From the NCBI RefSeq assembly GCF_014203215.1, contig NZ_JACHIM010000003.1:214082-278081 (forward strand): a DNA stretch of 64,000 nucleotides. Direction: 5' to 3'. This stretch comes from Bartonella callosciuri (lineage in GTDB: Bacteria; Pseudomonadota; Alphaproteobacteria; Rhizobiales; Rhizobiaceae). The notes beneath the pieces are model-generated. The model had not been told where the DNA came from. It searched no databases and saw only the letters and a program-made list of their open reading frames with translations. The position numbers were made by a program, and so were the translations under genes. Numbering within the stretch: the stretch's first letter is position 1; each line of letters begins with the position of its first letter. Positions 1 to 64,000 of the stretch are shown here, piece after piece.

Positions 1-2
1 TT

Positions 3-269
3 GTTGCAGCCTTAAAGGCTGTGGGCATTGTTCTTGTTATTTCTTTATTAATAGCACCGGGAGCTATTGCTTATCTTATCACGAAGCGGTTTTCTTTTAT
101 GTTGGTGATTGCTGTACTTGTTGCAGCTTTTTCCGGTTTTCTAGGAATTTATCTAAGCTTATTTATTGGCTCTGATTCTGCTTCTACAATTGTATTGATT
201 TTAACACTCATTTTCATTGCCATTTTTATATCGATTTTCTTTCGTCGAGTCACTGTTCAAGAAATTTAA
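3..269 (+). CDS. Metal-ion ABC transporter permease, C-terminal part (partial)
   Basis: This is the 3' end of a gene that begins left of the window; the frame is open from the first bases, so the internal GTG at 21 is not a start. The visible 88 residues hold three hydrophobic segments, and the stretch around APGAIAYLITKRF matches the late transmembrane region of the ABC-3 permease family (ZnuB, MntB, SitC/SitD). These proteins form the membrane channel of importers for manganese, zinc or iron. In relatives of Bartonella such a permease closes a sitABCD-type operon, and nothing follows it on this strand except an RNA-like element. Which metal it carries cannot be told from this fragment. The family call is fairly firm; a SitD identity is an inference. 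Confidence 0.75.
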   Translation, partial: VAALKAVGIVLVISLLIAPGAIAYLITKRFSFMLVIAVLVAAFSGFLGIYLSLFIGSDSASTIVLILTLIFIAIFISIFFRRVTVQEI

Positions 270-332
270 GTGTGATAAATTTCATGCATATCAGCCATGC
301 ATTTTTGTGTCTTGTCTATCGTATTTATTTTG

Positions 333-460
333 TATAAAACGACAGGGCTAGGTTATTTTCCTCCTAATGTCTAGCAAAGGGATGCGGTGTAATTCTCCCC
401 CCCGAACGCTGCATTCATGATTAAGAGGCTGCACTGATTTATTCTGCAGCCTTTTTTATT
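333..460 (+). ncRNA. Candidate small RNA with two C-rich loops and its own terminator
   Basis: A promoter-like pair (TTGTCT at 312-317, TATAAA at 333-338, a short 15-nt spacer) is followed by three possible hairpins. Hairpin 1 pairs 347-351 with 371-375 and carries CCTCCT (360-365) in its loop. Hairpin 2 pairs 382-389 with 407-414, including two G-U pairs, and carries CTCCCCCCC (395-403) in its loop. Hairpin 3 pairs 426-433 with 445-452 and is followed by six T, a textbook intrinsic terminator. The RNA would run from about 344 to 458, roughly 115 nt. C-rich anti-Shine-Dalgarno loops plus a terminator are the plan of several Rhizobiales trans-acting sRNAs (alpha-r14/cuckoo-like and AbcR groups). 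No ORF lies here. Expression is not shown, and the terminator could instead serve the upstream permease operon. Confidence 0.5.
426..458 (+). terminator. Intrinsic terminator
   Basis: Perfect 8-bp stem AGGCTGCA/TGCAGCCT (426-433 with 445-452) with an 11-nt loop and a run of six T. It ends either the candidate sRNA or the metal transporter operon. Confidence 0.85.
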
Positions 461-669
461 TTTTAGCTTCCTAAAAATTTATGCTGATTTCTTGAAAACC
501 TTAAAATGATCATCATATTGCGCGGCTACTTAATATTTAGAAGAAAGTATCATAAGAAATTTATTTATGAATGAATTGGTGTTAGGGAATAGTTGTCCGT
601 TAAAACATATCATATGAAAAGCAGTGGGATACAATGGTAATCTTTTATAGAGGAAAATAGCACGAAAGG

Positions 670-1056
670 ATGGAAAACGATTTTAAGATATCTCGCCTTG
701 TGCGTATTTTCATTTCTATAATGGGGTGGGCAATGGTTGTTTTGGGTATTATCGGTATAATGTTACCTATTATGCCAACTGTACCTTTTTTATTATTTGC
801 TTCATGGTGTTTTGCTCGTTCATCACCACGTTTTCATCGTTGGTTGAATGATCATCGCGTTTTTGGTCCACCTATTAAACGATGGGAGGAAAAGCGGGCC
901 ATTCCACCATTTGTTAAAATTTTTGCGATAGTGAGTATGGTGGGTGGCTTTTTATCCTTTCTAGTGATGGTGCATCCTGCTTTGTGGTTTGCCTTATTGG
1001 TTGTTGCTATTTTGCTGTTGATTACTATTTACATTGTGACGCGTCCTTCTGCATAA
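670..1056 (+). CDS. DUF454 (YbaN-family) inner membrane protein
   Basis: A small integral membrane protein of 128 residues. The hydrophobic segments at about 10-45 contain the family hallmark LPIMPTVPFLLFASWCFARS, followed by a short polar stretch SPRFHRWLNDHRVFGPPIKRW, and then two further hydrophobic segments at about 80-122. This matches DUF454/YbaN, a widespread family of unknown biochemical role; homologues are sometimes found near heme or iron genes. The ATG at 670 directly follows an AAAGG motif, which is tight spacing, with GAGG a few bases further upstream. It stands alone between the sRNA-like region and the convergent pncB gene. Family assignment is confident; function is unknown. 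Confidence 0.85.
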   Translation: MENDFKISRLVRIFISIMGWAMVVLGIIGIMLPIMPTVPFLLFASWCFARSSPRFHRWLNDHRVFGPPIKRWEEKRAIPPFVKIFAIVSMVGGFLSFLVMVHPALWFALLVVAILLLITIYIVTRPSA

Positions 1057-1381
1057 TGACAGAAATAAAAGATTTTATGAGTTGAAGATTTTTTTATTTT
1101 TACTGATTTATGAAAGTCACTGACAGGAGTCATCGTCTCAAAATTAGGGGATACTGTCTATTTAAGATATATACGAGCTGATAAGCTTTTTGAGAATGTT
1201 ATACTATGCGTATAGTATTAGATAAATGATATGTTCGTAAAACAATTTTATGAGCAATGATAGACTATCTTTATAAAAAGGTGCTTATTTTATTAATGAT
1301 AAGAGAGTCTGCATCAGCTTACCAGTATTAGTTAGCAATTTTATAGCCATTTGTCTTTAATTTTATACAAATCTGACTTAT
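1057..1381. other. Intergenic gap without recognised gene
   Basis: AT-rich space between the convergent ends of the DUF454 gene and pncB. I see no convincing ORF, RNA gene or strong terminator in it. Confidence 0.6.
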
Positions 1382-2686
1382 TTAAGTCTTTATGGGTCTA
1401 GCGATACGTTTTTCATTGCCGAAAAAATTGAGATAACGTTGTATTTCTCTTGGGGTACCGATAGTTTTTTCAGGATTATCTGACAATTTTACGGCTGGTT
1501 GACCATTTGCATGAGTAACTTTACAAACAAGGGAAAAAACATCAAATGTTGCGATTTTCTGAGGTGCACAGCCTGCAAAATCGTTAGTAAGATCTGTTCC
1601 CCATCCAAAATTCATACGCACTTTACCATGGAAGTGATGGTAGGTTTTTTCAATTGTATCGACATCAAGCGCATCAGAAAAAATCAATAATTTTTCACGT
1701 GGATCTTTTCCTTTTTCTTTCCACCATTGAATAATGCGTTCGCCGCCCTCAATAGGGGGAGCACTATCAGATCTAAAACCTGTCCAATCAGCTACCCAAT
1801 CTGGGGCATTGCGTAAAAATGCTTCTGTGCCAAAAGTATCAGGCAAAACAATGAGAAGATTACCACCATAATAACGATTCCAATCTTGCAAAACCTGATA
1901 AGGCGCCTTGCTCAGTTCATTATCATTATTGGCGAGTGCAGCAATGACCATAGGTAATTCATGTGCATTGGTCCCAAGAGCTTCTAAATCTGTATCCATG
2001 GCGAGGAGAACATTAGAAGTTCCCGTAAAAGAATCACCAATGCCTTCCTTTAATGCTTCGACACACCAGCGTTGCCATAAAAAAGAATGGCGACGTCTTG
2101 TGCCAAAATCAGATATTCTGATATCAGGTAATTTTTTAAGACGTTCAACTTTACTCCACATTTTTGCTTTGGCACGTGCATAAAGGATATCGAGAGCAAA
2201 ACGCCCAAATTTTTTCATAGCAGCACGTGAACGTAATTCACTGATAATAGCAAGGGCAGGGATTTCCCACATGGAGCTATGGGTCCATGGACCATGAAAA
2301 TGGAGAATATATTGACCATCTTTGCGGGTTAGTTCATATTCTGGTAGTTGAAAATTCTCAAGCCAATGAAGAAATTCTGGTTCGAAAATTTGTTTACGTC
2401 CATAAAATGTATTACCAGCAAGCCAAATCATTTCTTTTTTCGTAAAGCGCAAGCTAAGGGCATGATCAAGTTGGGCACGCAACTCACCTTCATCAATATC
2501 GTCGGCAAGACGTATTGTTTTTGTACGATTTATGAGGGAGAAGGTAACATTGACATTGGGGTAAAGTCCCCAAATCATTTGCACCATAAGAAGTTTATAA
2601 AAATCCGTATCGAGAAGTGAACGAATAATAGGGTCAAGCTTCCAGGTATGGTTGTAAACACGTCTCGCAATGTCTGGATGATTCAT
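1382..2686 (-). CDS. pncB: Nicotinate phosphoribosyltransferase
   Basis: Converts nicotinate and PRPP to nicotinate mononucleotide with ATP hydrolysis, the first step of the Preiss-Handler NAD salvage pathway in the cytoplasm. The 434-residue protein has the family length and the N-terminal [16 protein letters not shown] substrate-site region. The segment GTNAHELPM carries the histidine (His242) that is phosphorylated in the family, and [12 protein letters not shown] with [10 protein letters not shown] near the C terminus is the phosphate-binding part. The ATG follows an AAAAGGG stretch. It lies 75 bp downstream of the dead glucan synthase gene on the same strand. An intact salvage enzyme fits an organism that takes nicotinate from its host, but de novo NAD genes are not visible here. 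Confidence 0.96.
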
Positions 2687-2761
2687 AACCCTTTTTCTTT
2701 CAGTCTCGTGGAATCTAAAATTATTTGTGCACTAACACGATCAATATAGGGAACACGCAGA

Positions 2762-5700
2762 CTATAACAACTCTAAGGTTTTGAGCAAGAATAAAAAAGC
2801 TTTTTCTTTTTTAGATTTGATGGCACGTATGATTTTATGTTTTCCTGTTTTTTGTAACGGTATTCCTGCATGAACGCCTGTATCTTTTTTACCATTCATA
2901 CTGAGCATATTTTCAGATCCCTATTTCACTTTAATGATGTAAACGGCATCATGAAATTTCATTTTGCTTCATATTTTAGCCATAAGGATGGCATGTTTGG
3001 ATGTTAAAATAACTAGTCGCCTTGAAGGCGAAATCCAAGAATAGCCTGTGTTGCGGCGCGATAAAACCATCCTCCTGAGCCTATATACCATGTCCAACCG
3101 TCTTGTCCACGATGTGGTTCAACGGTATAAATATCTGCAGCCATAACATAAGGTTTAACGCGATAAATTTCAGGATCTTGTCCATGAGTAATTGGGTTGA
3201 TCATAGAAAACAGAGAATAAGCTCTGTCTGCTTCAGCCATTTCAGCAAGTGCTAGAATGCTCCAAATGGCACCATGCATGTATTGACCGCCATTTTCTGG
3301 AATTCCTGTAGGATAACCTTTTATCTAACCGGGTTCGAGAGTAGTTTTATCAAAAGGTGGCTAGAAGAGACGTATAAGACCGCCTTTTTCATCGCACAGG
3401 TGTTCAAGCATTGATGCCATTGCTGTTTTTTGGCGTTTGAGAGATGCCATTTGAGAAATAGCAGCCCAAGATTGCGCAATGGTATCAATTTTGCATCATC
3501 ATTTATTTTAGAACCAAGAGGCGTTCCATCATCAAAATAACCACGTTGATACCAAGCACCAGCCCATCCATTTTTTTCTAGGGAGTTTTTCAAATGCTCA
3601 AGATATGTACTCCATGCTTGCATATGGTTGTTATCACCACGTTTTTTTTGCAAGAGGAATAAATGCTTGTAGTGTGGCACCAAGAAACCACCCCAACCAA
3701 ATGGTTTCCTCTTTTCCTTCGATGCCTACTAAGTTCATGCCATCATTTCAATCACCGCCTAAAATAAGGGGGAGTCTATGTGATCCAGAGCCTTTGATAG
3801 CAAGATCTAAAGCTAAAGCACAATGTTCATAAATTGTGGCGACCTCTGAAGATTGTGTAGGTTGAAAGTAAGAATTGTGTTATCCTTCGGTCAGAGGAGG
3901 CTCCTTCAATAAAATTAATTGGGGTACCAAGAAGTGTGTAGTTACCAGTGGTGTTTACATAAAGAGCTATTCCATATGCAAGCCAAACGATGTCATCAGA
4001 AATACGTGTACGAACACCGGCATTTGTATCAGGCAACCACCAATGCTGTACATCGCCTTCAAGAAATTGATATCCTGCAGCTTTTAACAATTGTTTACGC
4101 GCCAGTTGTGGTTCAAATAATAACAAGGATAAGTTGTCTTTTAATTAGTCGTGGAAGCTAAATACACCACTGGCTTGATAAAAAGCTGCGCGTGCCATTA
4201 TACGGCAAGCATATGTTTGATCAGGGAGCCAATGGTTGACCAAAATATCAAAAGAGGGATCAAGTGTTTTTACTTGGAGTGGGAAAAAAAGTCACTCCAT
4301 TGCTGCCTTTGTTGTTTGAGCAGCGTTTTGAAATTAGTTTCACGCACTTGGTCTAGCAATTTTTCAGCTTCTTGCCTGTTTTCAGCACTGCCAAGATAGA
4401 AAATGATTTCTTTTATTTTCTCTGGTTGAAGATCAATATCATAGGCGAATGCTGAACAAGGATTACATCCTGCTTCAATTGTATTTTTAAAAGAGCACCA
4501 GCTTTACAGATCGCCTGAGGATATGTAACCGTTCCCGTTACACCGATAAATTCAATGCGATCGGTGATCGTACTTGTTGGTATTTGTGATGCTGATAAAA
4601 ATACCACTTGTTGCGATTTTTCGGTGTGATAAGGATTTTGAATAAAATGCACACCACATTTAGGTCATAAGAAGAAAGTATAAAGGGTGCATATTTTGTG
4701 CGGACATTGCATAAAATCCATTCAACATAATTATAAAGGCGTAAATTGCGTGGTTCTTTCCATTCATTTTTGAGGATAAGGCGTGAAAGGCGAATCGGTT
4801 TTTTCAAATCGATTGTGGGGGTCAGTTCTAAAGCAATTTCTGAATGTGTGGATTTAAAGGTTAAAAATCCAAAACCATGGCAAGTCTCATAGATAACATT
4901 TTCATCACATTCGACAGCAGAAATAGATGAGAAACCTTTTAAATACAGACGATCAACAAGATAAAGTGCTTCTCCTGGACGATTGCAAATGGAATCATTG
5001 CTTCAAGAGATTAATTGATAATCACGGCTATTGTTAGCCCAAGTAAAGAGTGCGCCTTCAGCAGAAACATGAAAGCTAAAGCTGCTGTTAGCAATAATAT
5101 TAATCCACGGTGTGGTGGTTTGTCCGTGAAGGCGTATTACATAATGGTTATGGTTGTTAAAACCACCATAATCATTCCAGTATTGTATATCTTTTCTATC
5201 AACGGAGAGAAACGGTGGTTTTTGTTGACTGATAAGACCAATGGAAGTAAAAGGATTTTTTTCAGTTCGTGTTGCAGTTGGTCTTCTTTCGTTATATTTT
5301 TGGTAATTGAACGCAATAATAAATAACATAATAAATAATAGAGCTCTTGATGACTCTTTCGAGTTCCTAAATCAAAATCACTTACTTCAAGCCGTTTAAG
5401 TTGTTCAGACAAAGACCCATTTTGGGCGTAAAGGACAATACGGGCTGATGCAAGAAGCATTTTAAAACTCTGTTCATTCATCTGATCACGCCGAAACGTG
5501 AAAATATGTTGACGTTCACCTGTTTCATGAATGTGGTGACGATAAGGTTCGCATACCCATTCAATAGCATGTTGTGTATTTTGTATATAGGAAAATGTTT
5601 GTTCATTGAGAATGATCAGATCCACAATAAGCCCACGCATACGCCAATATTCATGGGCTTTAAGCATTCACGCAGGACAGTTATATCTCCCTCATTATCT

Positions 5701-8700
5701 AATCTGAGAAGACAAATAGGAATTTCTCCTGAAAGTGGTATAGGTCAGAGATCAGATTGTTTACCAAGTATTTTGGCTAATGTTTTTGGAGGGAGACGCC
5801 ATGCTCGATCAGGATAGAGAAGCGGTGTTATATATTTTTGATAAGTAAAAGCTTCTTTAAGGTTAACGCCGTTCTGGTAGAGCGAGACTTGTGAACGTGT
5901 CCATGTCATTGAAAATTCCTGCTGGAATATATTGGGGTGTCGATAACGTTTAATATGATTTGGCAACGTTTCTTTTGCATGAACAGCAAAAGTCCAAAAG
6001 ATAAGTTCAGCTTTTTCATTTGCTGGAATTTTTATATGGCATCGGAGTGAAATAATAGGATCAAGAACATAACCTTGGCTTTTGCTAAAACGAGTATTTT
6101 TATCAAAAGCAGCAGGTTGATGAATGGATCGTCCTCGACAAGTAAACAGTGAGTGATCTGTTTCAGCTTCTGTTTCTTGAAGATTCTCATTATATCGGTA
6201 ACAAAATGGGCAATGTGAATCTCAGGGTCACTAGAAGAACGTTTGCGCCTTTTAGCGAAAATTGTTCTTCCTTCTTCAGCAATTTCTATTTCTATAAACA
6301 TATGTGAAAAGACAGGATGGGCGCAATCCGTGTCCATGGTTGCAAGTGCGAGTTCGCCATACGAGGTTACTTCAATGAGACGGTCCTTATGCGTTATATT
6401 CATAAGTTGAATACGTCTTCCTTTGCTGCACCCTTCAGATTGTAATAAGACCTTTCAAGGGTTGATTGAATACTATCAACTATTTTTGGATATTCAGCGT
6501 TTTCATCTGTAAAAATGCAAACAGTTTCTTTTTCAACAATACGTGTTGGTTCCCAGTAACAGACCACCAACGTCCATTATGCGTATCACGTAGAAAGAAT
6601 AAAGTGCCTTGTTGAGCTTCTGTCGGGTCAGGCATAAAACGTGTAATCACATAATCATACTAACGGCTGTAGCCAGAATCATTAGTTGTCAGCATTGTAG
6701 AATAGGGACCGTTAGATAAAAGCAAAGTTGCACGTGGTTTAAGCAGTGGATTCTTGATAATACGAAAGGGGCGTCATCAAATTCTCGAGAGTTATGACGC
6801 ATGCGATTAACCGCCTTTGTATGAATGATGGGAATTTAATGCGACGCTCTTTCCTGTAATAAAAATTGAATTACTTTAACGATTAGATCATGGTGGAAAC
6901 GGTCACGTCTCCGCCCTTGAAAAATAATATTGTCTATAGCGAGAATGGACATGCCATGATGGTGCGCATAATAATTGCGTACAACGGCGTATTTTTCTCC
7001 TGTTTTTATGCGTGAAGGAGTAAAGTCGACAGAATCGTAATAACCATATGTTCCTAAAGTGCTAAGATCACGTAGTCGTTTTAAATTGGTTACGGCTTGA
7101 TGAGGTGCGTATTGTTCCGCTAGAAGGTTGGCCTAGGGAGCAATAACAGCATTGCGTAAGAGCCCACGTTGGAGTCCGAGGCTCGGAGCACAAAAATTGG
7201 CATATTGGTAATTCATTAAGTGGTCGTGAGCATTAAATGTAGCTTCTGAAATACCCCATGGTAATCCGCGTTTTTTAGCGTATTCTATTTGATGACGAAT
7301 AATCAATCGATTCGTTTGGTCTAGGAGAGATCGCAAAGGTTCGCATATAAAAAGAGACGACATGAGATATTCGAACATGGATCCCGACTATGATAAGAGT
7401 GCACCTTTCCAACCAATGGGGACGAATAGTCGACCAAGATGAAGCCAGTGTTTAACTTTTATATCTCCTTTTGCTATGGCAAAAAGACTTGTGAGCCGGG
7501 CTTCTGAAACAAGCAGATCGTAACAACTTTCATCGAGTTTGTTTTCTTGAACACGGTATCCAATAGCCAAGAGATGCCGTTCAGTTTGTTCTAAAAAATC
7601 AAATTTCATATCAAAGGCTATTTGCCGAGCCTTTACAGCCAAAGTGCTTAATTGTTTGCATAGTTTTTTGCTATCATAGGCACCAACAGTATCGTGATGA
7701 TGGGCATTACAGGTTTCTAAAAGACATTTAGCCCATGAGAGTGCGCGAGCGGATTCTGTTGTTTGAACTTTTTAATTAAGTTCAGCTATTAGGTGAATAA
7801 TATCACGGGCAGTGAGTGAAGGGTTATTAAGATGAGAAGTCATCGTATTTGTTTTTTCTACAAAATCACAAACGGAGTGATCAAAATTGACGATACACCC
7901 TTCAATTTTTTTTGTAAGGGACGTAAACTTGGTTGATTATCTGAAATTTCTTTGACAGTTTCAGTAAGAATGGTATGAACATCACACAAGCCTGCTCGAT
8001 CACTTTGAAAAAAAACATAAGGTGGTTCAGCCCATTCACTTAAGGCTGAAGCAAGTGTCACCAAATGGCCAGCGAGATTTCCTGAATCAACGGTTGATAC
8101 ATAGGTAGGCAAGAGAGGTTTGAGTGTATCTGTTGCATACCAATTGGTAGAGATGTCCACGGAATTTTTCCATTTTTTCAAGAGTGCTTAATGTACATTC
8201 AATGCTTGGAATAGCCTCTTCAAAACTAATCCAGCCAAAATCACGCGCAGTAATAACAGAAAGAAGATAAACTCCAATATTTGTAGGAGATGTACGATGA
8301 GCAATAAGAGGTTCGGGATCTTCTTGAAAATTATCAGGTGGTAAATAATTGCTTTGTGCATTGACAAAGGTTGCATAATAAACAAGTCCTTCGAGCAATA
8401 TGTCGGAGTGTTTTTTTATCTTCGGAAGATATATCAAGAGTATCTTGAAATGTTGATGGTTGACTGACAAACCACGCAATAAAGGGTGAAAAAACACGCG
8501 ATTCTAAAGGGTAAAGCAATAAAGCTTGCGAAAGCATTAGACAAGAGAGGAAGTACTATAGCAAGAATGCCTGTAAGCGATGCTGGCCACATTGTAAGAA
8601 TGTAGAAGCCAAGACTGTTGCGAATCGACCTGGTTAAGGCAGAAGTTTTCCATTCAAGCAGGTATTTTTTGAAATCATCATGCGATAAAGTGTACGAATA

Positions 8701-11368
8701 ATCGCATCAGTCATAAAATAAACTGAATGAGTAAGAAATATATTTCCACCTGTGAGGGTTGTTTTTTTCAAAATTAATTGAAGATCTCCGCGCAAATAAT
8801 AATCAGTATTGGATAGAATAAGAGTTTGTAATACGCCTAAAATTGATGAGATGAAGAGGCTAAGCAATAAGAATGTTTGCCAGATAATTGCTGTTTTAAA
8901 AGGTAAAAGAGACCATCCTGTGATTGCTGCGATCAACCACATAAGCGGTGTGAGAGAATGGCGCAAATTATCTTGTATTTTCCAACATGTCGTGGAGCTA
9001 ATTTGATGAGGGAGAAAAAGATAACGCAAGAGTTGCCAATTACTGCGAGTCCAACGGTGATAACGTGCAACATCAACATTATAGGCTGTTGGATAATCCT
9101 CAATCACTTCTACATTAATATACATGCAGTACGTGCATATCCTCCTTCTAAAAGATCATGACTAAGAACAGTAGTTTCTTTAATTTTACCATTAAGAGCT
9201 TATTGAAACACATCAATATTATAACAAGCCTTTTCCAATGAAAGTTCCTTCTCCCAAAAGATCTTGATAAGTGTCAGAAACAGCAAAGACATAAGGATCA
9301 ATTTCACGATTGGTGGAAAAAATTCGTTGCAGAATTGATGTTTCTTTTCTTTTTGTAAGAGAAAATGTAATACGAGGCTGTAAATGCTATAGCCTTTTAT
9401 AAATTCTCCATTTTGTGGGTCGAAAATAGGGTGGTTAAGTGGATGATTCAGTTTTCCAACGAGCTTTGTGACACTTGCAGGGGTAAGCCGTGTTTCTGCA
9501 TCTAGAGTTATAACAAAACGGCAATTCATGGGGAGATGTGGATTTTGGGGATAAAAGCTTATATTTTTTTATCGCCTCTTAATAGCAGATTGAGTTCATG
9601 AAGTTTTCCACGCTTTCTTTCCCATCCCATCCAGCAGTTCTCGCTAGTATTATAAAGACGTTGACGGTGTAAAAGAAAAAAGAGCGGAATATCATCGTGA
9701 TGATAATGTTTATTGAGTTTATCGATACTTTTTTGCGCATAATGTAACAGATCAAAATCATCTTATGTTTCTCTCAAAGAAGAGTCTACCTAATCTGTAA
9801 TGAGGGCGAAATGAATGGCACCTTTTGGATTAGAAAGATAGTGTACTTCAAGATTGCGCACTTGCTCATCAATGTAATCGCACGATGTGATTAAAGTAGG
9901 TACAACAACCATTGTGCGTGCATGTTGGGGAATACCCTCTTTATATTCATAACCAATGAGTTGTTTTGGCGGAATAAACCATGAAACAACAATGTTGAAG
10001 AAGGCAAAAATAGCATCCATAGCAGGGAACAAGGCTAGTGCGGTAAAGAAAGGGGCATCCATGGTGCCCATGGTGCTATGTCAGATCTTTGTAAGCGAGC
10101 GTAGACTGAAAGCAGAAGAAAAAGGGGTAAAAGAGAAACAGGAATTGCAATGATTTTTATCTTTGAATAGCAGAAAGACTGTGCCCACTTTATGAGTAGA
10201 GAGGTGGTGTAACTACAAACTTTTTCAAAAGCATAACGCTCATCATCGACGAGATACCACCTAACAGAGGACTTGTTATTATGAAGGATCTCTTTAGAGG
10301 AAGAATGTGCCATTTTTATAGCTTTGCGTGCAACTTCCAATTCACTAAGAGGCGAAAGACGTGCAATTTTTTCAATTACTTGTCGATAGATATTACGTGA
10401 GTGAGAATCAATTTCGGAAAAATCACTATTTTCACGCAAAATAGAGTTTACAGAGCTGACAGTTTCAAACCATACTGTCCGATCGATATTGTCAATGGCT
10501 TTAAGGCTACAAACAATATTACCTATGTTTACACCATCTGTCGCTTGGCGGGTATGTTCATCGGTTGTTACAATTTCTAAGCTGCTGCTTTGGCTTTGTA
10601 ATTGCTTTTCAAGCCAATTTAATGCGGTTGTTGAATCGATAGATGCACCACGTAGACGCTAGAATAAAGTGACTGAAAAGGTTGGATAAACAGTGAATGG
10701 TTCATATTGCGTAAAAGCGGTATGTAATTTTGTTTTATTGTCTGTAAGAGCAATTTTATTGGCTACTTGATGGGCAAGATGACGCATATATCGTGTTTGT
10801 TCAATATGTAATGAAAGGCGACAAACATTTTCAATTAACAGCATTTGTATAACAGAATAGAGTGTCCATAATTCACTAATTTTGAGGGCACATACTTCTT
10901 GAAACCCATTGATCATAGCTGTGAAGTGCTTTTTGTGAAAATCTGCTATCTGTATGCGCAATATAAAGCCAAGCTAAAGCAAAAATACGTGGTATTCCTG
11001 CCTTTTGTTTATAAAGAGGAAGTTGCTTGATGAGGGAGTTGGATAAATTACGGTGTAGCAGGTGTATGGTTTTGTCAATGGTATAATGATTATCAATAAG
11101 CCATTGAGCAGAGAGCGCAATGGTTTCATCATTCCGAGCAGCGATATCGCTGGTCTGAAAAGCATGGAGAATAAATTTAGCATTCTCGCTTAACCTTTTA
11201 TGGAAATTGTTTTCTCCTTTATATTCAGGAAGTAAGTTTTCTTTTTCAGAGGCTAATATCACGACCTAATTTATAAAGTTCTTCCTGTGATTTATAAGTT
11301 GAGCAAATAGGAAGGTTGGTTTCAGTGAGGGAGCGACTTGTTGTTTTTTGAGAAAAGAAATACTTCAT
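2762..11368 (-). pseudogene. ndvB: Cyclic beta-1,2-glucan synthase (NdvB/ChvB/Cgs), degraded
   Basis: Remnant of the giant inner membrane enzyme that makes periplasmic cyclic beta-1,2-glucan. Fragments occur in family order on the minus strand. An N-terminal piece begins at 11368 and shifts frame near 11255. LYKQKAGIPRIFALAWLYIA lies near 11050. The GT84 segment with EGIPQHARTMVVVPTLIT is near 9930 and the DAET metal-site region near 9500. DYPTAYNVDVARYHRWTRSN is near 9080. The GH94-like C-terminal half includes LGRLFVPIGWKGALLS (7440-7388), QTNRLIIRHQIEYAKKRGLP (about 7300) and GQDGWTWYIGSGGWFYRA (about 3090). The last recognisable tail ends at a TAG at 2762-2764. The span of 8607 bp (2869 codons) equals the family's usual 2830-2870 residues, so it is broken by many frameshifts and stops rather than by large deletion. 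No functional protein can be made. Confidence 0.93.
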
Positions 11369-11560
11369 GAAAGGTATTGTGAATGCCTTAAGACTCTAAT
11401 GCTATTTCATTATTCCGTTTTTTTATATTTCATCGGCTGTAAGCATTGTATCGTAATAATGATAAGTTCATAGAAAGAAAATAGACTTTTTGTTTTTCTT
11501 TGAGAGTATTTGTCATTTTTTATGAGAGAATTGAAGAAACAAGTAGATAATTTCTTCGCA
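11369..11560. other. Spacer between rpsA terminator and dead glucan synthase
   Basis: AT-rich; on the minus strand it would hold the former promoter of the glucan synthase gene. No element could be identified with confidence. Confidence 0.4.
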
Positions 11561-11595
11561 AAATAAAAAAGGTCGCTAGAAAGATAAGCGACCTT
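11561..11595 (-). terminator. Intrinsic terminator of rpsA
   Basis: On the minus strand a 9-bp stem (11595-11587 pairing with 11577-11569, core AAGGTCGCT/AGCGACCTT) is followed by TTTTTTATTT. It lies 34 bp downstream of the rpsA stop. Confidence 0.85.
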
Positions 11596-11628
11596 AGTTT
11601 TGACAGGTATTTTATAATAATTAGATAA

Positions 11629-13335
11629 TTAATCTTGTTCTTGTTCTTGTTTTTTCAAAACTGCGCCAAGAATATCACCAAGAGAAGCGCCTGAGTCTGT
11701 AGAGCCATATTGTGCAACAGCCTCTTTTTCTTCTGCAATTTCTAAAGCTTTAATAGACACTGAAAGTTTACGTGTTTTTTTATCAAAAGCAGTGATGCGG
11801 GCATCAACCCTCTGACCAATTGAGAAACGTTCAGGGCGCTGCTCATCACGGTCACGGGCCAATTCGGCACGGCGAATGGTTGTTTCGAGATTGTGATCAA
11901 TCAATTTTACATCAATGTCATTGTCATTAACGGCGATAACCTCACATGTTACAACAGCACCTTTGCGCAGTTCGCCAGCAGCAGCTGCCTCTCCAACTTT
12001 ATCGCTAGAAAGTTGCTTAATTCCAAGAGAGATACGTTCTTTTTCAACGTCAACATCAAGGACCACAACTTTAACAATATCACCTTTATTGTAAGCATCA
12101 ATAACCTGTTCACCAGGGCGGTTCCAGTCAAGATCAGAGAGATGAACCATTCCGTCAACATCGCCTTCAAGACCAATGAAGAGACCAAACTCTGTTTTAT
12201 TTTTAACTTCACCTTCAATTTGCGAATTGACAGGAAATTTATTGGCAAAAGCGACCCACGGATTTTCAAATGTTTGCTTTAAGCCAAGAGAAATACGCCG
12301 TTTAGAAGGATCAATTTCAAGAACAACAACTTCTACTTCTTGTGATGTGGAGAGAAGTTTTCCCGGATGAATGTTTTTCTTTGTCCAACTCATTTCGGAA
12401 ACGTGGATGAGTCCTTCAATTCCTGGTTCGATTTCAACAAAACCACCGTAATCAGTAATGTTTGTAACAGTCCCAGTAATTTTTTTACCAACTGGGTATC
12501 TAGCACTAATGCTTTCCCACGGATCACTTTCAAGCTGTTTCATACCAAGAGAGATACGGTGTGTATCTTGATTGATGCGAATAATTTGCACTTTAATCAT
12601 TTGACCAATTGTGAGGACTTCAGATGGGTGGTTAACACGCCGCCATGCCATATCTGTAACGTGCAAGAGACCATCAACTCCACCAAGATCAACGAAGGCA
12701 CCATAATCGGTGATATTTTTAACAACACCTTCAACAATTTGATTTTCTTCAAGATTTTGTACGATTTCTGAACGTTGTTCAGCACGACTTTCCTCTAAGA
12801 CAGTCCGACGTGAAACGACAATATTCCCACGACGACGATCCATTTTCAAAATTTCGAAGGATTGTGAATTATGCATGAGAGGTGAAACATCGCGAATAGG
12901 GCGAATATCAACTTGACTGCGAGGTAAGAAAGCGACAGCACCATCGAGATCGACTGTAAAGCCTCCTTTTACTTGGCTAAAGATAACACCTTCGACGCGT
13001 TCACCGGCATTGAATTTTTCTTCTAAACGAATCCAGCTTTCTTCACGCCGTGCTTTTTCACGCGATAGAACAGCTTCCCCCATCGCATTTTCAATGCGTT
13101 CAATGTAAACGTCAACTTCATCGCCAACTTGTAAGGAACCGTCTTTTCCTTTAGCTCCAAATTCTTTGAGTGGAATACGTCCTTCGACTTTAAGTCCAGC
13201 ATCAATAATAGCCATGTCTTTTTCGATGGCAATGACACGCCCTTTAACAACGGATCCTTCATTAAGGTCATTGGTTTGGAAGGATTCCATGAGAAGGGTT
13301 TCGAAATCCGCTACTGTGGGATTATATTGTGACAT
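11629..13335 (-). CDS. rpsA: 30S ribosomal protein S1
   Basis: S1 is the large mRNA-binding protein of the 30S subunit that helps start translation on structured messages. The 568-residue product contains six consecutive S1 OB-fold repeats; the clearest have the pattern G.V.NITDYGAFVDLGGVDGLLH and G.V.NITDYGGFVEIEPGIEGLIH, and the first two are the divergent ribosome-binding ones. The ATG at 13335 is preferred over an upstream ATG at 13359: it has a good AGGAG seven bases upstream and gives the family N terminus MSQYNPTVADFETLL. The gene lies downstream of cmk, as is common in proteobacteria, and ends in a strong terminator. A TATAAT (minus strand, 13364-13359) and a hairpin (13431-13403) lie between cmk and rpsA and could drive or tune it separately. 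Confidence 0.97.
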   Translation of the reverse strand: MSQYNPTVADFETLLMESFQTNDLNEGSVVKGRVIAIEKDMAIIDAGLKVEGRIPLKEFGAKGKDGSLQVGDEVDVYIERIENAMGEAVLSREKARREESWIRLEEKFNAGERVEGVIFSQVKGGFTVDLDGAVAFLPRSQVDIRPIRDVSPLMHNSQSFEILKMDRRRGNIVVSRRTVLEESRAEQRSEIVQNLEENQIVEGVVKNITDYGAFVDLGGVDGLLHVTDMAWRRVNHPSEVLTIGQMIKVQIIRINQDTHRISLGMKQLESDPWESISARYPVGKKITGTVTNITDYGGFVEIEPGIEGLIHVSEMSWTKKNIHPGKLLSTSQEVEVVVLEIDPSKRRISLGLKQTFENPWVAFANKFPVNSQIEGEVKNKTEFGLFIGLEGDVDGMVHLSDLDWNRPGEQVIDAYNKGDIVKVVVLDVDVEKERISLGIKQLSSDKVGEAAAAGELRKGAVVTCEVIAVNDNDIDVKLIDHNLETTIRRAELARDRDEQRPERFSIGQRVDARITAFDKKTRKLSVSIKALEIAEEKEAVAQYGSTDSGASLGDILGAVLKKQEQEQD

Positions 13336-13358
13336 AAGAACTCCTGATACATACCTCA

Positions 13359-13364
13359 ATTATA
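13359..13364 (-). promoter_or_regulatory. Possible -10 element for rpsA
   Basis: A consensus TATAAT on the minus strand lies 23 bp upstream of the chosen rpsA start. No good -35 box sits at the right distance, so this is a weak call. Confidence 0.3.
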
Positions 13365-13402
13365 AGAGGTATAAGCGCTAGGTTAGTGTTGACACGAGGT
13401 AA

Positions 13403-13431
13403 CTTCCTGCCTTTTCCCTTAATACAGGAAG
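13403..13431 (-). promoter_or_regulatory. Hairpin in the cmk-rpsA spacer
   Basis: Inverted repeat CTTCCTG/CAGGAAG (13403-13409 with 13425-13431), outer bases partly complementary. No T run follows on either strand, so it is not an obvious terminator. It could be a leader or mRNA-processing structure ahead of rpsA, whose product autoregulates its own mRNA in enterobacteria. Confidence 0.4.
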
Positions 13432-13468
13432 AAAAGTTAGCGCTCAGCCGGAAATTACCTTGACGACT

Positions 13469-15477
<2,009 letters not shown>

Positions 15478-15627
15478 TTAAGCATCCTTTAGCACATGCT
15501 TTAAAAAGCGTCATGAGGAAATCCATATGGAACGATGTATTTATCTTTGACAAAGATATTATTTTTTGATTAAGCACCATAAAATTTATTTTTTAATAGA
15601 ATTATAGTTAATTAAGAGGCATGGTTT

Positions 15628-15999
15628 ATGGCAAAACAGGAACTTGGAACTAAGCGTATTGATCCAGAAACGGGAAAGAAGTTTTATGACCTTAACCGCG
15701 ACCCCATTGTGTCGCCTTATACAGGAATTTCTTATCCGCGTTCTTATTTTGAGGTTGCGGCAGCTGAAGCAAATAGTGAAGAAGACGTTGATACTGAAGA
15801 GCTTGATACAGCACTTGAGAAATCTGCCTTTATGCTTCTTGAAGAGGATGGTGACGATTCTAAAGACGATGATCTTCCTGATTTGGAGGATAGTGATGTT
15901 GATCTCAGTGATGACGACGATACGTTTTTGTCGCACGATGATGATGATGATGTTTCCGATATTCTCGGAGGCGGTGTTTCTAATGATGATGATTCTTAA
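15628..15999 (+). CDS. TIGR02300-family conserved alphaproteobacterial protein
   Basis: A 123-residue protein of unknown function. Residues 1-42 are conserved in alphaproteobacteria (family TIGR02300): MAKQELGTKRIDPETGKKFY followed by DLNRDPIVSPYTG. The rest is a low-complexity acidic tail very rich in Asp and Glu (about 50-123), with runs such as DDDDD, and is probably disordered. A GAGG motif lies about ten bases before the ATG. It is immediately upstream of tRNA-Ala on the same strand and divergent from aroA. No enzymatic motif is visible, and the acidic tail might mediate binding to basic partners, which is only a guess. Confidence 0.88.
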   Translation: MAKQELGTKRIDPETGKKFYDLNRDPIVSPYTGISYPRSYFEVAAAEANSEEDVDTEELDTALEKSAFMLLEEDGDDSKDDDLPDLEDSDVDLSDDDDTFLSHDDDDDVSDILGGGVSNDDDS

Positions 16000-16120
16000 G
16001 AGAAGTATGAGGGTATTCTTTTTATTAAATGCAAATTCTTCTTGATCTTCGATTTTTATCGTTCTAAAAAAATTTTTAATATTATTTTCCGTTCTTTTAA
16101 GGGGATATATGTCTTTATGT

Positions 16121-16196
<76 letters not shown>

Positions 16197-16810
16197 AAAA
16201 GACCAGTATGTTTTGCTTAGCAAGGCACAAAATTAAAAAATGATTTTTGCGTGGCTTGAGAAAGCTACTTTATTCATAGTAGTTGCTTCGAGAGTAATTT
16301 CTTTTTCTCAATGGTTTCATAAGAAGTCTGTTTATAATTGCCCGCTATACGTCTTTTGTTTATAATATTTATGAGGTTTTATTGGAATGAAAGCGAAGGG
16401 GCAGGTTTGGGATATTGGGGGTCCGCCCAAAGATATTGGGTCGCTTATCATTCGTGATAGAAAACCGTATAAAAGGAGCACCTGAAAAGAGAAGTTGTAC
16501 GGATAAAGACTTTTTTCATATAAGTAAAGGTTAAACATTGTTTTTAGCAACCCAAGTGAACGCTTGCTCTAAGGTTTTCTAAATCTAAGGATTAAAAGAG
16601 GCTCTTAGCGGTCCTCTGAACGATTCAGAGAGTATTTATAACCTATTAGGCCATGAAACAATGGCTGTCGAAAATAGGGGCTTCTCGTGACTTTTTATAA
16701 CTTAAATGTCTCAAAAGAGGTATTTTTCTCGTTCTAATACGTAAGCTCTTGTTTTTAGGATTGGTTTCCAGCACAACAAAGAAAATGGAATTATTTGAGG
16801 GGAAAAAATA
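16197..16810. other. Gap between tRNA-Ala and dead ilvD
   Basis: About 600 bp with no intact gene. Two short protein-like stretches are readable on the plus strand: one of 32 codons from 16387, containing GQVWDIGGPPKDIGSLIIRD, and one around 16600-16690, containing NDSESIYNLLGHETMAVEN. Neither has a start, length or family I can name. They may be debris of a lost gene next to the tRNA. Confidence 0.3.
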
Positions 16811-18632
16811 ATACCTTTTTACCATTCAAGAATATCAACTCATGGGCGCAATATGGTAGGGGCTCGTGGTCTTTGGCGTGCAACAGGGATAAAAGAGACT
16901 GATTTTTGCAAACCTATTGTTGCTATTGCGAATTCTTTTACCCAATTTGTGCCAGGGCATGTCCATTTAAAGATCTTGGGCAATTGGTAGCACAGGAAAT
17001 AGCTATTGCTGCCGGTGTTGCGAAAGAGTTTAATACAATTGCTGTAGATGATGGAATTGCTATGGGACATGATGGAATGCTTTATTCTCTACCTTCACGT
17101 GAAATTATTGCTGCTTCTGTTGAAGATATGGTCAATGCCCATTGTGCTGATGCTCTTGTCTGTATTTCCAATTGCGACAAAGTTACACCCGATATGTTGA
17201 TGGCTTCTTTACGCTTGAATATTCCAACAATCTTTGTTTCAGGTGGTCCTATAGAAGCGGGAAGATTAAATGGAAAGATCAAGATCTTACTGTTGACTTA
17301 GTTGATGCAATGGCTGCTGTAGCCTCTGAGCATAATTCAGAAAAAGAAGTTGCTGAAATGGAACGTGCTGCTTGTCCTACATGTGGTTCTTGTTCAGGAA
17401 TGTTTACCGCTAATTTTATGAATTGTCTGACCGAAGCATTAGGGTTTGCTCTTCCTGGAAATGGATCAGTGTGAGCGATGCATGCAAATCATCGGATTCT
17501 TTTCGAAGAAGCTGGACAACAGATTGTTGCATTGGTCAATGCGTTGTGATGAAAAAGGTGATAAGACAATTTTGCCACACTCTATTGCTTCGCGCAAGGC
17601 TTTTGAAAATGCAATGACTGTAGATATTGCCATGGGGGATCAACCAATACAGTGCTCCATCTTTTAGCGGCAGCACAAGAAGGTGAGGTGGATTTTACCA
17701 TGACGGATATTGATCGCCTTTCACGCCATGTTCCTGTTTTATGCAAGGTTGCCAATATGCATAGGGAGGATGTTCATCGTGCTGGTGGTATTATGGGACT
17801 ATTAGGGGAGTTAGATGCGGCTGGACTTATTGATGCATCGGCTTATACCGTTCATACAAAAACGATGAAAGAAGCTCTTTGTCGTTGGGATGTAAAAAAC
17901 CAATAAACCAACGATCCATGAATTTTATCGTGCAGCTCCAGGTGGTGTTCCAACACAAACAGCTTTTAGTCAATCTTGTCGTTACAATACCCTGGATCTT
18001 GATCGTGAAAAGGGTGTGATTCGCGATAGCAAACATGCATATTCGCAAGATAGAGGATTGGCGGTTCTTTACGGAAATCTTGCGAAAGATGGCTGTATTG
18101 TGAAAACAGCAGGTTTTGATCAATCAATTTTAACTTTTAAAGGTCTAGCAAGAATTTTTGAAAGCCAGGATTCAGCTGTTTCAGCGATCTTGACCGATAA
18201 AGTTAAATCAGGTGATATTGTTTTATCCGTTATGAAGGTCCATGTGGTGGACCTGGAATGCAAGAAATGCTCTATCCAACAAGTTATTTCAAATCTAAAG
18301 GATTAGGAAAGGTTTGTGCACTTATAACAGATGGTCATTTTGCAGGTGGAACTTCAGTGCTTTCTATCGGACATGTTTCACTAGAGGCTGCTGAGGGAGG
18401 CGCAATTGCTCTAGTAGAAGAAGGGGATATCATAGAAATTGATATTCTTAATCGTACGATTCATATGGTGGTTGATGGCGTTGAGATGATGCATCATCGT
18501 ACCAAAATGGAAGCAAAAGGGAAAGCGGCTTGGCAATCGGTTGAGAAGCGTGAGCGGAAGGTTTCAAAGGCTCTCAAAGCGTATGCAGCGATGACAACTT
18601 CTGCTGCTAAGGGTGCGGTTTGTAGCATTTGA
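16811..18632 (+). pseudogene. ilvD: Dihydroxy-acid dehydratase, degraded
   Basis: Remnant of the Fe-S enzyme that dehydrates dihydroxy acids in valine, isoleucine and leucine synthesis. The reading begins [20 protein letters not shown] directly after an ATA at 16811-16813, where the family has its ATG; a GAGGGG Shine-Dalgarno is still present just upstream. A frameshift near 16970 splits HVHLKDLG from [17 protein letters not shown]. Further shifts or stops occur near 17275, 17474, 17545, 17640, 17900 and 18235. Retained landmarks include [34 protein letters not shown] and [20 protein letters not shown]. The span of about 607 codons matches the roughly 612-residue family, so decay is by small lesions. 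With the start codon lost and many shifts, no active enzyme is expected. Confidence 0.95.
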
Positions 18633-18945
18633 TTGAGTGAAGAGTCTCGTTTGTGGAAAATAAACAGAATTCTTAGAAATTTTGTGAACATTGTTTCATA
18701 ATGTTCCAAGCTGATTATTTTACTGCTGTGGAAGAATAGTTTGAACCGGAGTAAGTAAAATTTTAGGAAAGAAGTAAAAGTCGAATGATATGATTATTGG
18801 GTGCTACGAATTTCTTTTTTATGAAAAAAACAATTTATTTTAAGAGGGATTATGTATTCGCCTTCTTTTTGCTTCCTTTAATGCTACTTAAGATTTATTG
18901 CGTGAAAGCGTGATCATATAGTGAAGAGTCAATGTAAGTTAGAAT
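18633..18945. other. Gap between dead ilvD and mutS
   Basis: About 310 bp of AT-rich sequence between convergent genes. I see no gene, RNA or repeat in it apart from the weak terminator at its right edge. Confidence 0.5.
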
Positions 18946-18976
18946 AATCAAAAAAGAAAACTTTCTTTGATTTTTT
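18946..18976 (-). terminator. Weak terminator-like hairpin after mutS
   Basis: ATCAAAAAAG pairs imperfectly with CTTTCTTTGAT and lies 10 bp downstream of the mutS stop. The stem is almost all A-T, so the call is tentative. Confidence 0.35.
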
Positions 18977-18985
18977 ATAAAGAAT

Positions 18986-21718
18986 TTAGTTTTTTCCCAG
19001 TTGTTTAAGACGATAAAGTTCTTCTAAAGCTTGCTTAGGAGAAAGTTCGTCGGGATGGATATTTTTTAAAGCCTCATGAAGTATACAACGATTTTTTGTT
19101 TCTTCTATGGGGAATGTTGCTTTAAGCGAAAAAAGCGGCAAATCATCAATTAATTTATGGCCTTTTCCCGCCATTTCACCCTGTTCTAATTGGTGTAGAA
19201 CATCTGTAGCACGTGTAATAACCGCTGCGGGAAGTCCAGCAAGCTTTGCGACTTGTACGCCGTAGGATCGATCAGCAGCTCCTGGTGTGACTTCATGAAG
19301 AAAAACAACCTCACCATCCCAGTTTTTAACTTTCATGGTTACATTATGAAGGCGGTCGAGTTTTTCGGTCAGTGCTGTCATTTCATGAAAATGCGTGGCA
19401 AGAATAGCACGACAGTGATTCACTTCATGAAGATATTCAACGGTTGCCCAGGCAATGGAAAGTCCATCAAAAGTTGATGTACCCCGCCCTATTTCATCAA
19501 GAATAACAAGGGAATGGTGACTTGCATGATTAAGAATCGTTGCTGTTTCAACCATTTCCATCATAAAAGTTGAACGTCCTCGGGCAAGATCATCAGAAGC
19601 ACCAACACGACTAAACAAGCGATCAACAACGCCAATATGTGCTGAAGTTGCTGGAACAAAGGAACCCATTTGTGCCATGATAGCAATAAGAGCGTTTTGT
19701 CGTAAAAAAGTTGATTTTCCTCCCATATTGGGACCTGTTAAAAGCCAAATTGCTGCATATTGATGGTTTTCTTGTACAGAGAGATCGCAGTTATTGGCAA
19801 CAAAGGGTTCTGCTGCTTGCTTGCGTAGAGCTTGCTCTACAACAGGATGGCGTCCTGCAGTGATATGAAAGGTAAGGGAATGATCAATTTTAGGACGACA
19901 ATATCCTTGCTCTTCAGCAAGATGCGCTAATGCAATGGATACATCCAAAACAGCAAGCGCTTCAGCAGCTTTACGGATGAAGTCAACCTGTTCGGTAATT
20001 TCATGAACGAGAGTATCAAAAATTTCCAATTCAAGCATCATGGCGTGGTTAGCAGCGTGAGCAATACGGCTTTCAAGGTCTGCAAGCTCTGTTGTGGTAA
20101 AGCGCATAGCATTTGCCATGGTTTGTCGGTGAATAAAACGTGCTTTGGCTTGTGGGCTATTTGTGAGTGTGGATGCTTGTACATTTGTTACCTCAATGAA
20201 GTAGCCTAGAATATTATTATGCTTGATTTTAAGAGTTTTAATATCTGTTTCTTGAGCATATTGCGCCTGAAGTTCAGCAATGATACGGCGAGACTCATCA
20301 CGCAAAGCACGCATTTCATCAAGCTCTTTATGGTATTGAGGACGAATAAAACCGCCATCACGTTTAAGCAGTGGAAGATCATCAGCTAATGCTTTTTCTA
20401 AATGACAATACAAAGCAGTCGGTAAATGTGAGAAAATCTGCTGTACATCACTTATTTCTTGAGGAAGCAATTCATCATTCAGGAGTTGATTAACTTCACG
20501 AATAATTTCAAACCCACGCTGAATTGCAGCCATATCACGAGGACCTCCTCGTCCAAGAGCCAAACGTGAAACTGCGCGAGGCATATCTGGCCCCCCTTTT
20601 AAAATAAGCTTTATGGCTTCTGCAAGGGAAGTATTGCGTAGAAAAAATGCAATCGAATCGAGACGATGATCAATAGCTGAAGATGTCGTGAGAGGAGCAA
20701 TGAGGCGATCGACGAGCAGGCGTGATCCTCCTCCTGTTACTGTACGATCAATAGCTTTTAGTAAGCTTCCATCACGTTGTCCTGATGTGGTTCGAACAAG
20801 TTCAAGACTTAGTCTGGTTGCGGCATCAATAAAAAGGGTAGCACTTTCATTTTGGCGTTCAGGGCGCATGAGAGGAGGACGATGCGTGATTTGCGTCTTT
20901 TCGATATAACGAATGGCAGAGGCGATTGCGGAGAGTTCGGAGCGTGAATAATCGGCAACACCTTCAAGGGTTGAGAGTTTAAAATAACTGCAAATATCGC
21001 GTTCAGCGGTGATTGTGTCAAAGAGACTAGCAGGTTGAGGTGAAACGATGCGATCAAGAACATTAAAAAGTGACTTATGGGATTTGTCATGAAAAAAAGA
21101 GTCAGCGACAATGATCTCTTGTGGATCTACACGCATAATATCTGCCAAAAGTTTTTCATGGCGGCTTTCTGTTACACGAAATATGCCTGTTGAGATATCA
21201 ATCCAAGAAAGGGCAAAGTCTTCTCCATTGCTGGTTTTGACTCGGGCAAGTGTCATGAGATAATTGGCACGCGTTGGATCAAGGAGTTTTTCTTCTGTTA
21301 TAGTTCCAGGTGTCACAAGGCGGACAACATCACGCCGAACAACCGATTTTGATCCACGTTTTTTTGCTTCTGCAGGATCTTCTATTTGTTCACAAACAGC
21401 AACGCGATAACCACGAGCGATCAGTTTTTGTAAATAATCATCCGCAGCATGAACAGGAACCCCACACATAGGAATATCTTCACCCAAATGTTTGCCGCGT
21501 GTTGTGAGTGTGATTCCTAAAGCCTGAGCGGCTTCAATGGCATCATTAAAAAATAATTCATAGAAATCACCCATACGGTAAAAGAGAAGGGAATCGCTAT
21601 TGACGGCTTTGATTTCTATATACTGCTCCATCATAGGTGTGAGGCGTTGTTGATGGGGAGCAGATGAGGAGTCAGGCTGTGGGATTAACTTATTTTTATG
21701 GTTGATTTTCTTATCCAT
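18986..21718 (-). CDS. mutS: DNA mismatch repair protein MutS
   Basis: Recognises mispaired bases and, with MutL, starts mismatch repair. The 910-residue protein has all domains in order. The N-terminal mismatch-binding domain includes [15 protein letters not shown] (near residue 45), with the Phe-X-Glu wedge. Connector, lever and clamp regions follow. The C-terminal ATPase has Walker [29 protein letters not shown] and Walker [19 protein letters not shown]. Length is normal for rhizobial MutS. The N-terminal extension of about 25 polar residues before [13 protein letters not shown] is typical of the group. The gene appears intact, so the pseudogenes nearby cannot be explained by local loss of this repair gene. 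Confidence 0.97.
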
Positions 21719-21934
21719 CTTTACGCGCTCATTTCCTTCAAGTGAGGCTTTGAAGCCCTTTTTTGTTTACTTCAATGTTTATCTTCATTATTTCTATATC
21801 TTTGAATTGAAACGCATGAACAGGTCTATCATAGCAAGCATAATGATTTCTAGCATGTGAATCAAATTTTAAAATCGAATAATGACGGGCATTATCGAAC
21901 AGAATTTACACTGTTTTCGGAAAGCTTAAGTAAG

Positions 21935-24232
21935 ATGAAAAAAAGTGATCAAGATCAGAAAATGCAGCAAACGGTTTATAATGCCAGCGAGCGTGAAGCC
22001 CTTGATTTTCATAGTCGCGGTCGGCCTGGAAAGCTTGAAATTATTGCGACAAAGTCGATGGCAACACAGCACGATTTAGCACTGGCTTATTCTCCAGGTG
22101 TTGCTGTTCCGGTTAAAGCAATTGCTCAAAATCCAGCGTTAGCTTATGATTATACGACAAAGGGCAATCTTGTTGCTGTTATATCAAATGGAACAGCTAT
22201 CTTGGGTTTAGGCAATTTAGGTGCACTTGCATCTAAGCCGGTTATGGAAGGCAAAGCAGTACTTTTTAAGCGCTTTGCAGATATTGATTCAATTGACCTC
22301 GAAATTGATACAAACGATACGGAAAATTTTATCAATTTGGTACGTCATCTGGAACCCTCTTTTGGTGGTATCAATCTTGAAGATATTAAAGCACCTGAGT
22401 GTTTTATTATTGAGAGTCGCCTACGCGAAGAGTTAAAAATTCCTGTTTTTCATGATGATCAACACGGGACAGCAATTATTGTAGCTGCTGGTGTGCTTAA
22501 TGCCCTATATTTAACTGGGCGCGATATGCAAAATACACGGTTAGTCTGTAATGGTGCTGGTTCTGCTGGAATTGCTTGTATTGAACTCATTAAAGCGATG
22601 GGATTTCGGTCTGAAAATATCATCTTATGTGATACGAAGGGTGTTGTCTATGAAGGCCGTGAAGAAGGGATGAATCAGTGGAAATCTGCTCATGCTATTC
22701 GAACAGATAAACGCACCCTCGTCGAAGCAATGGAAGGCGCTGACATGTTTTTCGGTGTTTCTGCTAAAGGTGCTCTTACCCCTGAAATGGTAAAGTCAAT
22801 GGCTCCTCAGCCGATCATTTTTGCTATGGCCAATCCCGATCCAGAAATTACGCCGGAAGAGGTTATGCAAGTGCGTCGTGATGCCATTGTAGCAACAGGT
22901 CGTTCGGATTACCCAAACCAGATTAATAATGTTCTTTGTTTTCCTTATATCTTTCGTGGTGCACTTGATGTGCGTGCAACGGTTATCAATGAAGAGATGA
23001 AGATTGCTGCTGCAAGGGCTCTTGCAGATTTGGCTCATGAAGAAGTACCTGATAGTGTTGCAGAAGCTTATCGTGGAAAGCGATTGAAATTTGGTCCGAA
23101 TTATATCATCCCTGTTCCTTTTGATCCGCGTTTATTCACTGTTGTTTCAAGGGCGGTGGCAAAGGCGGCCATGGAAAGTGGTGTTGCACAAAAGTACATT
23201 GATGATTTAGAGGCTTATGAACGTGCTTTGCAAGCAAGACGTGATCCCATTTCTTCTATAATGCGTGGTGTTTATAATCATGTCTGTCAAGCGCCAAAAC
23301 AAATTGTTTTTGCAGAAGGTGAAGAAGAGTCAGTAATGCGGGCAGCTGTTTCCTATGTTCATCAAAAATTAGGGCAAGCAATTTTGATTGGTCGTGAGGA
23401 ACAAGTGAGGGAAACCGCTGCTATTGCTGGCATTGACCTTGAGCGTGAAGGTATTTCTATTATGAATGCTAAGCTCTCCGATCGTACGGATGCTTATGCG
23501 GATTATCTTTATAAAAGGATGCAGCGCCAAGGTTGGTTATTGCGTGATTGTTATCGGTGTATCAATAATGATCGCAACTATTTTTCCGCTTGTATGGTGG
23601 CATTAGAGGATGCTGATGCAATGGTGACAGGGTTAACACGCAATTATGAGACAGCCTTAATCGATATACGTCGGGTGATTGATGAAAAGCCAAAAGAACG
23701 TTTGATTGGTATTTCAATGGCTATTTGCCGTGGGCGCACTGTGTTTATTGCGGATACAGCTATTCACGAAGATCCTAACGCTGAGGAACTCGCTGATATA
23801 GCGGAACAAACAGCTTCTTTTGTCCATGGGTTTGGATATCAACCACGGGTAGCATTTGTAGCATTTTCTACTTTTGGCTATATGAAAGGAAAGGTTACAC
23901 AGCATATTCAGGATGCTATTAATATTTTGCATAAACGCAAAGTTAGCTTTGAGTTTGATGGGGAAATGAGTGCCGATGTGGCGCTCAATTTGAAATTGAT
24001 GCAACAGTATCCCTTTATGGGATTAAAGGAACCAGCTAACATTTTGATAATGCCTGGATATCACGCTTCTTCTATTGCTAGCAAAATGCTACAAGAGTTG
24101 GGTGAAGCAACTATTATTGGCCCTATCTTGATTGGATTGGAAAGATCTGTTCAAATTGTACCGTTTAGTGGAAACGATGCAGATGTTATCAATATTGCAA
24201 TGTTAGCCGCTTACCATGCGAAAAAGTTATAG
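21935..24232 (+). CDS. maeB: NADP-dependent malic enzyme with phosphotransacetylase-like domain
   Basis: Oxidatively decarboxylates malate to pyruvate with NADP, linking the TCA cycle to pyruvate and NADPH supply. The first roughly 430 residues are the malic enzyme: GRPGKLEIIATKSMATQHDL, YSPGVAVPVKAIA, VFHDDQHGTAIIVAAGVLNA and GAGSAGIACIELI for NADP. The C-terminal part (IVFAEGEEESVMRAA to the end) is the phosphotransacetylase-like domain of the MaeB class, usually regulatory and not catalytic. I chose the ATG at 21935 (MKKSDQDQKMQQTVYN, 765 residues); a GTG at 21857 would add 26 residues unlike the family N terminus. It is divergent from mutS and ends in a strong terminator shared with secB. 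Confidence 0.93.
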   Translation: MKKSDQDQKMQQTVYNASEREALDFHSRGRPGKLEIIATKSMATQHDLALAYSPGVAVPVKAIAQNPALAYDYTTKGNLVAVISNGTAILGLGNLGALASKPVMEGKAVLFKRFADIDSIDLEIDTNDTENFINLVRHLEPSFGGINLEDIKAPECFIIESRLREELKIPVFHDDQHGTAIIVAAGVLNALYLTGRDMQNTRLVCNGAGSAGIACIELIKAMGFRSENIILCDTKGVVYEGREEGMNQWKSAHAIRTDKRTLVEAMEGADMFFGVSAKGALTPEMVKSMAPQPIIFAMANPDPEITPEEVMQVRRDAIVATGRSDYPNQINNVLCFPYIFRGALDVRATVINEEMKIAAARALADLAHEEVPDSVAEAYRGKRLKFGPNYIIPVPFDPRLFTVVSRAVAKAAMESGVAQKYIDDLEAYERALQARRDPISSIMRGVYNHVCQAPKQIVFAEGEEESVMRAAVSYVHQKLGQAILIGREEQVRETAAIAGIDLEREGISIMNAKLSDRTDAYADYLYKRMQRQGWLLRDCYRCINNDRNYFSACMVALEDADAMVTGLTRNYETALIDIRRVIDEKPKERLIGISMAICRGRTVFIADTAIHEDPNAEELADIAEQTASFVHGFGYQPRVAFVAFSTFGYMKGKVTQHIQDAINILHKRKVSFEFDGEMSADVALNLKLMQQYPFMGLKEPANILIMPGYHASSIASKMLQELGEATIIGPILIGLERSVQIVPFSGNDADVINIAMLAAYHAKKL

Positions 24233-24238
24233 AAAATA

Positions 24239-24267
24239 AAGGCCTCTGATATTTCAGGGCCTTTTTT
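24239..24267. terminator. Terminator between maeB and secB (probably bidirectional)
   Basis: GGCC-T-CTGA pairs with TCAGGGCC around a short loop, with one bulged T. TTTTTT follows on the plus strand and a T-rich stretch follows on the minus strand. It lies between the convergent stops of maeB and secB. Confidence 0.8.
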
Positions 24268-24285
24268 ATAATAAAGAACAAGTTT

Positions 24286-24768
24286 TTAGGATAGTTTTAT
24301 CTGACTCTGACTGTCTTTTTGTTCTTCAGCAACACGCTTTTGAAACAATGCTGCAAAATCAATTGGATCAATCCACAGAGGTGGGAAACCACCATTTTGA
24401 GTAGCATCAGAGATGATTTGCCGAGCAAAGGGAAACAAAAGACGGGGACATTCAATAAAAACAAGAGGCATAACATGCTCTTGTGGAACGTTTTTAATAT
24501 GAAAAACACCACCGTAAATCAGTTCTACGTGAAAAACTATTTCAGTATCATCATTGGCTTTGACGGAGAGGGACAAAACGACGTCGTAATTATCGTCACC
24601 AATTGGATTAGCGTTGACATTAATATTTATATCGATTTGTGGTGCCTTTTCACGTGGACGCAGTGAACGAGGAGCACTTGGGTTTTCAAATGAAAAATCT
24701 TTTAGATATTGAGTCAATACAGCAAAAACTGGCTCTCCACCACTGTTGTTCACTTCACCTTCAGCCAT
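24286..24768 (-). CDS. secB: Protein-export chaperone SecB
   Basis: Cytoplasmic tetrameric chaperone that keeps preproteins unfolded and hands them to SecA. The 160-residue protein has the family core: [20 protein letters not shown] at residues 13-32, then [20 protein letters not shown], followed by [17 protein letters not shown]. The C-terminal segment [20 protein letters not shown] and [16 protein letters not shown] is the SecA-interacting end. An AAGG motif lies seven bases before the ATG. The neighbours fxsA and the Tim44-domain gene next to secB are a conserved Rhizobiales arrangement. Confidence 0.97.
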
Positions 24769-24910
24769 AGTACAAACCTTCTCAATTATAATGGGTATAC
24801 TTTTATTCTAGATTTAAAGATCAAGTTGGTTATCATGCCTTGCACAAGGTTGCAAGAAATGCTTCCCTTGTCTTGACTATTTTTAAAGTTCATTAAAGAT
24901 TTTTTGCATT

Positions 24911-25417
24911 TCAATGATTATCATCATTTTTCCGCCATGAAGATTCTCTAAAATTATAAATCTCGTAATCTTCTGCTTTAAGATCAATTATTTTTTCAGA
25001 ATCATTTTGAGCGTTGGTTTTATCTTTAGTATGAATATTTATTTTGTTTCTAAATGATGAAAAGAAATGCCAAACTATAGAACGGATTGGCTTAATAAGG
25101 AGTAATATTCCTAAAATATCGCTAACAAAGCCGGGAAGAATAAGCAAAATTGCAGCAAGAATGATGAAAGCATCAGGGAGGATATTATTCTCTAGTATCT
25201 GTCCTTGAATGAGTTCACGTTGCATATTTTTAAAAAGGCTAAACCATTGAATTCGCAACAAAATAATCCCAGTGATTGTTGTAAGAATAATCAAACTCAA
25301 AGTTGCCAGAATTCCAATTTCTTTTCCAACAAAGATAAAACCAGCGATTTCGATCAAGAGAGCGCTGAGCAAGATAATGATAAAAAAGCGAGGTTTTATA
25401 GTGTAAGATTTTATCAC
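24911..25417 (-). CDS. fxsA: FxsA family cytoplasmic membrane protein
   Basis: A 168-residue inner membrane protein of the FxsA family, named for relief of phage exclusion in E. coli; its physiological role is poorly known. Hydrophobic segments lie at about 10-30, 33-53 and 78-108, with the family-typical GKEIGILATLSLIILTTITG and LPGFVSDILGILLLI. A cytoplasmic charged tail follows (about 120-168). The initiator is a GTG at 25417 supported by AAGGA nine bases upstream. It is divergent from the Tim44-domain gene, with a shared 185-bp promoter region, and precedes secB on the same strand. Confidence 0.88.
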   Translation of the reverse strand: MIKSYTIKPRFFIIILLSALLIEIAGFIFVGKEIGILATLSLIILTTITGIILLRIQWFSLFKNMQRELIQGQILENNILPDAFIILAAILLILPGFVSDILGILLLIKPIRSIVWHFFSSFRNKINIHTKDKTNAQNDSEKIIDLKAEDYEIYNFRESSWRKNDDNH

Positions 25418-25602
25418 ATGAAAGTTTCCTTCTCAGTGTTTAGAATAGAAAATTATAAGAGCCATCTTTTTAAACATAAATGAATAAAAGCTATAAAAAT
25501 ATTTGAATGATAAATTCCCTATTTTACATGTTTATTGATAAATGCTATTGACTGCAATGTGTTTGTTATAGAGCATTTTAGATTTGGAGATGAACAGCGC
25601 TT

Positions 25603-26295
25603 ATGGAATTTGACGTTATACTTGTCATAGCTCTTGTTATTATGGTTATCGTTTTTGTACAACTCCGTAATGTATTAGGAAAACGAATTGGCTTTGAAAA
25701 ACCTCCCTTCGATCCTTATTCACGTTCTTCTGAAAAACAGACTGAGACAGAAACAACCGACAACATTGTTTCGTTCCCTCATAAGGGTAATTCGCAAAAG
25801 AGCGATTTTAGCGAAATTGATGCTATTTCCCCAAAAGGAAGCGCGTTGAATGAAGGTTTGCGGGCACTCCGTAAGATCGATACCCATTTTTCTCCTCAAT
25901 TTTTTATAAAGGGTGCCCAAATTGCTTATGAGATGATCATAACAGCTTTTGCTAAAGGTGATCGCGATCAACTTAAAAGATTACTGTCTGAGAATGTTTT
26001 TGAGAGCTTTTGTGCTGCCATTGAGGAACGTGAAAAAAATAATGAAAAAGTCCAGCTTACTTTTGTTGGAATTAATAAGATCGAGTTTGTCTCGGCAGCA
26101 ATACAAAACAAGGACGAATTTGTAACTGTACGAATTGTCAGTGAAATGATTTCTGTAACCTATAATGGGCAGGGAGAGCGGATAGACGGTGATCCTGATG
26201 CAATTGTAGAAATTAGAGATGTTTGGACATTTGTTCGCAATAGCCTATCGTCCGATCCAAATTGGAAGCTTTTTGCAACCGAAGATGAAAATTAA
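25603..26295 (+). CDS. Tim44/TimA domain membrane-anchored protein
   Basis: A 230-residue protein with one N-terminal transmembrane helix (about 4-22), a polar linker (30-75) and a C-terminal Tim44-like domain (about 85-228). Marker segments are FFIKGAQIAYEMIITAFAKG, with RDQLKRLLSENVFESF after it, and DVWTFVRNSLSSDPNWKLF at the end. In alphaproteobacteria this family (TimA) is the bacterial relative of mitochondrial Tim44; its exact task in the envelope is unsettled. The gene sits between fxsA and the Smr gene. In many Rhizobiales the lytic transglycosylase gene mltA lies between these two, but only 57 bp separate them here. Confidence 0.88.
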   Translation: MEFDVILVIALVIMVIVFVQLRNVLGKRIGFEKPPFDPYSRSSEKQTETETTDNIVSFPHKGNSQKSDFSEIDAISPKGSALNEGLRALRKIDTHFSPQFFIKGAQIAYEMIITAFAKGDRDQLKRLLSENVFESFCAAIEEREKNNEKVQLTFVGINKIEFVSAAIQNKDEFVTVRIVSEMISVTYNGQGERIDGDPDAIVEIRDVWTFVRNSLSSDPNWKLFATEDEN

Positions 26296-26352
26296 GATCT
26301 TTTTCGTCCATAAAATCGTAATAATAAGCTTTATAAGAGTTTAAAAATTGAA

Positions 26353-26943
26353 ATGTCTAGGGATGAATGGAGACAAAAAAGGGATTTATTGCCTTCACAA
26401 GACCATCTTTTGTGGGAGATGGTTTGTCGCACAATAATACCACTTCATGGTAAATTCCACTCTAATATTGTAAAAAATGATTCAAATATAGACAAGAACA
26501 AACAGCATGTAACTCAAATCTTTCCATTGTCTCAGGAAAATCAGCAGAGATCAACAGTGGTTAAAAGAGAAAAGGGGAGAGTTGCACAAACACATAATAT
26601 TCATTTCTTCGATCGTGTTGCATATCGTAAAATTGCCAAAGGTCATTATCCACTTGAGGCGCGTCTTGATCTTCATGGTTGTGCGCAGAAAGAAGCTTAT
26701 TTTTTCTTGAAAAATTTTCTACAATCATCTCAGCAGAGTGGATTGCGTTATGTGCTTGTGATTACAGGAAAAGGTCAATCACCTGGGAGTGATGGTGCTT
26801 TGTATAAATTTGTCCCTCATTGGTTATCAACATCAGCTTTTCGATATTATGTTCACGCCTTTGAGCAAGCGGCTCGCCAGCATGGTGGTGGGGGTGCGCT
26901 TTATATTTGGTTGCGCCGTTTTGTGTCTGAGAAAAGGGTATGA
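26353..26943 (+). CDS. Smr domain protein
   Basis: A 196-residue protein with a basic, polar N-terminal half and a C-terminal Smr domain (about 98-195). The domain opens with LDLHGCAQKEAYFFLKNFL and carries VLVITGKGQ, followed by the C-terminal GGGGALYIWLRR typical of rhizobial members. Smr domains are found in MutS2 and in stand-alone proteins and often have nuclease activity; the role of this stand-alone form is not established. The ATG at 26353 gives the usual MSRDEWRQKRDLL.. start. It follows the Tim44-domain gene closely and is probably cotranscribed with it. Confidence 0.88.
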   Translation: MSRDEWRQKRDLLPSQDHLLWEMVCRTIIPLHGKFHSNIVKNDSNIDKNKQHVTQIFPLSQENQQRSTVVKREKGRVAQTHNIHFFDRVAYRKIAKGHYPLEARLDLHGCAQKEAYFFLKNFLQSSQQSGLRYVLVITGKGQSPGSDGALYKFVPHWLSTSAFRYYVHAFEQAARQHGGGGALYIWLRRFVSEKRV

Positions 26944-27619
26944 TGTTGTTTAAGCTGTTCTGGCTTAAGATCAGTTTTAGGTATGGCATTTGCGTAGGTA
27001 ATGATTCTCTTTGCAACATAATCAACTATATAGCCTAATAACTAGATCGCAGGAGTTTTGTCGATGCTTTGGGACGGATATTTGTGTGCTTTATTATTAT
27101 TTTTTGGATAACCGCAAAACGAAAAAACTGAAAACATAAATTAGAGATAATCGAACTATTGAAATGAAAGAGCAGTTTGGAAAAAACTGCATTAATTGTG
27201 ACCTTTACACTCATTTCTTGTTTTCGGGGACATGTGTGTTTTGTTCGTTGGTTCACATATTTTAAGTTATGGCATTAAACTGGATTAAGCTGTAGCACGT
27301 TAAGATAAATTATATCGTTTTCAATTTTTAGTTTTCTGGATGCAATAGTCTTTAAAAAGATAGAACAGATTGGCCCCGGATTGATTATATTGTTATTGAC
27401 GATTTATTGCGTGTGATCGATTTTTCTTGCAGAACTAACTATGACTGAAGATTTTATGCTAATTCTAATATAGCTTAGCCCATATAATAGGAGACTTATG
27501 AAATTGTGAAATTTAATATATAAGGCGTATATATATTTTAAAAGCCAAAATATTTTTTTCATTATTAATCATAAAATTGCAAATGTGATGATAAAAGATA
27601 ATATGGGCAAAGATTTTTG
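26944..27619. other. Gap after the Smr gene
   Basis: About 680 bp of very AT-rich sequence. A short protein-like run on the minus strand (about 27025-26905), YVAKRIITYANAIPKTDLKP, partly antisense to the Smr gene end, has no start and no recognisable family. I can support no gene here; it may be the residue of a lost one. Confidence 0.4.
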
Positions 27620-27868
27620 TCATGTACTGGAGTTCCTGTACTTTCTGGGAGCGTGATGTAAGGTGTGATTTTTCAGAAGCTGAAGTAGTAGGGAAAAGAA
27701 GTTCACCAAACCAATAAGAAAGTGATAACAGTAGAAAAAATTAAATATGTTACAGTGGGGATTAAAGGTTAACACAATAAATAAGAAAATTAGGATTAGC
27801 ATGGAGCTAATGAGTACAGCAAATATAACAAAAGGCAGGGTGTACTCATTAGCTCTTTGGAAATACAA
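27620..27868 (-). CDS. Hypothetical small membrane protein or gene fragment
   Basis: A weakly supported 82-residue reading with a TTG start. It has one or two strongly hydrophobic stretches (residues about 11-34 and 48-64), which is also what AT-rich noncoding DNA tends to encode. It lies 42 bp downstream of the dead metallo-hydrolase gene on the same strand. I recognise no family and see no good Shine-Dalgarno. It may be a remnant rather than a gene. Confidence 0.2.
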   Translation of the reverse strand: MYFQRANEYTLPFVIFAVLISSMLILIFLFIVLTFNPHCNIFNFFYCYHFLIGLVNFFSLLLQLLKNHTLHHAPRKYRNSST

Positions 27869-27910
27869 AAAAGAAAAATAGAAAGCAGATATCTACTTTT
27901 TATAGATGTG

Positions 27911-29073
27911 TCATTGGATTTTGATTGTTCCCTTCATATGGGCGAATGAACCATCTTTTTCCGCAATATTGGTATCGACTGTTGCTGTATTCCCGTCTTG
28001 AACATGAACGACATTAGAACCTCGTTTTAGGTTCATGCCAGTAAACCATAATACATTTTTGCTGACTTCAATAGCGGTATATTCCCCTGTATCTCCGATG
28101 CCTTTAAAAGCACCAGATGTTCCTTTAAATGACATGGTCCGGTTAGCATAGAAGTTAAGTTCAAAAACAGCTCCACCAAAGTTTACTTCTGCTACTTTGC
28201 CAATAGGAGGATAAGGATTATTTATATGCCAAGGAGTTTCACCGGTAAAAACTTTTGCTCCAAATTCAAGAGGTTGTTGACTAGGAAGTCGGGATATTTT
28301 TTCTCCATATCAGAAATAATGCTGGAAGAGTCCTTATGTGAAATGGCAGCATTTTTATAGTCAGTAAGGGATGTTTTTACAAAATCAAGCAATGCCGGAG
28401 ATGTATCATTTTTAATATAGTGTCCAGGAATGACCATTTCTGGTTTCAGTGATTGCATATCCTCAATGCATTTAATCCCACAAATCAATATCCTGAATGG
28501 TTGATGTATCAGTCATCCAAAGATGTCCGCCGGTCGATACGGAGACGCCGCCAAGTACGGTTTTCAGAGAAGGGATCCATAGATAACCGTGTGCTGATCA
28601 TTTCTATCCTGTCGAATATCGATATCCTGATCTTCAATAATCAATTTATGAGAGGTTACAACATTAGGAATATATAATTCTTATGAAGCATCAGTTTCCA
28701 TTGTTTCTTGCCACACATTTCTTTTTGCATCTTTGGTAGCAGAGATTAGATAGGCTATTTGTGCAGTTGATATTATTTGTGCTTGAGGGACCGCTTTTTT
28801 AATTTTATGTAGTCCAAAATAATAATCAGGGTCACTATGTGAGATAAAAATGTATTTTGGATTTTTTGATCATTTCAACAAGTTGTTGAGCGTACTTTTT
28901 TGAAATTGCGCATCAATGAGTATAGCCTCGTGATTGCCATAAATTAGCGTGGATGTAACAGGAAAAATGGCTTTAGCTCTAGGATTGAAAGTTTTTAGAT
29001 TCAATGTGGAGGCTGAAGCTATTGTAGACAAAGTCACTGAAGTGAGAAATAGTGCATTGGCTAATTTTTTCAT
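27911..29073 (-). pseudogene. Exported metallo-beta-lactamase-fold hydrolase joined to a MoaF-like domain, degraded
   Basis: The gene began with a signal peptide (MKKLANALFLTSVTLSTIAS) and an MBL-fold N terminus, AIFPVTSTLIYGNHEAILID. The first frame ends after 67 codons at 28870. The next segment continues in another frame with FISHSDPDYYFGL (a metal-site motif) near 28830. A stop follows near 28680, then more shifts, ECIEDM-type sequence and ALKPEMVIPGHY near 28440. From about 28285 one open frame runs through EFGAKVFTGETPWH directly into a MoaF-related domain (IGKVAEVNFGGAVFELNFYA to GSFAHMKGTIKIQ, end 27911). Whether the two domains were one protein or two genes fused by loss of a stop is unclear. 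The enzyme is certainly broken; substrate unknown. Confidence 0.85.
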
Positions 29074-29258
29074 TTGAGGCCCTCCTAAAGTTACTTACTC
29101 TCTACCTATAGAAGTTATCAACTAGGGCCTCAAGTGAATTATTTTTTATTCTTTTTGGCATTTTTCTTGCTTTAGGGGATAGAGACTCCTATTAATTCTC
29201 GTCTGAAGCTAGTTTGTTTCTCTTAGTAAGCTCTTATTGCTGACTTATAGTATTGAAT

Positions 29259-30245
29259 TTATATTTTAAAACGGTAAATTGTTGAACAAAATTCACATGT
29301 GACTGAAATATAGTTATTTTCAACCATTTTTTTACGTTCATCAATTGGAAAGCTTTCTAGTATTTCTTTAATTTTTTCATGCGAACAAGAACATTGATCC
29401 ATAAGAGAAATGGGTTTAAAAACTCTGACACCCTTTTCATGGAAAAGACGAAACAATAGCAATTTACTGCCGACTTGGGGATCGGTCAATTCTGCATTTT
29501 CAGTGGTTGCTGTCAGTGCTTTGGCTTCTTGCCATTGGTTTTCAAGTTGGGCACGGGTTTTAGTTACTTCTGGTTTTTTATTGGGTTCATGTATTTTATG
29601 ATGAGACGATGCTTGAGGTAAGAATTGAATCAAAAGTCCTCCTGCTCGCCAGTTTTTCTGTGGTTTGCCTGTTTGGTCGCGGTTGATCAATATAGCGACT
29701 GCTAAACGGATATCGGTGGGTATTTGCTCTGATTGGTCAAAATAGGTACGGGAGGCTTCTTGTAAATTTGATCCATCTAATGCAACTATTCCCTGATAGG
29801 GCTTTGTGTGTGGACCTTGGTGGATGGTGAAGGCTAAAGTACCTTTTCCGAGAAGTGTTTCTGAAGAGGTTTGATCATTGGCTATTGCTTGTTTGAGCTT
29901 TTCTTCATCAAAACGAGCATACCCGCGTAAACTAGAGGGAGGAGAAAAGTCACACACCAACATCTTAACCGGTCCATTGGAATGGGTTTGTAAAGTAAAT
30001 TTTTCCTTAAGTTTTAGGGAGGTTCCAAGTAGAACAGTTAAGACTAAAGCTTCTGCTAGAAGGTAAGAAACTGGTTCAGGATATTGATGTCTTGTGAGAA
30101 TAGAATTTAAAGTTTTCCCAAGTTGGACAGCACGTCCACGGATACCCAGTTCTTCGACTTGAAAGGGAGTAACAGTATCATCTTCACTTAAGTAGATATT
30201 GTTGAGAGAGAATTCATCTGTTGCTTGTTCGCGTTTTTCACTCAT
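29259..30245 (-). CDS. hslO: Hsp33-family redox-regulated chaperone
   Basis: A cytoplasmic holdase chaperone that is switched on by oxidants when its zinc centre is released. The 328-residue protein has the N-terminal chaperone core (LLAEALVLTVLLGTSLKLKE, GPVKMLVCDF, GYARFDEEKL) and a C-terminal redox switch with all four cysteines: CSC at 285/287 and CEFC at 317/320. It follows argF on the same strand with only about 30 bp between, the conserved rhizobial order argD-argF-hslO. Its frame is intact although argF just upstream is dead, so the operon is still under selection at both ends. Confidence 0.95.
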   Translation of the reverse strand: MSEKREQATDEFSLNNIYLSEDDTVTPFQVEELGIRGRAVQLGKTLNSILTRHQYPEPVSYLLAEALVLTVLLGTSLKLKEKFTLQTHSNGPVKMLVCDFSPPSSLRGYARFDEEKLKQAIANDQTSSETLLGKGTLAFTIHQGPHTKPYQGIVALDGSNLQEASRTYFDQSEQIPTDIRLAVAILINRDQTGKPQKNWRAGGLLIQFLPQASSHHKIHEPNKKPEVTKTRAQLENQWQEAKALTATTENAELTDPQVGSKLLLFRLFHEKGVRVFKPISLMDQCSCSHEKIKEILESFPIDERKKMVENNYISVTCEFCSTIYRFKI

Positions 30246-30278
30246 ATCTTTGCCTTTTGTATGATTTATTTTAGTAAG

Positions 30279-31203
30279 TCATTGTGGAGAGAAAAACGTA
30301 TCTTGTAAACACCAGGAGAGAATTGCTTTTTGGGCAGGAAGACGATTTTCAGCTTTATCAAAAACAACGGAATGCGATCCATCTATCACGGTATCGACAA
30401 CTTTTTCACTACGATGAGCAGGAAGGCAATGCATGAAAAGAGCATAGGGTTTGGCTAATTTTATTAAAGCTTCATTGACTTGATAAGGCTGAAAAATAGA
30501 ATGATTGCGGGCACGAAATTCTTGTCCCATGGAAACCCATGTGTCAGTCATAATACAGTCAGCATCTTTAGCAGCTTTTTGGGGATTATGGGTCAGTGTA
30601 ATATGAGCCCCTCATTCATGGGCCCAGTATACAAATTTCTCTTGTGGTTCGCAGCCTTTTGGAGTGGCAATGCGCAGATGAAAGTCAAAAAGAGTAGCTG
30701 CTTCAATTAAGGAATGAAGCACGTTATTGCCATCTCCCATCCACGCAAATATTTTTATTCGCAACTGGTCCACGGTGTTCTTCATAGGTCAGGATATCTG
30801 CTAAAATTTGGCAAGGATGTGTGTCATCTGTGAGGGCATTAATGACAGGAATTTGTGCATATTGTGCCAACTCAAGCATCTGGTGATGGAGTGTTGTGCG
30901 TAATGTAACAATATCCACAAAACGCGATCAGACGCGTGCTGTGTCAACTATGGTTTTACAATGATCAAGCTGCATCTCTGAACTCGTTAGCATGATCATC
31001 TCTCCACCAAGTTGGTGCGTGCTGATATCGAATGAAATACGGGTTCGTGTGGATGATTTTTAAAAATCATTGCGAGTGTTTTACCAACAAAAGGTTTTAA
31101 ACCTTTCCCTGCTATATGCTTTAAGGTTTTTCACATAATAGGTAATAGCGCGTGCTATTGGTGGGATTAAAACGGATAAGTAGGTGAAGTGGCGAAAGAG
31201 CAT
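30279..31203 (-). pseudogene. argF: Ornithine carbamoyltransferase, degraded
   Basis: Remnant of the enzyme that makes citrulline from ornithine and carbamoyl phosphate. The start ATG (31203) lies 3 bp after the argD stop and gives RHFTYLSVLIPP. The frame is then lost, and the pieces [13 protein letters not shown] and [19 protein letters not shown] are in different frames. A TGA at 30930-30928 interrupts [36 protein letters not shown] is intact. A shift near 30735 separates it from [20 protein letters not shown] second TGA (30614-30612) follows KFVYWAHE. The C-terminal part with FMHCLPAHR is intact. Only point lesions are seen and the total length is about normal (308 codons), so inactivation is recent. 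Arginine synthesis through this gene is not possible. Confidence 0.95.
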
Positions 31204-31206
31204 TTG

Positions 31207-32424
31207 TCAATGTTTATGATACTTACCTTTTTTGTTTATTTGCGAAAGATAAGCAATTGCTTTTTCAATACGGTGCAAGCTTTCATCTACTTCTTCTTCC
31301 TTGATGATAAGGGGAGGCAATAAACGCACTACGTTGTTGTTGGCACCAACACTTAGAACATATTCCTTTTCCAAGGCATTCACGACAACATTTGAGGGAA
31401 CAACACACTGAATACCTAGCATAAGACCAACACCGTGAATTGCACAGATAATATCTGGATAACTATTGAGAATGCTCAAAAGTCCACTTCTTAGCTTGTT
31501 TCCCATGTGCTGAACATGATGGAGAAAGCCTGGTTCTAATATGATATCAAGAACACTATTGCCTACAGCCATCGCAAGAAGATTGCCTCCAAAAGTTGAT
31601 CCATGGGTCCCTGGTGTCATACTTTTTGCAGCTTTCTCTGTTGCAAGACAAGCTCCTAACGGAAATCCCCCACCCAGTCCTTTTGCGAGGGTAAGAATAT
31701 CAGGTATGATATCACTCCATTCATAAGCAAAAAGCTTTCCTGTTCGTCCAATGCCCGTTTGAACTTCATCCAAAATGAATAACAAGTTATTATCATCGCA
31801 TATTTTGCGCAAAAATCTTAAATATTCGTGAGAGACTGTTCGTATTCCTCCTTCACCCTGAATGGGCTCAATAAGAATGGCTGCGGTATTTTTATTGATA
31901 GCGTTGCGCAAAGCGCTTTCATCACAAAAAGGAACTTGAACAAATCCACCAGCTTTTGGTCCAAAGCCTTCAAGATATTTTTCATGCCCGGTAGCAGCAA
32001 GCGTTGCAAGTGTGCGTCCATGAAATGCACCTTTAAAAGTGATAATTTCAACGCGTGTTGGATACCCAGATGCATAATGAGTGTGACGAGCAGTTTTAAA
32101 TGCGCATTCTAGTGCTTCAGCGCCAGAATTGCAGAAAAAAACTTTATCAGCAAAGCTGTTTGCACAAAGCCGTGTGGCAAGAGCTTCTTGTTCAGGTGAT
32201 TGAAAAAGATTGGAAATATGCCAAAGTTCTTCAGCTTGTTTCTTGAGGGTTTCAACCAACTTTGGATGTGCGTGGCCTAATGCATTGACAGCAATGCCAG
32301 ATGTCAAATCAAGATAACACTCTCCTTTATCGGAAATAAGCCATACACCACTGCCTTTTTTAAAATGCAAATCACGTCGAGCAAAGCATTTGTAAAGTGG
32401 CTGTATAGCGTTAGCTCTCATCAT
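31207..32424 (-). CDS. argD: Acetylornithine / succinyldiaminopimelate aminotransferase
   Basis: A PLP-dependent class III aminotransferase acting on N-acetylornithine in arginine synthesis and, in many bacteria, also on N-succinyl-diaminopimelate in the lysine and peptidoglycan pathway. The 405-residue protein is intact: LDLTSGIAVNALGHAHP, FFCNSGAEALECAFK, EPIQGEGGIRTVS, FILDEVQTGIGRTGKLFAYE and the PLP lysine in LTLAKGLGGGFPLGAC (Lys248). AAGGAAATA precedes two adjacent ATG codons, so the start is certain to one residue. It heads the operon argD-argF-hslO. Since argF is dead, arginine is an unlikely reason for its preservation; a DapC role in making diaminopimelate is a reasonable inference. 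Confidence 0.94.
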   Translation of the reverse strand: MMRANAIQPLYKCFARRDLHFKKGSGVWLISDKGECYLDLTSGIAVNALGHAHPKLVETLKKQAEELWHISNLFQSPEQEALATRLCANSFADKVFFCNSGAEALECAFKTARHTHYASGYPTRVEIITFKGAFHGRTLATLAATGHEKYLEGFGPKAGGFVQVPFCDESALRNAINKNTAAILIEPIQGEGGIRTVSHEYLRFLRKICDDNNLLFILDEVQTGIGRTGKLFAYEWSDIIPDILTLAKGLGGGFPLGACLATEKAAKSMTPGTHGSTFGGNLLAMAVGNSVLDIILEPGFLHHVQHMGNKLRSGLLSILNSYPDIICAIHGVGLMLGIQCVVPSNVVVNALEKEYVLSVGANNNVVRLLPPLIIKEEEVDESLHRIEKAIAYLSQINKKGKYHKH

Positions 32425-32878
32425 TATTTCCTTTATTTTTTAAACTTTACTGTATAATAAAAAAACAATTTTTAGGTACAGATTATTCAGTGTTTCATTA
32501 CGATCAATTATCGTGTCCACATGATGGATCATTACACTGATTGGTAAAAAGTCAATAAAGGTTTTATAAAGAAGCACTTGTAGGGAAAAGCCTTAAGAAA
32601 AAACAATATTTGGGGCCTATTTTTGATCCGCAAGTTGGGGAAAACATTTTAAATAGGCTCTTTAAGAAGGAAAGACTCTTGTAATCAAGTCCGTGCATAT
32701 TGTAGTTTAAATTAGCAAGTGAGATTGTGTTTCAGTTCGTAAATTCTATAGGTTGAATGAGGCTTTTGTGTTCGGGGAGGATATAAAAGTTTTTCATTGA
32801 GCTCATTGAAAACATGATTGAGACATGCGAAGGTGCAACAAGCGTATCTCAATGAGATGATCGAAGTGGAGTGCAGGT
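32425..32878. other. Promoter region between argD and gcrA
   Basis: A 450-bp divergent region. Its gcrA-proximal end contains CATTGA repeats and a palindrome described separately. No further gene or RNA is recognised. Confidence 0.5.
32795..32858 (+). promoter_or_regulatory. CATTGA repeats and palindrome upstream of gcrA
   Basis: CATTGA occurs at 32795-32800 and 32804-32809, and the 13-bp palindrome ATCTCAATGAGAT lies at 32846-32858, 20 bp before the gcrA start and containing the reverse complement. The shared motif could be an operator. Nothing is known about its binder. Confidence 0.35.
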
Positions 32879-33409
32879 ATGAGTTGGACATGTGAACGTG
32901 TTGAACTTCTTAAGAAGTTTTGGAGTGAAGGTTTAAGTGCGAGTCAGATTGCAGCTCAGTTGGGTGGAGTCAGCAGAAATGCAGTGATCGGTAAAGTGCA
33001 TCGATTAAAGTTACCAGGACGTGGTAAGATTGCACCAGGGGTGTCGCGTACACAAAAGATACCTGTTAGCCCATCGGCTCCACCACGTGTGCGTCGCACC
33101 CCATCGACAGTAGTACCAACAGATTCTGTGTCTTGCAGTGTTGGAGCAACAGCTTTAAAGATGGAGATTGTGACAGAGGATGTGACAGAAACGAATATGC
33201 CTACGAAATCAAATGTCGTTGTGCCTATATCACGTCAGCTCAATCTTTTACAATTGAGTGAAAATACATGCAGATGGCCCGTTGGAGATCCTTTGTCATC
33301 AGACTTTCATTTTTGTGGTGCTGATGCTGGTGAAAATAATCCCTACTGTGCCTTTCATGCTAAAATAGCATTTCAGCCAATATCTGAAAGACGGCGGATA
33401 AGAATATAA
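32879..33409 (+). CDS. gcrA: GcrA cell cycle regulator
   Basis: A sigma70-associated transcription factor of alphaproteobacteria that activates promoters carrying GANTC sites methylated by CcrM. The 176-residue protein opens with the conserved DNA-binding N terminus MSWTCERVELLKKFWSEGLS, then ASQIAAQLGGVSRNAVIGKV, HRLKLPGR, a low-complexity linker (about 50-115), and the C-terminal sigma-binding segment ENTCRWPVGDP with FHFCGADAGENNPYCAFHA. Length is in the family range. It stands alone, divergent from argD. Four GANTC sites upstream of dnaA in this window are possible targets. Confidence 0.95.
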   Translation: MSWTCERVELLKKFWSEGLSASQIAAQLGGVSRNAVIGKVHRLKLPGRGKIAPGVSRTQKIPVSPSAPPRVRRTPSTVVPTDSVSCSVGATALKMEIVTEDVTETNMPTKSNVVVPISRQLNLLQLSENTCRWPVGDPLSSDFHFCGADAGENNPYCAFHAKIAFQPISERRRIRI

Positions 33410-34089
33410 TAAGGGTAATCTCTCTTGATCTTTTGTACAATATCATTGAGTTTAAGCTTAATGTATAAGCTATTATGAGAAAAAAATTGTAAAGTTAGAG
33501 CTTTTAATAAATATAGAACCCCTTTTTATCAGAAGACTTATTCAAGTGGTATTTTTTCGTATTATTACATAGTCATGTGTCATAAGGGGGCAAATTGTTA
33601 TCTACTTTCACACACACTCTTAATTAAGTTTTACGGGCTTCCAAAACTTCTATAGCAATATCTTTTAAAAAGTGGAGATTTGTGTAGAGTCTCGCATTTT
33701 TGTGTTTTTGAATGGGGATGTTTCTCGTGAAGAACAGCACTCACTTTTCAGCTAAGCACTTGTTTTAAAGATCTCTTTCTTAGCTCTTAATTTCATCACT
33801 TATGAAAGTGGTATAGTGCAAAATTCATGGAGCATACCCATTTTTACGCTTATGAAAATACAAGTTAGCACTGTCATTATATTTCTCATTTTCCAACATT
33901 ACGCTTGCTTTTAAGAGAATTCATAAGAAATATATTGAGTCTTTTTCTAAACGATTTTTATCCACACATCGCCTTTTTGTGACATGTAGCAAGCATTTTA
34001 AATGATTCATTATCAAGAGCTTGAAATGAGACAATCTAATTGTGGTCTCATTTAATTAATAGAGGGAACTAATAAATTACTTTTATGAA
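33410..34089. other. Gap between gcrA and ccmG
   Basis: About 680 bp of AT-rich sequence between convergent genes with no supportable ORF. A perfect DnaA box TTATCCACA lies at 33958-33966. No terminator hairpin with a T run was found. Confidence 0.5.
33958..33966 (+). promoter_or_regulatory. Isolated consensus DnaA box
   Basis: Exact TTATCCACA in the gap between gcrA and ccmG. A single box is expected occasionally by chance in AT-rich DNA; functional relevance is unknown. Confidence 0.35.
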
Positions 34090-34689
34090 TCAATCTATTG
34101 AAGTTTTTGTCATGATCGCTTTTTCGATTTTTGGCAGGATTTTTTCCTGGTAAATTTGCCATGTTAAAGGGCCAACATGTTTGGCAATAATAATGCTTTC
34201 TTTATTCAAAAGAAAAGTTTCTGGTGGTCCATAGACTCCCCAGTTAATAGCTGTATGACCTGAAATATCAAAGCCAATCACTTTAAAAGGATTCCCAAAA
34301 CTATTCAGAAAGCGTTGGGCATTTTCTTGGCTATCCTTATAATTAATGCCAATAAGATCAAAACGTTGATCTTGTGCAATTTTCATGAGAAGTGAATGCT
34401 CTTCGCGACAGGAAAAACACCAAGATCCCCAAAAATTGACCAATGTTATGCGTCCTTTAAACTGTTCCGAATTTAAATAGTTTTTATTGCCTAGTAAGGG
34501 AAGATTGATTTTGGGAGCCGGTTTTTCAACGAATGTGCTTGGAAGAAGAGAAGTATCATTGGGGTGTTTATTATCTATAAAGTAGAAGAAAAGTATAATG
34601 AGAAGAAGAAAAAACACAAATGGTCCAAAAAGACCAAACATAACGAATAAAGATATGTTTTTTTTAGGTTTTTGAAGGGTGGTTTTCAT
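34090..34689 (-). CDS. ccmG: Cytochrome c maturation thioredoxin-like protein CcmG/DsbE
   Basis: Membrane-anchored periplasmic thiol oxidoreductase that keeps apocytochrome c cysteines reduced for heme attachment. The 199-residue protein has one N-terminal transmembrane helix (about 14-38) and a thioredoxin fold. The active site is WCFSC (Cys91 and Cys94) in LVNFWGSWCFSCREEHSLL, and the cis-proline region is YGPPETFLLNKE. The two residues between the cysteines differ from the more usual VPC or PTC. The gene overlaps the end of ccmD by 26 bp and is last in ccmABCDG, which supports CcmG over other TlpA-like proteins. Confidence 0.9.
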   Translation of the reverse strand: MKTTLQKPKKNISLFVMFGLFGPFVFFLLLIILFFYFIDNKHPNDTSLLPSTFVEKPAPKINLPLLGNKNYLNSEQFKGRITLVNFWGSWCFSCREEHSLLMKIAQDQRFDLIGINYKDSQENAQRFLNSFGNPFKVIGFDISGHTAINWGVYGPPETFLLNKESIIIAKHVGPLTWQIYQEKILPKIEKAIMTKTSID

Positions 34690-34915
34690 TATATTTTCCT
34701 TTCCGAAAGAGCTCTTTTTTGTTCAGCTGTTGTAGGATTTTCTTTTGATAGAAAGCTTTACACAGGATGTGCCCAATAAGACAAAGAAGGGAGATGGCGG
34801 AAAATATATAGCTCAAAATAACAATTTGTTCATGATGAAGAGTACCGAGGAAAAAGTCAATTTGCTTAGAGAGATTTCCTAAAAGTCCGCTGTGGGTGCT
34901 GTTTAAATCGAACAT
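34664..34915 (-). CDS. ccmD: Heme exporter protein CcmD
   Basis: A small one-helix membrane protein that helps release holo-CcmE from the CcmABC complex. The 83-residue product has a hydrophobic segment at about 30-55 (ILSYIFSAISLLCLIGHILC) followed by a basic cytoplasmic tail beginning KAFYQKKILQQL, as in the family. It is somewhat longer than typical CcmD, with an N-terminal extension of about 28 residues. It overlaps ccmC by 13 bp and ccmG by 26 bp. Sequence conservation in CcmD is low, so the call rests mainly on position and topology. Confidence 0.78.
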   Translation of the reverse strand: MFDLNSTHSGLLGNLSKQIDFFLGTLHHEQIVILSYIFSAISLLCLIGHILCKAFYQKKILQQLNKKELFRKGKYNENHPSKT

Positions 34916-35718
34916 GATGAAGAGTCCTTATGTTCTGCACGACGGGCTTTTTCGATCTGAAGTATTTGGATATGACGGCTATTGATCTCGTTACGCATAA
35001 CCATCAAATAGACCAAAATAAACATAAGGCTAAAACAAAGTATCATTGTTATAAGGGGCCATAACATAGCGTGTTCGATTGTTGGGCCTCCTTTGCGCAA
35101 AAGCGATGCTGATTGATGCAGTGTATTCCACCAATTAACGGAAAATTTTATAATGGGGATATTTACAAGCCCAACGAGTGTGAGGATTGCTGTTGCGCGT
35201 GCAGCTTTTGCTTGATTATTAAAAGCGCGTGCGAGCATGACAATGGCAAGATAGATGAAAAACAAGATCAAAACTGATGTGAGTCGTGCATCCCATACCC
35301 ACCATGTTCCCCATGTTGGGCGTCCCCAAAGAGAACCTGTGATCAAGGATAGAGCTGTAAAAACTGCTCCGATGGGTGCACCACATTTGAGTGCCACATC
35401 AGCAAGATGGTACTTCCAAATCAAACTTCCTAAAGCAGCAACACTTATTATGATATAACAAAATGTAGAGAGCCACGCGAATGGCACATGAATATACATA
35501 ATCTTGACGGTCATACCTTGTTGATAGTCATCAGGAGAACGTATAATTAGAATAAGTCCTAAAATAAGAAGGCACAATGTTATACCAGTTAACCAAGGCA
35601 AGGCGACACTGCTTATTTTCATAAAACGGGTTAAACTGGCTGGGAGTGATCTCATTTCATGTATGTGGGATGTTTCATTCATGAGATCTATAATAGGCAG
35701 AGTTTCGCTGTGCGGCAA
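34903..35718 (-). CDS. ccmC: Heme exporter protein CcmC
   Basis: Inner membrane protein that presents heme to CcmE in system I cytochrome c maturation. It has six hydrophobic segments and the diagnostic tryptophan-rich WWD motif WGRPTWGTWWVWDARLTS (residues 131-148), flanked by the two heme-ligand histidines (His77 in MYIHVPFAW and His201 in NWWNTLHQSA). The reading from 35718 starts with TTG 7 bp after the ccmB stop; an ATG at 35682 would give a 12-residue shorter protein. I cannot decide between them from the weak Shine-Dalgarno signals. It is third in ccmABCDG. Confidence 0.93.
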   Translation of the reverse strand: MPHSETLPIIDLMNETSHIHEMRSLPASLTRFMKISSVALPWLTGITLCLLILGLILIIRSPDDYQQGMTVKIMYIHVPFAWLSTFCYIIISVAALGSLIWKYHLADVALKCGAPIGAVFTALSLITGSLWGRPTWGTWWVWDARLTSVLILFFIYLAIVMLARAFNNQAKAARATAILTLVGLVNIPIIKFSVNWWNTLHQSASLLRKGGPTIEHAMLWPLITMILCFSLMFILVYLMVMRNEINSRHIQILQIEKARRAEHKDSSSCSI

Positions 35719-35725
35719 TCATCTT

Positions 35726-36394
35726 TTACTCTTCTAATAAAAACTTGAGTGTTATAGCGGCAATAAAAGAGCTAAAAATACTCAAAAGAAGCGATAAAGC
35801 AATAAGAAGAGTCAAGGAAGAGAGAAAAGAAATATTTGGGTTTGTTGGAGCTGTCGCAGCTGAAACACCAAAAATCATGATTGGAATGATCCATGGTAAG
35901 ATGATAATAAAAATGAGAAGAGTACTATGTAACAATGACGTTGCAAGGGCAGCCCCTATAGCGCCAATGAAAATAATGGCAGGTGTTCCGCATAAGAGGG
36001 TGAGTATTGTTGTAAAAGTTATCGTGGCATCTAAATGGAGCATGAATGCTAAAATAGGAGTAACAAAAATAAGAGGAAGCATCGTCCCCACCCAATGGGC
36101 AAGGCATTTGGTAAATACAATCAGTATGAAACTTTGTCTTTGTCCAGAGAGAATAAATTGGTCAAGACTTCCATCATCGCGATCGGTTTGAAAAAGTTTA
36201 TTCAAATTGAGAAGTCCTGCGAGAAGAGCTCCAAACCATAATATACCTGGACCTATTTGTGCGAGAATTTTAGGATCTGGCCCGATGGTGAAGGGGGTTA
36301 TTATAGTAATAGCGATGAAAAACAAAAGTCCTGTTAACGAAGAGGATTGTGGCGCTAAGGTTAATCGCAGATCACGCCAGAACAGTGCTTTCAT
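35726..36394 (-). CDS. ccmB: Heme exporter protein CcmB
   Basis: Membrane subunit of the CcmAB ABC transporter that, with CcmC and CcmD, releases holo-CcmE. The 222-residue protein has six hydrophobic segments and the family N terminus FWRDLRLTLAPQSSSLTGLL. FQTDRDDGSLDQFILSGQ is the cytoplasmic loop that contacts the ATPase. It overlaps the ccmA stop by 4 bp (ATGA), suggesting translational coupling. Confidence 0.94.
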   Translation of the reverse strand: MKALFWRDLRLTLAPQSSSLTGLLFFIAITIITPFTIGPDPKILAQIGPGILWFGALLAGLLNLNKLFQTDRDDGSLDQFILSGQRQSFILIVFTKCLAHWVGTMLPLIFVTPILAFMLHLDATITFTTILTLLCGTPAIIFIGAIGAALATSLLHSTLLIFIIILPWIIPIMIFGVSAATAPTNPNISFLSSLTLLIALSLLLSIFSSFIAAITLKFLLEE

Positions 36395-37017
36395 GTTTCT
36401 CTCTCCTGGGGTGATGAAAATTTTTCTAGAGCGATTTTATGATTTTCTGGAATGCCAAGGGGGGTATGCGTGGCAGCGATAATTATACCGCCTTGGTTGA
36501 GATGGCGCTGGAAAATATTGACAACGATAGTTTGAGCATGGCTATCCAGTCCAGACATTGGTTCATCTAAAATCCAAATAGGACGATGGGAGAGTAAAAG
36601 GCGAGCGATGGCTACACGTCTTTTTTGCCCAGTTGACAGAATATTAAAGGGTAAATTTTCAAGATCAGAAAGACCAATATCGGCAAGGGCTTCATGCGGA
36701 GAGCGCAGATGTTGTCCATAAAATGCCGACCAAAATTGTAGATTATCCAGAACGGATAAAAGAGGTTTCATGGCATTTTGTGTGCAAAGGTAATGACATG
36801 CCGTTGCTACAGGATAAGTTTGTTCATGGTCTTTAAGACTTACATGGCCTTCGGCAGCTTCAAAAAGACCAGTGATGATTCGTAGTAATGTAGATTTTCC
36901 GATTCCATTTGGTCCTGTGATTGTCATAAGTTGCTGTGGGAATAAACAAAAAGAAAGACCTTGGAACAGCACTTTTTCATTTCTGTAAGCCGCCAAATCT
37001 TCGCCTGATAACACCAT
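36391..37017 (-). CDS. ccmA: Cytochrome c biogenesis ATP-binding protein CcmA
   Basis: ATPase subunit of the CcmABCD complex. The start chosen at 37017 gives MVLSGEDLAAYRNEKVLFQG, the usual CcmA beginning, and 208 residues. An ATG at 37077 would add 20 residues not seen in the family. Walker A is GPNGIGKST (35-43), the ABC signature is LSTGQKRRVAIARLLL, and Walker B is PIWILDEPMSGLD. It is the first gene of ccmABCDG and is divergent from acnA. ccmE, ccmF and ccmH are not in the window. Confidence 0.93.
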   Translation of the reverse strand: MVLSGEDLAAYRNEKVLFQGLSFCLFPQQLMTITGPNGIGKSTLLRIITGLFEAAEGHVSLKDHEQTYPVATACHYLCTQNAMKPLLSVLDNLQFWSAFYGQHLRSPHEALADIGLSDLENLPFNILSTGQKRRVAIARLLLSHRPIWILDEPMSGLDSHAQTIVVNIFQRHLNQGGIIIAATHTPLGIPENHKIALEKFSSPQERET

Positions 37018-37097
37018 GTGATTGCCTGTTTTGCATTTATTTTTATAATCTTTATTGCATTCTAGGATAAAAAACACGTTTTTTATGCAATTGTACC

Positions 37098-37122
37098 TAG
37101 AATAGTTCTAACAATAGTTCTA
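37098..37122. promoter_or_regulatory. Candidate Irr/ICE-type site between ccmA and acnA
   Basis: The palindrome TAGAATAGTTCTA (37098-37110) matches the core AGAA-N3-TTCT of the iron control element bound by Irr in Rhizobiales. AATAGTTCTA is repeated directly 12 bp further on (37113-37122). It lies about 200 bp before acnA and 80 bp before ccmA, so it could serve either gene. An irr gene is present at 54.7 kb. Confidence 0.5.
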
Positions 37123-37316
37123 TAAGCTATGTGTTACATCAATATCGGATGTAGAATGGTTTTTAGCGCTGGTTTCCGAATTTGCCGATGAGAAAGGTGG
37201 AGGGGGAAGTGAATGGCGAAGGTGGTTGCATCTGCGCTCAAGCTGCGACCTTGATTCGTGGTTTGTGTTGTTCATTCCGGGAAATTGAGTGGTTTGTAGT
37301 ATGAGGGTGGACGGTT

Positions 37317-40004
37317 ATGACTCAAATTGATAGCTTTAATTGTCGCAGAACTTTAAATGTTGGTGGCAAGGAGTATACTTATTACAACTTGATTGAAGCA
37401 GAGAAGAACGGGCTCGAAGGTGTTTCTCGTTTACCATTTTCGATGAAAGTGATTCTTGAAAATTTATTACGGTTTGAAGATGGTCGTACGGTTAAACAAG
37501 AGGATATCTTAAACGTTGCTAAGTGGTTAAATGACAAAGGCAGTGCTGGTGCAGAAATTGCCTATCGACCTGCACGCGTTCTTATGCAAGATTTCACAGG
37601 TGTCCCTGCGGTTGTTGATCTTTCTGCGATGCGCGAGGCTATGGTCAAACTTGATGGTCAGGCTGAAAAAATCAATCCTCTTATTCCCGTTGATCTTATT
37701 ATTGACCATTCAATTATCGTTGATGATTTTGGCACTCCCATGGCCTTTAAGGAGAATGTTGAGCATGAATATGAACGTAATAGTGAACGCTATCGTTTCC
37801 TGAAGTGGGGGCAGCAAGCTTTTCAAAATTTTCGCGTTGTACCTCCAGGAACAGGGATTTGTCATCAGGTTAATCTAGAGTATTTAGCACAATGTGTGTG
37901 GATGAAAGATGAAGGGGGGCAGCAAACGATTTATCCTGATACCTGTGTGGGTACGGATTCCCATACAACTATGGTGAATGGTTTGGGTGTTTTGGGTTGG
38001 GGTGTTGGTGGTATTGAAGCCGAAGCGGCAATGTTAGGCCAACCCGTTTCGATGTTGTTACCTGAAGTGATTGGTTTCCGTTTAACAGGCAAGCTTAAAG
38101 AAGGTGTAACGGCTACTGATTTAGTATTGACGGTGACACAAATTTTACGCAAGAAGGGCGTTGTTGGTAAGTTTGTTGAGTTTTTCGGTCCTGGCCTAGA
38201 ACATATGACACTCGCTGATCGAGCGACGATTGGGAATATGGCGCCTGAATATGGGGCAACCTGTGGGTTTTTCCCAATTGATAAGGAAACAGTGCGTTAT
38301 CTCAATATGACAGGGCGTGATGAACATCGGATAGCTTTAGTGGAGGCTTATTCCAAAGCACAAGGGATGTGGCATGATGAAGCCATAGCTGATCCCATTT
38401 TTAGTGATACAATTGAATTAGATATGGGAAGTGTTGTGCCTTCTATGGCTGGTCCTAAACGTCCTGAAGGGCGTATTGCATTGGAAAGTGTTGCGCAAGG
38501 CTTTAAGAAAGCTTTGGTCGAGGATTATAAGAAGACTTATGGACAAAGTGACCGTTATCAGGTCGAAGGTGAGGAATATACGCTTGGCCACGGTGATATC
38601 GTGATTGCTGCAATTACCTCTTGCACGAATACATCAAATCCAAGCGTTCTTATTGCTGCAGGTCTTTTGGCACGTAATGCTGTGGCAAAAGGTCTCAAGA
38701 GCAAACCATGGGTTAAGACTTCTCTTGCGCCTGGATCACAAGTTGTTGAAGCTTATCTTCACAATTCAGGTCTACAAAAAGATTTGGACGCACTAGGGTT
38801 TAACTTAGTGGGGTTTGGATGCACGACATGTATTGGAAATTCTGGTCCTTTATACCCAGCTATTTCCAAAACAATTAATGATAATAATTTAATTGCAGCT
38901 GCAGTTCTTTCAGGTAATCGTAATTTTGAAGGGCGTGTATCACCTGATGTGCAGGCGAATTATTTAGCTTCACCACCGCTCGTTGTTGCACACGCTTTGG
39001 TAGGAACGGTGTGTAAAGATTTAACAAAGGAGCCTCTCGGAGTCGGTTCAGATGGTCAACCCGTTTATTTGAGAGACATTTGGCCAACTTCCAAGGAAAT
39101 ACAGGAATTTATCGAAAAGAATATCACGCGTAAGCTTTTTGCCGAAAAATATGCAGATGTTTTTAAGGGAGACGAAAACTGGCAAAAAGTTCAGATTCCT
39201 ACAGGGGCAACTTATTCTTGGGATGAGCAATCAACATATGTGCGTAATCCACCATATTTTGAGAATATGCAGAAGATTCCAGGTGTCTTACCGGATATTA
39301 AAAACGCACGGATTTTAGGTCTGTTTGGTGATAAAATCACAACAGATCATATTTCTCCTGCTGGTTCTATTAAAGCTGCTTCTCCTGCTGGAAAGTATTT
39401 AACCGATCATGGCGTTAAAGTGGCTGATTTTAACCAGTATGGGACCCGTCGTGGGAATCATGAAGTCATGATGCGCGGGACCTTTGCTAATATTCGTATT
39501 CGTAATTTCATGCTCGGAGAAAATGGTCGTGAAGGAGGTTATACAATTCATTATCCTTCAGGAGAAGAGCAAGCAATTTATGATGCAGCAATGGCATACA
39601 AGCAAGAAGGCGTTCCGCTCGTTGTATTTGCCGGTATTGAATATGGTAATGGGTCATCCCGTGATTGGGCTGCTAAGGGCACTAATCTTCTTGGTGTAAA
39701 AGCAGTGATTGCTCAATCTTTTGAGCGGATTCATCGTTCTAATCTTGTTGGTATGGGGATTGTTCCTTTTGTATTTGAAGAGGGTGCAAGCTGGCAGTCA
39801 TTGGGTTTAAAAGGTGATGAAAAGATAACAATTGAAGGGATTCATAATTTAAAACCCCGTCAAAAGACTATTGCTACAATTACTTTTTCTGATGGAACAA
39901 AAAAAACTGTTCCCTTGTTGTGCCGTATTGATACTGAAGATGAGTTGGATTATTTGCATCATGGTGGAATTTTGCAATATGTTTTACGTAATCTAGCAGT
40001 TTAA
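37317..40004 (+). CDS. acnA: Aconitate hydratase A
   Basis: Interconverts citrate and isocitrate in the TCA cycle using a labile 4Fe-4S cluster. The 895-residue protein has normal AcnA length and carries GTDSHTTMVNGLGVLGWGVG. The cluster cysteines lie in ITSCTNTSNPSVLIAAGLLA and GFGCTTCIGNSGPL. The C-terminal swivel domain has GDKITTDHISPAGSIK and IEYGNGSSRDWAAKG. A GGTGGAC Shine-Dalgarno lies upstream of the ATG. Aconitase is a known Irr-repressed gene in rhizobia, and the palindrome at 37098 would fit such control. It stands alone, followed by rpsT. Confidence 0.97.
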   Translation: MTQIDSFNCRRTLNVGGKEYTYYNLIEAEKNGLEGVSRLPFSMKVILENLLRFEDGRTVKQEDILNVAKWLNDKGSAGAEIAYRPARVLMQDFTGVPAVVDLSAMREAMVKLDGQAEKINPLIPVDLIIDHSIIVDDFGTPMAFKENVEHEYERNSERYRFLKWGQQAFQNFRVVPPGTGICHQVNLEYLAQCVWMKDEGGQQTIYPDTCVGTDSHTTMVNGLGVLGWGVGGIEAEAAMLGQPVSMLLPEVIGFRLTGKLKEGVTATDLVLTVTQILRKKGVVGKFVEFFGPGLEHMTLADRATIGNMAPEYGATCGFFPIDKETVRYLNMTGRDEHRIALVEAYSKAQGMWHDEAIADPIFSDTIELDMGSVVPSMAGPKRPEGRIALESVAQGFKKALVEDYKKTYGQSDRYQVEGEEYTLGHGDIVIAAITSCTNTSNPSVLIAAGLLARNAVAKGLKSKPWVKTSLAPGSQVVEAYLHNSGLQKDLDALGFNLVGFGCTTCIGNSGPLYPAISKTINDNNLIAAAVLSGNRNFEGRVSPDVQANYLASPPLVVAHALVGTVCKDLTKEPLGVGSDGQPVYLRDIWPTSKEIQEFIEKNITRKLFAEKYADVFKGDENWQKVQIPTGATYSWDEQSTYVRNPPYFENMQKIPGVLPDIKNARILGLFGDKITTDHISPAGSIKAASPAGKYLTDHGVKVADFNQYGTRRGNHEVMMRGTFANIRIRNFMLGENGREGGYTIHYPSGEEQAIYDAAMAYKQEGVPLVVFAGIEYGNGSSRDWAAKGTNLLGVKAVIAQSFERIHRSNLVGMGIVPFVFEEGASWQSLGLKGDEKITIEGIHNLKPRQKTIATITFSDGTKKTVPLLCRIDTEDELDYLHHGGILQYVLRNLAV

Positions 40005-40093
40005 ACCGCGTTTGTTTAGAAGTATTTTTAAATTCTTTCAGGTGGTTATTAAATTAGGAATTCATTTTTTTATGCCCATCTTTGAGAATTCGA

Positions 40094-40122
40094 TTGACGT
40101 TGCCTTTAGGGTTGCGTTATAA
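40094..40122 (+). promoter_or_regulatory. Sigma70-type promoter of rpsT
   Basis: TTGACG (40094-40099), a 17-bp spacer and TTATAA (40117-40122) lie 112 bp before rpsT. This is one of the clearest promoters in the window. Confidence 0.7.
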
Positions 40123-40233
40123 ACCGTGCGGTTATCAGCAGATTTATAGTTTTGCTTGGGTAGGATTTGTTTATATGGATAGAGGTGTCGTTTAGACTCA
40201 TTTTATCTAATGTGTTGAAAGAGAGATATATTT

Positions 40234-40500
40234 ATGGCGAATACACCTTCCGCTAGGAAAGCGGTGCGCAAAGTTGCTATGCGCACGCAGGTTAATAAGG
40301 CCCGCCGTTCACGCGTTCGTACTTTTATGCGTAAGTTTGATGATGCTTTAGCTACTGGTGATAAGGCATCTGCGGAACTGGCATTTAAGAATTTTGAACC
40401 TGAAATTATGCGTGCAGTTTCCAAGGGGGTTTTTCATAAAAATGCTGCTGCACGAAAAGTGTCACGTTTAGCAAAACGTTTAAAGGCTCTTAGCGTTTAA
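40234..40500 (+). CDS. rpsT: 30S ribosomal protein S20
   Basis: Small basic primary 16S rRNA-binding protein of the 30S subunit. The 88-residue product has the family pattern [20 protein letters not shown], then [15 protein letters not shown], and the C-terminal helix [25 protein letters not shown] lies upstream of the ATG. It has its own promoter and terminator and is followed by dnaA, the conserved rhizobial rpsT-dnaA order. Confidence 0.97.
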
Positions 40501-40525
40501 GTTTTTTCCGTTTTTAGAAATTAGG

Positions 40526-40556
40526 CCAGCATCTCTACAGGTGCTGGTTTTTTTAT
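40526..40556 (+). terminator. Intrinsic terminator of rpsT
   Basis: CCAGCA (40526-40531) pairs with TGCTGG (40542-40547), followed by a run of seven or more T. It lies 26 bp after the rpsT stop. Confidence 0.85.
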
Positions 40557-40601
40557 TTTTTGATGGTCCTATACCTTTTTTAAAAGGTGGGGTTCTACAG
40601 C

Positions 40602-40760
40602 GAATCTTTTTATGAAAGAGTAGAACGCGTTTGTATGGTTATCCACAAGCTTTGTGGATTTTTGCAGAGTCTTTTTTGTCAAGTATTTTTATTTTTTTTT
40701 TTTTGATCTGACGAGATTCTTTATTATTGGTAAATTTAGAGAAAAAAAATGAATTGAATC
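40602..40760. promoter_or_regulatory. Cluster of four GANTC (CcrM) sites upstream of dnaA
   Basis: GANTC occurs at 40602-40606, 40667-40671, 40715-40719 and 40756-40760. GANTC is methylated by CcrM in alphaproteobacteria, and methylated sites in promoters are read by GcrA, whose gene is at 32.9 kb. At this base composition one site per roughly 280 bp is expected, so four in 159 bp is dense. Confidence 0.5.
40639..40661. promoter_or_regulatory. DnaA-box palindrome upstream of dnaA
   Basis: A consensus DnaA box TTATCCACA (40639-40647) forms an inverted repeat with TGTGGAT (40653-40659): ATCCACAA-GCT-TTGTGGAT. It lies about 560 bp before dnaA and inside the GANTC cluster, and may mediate autoregulation or titrate DnaA. 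Confidence 0.5.
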
Positions 40761-41209
40761 AATAATTTTTCTCATTCCTTGTTTAGATGAGTAGGTTTAT
40801 AGCGGCTTTTTAGAGATTTTTGATTTCATTTTAGCCTCTTGCATTTTATCTCTGGTGTTTTGTATGGTTCTTGCGAAAACTAAAAACATACAGGGTTCAC
40901 ATCAGTTCCTTATCCTGTGTTATCTTGAGTTTAGAATGCTTTGGTTTAGGCTATATGGGCTCTCTGTTGGACAGGTTTTCTAACGCGTTTTTTAGTTTTT
41001 TGTTTGGTATGTTTGCCATGTTTGCCATTTTAGAAGAGTGGGTCATATCATGAGCATAAGTAGATTTTATTGGTCATCTTTGTTGATGGGGTTGTAATGA
41101 GACTATCCTAAGGGAGGGTGAGTAATCATTTGGGGTAGGACGTTTTGCCTTTGCTAAGTTAATTTTTAGCTTTTGGGTAAGACAAATTTAATTTTTATCA
41201 GGATGGAAG

Positions 41210-42775
41210 ATGGTGGATAAATTGAACTCGAAAGCTAGCTCCTTTAAAAAGGTTTCTGTAAATATCCTGTCGGCGGAGAAAATAGTTAATATGACGGGTA
41301 GTGGTGTGGCAGTCAGTAGAAATGCTTCCGGAGGGCATCCGGTTATTTCAGAGGAAGAAGGTGCGGCAGCTTTTGCGCGTGTTATGGCACAGTTAAAAGC
41401 GCAAGTTGGTATTGAAGCTTATACCAGTTGGTTTGGTCGCTTAAAGCTTGCTGAATATAGCCGTAATCTTGTAAAGCTTTCTGTTCCTACAGCATTCTTG
41501 CGTTCATGGATTAATAATCATTATGGTTCTCTTTTGACAAATTTGTGGAAACAAGAGAATTCAGCTGTTCTTCGTGTTGAAGTTATTGTTCGCGGTATGA
41601 AGCGTGTTTCAGGAGGTGTTGTCTGTAAAACGAATACAGCCCCTGTTGTCCTAGAAGAGCAAACGATGCCATCTTTTGTTGAGAATTACACAGAGCGTTC
41701 TGCAAAGAATCTGCAAGCAGGTGTTTTTGGTTCACCACTTGATTCTCGCTATAATTTTGAAAGTTTTGTGGAGGGTTCTTCTAATCGTGTTGCTTTAGCT
41801 GCTGCGCGTTCGATTGCAGAAGGGCATAAGAGTGCTTTAAGGTTTAATCCTCTTTTTATTCATGCATCTGTTGGTTTAGGAAAAACACATTTGCTTCAAG
41901 CTATTGCTGCTACTGCGCTGAAGCGTTTATCGTCTGCACGGGTTATTTATTTGACCGCTGAATATTTTATGTGGCGTTTTGCGACGGCTATTCGTGATAA
42001 TGATGCTCTTTCTTTTAAAGAGCATCTTCGTGATATTGATCTTCTTATTATTGATGATATGCAATTTTTGCAGGGAAAGTCGATTCAGCACGAATTTTGT
42101 CATTTGCTTAATATGTTGCTTGATAGTGCGAAACAAGTTGTTGTGGCTGCGGATCGTCCACCAGCAGAACTAGAATCGCTTGATCTTCGTGTTCGGTCTC
42201 GTCTTCATGGAGGCGTGTCCCTTGAAATTGAAGCACCCGATTATGAGATGCGTCTAAAGATGCTGCATCAGCGGTTAAAGATAGCACAACAAGATGATAA
42301 CACGATCGCAATTTCTGATGATATTCTAGAATATATTGCGAGAACAGTTCTAGGGTCGGGACGTGATATTGAAGGAGCTTTTAATCAGTTATTGTTCCGT
42401 CAGTCATTCGAGTCTGATTTATCCTTAGAACGGATTGATGAGTTATTGGGTCACTTGACACGTTCTGGTGAACCTAAACGTATCCGGATCGAAGAAATTC
42501 AACGTACGGTTGCGCGTCATTATAATGTTTCTAAACAGGATTTGTTATCAAATCGTCGAACACGTACAGTTGTAAAGCCGCGACAGGTTGCAATGTATTT
42601 AGCGAAAGTGTTGACACCTCGTTCACTACCAGAAATTGGACGTCGTTTTGGTGGGCGTGATCATACGACAGTTTTACACGCTGTCCGTAAAATTGAAGAT
42701 TTGGTTTGTGGTGATCAGACATTAGCTAAAGAGCTTGAATTGCTTAAGCGGTTGATTGGAGAGCAAGCTGCATAA
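41210..42775 (+). CDS. dnaA: Chromosomal replication initiator protein DnaA
   Basis: AAA+ ATPase that binds DnaA boxes and opens the origin. The 521-residue protein has domain I ([20 protein letters not shown], about 66-85), a variable linker (about 130-175) and the ATPase with Walker [11 protein letters not shown] (218-227) and Walker B LLIIDDMQ (278-285). The C-terminal DNA-binding domain carries the signature [16 protein letters not shown]. The ATG at 41210 has AGGA six bases upstream. The Walker motif is SVGLGKTH, where many DnaA have GVGLGKTH. In alphaproteobacteria dnaA usually lies away from oriC, so its presence does not mark the origin. Confidence 0.97.
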
Positions 42776-42963
42776 TCTTTACGATTTTTCTTTCTCTGGA
42801 AAAGTTTCGCAGAGGGTTTAGTGAAGAGAGCTATCTTTTCTTATACAGGATTCACTTGCCATTTTAAGAGATGTTGAATAAAGTTCAGTAGATGATTCTT
42901 AAGGGGATAGGTTGTTTCTCTAGAGAATTTCTATAGTTTTTGGTAAATTACAACAGGCATTTT

Positions 42964-44085
42964 ATGCGTATTATAGTTGATCGTAATCAATTTCTCAGAT
43001 CTCTTGGTCGTATTCACCGTGTGGTGGAGCGTCGTAATACTGTTCCCATTTTATCGAATGTGCTGATTGATGCAGAGAATGGGAGTATACAATTAAAAGC
43101 GACGGATCTTGATTTAGAGGTTACAGAATCTTTTACAGTCAATGTTGAACAAGCAGGGGCAATAACTGTTCCTGCATATTTGCTCTATGACATAGTTCGA
43201 AAACTTCCTGATGGTAGTGAAATTGTATTGTCAGTTGATGAGAATCAAGCAAGTACAATATCAGTTGTTTCAGGTTGTGCACATTTTCAGCTTCAGTGTC
43301 TTCCAAAGATAGATTTTCCAGAGTCACTTCCTGGGCAGTTTAGTTATCGTTTTTCTTTATCGGCATCGGGGTTAAAACATTTACTTGATTGTACGCAATT
43401 TGCTATTTCTACTGAAGAGACTCGTTATTATCTTAATGGTATTTATTTTCACGTTATTAATGACGGTGTTCTGAAGCTGCGTTTAGTTGCAACCGATGGT
43501 CATCGTTTGGCGCAAGTTGATATGGAGGCGCCTTCAGATATTGATGGTATGCCAGGTGTCATTATTCCTCGTAAAGCCGTGGGAGAATTACAAAAGCTTC
43601 TTTCAGAAGAAGTTGATGGTGATGTATGTGTGGAGCTCTCAGAGACAAAGATTCGTTTTTCTGTAGGCTCTGTGGTTTTTACATCAAAGTTAATTGATGG
43701 AACATTTCCAGATTACCAGCGCGTTATTCCTCTTGGAAATGATAAAAAATTGATCGTTAATAGGCAGGATTTTTCTTCTGCGGTTGATCGTGTTTCGACA
43801 ATTTCGAGTGATCGTGGGCGTGCAGTGAAGTTAACGATTGAGCAGGGGCAATTAAAGCTTGTCGTTAATAATCCTGATTCGGGGAGTGCAGAAGATCAAT
43901 TAGCAGCCACTTACACATCTGATCCGCTTGAAATAGGGTTTAATTCACGTTATCTTTTGGATATTGCTGGACAACTTTCAAGTGACGAGATGGTTTTTAT
44001 GTTAGCTGAATCTGCGGCTCCAGCACTGATTCGTGATAATGATGACACGGATGCGCTTTACGTGCTAATGCCTATTCGCGTTTAG
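42964..44085 (+). CDS. dnaN: DNA polymerase III beta subunit (sliding clamp)
   Basis: Ring-shaped clamp that tethers DNA polymerase III to DNA. The start at 42964 gives MRIIVDRNQFLRSLGRIHRV and 373 residues, the family length; a TTG at 42940 would add eight unusual residues. CAGG lies seven bases upstream of the ATG. Three repeated domains are visible, with VPILSNVLIDAENGSIQLKA in the first, FAISTEETRYYLNGIYFHV in the second and GFNSRYLLDIAGQL in the third. The C terminus YVLMPIRV is canonical. It follows dnaA by about 190 bp and leads directly into recF. Confidence 0.96.
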   Translation: MRIIVDRNQFLRSLGRIHRVVERRNTVPILSNVLIDAENGSIQLKATDLDLEVTESFTVNVEQAGAITVPAYLLYDIVRKLPDGSEIVLSVDENQASTISVVSGCAHFQLQCLPKIDFPESLPGQFSYRFSLSASGLKHLLDCTQFAISTEETRYYLNGIYFHVINDGVLKLRLVATDGHRLAQVDMEAPSDIDGMPGVIIPRKAVGELQKLLSEEVDGDVCVELSETKIRFSVGSVVFTSKLIDGTFPDYQRVIPLGNDKKLIVNRQDFSSAVDRVSTISSDRGRAVKLTIEQGQLKLVVNNPDSGSAEDQLAATYTSDPLEIGFNSRYLLDIAGQLSSDEMVFMLAESAAPALIRDNDDTDALYVLMPIRV

Positions 44086-44096
44086 GGACTGTTATT

Positions 44097-45239
44097 TTGC
44101 AATGCGTGGCTGATCATGTGCACAAAGTCGCAGTGAGGCAGCTAAAGCTTGTACGTTATCGCAATTATTCTTCCTTTAATATACGGTTTTCAGGTCAGCA
44201 TGTGGTTTTTACTGGTCATAACGGTGCTGGTAAGACAAACCTTTTAGAAGCGTTGTCTTTTCTTTCTCCTGGTCGTGGTTTGCGGCGTGCGGCTTATTCT
44301 GATATTAGTTTTTCAGGCGGTGGAGGTGAAGGATTTGTTGTCTTTGCGCGTCTTGAATGTGCTCTTTATGGCGAAGTGAATATTGGTACAGCTTTTGAAG
44401 TTGGCGATAACAGTCGAAAAGTACATATTAATGGTGTGAATGAAACAAGTGATTGCCTAGCAGATTACTGTCATATTAGTGTCCTGACTCCTTCAATGGA
44501 TGGACTTTTTACAGGTCCTTCGCTTGAGCGCCGTCGTTTTTTGGATCGTATGGTTTTGGCGATTGATCCTTTGCATGGTCGCCGCATAGCAGATTATGAT
44601 AGGGCGATGCGTGCACGTAATCGTTTGTTTTCTAATGAAAATGAAGATGGTGCTTGGTTTAATGCTTTAGAAAAGCAAATGGCAGAACTGGCGACGGCTA
44701 TTGCAGCTGCGCGTATTGATGTTATTCGGCTTTTAAATGACATGTTTGCACAAACGCCATCTCAGATACTTTTTCCGCGGGCTTTTTTGCAAATTGATGG
44801 TTTCTTAGAAACGGCGCTGAGTAAGATATCAGCTATTGAGGTTGAAGAACAATTTTGTGATCAGTTGTATCATAACCGCGCAATAGATCGTGCTGCTGGG
44901 CGGACATTAGAAGGTCCACACCGCACAGATTTACAGGTTTTTTATGCGGATAAAAATATGGCTGCAACATCTTGTTCAACAGGTGAGCAAAAGGCTTTGC
45001 TGACAGGTTTGGTTTTGTGCCATGCACGTTTAACAGGCATGATGTCGGAGAGAGCGCCCATACTTCTTCTTGATGAGATGGCAGCACATCTTGATTCTCA
45101 TCGACGTGCTGCTTTATTTGATATTCTTGATGATTTGGGGGGACAAACATTTATGACAGGAACAGATCATATTTTGTTTGATGCTTTGAAAGGACGAGCA
45201 GAGTTTTTTGAGATTAAGGATGGAGCCTTATTGCAGTAA
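44097..45239 (+). CDS. recF: DNA replication and repair protein RecF
   Basis: SMC-like ATPase that with RecO and RecR loads RecA at gaps. The 380-residue protein has Walker A GHNGAGKTN (40-48), the signature region around SCSTGEQKALLTGLVLCHA, and Walker B PILLLDEMAAHLD. The initiator is TTG at 44097, supported by AGGGA eight bases upstream; a GTG at 44106 is another option. It starts 11 bp after dnaN and is probably cotranscribed with it. Confidence 0.94.
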   Translation: MQCVADHVHKVAVRQLKLVRYRNYSSFNIRFSGQHVVFTGHNGAGKTNLLEALSFLSPGRGLRRAAYSDISFSGGGGEGFVVFARLECALYGEVNIGTAFEVGDNSRKVHINGVNETSDCLADYCHISVLTPSMDGLFTGPSLERRRFLDRMVLAIDPLHGRRIADYDRAMRARNRLFSNENEDGAWFNALEKQMAELATAIAAARIDVIRLLNDMFAQTPSQILFPRAFLQIDGFLETALSKISAIEVEEQFCDQLYHNRAIDRAAGRTLEGPHRTDLQVFYADKNMAATSCSTGEQKALLTGLVLCHARLTGMMSERAPILLLDEMAAHLDSHRRAALFDILDDLGGQTFMTGTDHILFDALKGRAEFFEIKDGALLQ

Positions 45240-45287
45240 AAAACTGCTAATTTTTTAAAGGTGAAGGTCGAAAAGAAGAGGCTTACT

Positions 45288-45752
45288 ATGTCTGTAATTA
45301 TAACGGTTTTAAATGGTCCTAATTTAAATTTTCTTGGTAGACGTGAGCCAGAAATTTATGGCTCTGAAACTCTAGAAGATATTGAAAAACTTTGTAAGGA
45401 ATGGGCAACAAGAACTGGTATGATAGTGCAGTTTCATCAAAGTAACTATGAGGGTCAATTGGTAGAATGGATACAGGCAGCCATTGGAGTGAGTGCTGGA
45501 TTAATTATCAATCCAGCTGCTTATAGCCACACATCTATTGCAATTCTTGATGCCTTAAAGATGTTTTCAGGGCCAAAAGTAGAGGTCCATTTATCTCATA
45601 TTTATCAACGTGAGGCTTTTCGACACCATTCGTATACATCTATAGGTGTGGATGCAATCATTGCCGGTTGTGGGAGTGATGGATATAGGTTTGCGTTTGA
45701 ATATCTCGCTAGGAGGCTTAAATTTTCTATAAAAGGATCAAAACTTGTATAA
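45288..45752 (+). CDS. aroQ: 3-dehydroquinate dehydratase, type II
   Basis: Dehydrates 3-dehydroquinate in the third shikimate-pathway step. The start at 45288, with AGAGG six bases before, gives 154 residues; an upstream GTG at 45261 would add nine. The flexible lid NGPNLNFLGRREPEIYG has the catalytic arginine and Tyr24. INPAAYSHTSIAILDAL and EVHLSHIYQREAFRHHSY, with the catalytic histidine, follow. In Rhizobiales aroQ usually precedes accB and accC, but here cyoA follows instead. With aroA it indicates a working shikimate pathway. Confidence 0.95.
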   Translation: MSVIITVLNGPNLNFLGRREPEIYGSETLEDIEKLCKEWATRTGMIVQFHQSNYEGQLVEWIQAAIGVSAGLIINPAAYSHTSIAILDALKMFSGPKVEVHLSHIYQREAFRHHSYTSIGVDAIIAGCGSDGYRFAFEYLARRLKFSIKGSKLV

Positions 45753-45865
45753 TAACGATAAGGGCATTTGAATTTACTTGATAATTCTTTTTAAATAGAT
45801 AAGTGTATTATTAAGGCTTAGCTATTTTTTGTGGTGATTTCCGATATAGATGATGGATAGGTGAA

Positions 45866-46837
45866 ATGAGAGACTTTGTTAAACAAATAAAGATACTCGT
45901 GATTTTAGGGGTGACGTTTCTTTTATCGGGTTGTAAAATTGATGTTCTTCAGCCATCAGGTTATATAGCACGTCAACAGCTTGTTTTGATTATTGTTTGT
46001 GTTGCTGTTATGCTTTGCGTTGTAATCCCAGTGATGGTGAGTGTGGTGTTTTTAGCCATTAAATATCGTGCATCGAATACGACAAAAGAGTATTTACCTG
46101 AGTGGGGCCATTCAAATAAAATTGAAGCCTTTATGTGGGGTATTCCAGTTGTTATCGTGACGGTTTTAGGTGCGTTGACAGCTTATTATACCTATGAGCT
46201 TGAGCCAGAGAATCCACTTCCGGTGGAAGTTGTTGGTGAAGGAAAACCGTTACAAGTCAATGTTGTCGCTCTTGATTGGAAATGGCTCTTTATTTATCCT
46301 GAGTACAATGTTGCATCGATCAATGAAATTTATGCACCTGAAGGCCGTCAGGTTTTGTTACAGTTAACATCAGAGAGTTCTGTTAATGCTTTTTGGGTGC
46401 CAAAATTGGGTACAGTTCTTTATGCTATGCCGCAGATGAATTCTAAGTTGCATTTAGTAGCTGAAGAACAAGGAGTGTTCAAAGGAAGCTCAGCAAATTA
46501 TAGCGGAGATGGTTTTGCAAATATGCGGTTTCAGTGGCATTCTGTGTCTTTGCAGGATTTTAATGATTGGATTGCTAAAGCACGGGCTAATGGCCAAGTT
46601 CTTGATCGTGCATCCTATCGTCAGCTTTCTATCGCGCCTCGTATGGGTGATGTTGCTGCGAAAGAAAAAGATGCTGAAGTGCGTTATTTTGCACCTGTTG
46701 AGAAGCGGCTCTACTACCGGATTGTTAATCGATGTGTTGATGAAAATACGGTGTGTAATGAAAAGTTAATGAAGCGTGCCGCAGCTCAGACACTTTGGGG
46801 TGCACTTTGTTCAGTTTTTGATCCTGGCGTTATTTAA
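45866..46837 (+). CDS. cyoA: Cytochrome bo ubiquinol oxidase subunit II
   Basis: Subunit II of the proton-pumping cytochrome bo terminal oxidase. The 323-residue protein has a lipoprotein signal (LLSGC at about residues 19-23), two transmembrane helices (about 38-68 and 85-108) and a periplasmic cupredoxin domain. In that domain LDWKWLFIYPEYNVASINEI, FWVPKLGTVLYAMPQMNSKL and ANMRFQWHSVS follow the CyoA pattern. The copper-A ligands of cytochrome c oxidases are absent, as expected for a quinol oxidase. It is first in cyoABCD. Confidence 0.96.
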   Translation: MRDFVKQIKILVILGVTFLLSGCKIDVLQPSGYIARQQLVLIIVCVAVMLCVVIPVMVSVVFLAIKYRASNTTKEYLPEWGHSNKIEAFMWGIPVVIVTVLGALTAYYTYELEPENPLPVEVVGEGKPLQVNVVALDWKWLFIYPEYNVASINEIYAPEGRQVLLQLTSESSVNAFWVPKLGTVLYAMPQMNSKLHLVAEEQGVFKGSSANYSGDGFANMRFQWHSVSLQDFNDWIAKARANGQVLDRASYRQLSIAPRMGDVAAKEKDAEVRYFAPVEKRLYYRIVNRCVDENTVCNEKLMKRAAAQTLWGALCSVFDPGVI

Positions 46838-46929
46838 AATATCGCGAGTGTTCTAGAGTATTGATTAAGAAAGAGTCCTTTTAAATGAGGTTTCTTTTAA
46901 AGTAGAATTCATTTGATATGGGTTAAGAA

Positions 46930-48948
46930 ATGTTTGGAAGACTTACAGATCCTACTGCGGGTGCTTTTCATGCACTTACGCATGAACCGATCGTTTTATA
47001 CACATGTATTGCGATTGTCGTGGGTGGTTTAATTGCTGTTATTGCTTTAACAGTACTTGGATGGTGGGGAATTCTCTGGCGAAATTGGATTACAACAGTT
47101 GACCATAAGCGCATCGGCATTATGTACATTGTCCTTGGTATTATCATGCTTGTCCGTGGTTTTGCGGATGCGATTATGATGCGAACGCATCAGGCTTTAG
47201 CTCTAGGGAGTGAAACAGCAGGCTATTTACCTCCTGAGCATTTTGATCAGATTTTTTCAGCTCATGGCACTATTATGATTTTCTTCATGGCTACGCCGAT
47301 TTTATTTGGTCTTTTTAATTATCTTATACCACTTCAGATTGGTGCTCGTGATGTTGCTTTTCCTTTTGCGAATAATTTGGGCTTTTGGATTACAGCAGCA
47401 GCGGCGATATTGATTAACATATCACTAGGCGTTGGAAACTTTGGTCGTGGTGGTTGGTTGATGTATCCACCTTTCTCCGAGTTGCAAAATAGTCCAGATA
47501 CAGGGGTAGATTATTATCTATGGTCACTTCAGCTTTCCGGTATTGCAACAACAATGGGATCAATCAATTTTATTGCGACCATTATTAAAATGCGTGCTCC
47601 TGGGATGACGATGATGAGAATGCCCGTTTTTTGTTGGAGCGCTTTTGTTAGCAACGTCCTTATTTTGGTTATTTATCCTGTTTTAGCTGTAGCTTTCGCA
47701 TTATTGGCGTGTGATCGTTATTTGGGTATGAATTTTTTTACCAATGTTGGTGGTGGAAATCCGATGGTATGGATTAACTATGTTTGGATTTTTGGTCATC
47801 CTGAAGTTTATGTTTTGGTTGTTCCTGCTTTTGGGATTGTTTCTGAAGTTGTTTCAACTTTCTCTTCAAAAAGACTCTTTGGTTATACTTCAATGGTATG
47901 GGCAATGTTGGTTATTTTGATTCTTTCACTTCTTGTTTGGGGACATCATTTCTTTACAATGGGTGGGGGTGAAGCTGTGAATACCTTCTTTGGTATTGCG
48001 ACAATGATCATCGCGGTTCCAACGGGTGTAAAAGTTTTTAATTGGTTGCTTACCATGTATAAAGGTCGGATTCGCTTTGAGCCTCCGATGCTTTGGTGCA
48101 TGGGGATGATCTTTACGTTTGTTGGTGGTGGATTAACAGGTGTTTTATTGTCTATCGTACCTGCTGATTGGCAGTTTCATAATTCACTCTTTTTGGTAGC
48201 GCACTTCCACCACACAATTATTGGAGGTGTTGTTTTTGCTTATTTAGCTGGGATTGCTTTTTGGTTTCCGAAAGTTTTTGGTTATAAACCAAATCGGATA
48301 TTAGGTATTGCCTCTTTCTGGTGTTGGTTTATTGGTTTTTATCTTGCTTTTTTCCCAGTTTATGCACTCGGTTTAATGGGTGCGACGCGTCGTCTACAAC
48401 ATTACATGGAGCCTAGTTGGCAGCCAATGTTTATAATTGCTGCACTGGGTGCTTTCATTATCTTGCTTGGTATCTTATGTTTTGTGTTGCAAGTTATTTT
48501 GGCGATTTGGTATGGTATCAAACATAAGGGGCGCTTACCGGTAACATTAAATGATTCTTGGGGTGATGCACGGACGCTTGAATGGTCTATCTCTTCTCCT
48601 CCTCCTTCTTACAATTTTGCAATACTTCCAAAGGTGCAATCTGATGATGCTTATTGGAATATGAAGAAAAATGGTTATCAGCGTCCGACGAGTGGATTTA
48701 CGAAAATTCATATGCCGTCAAATACATCGGCGGGGATTGTTGCGGGCTTTTTCTCGTTAGTTGTTGGTTTTGCACTTGTTTGGCATATTTGGTGGCTTGT
48801 TGCGATTGGATTGATTGGTTTTATTGCAACAATTGTGTATCATTCATTAACAGGTGACCATCATGGTTACTATATTTCAGCTGAAGAAGTACAAAAGACA
48901 GAAGATATTTTTACGGCTGTTCTTAAGGAACAAGGAGCAACGGTATGA
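46930..48948 (+). CDS. cyoB: Cytochrome bo ubiquinol oxidase subunit I
   Basis: Catalytic subunit with hemes b and o and CuB; reduces oxygen to water and pumps protons. The 672-residue protein has about 15 membrane segments. Quinol-site residues are in RGFADAIMMRTHQALA and HFDQIFSAHGT. The cross-linked His-Tyr pair is in WIFGHPEVYVLVVPAFG, the CuB histidines are in WGHHFFTMG, and the heme ligands are in VAHFHHTIIGGVVFAY. Length and layout match E. coli CyoB. Its end overlaps cyoC by 4 bp. Confidence 0.97.
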   Translation: MFGRLTDPTAGAFHALTHEPIVLYTCIAIVVGGLIAVIALTVLGWWGILWRNWITTVDHKRIGIMYIVLGIIMLVRGFADAIMMRTHQALALGSETAGYLPPEHFDQIFSAHGTIMIFFMATPILFGLFNYLIPLQIGARDVAFPFANNLGFWITAAAAILINISLGVGNFGRGGWLMYPPFSELQNSPDTGVDYYLWSLQLSGIATTMGSINFIATIIKMRAPGMTMMRMPVFCWSAFVSNVLILVIYPVLAVAFALLACDRYLGMNFFTNVGGGNPMVWINYVWIFGHPEVYVLVVPAFGIVSEVVSTFSSKRLFGYTSMVWAMLVILILSLLVWGHHFFTMGGGEAVNTFFGIATMIIAVPTGVKVFNWLLTMYKGRIRFEPPMLWCMGMIFTFVGGGLTGVLLSIVPADWQFHNSLFLVAHFHHTIIGGVVFAYLAGIAFWFPKVFGYKPNRILGIASFWCWFIGFYLAFFPVYALGLMGATRRLQHYMEPSWQPMFIIAALGAFIILLGILCFVLQVILAIWYGIKHKGRLPVTLNDSWGDARTLEWSISSPPPSYNFAILPKVQSDDAYWNMKKNGYQRPTSGFTKIHMPSNTSAGIVAGFFSLVVGFALVWHIWWLVAIGLIGFIATIVYHSLTGDHHGYYISAEEVQKTEDIFTAVLKEQGATV

Positions 48949-49610
48949 GTGCGGTGACAATAAATGATGCTCACATTGATGAGCACCATCACGACAGTAG
49001 CTCAACAATGATATTTGGTTTTTGGGTCTATATCCTTTCTGATGTAATCCTATTCTCGACACTTTTTTCAAGTTTTGCTGTTTTTTCTGCTTCTTATGGT
49101 GGGGGAAAAGCCGGCAATGAATTTATTAATTTAAACTTTGTTTTGGTTGAAACCGCTATTTTATTGTTCTCATCAATTACTTATGGATTTGCGATGGTAC
49201 AAGCGTATAAATCCCAGATTGGTGGTGTGCGTTTATGGATGGCTGTTACCTTTGTACTTGGATGCTGCTTTATTGGAATGGAAATTTATGAATTTCATGA
49301 ACTTTTGAGTGAGGTGTTCTATTACGATCCTGGTGCTTATGCTGGTATTGATCCTGCAACAGGTTTACAGCTTTTTGGACGAGAGGTTTTATCTGCTTAT
49401 TGGTCAGCATTTTTCGCTTTGGTTGGCACACATGGTCTTCATGTGAGTGTTGGTCTTCTCTGGATGGTAGTGATGTTTTTTCATCTGCGTCGTCGTGGTT
49501 TGGATGAGGATAATAAAACGCGCTTAGCATGTCTTTCAATTTTTTGGCATTTGCTTGATGTCGTATGGGTTGGTGTTTTCACCATGGTTTATTTGTTAGG
49601 AGCGCTGTAA
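48945..49610 (+). CDS. cyoC: Cytochrome bo ubiquinol oxidase subunit III
   Basis: Five-helix subunit III of the oxidase, needed for assembly and stability. The 221-residue protein shows the histidine-rich N terminus (DEHHHDSS), FWVYILSDVILFSTLFSSFA, FALVGTHGLHVSVGLLWM and FWHLLDVVWVGVFTMVYLLG. It overlaps cyoB by 4 bp and cyoD by 1 bp (TAATG), which indicates tight translational coupling. Confidence 0.96.
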   Translation: MSAVTINDAHIDEHHHDSSSTMIFGFWVYILSDVILFSTLFSSFAVFSASYGGGKAGNEFINLNFVLVETAILLFSSITYGFAMVQAYKSQIGGVRLWMAVTFVLGCCFIGMEIYEFHELLSEVFYYDPGAYAGIDPATGLQLFGREVLSAYWSAFFALVGTHGLHVSVGLLWMVVMFFHLRRRGLDEDNKTRLACLSIFWHLLDVVWVGVFTMVYLLGAL

Positions 49611-50086
49611 TGAGCATGCAAAACGAAATACATGGTCCCAGTACTGGTTCCTATTTAATTGGTTTTATTCTAGCTGTATTTTTCACTTTGGGCTCTTTTA
49701 TTCCTGTGATGTATGGGATGATGGAGAGCTGGGCAATTAGCACAAAGGTTGCATATCTTATTGGGATGGCAATTATTCAAATTATTGTCCAGATCGTTTT
49801 CTTTTTGCATTTGAATTCTGGTCCAGATGCTAAATGGAATTTAAGTGCTCTGTGGTTTGCAGTTATTTGCGTTTTTGTTATTATTGGAGGCACTTGGTGG
49901 GCTATTTCTCATTTGAATTATAATATGATGGGTGGTTCAGGGCGTATTATTGAGCCGGAAATGTCAGAAGGAGATAGATCTGTATCGGCGGAGAAATTAT
50001 CAGGTACACAAATTTCCGTAGAGCAGATGCTAGGTGTAGAAGGGCCTATGGGGCAAACACTAGTTACACAAACTCTTGTAAAATAG
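49610..50086 (+). CDS. cyoD: Cytochrome bo ubiquinol oxidase subunit IV
   Basis: Small three-helix subunit IV. The start is the ATG at 49610 overlapping the cyoC stop, giving MSMQNEIHGPSTGSYLIGFI; longer readings run into cyoC. Of 158 residues, about 1-110 match the family (FLHLNSGPDAKWNLSALWFA, FVIIGGTWWAISHLNYNMM). A roughly 45-residue polar C-terminal tail beyond the third helix is longer than in E. coli CyoD. It is last in the operon; no cyoE for heme o synthesis follows here. Confidence 0.93.
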   Translation: MSMQNEIHGPSTGSYLIGFILAVFFTLGSFIPVMYGMMESWAISTKVAYLIGMAIIQIIVQIVFFLHLNSGPDAKWNLSALWFAVICVFVIIGGTWWAISHLNYNMMGGSGRIIEPEMSEGDRSVSAEKLSGTQISVEQMLGVEGPMGQTLVTQTLVK

Positions 50087-50113
50087 TTACTAAAAAATAA
50101 AGGAATCCATGAA

Positions 50114-50140
50114 GCCAATGCCAAGTGCATTGGCTTTTTT
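50114..50140 (+). terminator. Intrinsic terminator of cyoABCD
   Basis: Perfect GCCAATGC/GCATTGGC stem (50114-50121 with 50127-50134), five-base loop, then six T. It lies 28 bp after cyoD. Confidence 0.92.
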
Positions 50141-50513
50141 GGTAGACGTTAGTCGCAAAAAAAAATTGCAGGACGACGTAAGATGGGTGATAAACATAGA
50201 GACAGTATAATCATCATGATTTTGAATTTGCTTTTGTTTTAAACAAGAAAGCCCATAGATAGATAGCTTAGAGGAATTTTAATTTTGATAAGCAGTCATT
50301 TGTAGAATATATAAGAATGATATTTATATAATTCAGCACAGAGAGTATGAGAATCTTGAAAAGATTTCATGTTGTGTTAGAATGAAACAGCAAAGGAGTA
50401 ATGTTTTCAACTTTAATAAATTTATATTAAAAGTATCTCAATTGAAGATATTTGCCACGATAATCTATAATTAGACGTAAGAGTGAAAATTTGGAGAATA
50501 ATCAAAAAACTTA
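50141..50513. other. Gap before gpsA
   Basis: About 370 bp of AT-rich sequence between the cyo terminator and gpsA. It must contain the gpsA promoter, but no boxes stand out. No gene, RNA or repeat was recognised, nor a direct repeat that would mark a transfer boundary. Confidence 0.5.
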
Positions 50514-51536
50514 ATGAAAGCCGTTTCGATAACAGTTATTGGTGCCGGTTCTTTTGGCACGGCATTAGCCATTGCTCTTGCCCGTAACGGCCACAGTGTT
50601 TTACTGTGGGGATATGATCCTCAACATATCAAAGAATTACAGAAATATCGCTGCAATCAAGCATTTTTACCCGATATTCGATTTCCTGATAATCTATCAC
50701 TTGAATCTTCACTTGAGACTGCGGTAACAGCAAGCCGCAATATATTGATTGCTGTTCCAAGTCATGTGTTTCATAAAGTATTGTACAATATCCAGCCTTA
50801 TTTGGATCAAAATTCACGTATTATTTGGACAACGAAGGGCCTAGAACATGGTACAGGACGTCTCTTACAAGAAGTTGCGCGCGAGATTTTAGGTGATAAA
50901 ATCCCCTTAGCTGTCTTTTCTGGACCAACTTTTGCTAAAGAGCTTGCTATCGGCTTGCCTACTGCGATTACGGTAGCAGCTTCTGATGCTGAATTTAGTG
51001 AAGAATTACAGCAAATTTTCCATTGTAACAAAAATTTTAGAGTTTATAAAAATCCCGATATGATCGGTGTTCAATTAGGTGGAGCAGTTAAAAATGTCAT
51101 TGCTATTGGTGCAGGAATATCTGATGGCATGGGATTTGGAGCAAATGCTCGAATAGCACTCATCACACGAGGTTTAACTGAAATCAGTCGGTTAGGTGTT
51201 GCTATGGGTGCTGAACTTTCCACATTTATGGGCATGACCGGCTTAGGGGATCTGGTTTTAACATGTACTGATAATCAGTCACGTAATCGGCGTTTTGGTA
51301 TGTTGCTTGGCCAAGGAATGGATACAGAAAAAGCAGAAAAACAAGTTGGTCAAATTGTTGAAGGTTATTTCAATACAAAAGAAGTGCGTGCATTAGCACA
51401 ACGTATCAGGGTAGAAATGCCAATTACAGAGCAAATTTATCAAGTGCTATTTTGCGGTAAAAGCGTGGTTGAAGCAGCCAACACATTACTGAATCGGACA
51501 CTTAAAGATGAAATGCATAATACCGTATGCTTTTAA
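50514..51536 (+). CDS. gpsA: Glycerol-3-phosphate dehydrogenase [NAD(P)+], enterobacterial type
   Basis: Reduces dihydroxyacetone phosphate to sn-glycerol 3-phosphate for phospholipid synthesis. The 340-residue protein has the Rossmann motif GAGSFG (10-15), [18 protein letters not shown], the catalytic lysine region [20 protein letters not shown] and [20 protein letters not shown]. Compared from memory it follows E. coli GpsA closely along its length ([49 protein letters not shown]) and is unlike typical alphaproteobacterial GpsA. This fits published reports that Bartonella replaced its own gpsA by genes from other bacteria. It stands alone between two AT-rich gaps. Confidence 0.96.
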
Positions 51537-51828
51537 ACTATTCAAACAGATGAGAGATATGGTGATAATATAAAAGAAACTTTGAGTGAGATTATACTGG
51601 CCATTAGACAAAGCAGTAATGCTTTAGCGAATGAGAGAGTTATAGGTGTTCGTTTTTTATGTAATATAACTTAAATATAAACAACTTGATCATTGCTTAA
51701 GTTATATCTTTGAAAATAAGCTATCTCCTTCGATTACAAATGTTATACATCGGCGAAAGAGAACTCAATGCATTTTAAAACGGTATGCAAATGATCATGT
51801 TTGCACTTTAAAAAAGTATTATGAATAA

Positions 51829-52647
51829 TTATTCTCCCCGTGTTTCTTCGCTTTGTTTTAATTCTTCAAGTGTTGGCATAGACATAATATTATAGCCTGA
51901 ATCAACATAATGAATTTCACCAGTAACACCTGATGATAAATCAGAAAGAAGGTAAAGAGCAGATTTTCCAATTTCATTAATATTTACGGTGCGACGCAAT
52001 GGTGCATTACGGCGTTGATACGAAAAAATTGCACGCGCTGCTGCAATGCCGTTTCCAGCTAAAGTTCTAATAGGACCCGCTGAAATTGCATTAACACGGA
52101 TATTTTGAGGACCAAAATCTGCCGCTAAATAGCGCACCATAGCTTCTAAAGCAGCTTTAGCCACACCCATGATATTGTAATTAGGTACAACTTGCTGCGA
52201 AGCTCCATAGGTGAGTGTTAAAAGTGCACCCCCATTAGGCATAAGCTTACCAGCGCGCTGAGCAATTTCAGTAAAGGAATAAGCTGAAATAACCATTGTA
52301 CGTTTAAAATTTTCGCGTGTTGTTACATCAACATAGCGCCCTTTTAATTGATTCTTATCTGAAAAACCAATGGCGTGAACAACGAAATCAATAGTTTTCC
52401 ATTCTTTTTCAAGATGTTCAAAAACACGATCGACATTTTCAATTTTTTCAACATCGCATTCAAGCAATAATTTGCAGCCGAGCTTTTCTGCGAGTGGTTG
52501 AACCCGTTTTCCGAAGGCATCTCCTTGATAGGTAAAGGCCAATTCAGCTCCTGCTTCTGCTAGTTGACATGCAATGCCCCATGCGATTGAATGGTCATTT
52601 GCAACTCCCATAATAAGGCCACGTTTGCCCTCCATCAAACCTTTCAT
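51829..52647 (-). CDS. fabI: Enoyl-[acyl-carrier-protein] reductase (NADH)
   Basis: Reduces enoyl-ACP in the last step of each fatty-acid elongation cycle. The ATG at 52647 has GGAG six bases upstream and gives 272 residues; a TTG at 52680 is less likely. GLIMGVANDHSIAWGIACQL is the NADH site. HAIGFSDKNQLKGRYVDVT and the Tyr157/Lys164 pair in NYNIMGVAKAALEAM are the catalytic core. It follows fabB on the same strand, in the conserved rhizobial cluster fabA-fabB-fabI. Confidence 0.96.
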   Translation of the reverse strand: MKGLMEGKRGLIMGVANDHSIAWGIACQLAEAGAELAFTYQGDAFGKRVQPLAEKLGCKLLLECDVEKIENVDRVFEHLEKEWKTIDFVVHAIGFSDKNQLKGRYVDVTTRENFKRTMVISAYSFTEIAQRAGKLMPNGGALLTLTYGASQQVVPNYNIMGVAKAALEAMVRYLAADFGPQNIRVNAISAGPIRTLAGNGIAAARAIFSYQRRNAPLRRTVNINEIGKSALYLLSDLSSGVTGEIHYVDSGYNIMSMPTLEELKQSEETRGE

Positions 52648-52698
52648 ATTATTCTCCGTAAGACCGTGCTTTTTTTCCAACCAGCCACGAACTTCTGT

Positions 52699-53919
52699 TT
52701 ATGCGTAGCGTTGGAAAATGAGCGTTGCATTAGTACCGCCAAAACCAAATGTATTTGACAATACAGTATTAAGTTGTTGATGATCACGACGTTTACGAAC
52801 AATAGGCATATCAGCAAAAGCTGGATCAAGCTCTTCGATATGAGCGCTCTCGCAAATAAAATTATGATTCATCATTAACAGTGTATAGATTGCTTCTTGA
52901 ACACCTGCTGCTCCCAAAGAATGTCCTGTCAGAGATTTTGTGGCAGAAATTGGTGGGCATTTATCACCTCCTCCAAAAATACGACGGATTGCCTCTATTT
53001 CAGGAGGATCACCAACAGGTGTTGCTGTTGCATGAGGATTAATATAATCAATTTTATCCTTTACGGTAGAAAGCGCCATGCGCATGCACCGTTCTGCTCC
53101 CTCACCTGATGGAGAAACCATATCATACCCATCGGATGTAGCACCATATCCAACAATTTCTCCATAGATTTTCGCACCACGTGCTTTAGCAAGTTCTAGC
53201 TCTTCCAGAACCAAAACACCTGCCCCTCCAGCAATAACAAATCCATCGCGATTGGCATCATAGGCACGTGAAGCTTTTTCCGGTATGTCGTTATATTTGC
53301 TGGACATAGCGCCCATAGCATCGAATAATACAGATAACGTCCAATCAAGATCTTCGCAACCACCGGCAAAGATACGATCCTGCTTACCGTATTGTATTAA
53401 TTCATAAGCATTGCCAATACAATGGTTAGAAGTAGCACAAGCCGAAGAAATTGAATAATTCACTCCTTTAACTTTAAAAAAAGTTGCAAGCGTTGCAGAT
53501 GCTGTAGAACTCATTGCTTTAGGCACGACAAAAGGGCCAACGCGCTTTGGACCTTTTTGGCATGTAATGTCAGCAGCTTCAACGATTGATTGAGTTGAAG
53601 CACCTCCAGAACCCATAATAATACCCGTGCGTTCATTTGACACTTCATGAAGTTCTAAACCTGCATCAACAATCGCTTGATCCATAGCGATATGATTCCA
53701 AGCAGTTCCACGTCCATGAAAACGCAAAGCACGCCGATCAACCAACTCTTCTATATTAATATCAGGTCTGCCATAAACTCTGCTACGAAAACCTAATTCA
53801 GCATACTGGGGCGCATAAGAAATTCCGGATTTTGCTTCATATAAACTGGCTAAAACGGCCTCTGGGTTATTTCCGATTGCTGAGACAATTCCCATTCCGG
53901 TTATAACAACTCGACGCAT
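52699..53919 (-). CDS. fabB: Beta-ketoacyl-ACP synthase I
   Basis: Condenses malonyl-ACP with acyl-ACP and elongates the unsaturated intermediate made by FabA. The 406-residue protein has the nucleophile Cys161 in [18 protein letters not shown], His296 in [11 protein letters not shown], and Lys328 and His333 in [12 protein letters not shown], at nearly the E. coli positions. The first histidine motif reads HATAT where E. coli has HGTST. It lies about 50 bp downstream of fabA, giving the pair needed for anaerobic-type unsaturated fatty acid synthesis. Confidence 0.96.
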
Positions 53920-53972
53920 CCATACCTCCTTTCATACAGAATAACAAAATGTCTCTTTTAATGGAAATAATT

Positions 53973-54482
53973 TCAGTCTTCTTTAAATAAGGCAACACGT
54001 AAATCACTCGCTTTATAGATAGCTTCTCCATCTGCTTTTACCCACCCATCGGCTATTCCCAAGACCAAATTTCCACGCCGGATGCGTTTAAAATCTATTC
54101 CGTATTCGAGAAGTTGGGTTTGCGGAGTTACCATACCTGATAATTTTACTTCACCTGTTGATATAGCTCTTCCTTTACCTTGTTCACCTAGCCAACCGAG
54201 AAAAAAACCTGTTAATTGCCACATCCCATCTAAACCGAGACATCCTGGCATGACTGGATCACCTATAAAGTGGCAGTCAAAAAACCATAGGTCTGGAGTA
54301 ATGTCAAACTCAGCACGAACCATCCCTTTATCATATTCACCACCAGCTTCATTAATCTGGGTGATTCGATGAATCATCAACATTGGTGGTGCTGGTAATT
54401 GTGCATTACCCTTACCAAACATTTCGCCGCGAGCGCAGCTTAGAAGTTCTTCATAAGTATAGCAAGACTTTTGTTCAGCCAT
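53973..54482 (-). CDS. fabA: 3-hydroxydecanoyl-ACP dehydratase/isomerase
   Basis: Dehydrates 3-hydroxydecanoyl-ACP and isomerises the product to the cis-3 form, the branch point of unsaturated fatty acid synthesis. The 169-residue protein has the catalytic His71 in [15 protein letters not shown] and Asp85 in [10 protein letters not shown], at exactly the E. coli positions. It is first of fabA-fabB-fabI and divergent from irr, so the two promoters share about 230 bp. Confidence 0.97.
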
Positions 54483-54537
54483 TGTTACTCCATTTATTTA
54501 GGTACATTTTTATTTCTGCACTTTTCCCCAATCTACT

Positions 54538-54554
54538 TTTAGAGTAAATTTAAA
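54538..54554. promoter_or_regulatory. Candidate iron-control (ICE-like) site between fabA and irr
   Basis: TTTAGAGTAAATTTAAA resembles the rhizobial Irr element TTTAGAA-N3-TTCTAAA (11 of 14 defined positions). It lies between the divergent starts of fabA and irr. The match is imperfect. Confidence 0.35.
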
Positions 54555-54711
54555 GGAGAGGGAAATGATTTATATCATTTTTAATGACAAAAGCCCTTTT
54601 TTATGTATCCTACGTGGAGTGTTATTAAAAAAGGGAATAAAAATTATATCGTATTTTCCCATTTTTTATACTTTAACTTTATTTGAACAGCAATGTGTTG
54701 TGGTTTTTAAT

Positions 54712-55206
54712 ATGTCGGTGAGCACAGACAATTTAGGTTTGAATGAAGAACAACACCCTGCAAAAAATTGTAGGAAGGCTATGGGTTATTATTCTCTTTC
54801 TATATTAGAAAAACGTTTGCGTCAAAATGGTTTGCGACCAACACGCCAGCGGTTAGAACTTGCTAACATGATTTTTTCTCATGGCAACCGTCATATTGCG
54901 GCTGAAGAGCTCTATGAAGAGGCGGTGAGGGCAGGTGTGCCTGTGTCTTTAGCAACGGTTTATAATACGCTTCATCAATTTACGGAAGCAGGGTTATTAC
55001 GGATTATTGCCGTAGAAGGTACGAAAACTTGGTTTGATACCAACACGTCTGATCACTATCATTTTTATATAGAAGGCGAAAATCGTATTCTTGATATTCC
55101 TTGCAATTCTGAGGAAGCTCCTATTATTGGAAATTTACCTAAACCCCCGGAAGGTATGGAAATCTCGCATGTTGATTTGATCGTTCGATTAAAACAGAAA
55201 AGCTGA
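54712..55206 (+). CDS. irr: Iron response regulator Irr (Fur family)
   Basis: Heme-responsive Fur-family regulator that represses or activates iron, heme and Fe-S genes in Rhizobiales. The start at 54712 gives MSVSTDNLGLNEEQHPAKN and 164 residues, the family length; an open reading from 54565 would add 49 hydrophobic residues with no parallel. The winged-helix part contains GLRPTRQRLELANMIFSHGN and VPVSLATVYNTLHQFTEAGL, and the HXH heme/metal site is DHYHFY (His115, His117). The N-terminal heme regulatory motif with Cys-Pro known from Bradyrhizobium is absent. It is divergent from fabA, a conserved rhizobial arrangement. No clear Shine-Dalgarno precedes the chosen start. Confidence 0.93.
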   Translation: MSVSTDNLGLNEEQHPAKNCRKAMGYYSLSILEKRLRQNGLRPTRQRLELANMIFSHGNRHIAAEELYEEAVRAGVPVSLATVYNTLHQFTEAGLLRIIAVEGTKTWFDTNTSDHYHFYIEGENRILDIPCNSEEAPIIGNLPKPPEGMEISHVDLIVRLKQKS

Positions 55207-55269
55207 TTTTATTATAGGATAAAGAAAGTTCAATAGAGGATAAAAACTAAGTTTTTTTGGTTTGGAGAT

Positions 55270-55830
55270 TTACCAACCTTTTATTTTTTCATCAGGATAG
55301 ATTCCCCATAACTGGAGTTGGTGAAGCCATCCTCGGATATTATTAATTTTTAGTTCACACCAGTGGCCATCGCATTGGCGAATTTTACCAATGACATTAG
55401 GTTCTACTTCTGCTACAAGTTCTGCATTGTCTGTTGGGCTTTTGCGTAGCATCAGTCTTTTTGTTTTATCCTTTTGCCATGGAATAGTTATAGCGGTCCG
55501 CTTTCCTGATAAAAGCGATTGATATACCCACCCTTCATCACCTTCCGCATCACGAATTTTGCGCCATTGATCATATTCTTGAATGATTTCAATGGGTAAT
55601 CCCTGTTTTTTGTAGGTAAAGATGATAGAATAATTGCTTCCTGGTCCGACGCGCACATTAACACGAGTGGGTTTAATAGAAGCAAACCGTGGAAGTGGTA
55701 AACCACTTGGCCCTAGATTTTGATTGACTGTTTGTGCGTACAAAGAACAAGGTAGACTGAATACAAAGATTCCTACCATTAGGATACATGATGTGAACAC
55801 GAAGAATCGAAACAAGTTAAAATATTGCAC
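55270..55830 (-). CDS. Exported SH3-domain protein
   Basis: A 186-residue protein with an N-terminal signal or anchor helix (about 8-32, ending SLYAQ) and two bacterial SH3-like repeats. The first is clear (about 50-108: KPTRVNVRVGPGSNYSIIFT, then EYDQWRKIRDAEGDEGWVY). The second is weaker (about 122-180: RLMLRKSPTDNAELVAEVEP, then CDGHWCELKINNIRGWLHQ). Such domains often bind cell-wall peptides, so a periplasmic envelope role is likely but unproven. It is convergent with irr, a neighbour pair common in Rhizobiales. Confidence 0.85.
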   Translation of the reverse strand: MQYFNLFRFFVFTSCILMVGIFVFSLPCSLYAQTVNQNLGPSGLPLPRFASIKPTRVNVRVGPGSNYSIIFTYKKQGLPIEIIQEYDQWRKIRDAEGDEGWVYQSLLSGKRTAITIPWQKDKTKRLMLRKSPTDNAELVAEVEPNVIGKIRQCDGHWCELKINNIRGWLHQLQLWGIYPDEKIKGW

Positions 55831-56986
55831 ACTTAAACCCTTATTTTTTGTTTCTGCATGTTGGCAATCTAAGACTTGGAAGATAGGATTGAGAGCTGAT
55901 AAAGCTATGACATACTGCTAGTTAAAGAGATCTAAACAATGAGAAAATTGTTACAAAAATCACCGAATAAGTGAGACAAAAATTTGAGTTTCTTGATGCT
56001 TGCTTTTTTATTAGAGTGCAGCTTTAAATTAATGTTCAGTTTTCATGTAATCTTATACTTGATGGATAGCTTTCATGTGAGATCAGTTTTTATACGACAG
56101 ATGGGGATTAAAATATTATGTCTATCTGTCTGGTTTTTGCCTGAAACGGCAGTTGTATTCGTGTTATAAGAAAAAAATTGTTCAATAACAGTTTAATAAA
56201 GGTAATCGGTATGCGATTTAAAAATAGTTTTAGTATGGATGAAACATACGATTAATGAACTGTTTAAATGCAGGAGTATAAGCAACATTGAGGATTAATC
56301 TAAGATACAATGGGCCATTTATACTTCCACAAGCTTAAAGAGAGTGGTTTTTGCTGTTAACATTTCTTACAAACTTTTTAGTTTGGTTAGGTTATAGGAT
56401 AATATCACCGGATTAATTGGTAATGCTGTAATCTGCTAAACAGATAGAGGAGTTATCTGGGCACTTCTTAATTACAGATCGTTATAAAATGCTAAAAGTT
56501 ATAGATTTTCATCGTCTCGTTTAATAAGTTAAAGGGGAGCCCACGTCTCCAATATTATATCCCTTACGCACACGGCTGCATTTATGTATGTAGCTAATTT
56601 ATATTTTGCGATTTAAGCTAATTTAGAGGATTTAAAAGATGTTAAATGTTTGATAGCAGATGAGAAAATCATCTCAGGATTCGTGCATAAAGAAAAAGTT
56701 ATAATTAAGAGATAACAAAATGTCTTACGCGCAATACACATCATACATAACAAAAAACACGTCTAAGTGATGATCGGTTATTTCTACAATTTGAAATAAC
56801 AAGAGCTAAATAACTTTCACCAATATTCCAATAAAGAAAAAATCCAATCCGTATGTTCAGATAATATACACAACAAAAAAACAGCAAGAAAAACTAAAAA
56901 ATTCTACTTCTGTATTATATAAACTATCTAGATACTCTATCTACACCATCGCTAATATAACTTCAAAAAACATCAACGAAAATAGA
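55831..56986. other. Large AT-rich gap with no recognised gene
   Basis: About 1.15 kb between the SH3 protein and rpsU. One 61-codon plus-strand reading (55984-56169) is hydrophobic and low in complexity, and I do not accept it as a gene. No RNA, terminator or repeat was found. It may be the eroded site of a lost gene. Confidence 0.5.
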
Positions 56987-57220
56987 TTATCTTAATGCAG
57001 TATTCCGGCCGTTACTAACGAGACCTTCTCTTTGTGCACGCTTACGAGCAAGCTTACGCGTACGACGAACAGCTTCAGCCTTTTCTCGAGCACGCTTTTC
57101 CGATGGCTTTTCATAATATCCGCGCATTTTCATTTCACGGAAAATACCTTCACGTTGCATCTTTTTCTTCAGCGCACGCAAGGCTTGATCAACATTGTTA
57201 TCACGAACGAGTACTTGCAC
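56987..57220 (-). CDS. rpsU: 30S ribosomal protein S21
   Basis: Small basic protein of the 30S subunit that helps base pairing between mRNA and 16S rRNA. The 77-residue product has the family core [20 protein letters not shown] and [20 protein letters not shown], with a basic C-terminal extension typical of alphaproteobacteria. The initiator is GTG at 57220, with AGGA a few bases upstream. It lies downstream of fhs on the same strand, with an inverted repeat between. Confidence 0.95.
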
Positions 57221-57271
57221 GGTCCATCCTGCTTTGTTTCAGTATCATAAATAATAGGTAAAATACCTTCT

Positions 57272-57297
57272 TCTCTTTAAAAAGACCTTTAAAGAGA
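57272..57297. repeat. Inverted repeat upstream of rpsU
   Basis: Perfect 10-bp arms TCTCTTTAAA/TTTAAAGAGA with a six-base spacer, 52 bp before the rpsU start. No T run follows on the minus strand, so it is more likely a leader structure or operator than the fhs terminator. Confidence 0.5.
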
Positions 57298-57409
57298 CAC
57301 ACTCTACGGGACACATATCACATAAACAAGGGCTTTGTCTATATTGCTTTTTAAAATTCTATTTTTTTTGCTATAAGACGTTATTTCAGATTGAGTTTAC
57401 GAGATAGTC

Positions 57410-59083
57410 CTATGAAAGCCCTTGAATCTGATCATGGTTGTCGAGATACATTTTTTCAGCGATAGGATAACGTGGTAAACCAGGCATGGTCATGACATCT
57501 CCACAAATGACAACAATGAAGCCTGCACCTGCCAAGAGACGCACTTCTCGTACAGGAATTTCAAAGTCAATAGGAGCGCCGTATTGTGTAGGATCAGAAG
57601 AGAAGGAATAGGGAGTTTTTGCCATACAAATAGGGTATGTGCCAAACTCTTCTTTTTGCCAAGATTCAAGTTGTTTGAGAATAGGATCAGCAATTACAGC
57701 ACCGCGACCACCATAGAGATTTTTTATAATAGAGTTAATTTTCTGAATGAGTGGAAGATCATCTTGATACAGAACTTTAAAATGGGACTCTTTTTCTTCA
57801 ATCAAGGTAATAAGCTCTTGCGCAAGTTCTATGGCGCCTTTGCCCCCTTTTTGCCAATGTTTGCAAAGAATAGCCTTATGTCCAGTTGTTGCAACTATTT
57901 TTTGTAACGTACTGATTTCGGCATCGCTATCGGTCTCAAAATGATTAATAGCGACAACACAAGGGATACCGTAATGCTCCATATTTTTGATATGTCGTAA
58001 AAGGTTGGCTGCTCCCTTTTGTAAAGCGGAGATATTCTCTTCTTTGAGATTATTTTTGTCCACACCACCATTCATCTTTAATGCGCGAATTGTTGCAACA
58101 ATGACGGTTGCATTTGGTGCAAGACCAGCTTGTCGACATTTAATATTAAAAAACTTTTCTGCTCCAAGATCAGCTCCAAATCCTGCTTCCGTAACAACAT
58201 AATCAGCGAGTTTTAAGGCCGTTTTTGTTGCTATAACGGAATTACAGCCATGAGCAATGTTAGCAAAAGGCCCTCCGTGAATAAGAACAGGATTATTTTC
58301 AATTGTTTGTACGAGATTAGGTTGTATAGCATCTTTGAGAAGAACTGTCATTGCACCTTCTGCATTGAGATCAGCAACTGTTACAGGTGTTTTATCATAA
58401 CGATAGGCGACAATAATTTTTTTGAGTCTTTGAGTAAGATCTTCTAGATTTTCAGCAAGACAAAAAATAGCCATAATCTCGGATGCAACAGTGATATCGA
58501 AACCTGTCTGACGTGGGAAACCGTTTGTTACTCCACCCAATGCAATAACAGTGTTGCGTAATGCACGGTCATTCATATCAAGAACGCGCCTCCAAACAAT
58601 ACGGCGTGGATCAATATTCAGAGTATTTCCCCAGTAAATATGATTATCGATCATTGCGGCAAGAAGATTGTGGGCAGCTGTAATAGCATGAAAGTCGCCA
58701 GTAAAATGCAAATTAAGATCATCCATTGGTACGACTTGGGCATAACCACCTCCAGCAGCACCACCTTTGATACCAAAACAGGGGCCTAAAGACGGTTCTC
58801 TCAAGGCGGCTATAGTTTTTTTTCCAATGAGATTGAGTGCATCATTGAGTCCAACCGTTGTTGTTGTTTTTCCTTCTCCGGCAGGCGTTGGATTGATTGC
58901 CGTGATGAGGATAAGTTTGCCATCGGGATTTTTATTGAGCGACTTTATGAACGCCGAAGAAATTTTAGCTTTATCATGTCCATAAGGGATGAGGTTTTCA
59001 TGTTTGATACCAATTTTTTGCGCAATTTCCGTGATATGTTGCTTTTGAGCAGTGCGGGCAATTTCAATATCTGTTTTAGGCAT
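57410..59083 (-). CDS. fhs: Formate-tetrahydrofolate ligase
   Basis: Forms 10-formyltetrahydrofolate from formate, THF and ATP for purine and formyl-Met-tRNA synthesis. The 557-residue protein is of normal length. The ATP loop is [14 protein letters not shown] (65-78), followed by [55 protein letters not shown] and the C-terminal [18 protein letters not shown]. It stands upstream of rpsU with about 190 bp between. The frame is intact. Confidence 0.97.
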
Positions 59084-59735
59084 GGAAAAATTCTTTAAAC
59101 TTAGCTTTTTTGATCGAAAGTATTTATTATATAATCAGATAAGAGAGCCTATAGCACACAGAGATAAGATAAAACAGCATAAAAGTTGAGGACATATTGT
59201 GCCAATAGGAATGCTAAAGCAGAATAAAAAGCATTTTTGTAGGTTTTTCAGAAAAACGAATCTCTACATTTTTAATTCTGATAAGTCTTTAGAGGAAATG
59301 CGAGATTCAAGAAAACCATATTTATATCAAAATTATGAACTCTCCCAAAGAGCGCATTGTTACATTTTTAAGTTCTCTCAACAGTTCATTCTATTGGGAT
59401 TTTCTCTATCTGATTTTAAGAAAGAATGTTATATCTAGGAGAGTTTTATGGAAGAGGGCTTTGTTAAAATGTTGAAAGTTCTTCAAAGTAGGACAGAATA
59501 TCCTATTTTGGGCTTTAAAAAATGCAGGAGATCTTCAAAAACTTCCATTTTTAAGCAGTGAAAAACACGCTAAATTCTTACACATAAAAAATATTTTAGA
59601 AATACGTCCTGATTCGCAATTGAAACGTATAGATAATGATGCTGCTTGATAGCGCTATAGATGCTTGATATAAGGTGGTTTTATTTTTAAATAATTTTAT
59701 TAAATATTGAAAAGCATTGAAAAATTGTTATGAGA
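59084..59735. other. Gap between fhs and tRNA-Arg with possible gene debris
   Basis: About 650 bp. A 79-codon plus-strand reading (59199-59438) has no recognisable family. Downstream, AGGAG precedes an ATG at 59448, but the frame soon ends. In the next frame ALKNAGDLQKLPFLSSEKHA reads as protein-like up to a stop near 59650. This looks like a short broken gene of unknown type, with low certainty. Confidence 0.3.
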
Positions 59736-59812
59736 TGGCGCACCCGAAGAGATTCGAACTCCTGACCCCCAGATTCGTAGTCTGGTGCTCTATCCAGCTG
59801 AGCTACGGGTGC
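59736..59812 (-). tRNA. tRNA-Arg (anticodon ACG)
   Basis: A 77-nt cloverleaf on the minus strand with encoded CCA. The acceptor stem starts GCACCCG, the D arm contains AGCTCAGCTGGATAGAGC, the anticodon stem CCAGA/TCTGG encloses CTACGAA with anticodon ACG, and the T arm contains GAGTTCGAATC. The wobble A is normally edited to inosine by TadA, letting it read CGU, CGC and CGA. Confidence 0.96.
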
Positions 59813-60209
59813 ACACATTTTTAATTTCTTATCTTATTAAGACAAAGGGTTCCTAATCGTTTCATTGAAAAATTGCAAGTGAAACTTGGTTGAAATAAAA
59901 ATTTTATCTTTTTATTGATAATATATGTAAAAAAAAGGCTATCGTATCTTTTTGGTTTCAGGCGATTTTGTAAGGCCATTTCTTTATTTTGTGACCGGTA
60001 TGACTTAAGATGAGCGATAATTAGATGAACGATAATTAACTTGACGTCTTAGTTTATCAAAGATAGTCAAGCAAAAAATTGAGATATGTTTTTTGCGGTG
60101 GGGGCAATACATGCTACCTGCAGGTCGGTTTTTGCATGAAACTCGCATATTACTGTTGAGAACTGTTTCAGAAAAATTTGCATATTCATAATGCAGTAAG
60201 GGTAAATGT
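59813..60209. other. Upstream region of the RND efflux operon
   Basis: About 400 bp. TTGACG occurs at 60041-60046 without a convincing -10 at the right spacing. No regulator gene (such as tetR) or binding palindrome was recognised before the pump genes. Confidence 0.4.
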
Positions 60210-61352
60210 ATGGAGTTATTAAAAAAGGCCTTCCCACTGGTGTTGTTCGTTGTTGTTTTGATGATTACTTATTGGGCAGGGAAACAAAATTCAGAACAAC
60301 GCACTCCTTTAGTAGGTAAAGCAACAAGTGCATTGCATAAAACTTCAAAGATGACCATGGGAAGACCCCCAACAAATGTTGTCGTTGATTTTGTAAAGAT
60401 TCAAGACTTGTATGAAAAGTTGAATGTACTTGGAAGTGGACGAGCGTTTGCTGAGGTGGAGTTGACTCCTTTGTCATCGGGTATTGTTGATAAGCTTTTT
60501 GTATCAGCTGGTTCAAAAATACAAGCGGGTGATGTGATTGCAAAGCTTGATTCTAAAAAGGAGGAAATAGCGGCTGCAAAAGCAAAAGTACAACGTGATA
60601 ATAGTGCGTTAACGCTTTCCCGTATTCTTAAATTACGGGACAGCAAGATAGCGACAGAGGTTCAAGAAATTACCGCACGCTTAGAATTGGATAACGCGAA
60701 TTTGGTTTTACAGAATGCTGAGTTAGACCTCGATCGGCGAAAAATTCTTGCACCAATTAGTGGAGTCATTGGCATTTTACCTATTGATGAGGGCAATGTT
60801 GTGACCCTTAATACCATAATAGGTCGTATTGAGAATAGAGAACGTATTTTGGTTGATATATGGGTTCCTGAACGATACGCATTGCGTATTCATAAAGGAG
60901 ATGAGGTGACTGCAGCATTAACAGCGCAGCCAGATAAAACTTTTGTTGGTCATATTTATGCGATTGATAATATCGTTGATCCAGAAAGTCGCACGCTTCA
61001 TATTCAGGTTGAAATTAACAACGAAAAAGATACGCTCATGTCTGGTATGTCTTTTTCTGTTGCGTTGCAATTTTATGGTGGTTCTTTCCCTGTCGTTCAT
61101 CCTCTTGCAGTTCAATGGGATAGCAAAGGATCATTTGTTTGGCGTGTAAGAGAGGATAAGGTAGAGCCCATACCCGTGTCCATTATTCGACATACAGCAG
61201 ATCAGGTATTTGTGAAAGCACCCCTAAACAAAGGTGATCAAGTCGTTATTCAGGGAGTACAAATGCTTCATCCAGGAAGCAAGGTTACCATTAATGAGTC
61301 AAAGTCCTATCAACAGCAGTTATTAGTACCTCGTCGACGGGGTGTACAATGA
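60210..61352 (+). CDS. RND efflux periplasmic adaptor (membrane fusion protein)
   Basis: The adaptor subunit that links an inner membrane RND pump to an outer membrane channel. The 380-residue protein has an N-terminal membrane anchor (about 8-23). The lipoyl halves are ELTPLSSGIVDKLFVSAGSK with IQAGDVIAKLD, and DLDRRKILAPISGVIGILPI with EGNVV. A short alpha hairpin lies between them (about 115-165), and beta-barrel and membrane-proximal domains follow. It resembles the MexH/AcrA-like HlyD group. AAGGG lies upstream of the ATG. The stop overlaps the pump gene by 4 bp (ATGA), so both are translated together. Substrate unknown. Confidence 0.9.
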   Translation: MELLKKAFPLVLFVVVLMITYWAGKQNSEQRTPLVGKATSALHKTSKMTMGRPPTNVVVDFVKIQDLYEKLNVLGSGRAFAEVELTPLSSGIVDKLFVSAGSKIQAGDVIAKLDSKKEEIAAAKAKVQRDNSALTLSRILKLRDSKIATEVQEITARLELDNANLVLQNAELDLDRRKILAPISGVIGILPIDEGNVVTLNTIIGRIENRERILVDIWVPERYALRIHKGDEVTAALTAQPDKTFVGHIYAIDNIVDPESRTLHIQVEINNEKDTLMSGMSFSVALQFYGGSFPVVHPLAVQWDSKGSFVWRVREDKVEPIPVSIIRHTADQVFVKAPLNKGDQVVIQGVQMLHPGSKVTINESKSYQQQLLVPRRRGVQ

Positions 61353-64000
61353 GTCAAGAGTCTAATACGAAGCAGCCTATGACGCAGACAGAGCAAGGCG
61401 GTATGATTGCATTATTTATTCGCAGGCCCATTTTCACTTTTGTTTTGAATGCTATAATCGTAATTGCAGGAATTACTGCGTGGTTGAATGTTGATGTGCG
61501 CGAACTGCCAGATGTTGATATCCCAGTGATGACAATTATGACGGTTTTTTCTGGTGCATCAGCAGAAACAATTGATCGAGAAATTACAAGAGTTATAGAA
61601 GATGCCGTTTCTCGTGTTTCAGGTGTTAAGACGATTTCTTCAAGTTCTTCTTTTGGCAGTTCCCGTGTGGAGATTAATTTTAATGTTGGCGTTGATTTGA
61701 ATGTTGCAGCATCTGATATCCGCGATGCTCTCTCTCGCATTACTTACTCTTTACCCAAAAATGCTGATACACCTATGATCATTAAAGCAGATTCGAATGC
61801 TGCTGCAATGATGTATTTGGTTGTGACTTCATCAACAATGAGTATTGATGATTTAACAATGGTTGTAAATGACCAAATTGTTGATGCACTTTCGGCAGTT
61901 GATGGTGTTGGTGATGTACAAGTTGCTAATGCTCGTACGAAGATTTTTCAAATTGACGTTGATCAAGCAAAACTTGCAAGCTATGGATTAACCGTGGCGG
62001 ATATTTCACGCGTTCTTGCTGATATGACAACGGATGCACCCGTGGGATCTTTGCGCAATTCTACGCAAACTTTAATTGTACGTGCTACTGCACGTTTAAC
62101 AACACCGGAAGCTTTTGAACAAGTTGTTTTAAAACCTCATGTGCATCTTGGTGATGTTGCCCAGGTTACTTTGTCACCTGATATAGAAACGGTTATTCTT
62201 CGTGTCAACGGAAAGGCAGGGATTGGAGTGGGAATTGTCCGTAAAGCACAATCCAATACTCTGAATATTTCTCAAGGTGTTCGAGCGACTCTTGATCATC
62301 TCAAAAGTGTTATTCCTTCTTCTGTGCATTTGAGTATTATTAGTGATGATGCAATTTTTATTAAGAGTGCACTTCATGAGGTTGAGGTTGCATTGGTTAT
62401 TGCTATTCTCAGCGTTATCTTGGTTATTTTTCTTTTTCTTAGGGATATTCGTGTAACCCTTATACCCGCTTTATCTATTCCTATTGCTTTGATTGGTACA
62501 ATTGCTGCTATTTATCTTGTAGGATTTTCGTTAAATATTCTCACATTTTTAGGACTTGTTTTGGCAACAGGGCTTGTGGTGGATGATGCGATTGTTGTGC
62601 TTGAAAATATTGTTCGATGGCGTAATATGGGATTAGGCCCTCGGGCAGCGGCATTTTTAGGAACACGGGAAGTCTTTTTTGCCGTTTTAGCAACAACATT
62701 GACTTTAATTGCTGTTTTTGTGCCTATTTCGTTTCTTCCTGGGCAAGTGGGGGGGCTTTTTAGAGAATTTGGTTTTGTATTGGCAATTTCTATTCTGCTT
62801 TCTTCGATTGTTGCTTTAACACTTTGTCCTATGTTAGCCTCGCACCTTCTTAAGGGACATGTTGGGGGTAATGGAGAAGGAGCACATTATTTTAATTTTT
62901 TGGATAGATTGGGCTCTTTTTTTAGCAAGTGGTACGCTTACAGTTTGCATAAATGTTTAGGAAGACCTTGGGCTGTTGTCTTTGCTTCGCTTATTTTCGC
63001 AGGTCTTTGTATTGGAGGCTATACGAAACTACAACAGGAATTGACACCAGCAGAAGACAGGGCTCTTATCTTTTTGGTCATTAGTGGACCACAGGGTATT
63101 TCAACACAATATTTGAATGAGCAGGTAGAGCAAATTGAAGCGAGTTTACAGCCGTTACGCGATACTGGAGAAATTGCTAATAGTTATTCTATTGCTGGCA
63201 TTGGTGGTTCATCTAATACTGCTTTTTTGATTTTGTTACTTTCATCTTGGGAAAAACGTTTACGCAGTCAACAAGAGATCGTGGAAGATGTTAATGCAAA
63301 GGTTAGACAGTTTCCAGCTGTTTTTGCGTTTGCTGCGCAAGGAAATTCTTTAGGTGTTAAAGGAACAGGTCAAGGATTACAATTTGCAATTCTTGGAAAT
63401 GATTATACAAAATTACAGTCAATTGCTGATAAGCTTGTTAGTGCTTTGCAAGCTGATTCGCATTTTGTTCGCCCACGGCTTACTGTTGATGCAACGCAAC
63501 CACAATTTTTTATCGAAATTAATCGAGAAAAAGCCTCTGATTTAGGAATTGATATCACTAATTTAGGTAATACGTTACAAACAATGTTGGATGGAAAAAA
63601 AATTGGTTCCATTTATGTGAATGACCATTCTTATGATGTAAAGCTAACGTCGCGTAAGAATCCTATTAATAATCCTAATGATTTGGAAAATATTTTTTTA
63701 AAAACCAAAGGCAATAAATATGTTCCTTTATCGGTTGTTGCGAGCTTGCATGAAAAAGCTATTGCACCTCAACTAAAACGAGAAAAACGCATGAATGCTG
63801 TTATTTTAAGTGCAAATCTTGCTCCAGGTATTGTTTTAGGAAGCGCTTATCAAACTGTACAAAAAATTGCTGCTCCTTTTTTGTCAGAGGGAAATTATAT
63901 TGTTCCTTTAGGAGAAGCCGCTACACTTGGTGAAACATCTTCCAATTTTATGATTATTTTTGGAATTGCTTTTGTGATTATTTTATTGGTCTTGGCTGCA
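61349..64000 (+). CDS. RND efflux pump inner membrane transporter (partial, 3' end outside window)
   Basis: Proton-driven trimeric exporter of the AcrB/MexF (HAE1) type. The 884 codons visible are open to the window edge; about 130-150 more are expected. The first helix region is FIRRPIFTFVLNAIIVIAGI, followed by the porter segment DVRELPDVDIPVMTIMTVFS. The transmembrane block includes LVLATGLVVDDAIVVLENIV, with the proton-relay Asp pair. The second periplasmic half is present, and the next helices begin near 63,950. The start overlaps the adaptor stop by 4 bp. Sequence alone does not show the drug or metabolite exported. Confidence 0.93.
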   Translation, partial: MSQESNTKQPMTQTEQGGMIALFIRRPIFTFVLNAIIVIAGITAWLNVDVRELPDVDIPVMTIMTVFSGASAETIDREITRVIEDAVSRVSGVKTISSSSSFGSSRVEINFNVGVDLNVAASDIRDALSRITYSLPKNADTPMIIKADSNAAAMMYLVVTSSTMSIDDLTMVVNDQIVDALSAVDGVGDVQVANARTKIFQIDVDQAKLASYGLTVADISRVLADMTTDAPVGSLRNSTQTLIVRATARLTTPEAFEQVVLKPHVHLGDVAQVTLSPDIETVILRVNGKAGIGVGIVRKAQSNTLNISQGVRATLDHLKSVIPSSVHLSIISDDAIFIKSALHEVEVALVIAILSVILVIFLFLRDIRVTLIPALSIPIALIGTIAAIYLVGFSLNILTFLGLVLATGLVVDDAIVVLENIVRWRNMGLGPRAAAFLGTREVFFAVLATTLTLIAVFVPISFLPGQVGGLFREFGFVLAISILLSSIVALTLCPMLASHLLKGHVGGNGEGAHYFNFLDRLGSFFSKWYAYSLHKCLGRPWAVVFASLIFAGLCIGGYTKLQQELTPAEDRALIFLVISGPQGISTQYLNEQVEQIEASLQPLRDTGEIANSYSIAGIGGSSNTAFLILLLSSWEKRLRSQQEIVEDVNAKVRQFPAVFAFAAQGNSLGVKGTGQGLQFAILGNDYTKLQSIADKLVSALQADSHFVRPRLTVDATQPQFFIEINREKASDLGIDITNLGNTLQTMLDGKKIGSIYVNDHSYDVKLTSRKNPINNPNDLENIFLKTKGNKYVPLSVVASLHEKAIAPQLKREKRMNAVILSANLAPGIVLGSAYQTVQKIAAPFLSEGNYIVPLGEAATLGETSSNFMIIFGIAFVIILLVLAA

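Follow-up and report, generated by a model that had tools for sequence, protein, structure and literature searches.

A gpsA gene between cyoD and fabI

The window analyzed here, a 64,000-nucleotide stretch of DNA from Bartonella callosciuri, carries an intact open reading frame of 340 amino acids with an ATG start, lying between cyoD and fabI (Table 1). The protein passes the NCBIfam equivalog model NF000939 over residues 2 to 335 (614.5 bits; cutoff, 473) and scores over the cutoffs of the Pfam GpsA domains. It has the N-terminal dinucleotide motif and the conserved lysine regions of a GpsA, with GAGSFG at residue 10, KGLEHG at 108, VKNVIAIG at 192, and SRNRRFG at 256, which presumably hold the binding and catalytic residues. 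Its likeness to Escherichia coli GpsA, on which the original prediction was built, amounts to 72% identity over 329 residues against the K-12 protein. The gene was also said to stand alone between AT-rich gaps with a base composition close to that of its neighbors, and this is borne out: its GC content is 0.400 and its GC3 is 0.267, within the range of 0.251 to 0.328 of 17 other genes of the window, and the GC contents of the two gaps are 0.288 and 0.291. Compared with 20 other Bartonella genomes, its dN/dS is 0.10 to 0.20; the gene is under purifying selection.

Table 1. Features of the gpsA locus and the second secB of the window
Feature	Position	Strand	Basis or remark
Other, intact secB of the recipient	24286..24768	-	NF004392, 215 bits (cutoff, 143)
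cyoD, left neighbor of the insertion site	49565..50086	+	Start codon uncertain
Terminator-like hairpin and T run 3' of the cyo genes	50120..50134	+	Terminator scan
Donor yibN-secB spacer, remnant	50294..50375	+	Profile match; approximate limits; includes most of conserved block 50314-50373
secB 5' remnant, about codons 1 to 24	50376..50446	+	Local and profile matches; start approximate (from alignment)
secB 3'-end remnant and likely gpsA ribosome-binding region	50484..50513	+	Local and profile matches
gpsA, predicted NAD(P)H-dependent glycerol-3-phosphate dehydrogenase, enterobacterial (Arsenophonus-like) in origin	50514..51536	+	NF000939, trees, dN/dS
Donor cysE, decayed 5' part	51540..51825	+	Local alignment, nhmmer
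fabI, right neighbor of the insertion site	51829..52680	-	

Distribution and phylogeny of gpsA types

We searched for gpsA in 71 Bartonella genomes, including that of the window. The window type occurs in 41 of them at 80 to 100% identity, and a relative with 66% identity is found in one genome, G006. Fourteen genomes carry a gpsA with 35 to 38% identity to that of the window, called the native type here because it groups with Rhizobiaceae in both of our GpsA trees. Another type (H type, 30 to 33% identity) is present in nine genomes; a single member was run against NCBIfam NF000943, and it passes. Only short gpsA matches, inside longer, apparently unrelated frames, were obtained in six genomes. 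The window's genome has a single gpsA match at an E value of ≤0.001, and thus one copy was found; no native-type gpsA was seen in it with a query that recovers native-type copies elsewhere at E values of about 1e-65.

Two genomes are irregular. G030, one of the six with short matches, has 816 N in its cyoD-fabI interval, where gpsA would sit, and we do not claim it as a true loss; the interval also holds a 43-residue gpsA match (E = 3e-5), which may be a second decayed copy or a product of chance or a repeat. In G045, a native-type gpsA (L137; G045:C3:2324971-2325938) is split into two parts that lie in different frames (31 and 41% identity), and glpT is likewise in two pieces, through either recent decay or an assembly error.

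GpsA trees were made from 98 and 47 rows out of 161 extracted proteins; duplicates and near-copies were among those omitted, and the broken or fragmentary rows L092 to L094 and L137 were excluded. Arsenophonus, proposed earlier as kin, provided the closest relatives found outside Bartonella, with 80% identity in four named records. The nine genomes of the Arsenophonus group that were searched gave eight full-length gpsA genes at 71 to 80% identity and a broken ninth, and GpsA identity reached up to 74% in 246 sampled genomes of the family outside the group. A broken gpsA (L092 to L094; G532:C1:107537-108339) was noted in an Arsenophonus-group genome of 0.7 Mb. In the 98-row tree, the Bartonella copies of the window type form one clade (SH-aLRT, 100) that is joined to Arsenophonus (100) within Enterobacterales, and the same two join in the 47-row tree with support of 99/100, the place of the pair within the gammaproteobacteria being left unsettled by that tree. 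The window gene thus groups with Arsenophonus, as a reacquired Arsenophonus-type gpsA.

Vertical descent of a native gpsA, made to look enterobacterial by fast evolution or convergence, would agree with the hostlike composition of the gene, and the approximately unbiased (AU) test did not reject a constraint that joined the window type to every alphaproteobacterial row (p = 0.13); we think this outcome uninformative, as the constraint may only rehang the long alphaproteobacterial branch on the stem. However, the window's GpsA shares 80% identity with Arsenophonus and about 37% with native-type Bartonella GpsA, a member of the same enzyme family in a separate clade, and a single clade of the window type and native-type Bartonella GpsA was rejected (lnL lower by 260; p = 0.0016). 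The empty insertion sites and the donor remnants described below also stand against it. Ruled out by trees, site, and flanks, this reading retains practically no probability, and the enterobacterial origin first proposed for the gene is confirmed by the same evidence.

The Bartonella copies branch next to Arsenophonus without being clearly nested in it, and their stem measures 0.13 to 0.14 changes per column, as would follow if the donor belonged to an unsampled sister lineage of insect-associated Arsenophonus relatives. With only nine Arsenophonus-group genomes in the sample, we offer this sub-case of an Arsenophonus-like donor tentatively, at somewhat less than even odds.

The gene of G006 stands apart. 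Uniting it with the window type in one clade cost 91 log units and was rejected (p = 4.7e-8), and it sits at another site (at 758 kb, with fabI at 147 kb). One acquisition common to the 41 genomes and G006 is rejected on these grounds, and the window gene does not belong to the G006 type, a second enterobacterial acquisition.

That gpsA has been transferred into Bartonella is already known. Zhu, Kosoy, Olival, and Dittmar reportedly described in 2014 three lineage-specific reacquisitions of gpsA from Arsenophonus-, Serratia-, and Helicobacter-like sources, and the 41, 1, and 9 genomes of our three types fit these three. A literature search for Bartonella and gpsA returned no title about the transfer. 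The present analysis deals with 71 species genomes, a comparison with empty sites, remnants of yibN, secB, and cysE, and a shared deletion in secB.

One insertion site

The original prediction called for a comparison of the cyoD-fabI interval across Bartonella lineages. In all 41 genomes with the window type, fabI adjoins gpsA at a distance of 214 to 2,244 bp, and cyoD is on the far side of gpsA in 39; the contig ends in the other two. In all 15 of the fetched genomes that are of the H type or G006 type or have no gpsA (G030 aside), cyoD and fabI are 135 to 382 bp apart with the site empty. The stretches fetched from 13 native-type genomes yielded no cyo gene. A species tree of 70 genomes was made from fabI, fabB, fabA, cyoB, and cyoA (G062 being without a fabI neighborhood) and rooted by choice on the native-type group; in it, all 41 bearers together with G030 form one clade (SH-aLRT, 99). 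Because the site is the same, cyoD and fabI are close set in the 15 other genomes, and the bearers are one clade, one insertion explains all 41 copies. When the gap DNA was aligned directly with the empty sites, no more than two very short matches emerged, too little to place its exact junctions.

The gap between gpsA and fabI is much longer, at 808 to 2,244 bp, in 19 of the 41 genomes (e.g., G018, G019, G020, G066, and G068). Seven of these long gaps were inspected; they have no open frame of >150 codons, and parts of them match between genomes in inverted orientation.

Remnants of donor genes in the flanking gaps

In E. coli and in six of the eight Arsenophonus rows, the gene order is secB-gpsA-cysE. 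We read the AT-rich gaps beside the Bartonella gene as fossils of donor DNA in the donor's order and orientation. In the window, positions 50419 to 50446 share 85.7% identity with secB of Arsenophonus (E = 0.002), and the upstream gap by itself matches the donor profile at an E value of only 0.09 (shuffle p = 0.065). Almost all of the downstream gap can be aligned with the beginning of cysE from Arsenophonus, with a score of 381 compared with 142 ± 16 in 200 dinucleotide shuffles, and nhmmer finds a cysE match at 51617 to 51804 (E = 2.2e-10).

We repeated the shuffle test in all 41 genomes with the 350 bp nearest gpsA. Downstream, p values of ≤0.05 against cysE were obtained in 24 of 41 genomes, with the smallest possible p in 18; the controls reached this level in 6 of 41 cases with reversed-strand cysE, in 1 of 41 with the wrong gene, and at 2 of 15 empty sites. 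Upstream, 12 of 41 genomes reached it against secB, and the controls gave none on the wrong strand, 9 of 41 with the wrong gene (cysE), and none at 16 empty sites. The mismatched controls are not clean. Because of these counts against their controls, the evidence from single genomes is suggestive downstream and weak upstream.

Pooled profiles give stronger evidence. When the 300 bp directly before gpsA in 22 genomes are combined into a profile, it matches the Arsenophonus region from the yibN 3' end to the secB 5' part (best E = 1.1e-32) and, as a second match, the secB end that adjoins gpsA (best E = 3.1e-6), and a downstream profile from the same 22 genomes matches cysE (best E = 1.3e-18). 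At an E value of ≤0.05, all 51 upstream matches are at secB and all 21 downstream matches are at cysE, on the same strand, and the best E value among 39 loci from Rhizobiaceae and the other Bartonella types was 2.4. In the opposite direction, a donor 5' profile matches 26 of 41 upstream gaps at an E value of ≤1, 18 of them at ≤0.001, and none of 41 downstream gaps, 16 empty sites, or 82 reversed sequences. With the profiles of secB and cysE, there was one match in a wrong gap (the D_G053 downstream gap to secB; E = 0.62), by chance or otherwise, and none in empty sites or reversed gaps. With the donor profiles at an E value of ≤1, no match was found in 15 of 41 upstream gaps and 28 of 41 downstream gaps.

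Of the 26 genomes with an upstream match, 22 have a match that stops 48 to 70 bp before gpsA, compared with a distance of about 400 bp in Arsenophonus; in the other four it stops earlier in secB, with more lost. Between the 5' and 3' remnants of secB in the window, roughly 340 to 360 nucleotides are absent. The similar end point indicates that these genomes share a deletion that took out most of secB. An incoming secB would be redundant because the recipient has another, intact secB in the window, the origin of that gene aside. G006 has fossils of its own, separate from those of the 41-genome type but in the same order: secB codons 1 to 86, part of grxC (E = 5e-8), and the first portion of cysE (68 bp; E = 3e-5).

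These remnants also bear on the direction of transfer. In favor of a transfer from Bartonella to Arsenophonus, the data are divided on whether Arsenophonus is one clade apart from the Bartonella copies; it is so in 48% of 200 bootstrap trees, and this arrangement was not rejected (AU p = 0.49). Yet the Arsenophonus gene is in the same secB-gpsA-cysE order as in E. coli and Xenorhabdus, the Arsenophonus-Bartonella pair falls within Enterobacterales in the 98-row tree, and it is in Bartonella that remnants of this order are found, so that transfer in this direction is very improbable. Compared with the enterobacterial locus of E. coli K-12 and Arsenophonus, Bartonella has the same type of gpsA and fossil flanks in the same order, but gpsA alone is intact, and it is at another site.

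The leader of gpsA

The hairpin after cyoD suggests that gpsA in the window is not transcribed from the cyo genes; three terminator-like sites were found in the stretch, compared with a mean of 1.0 in shuffles. A scan for sigma-70 promoter hexamers gave no evidence, with 8 found and a mean of 7.2 in shuffles. Conservation of the leader was measured in 21 genomes (G033 excluded), with gaps counted as mismatches and four-fold sites ungapped. The ribosome-binding region of gpsA is its best-conserved part (column identity, 0.77 to 0.82), and in the secB 5' remnant, column identity runs from 0.63 down to 0.32. The block at 50314 to 50373, a candidate promoter or leader, has a column identity of 0.66 to 0.72, about equal to the 0.69 of gpsA four-fold sites, and its conservation therefore does not prove that a promoter is there.

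According to PMC4257090, mutations in E. coli secB may have polar effects on gpsA, and E. coli gpsA is therefore read from upstream. It is an even call whether, in two independent acquisitions, the secB leader of the donor was captured and secB was gutted, so that a captured operon promoter would drive gpsA alone. Such a capture is only a proposal because the block does not exceed the four-fold sites. If the captured promoter were real, it would offer one reading of the avirulent Bartonella mutant of Saenz et al. (2007), in which, according to PMC8929704, a transposon sits upstream of gpsA.

Glycerol-3-phosphate supply

The original prediction proposed to look for loss of the glpK and ugp genes. 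For glpK the loss holds, with no glpK family member in any of the 57 genomes without a native-type gpsA; the loss of ugp is contradicted, as ugpB is present in all 57, although two have it split in two. One copy taken as a sample scores 541 bits with the UgpB equivalog model (cutoff, 411). The native-type genomes are unlike those of the window type: 13 of the 14 have a glpK family match (9 over the cutoff), and no ugpB was found in them except for one weak match. All nine genomes with glpT over the cutoff are of the native type, and elsewhere the matches are weak and below it. TIGR00023, which we take to be PlsY, matches all 71 genomes, in 70 over the cutoff and in G030 in two pieces below it, so use of glycerol-3-phosphate (G3P) by Bartonella seems to be universal. 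The two split ugpB genes, G037:C1:388850-390159 and G040:C2:224177-225486, have the same break point in two related genomes.

The bearers of a foreign gpsA can import G3P and probably make it as well. Five near-complete genomes (G010, G014, G036, G041, and G042), the rest of the six with only short gpsA matches and one clade in the species tree, have ugpB and the PlsY family; gpsA of any type, glpK, and glpT were not found in them. With ugpB as the sole visible source, they seem to depend on G3P import.

Proposed history

We consider it highly likely, with a probability of about 0.94, that a fragment from an Arsenophonus-like donor was inserted once between cyoD and fabI and that gpsA was kept while secB and cysE decayed. 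The fragment would have run from the yibN 3' end through secB and gpsA to the cysE 5' end and come from an Arsenophonus-like gammaproteobacterium, entering the common ancestor of the 41 sampled Bartonella genomes (42 with G030). The native gpsA would have been lost beforehand. After entry, purifying selection would have retained gpsA, with secB losing its middle and cysE decaying, and the leader of the gutted secB may still act as a promoter. GpsA is predicted to reduce dihydroxyacetone phosphate to sn-glycerol-3-phosphate, which phospholipid synthesis takes up through PlsY. This activity would have restored an internal G3P source in a lineage that lacked both native-type gpsA and glpK and was living on Ugp import. 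An arthropod may have been the meeting place, a setting that we infer from the identity of the donor.

Readable donor flanks of this kind reveal what cargo the transfer carried, that one event is sufficient, and which part selection has kept. The distribution of gpsA, glpK, glpT, and ugpB in turn sets up a clear test in the five genomes for which Ugp import is the only G3P supply in view.
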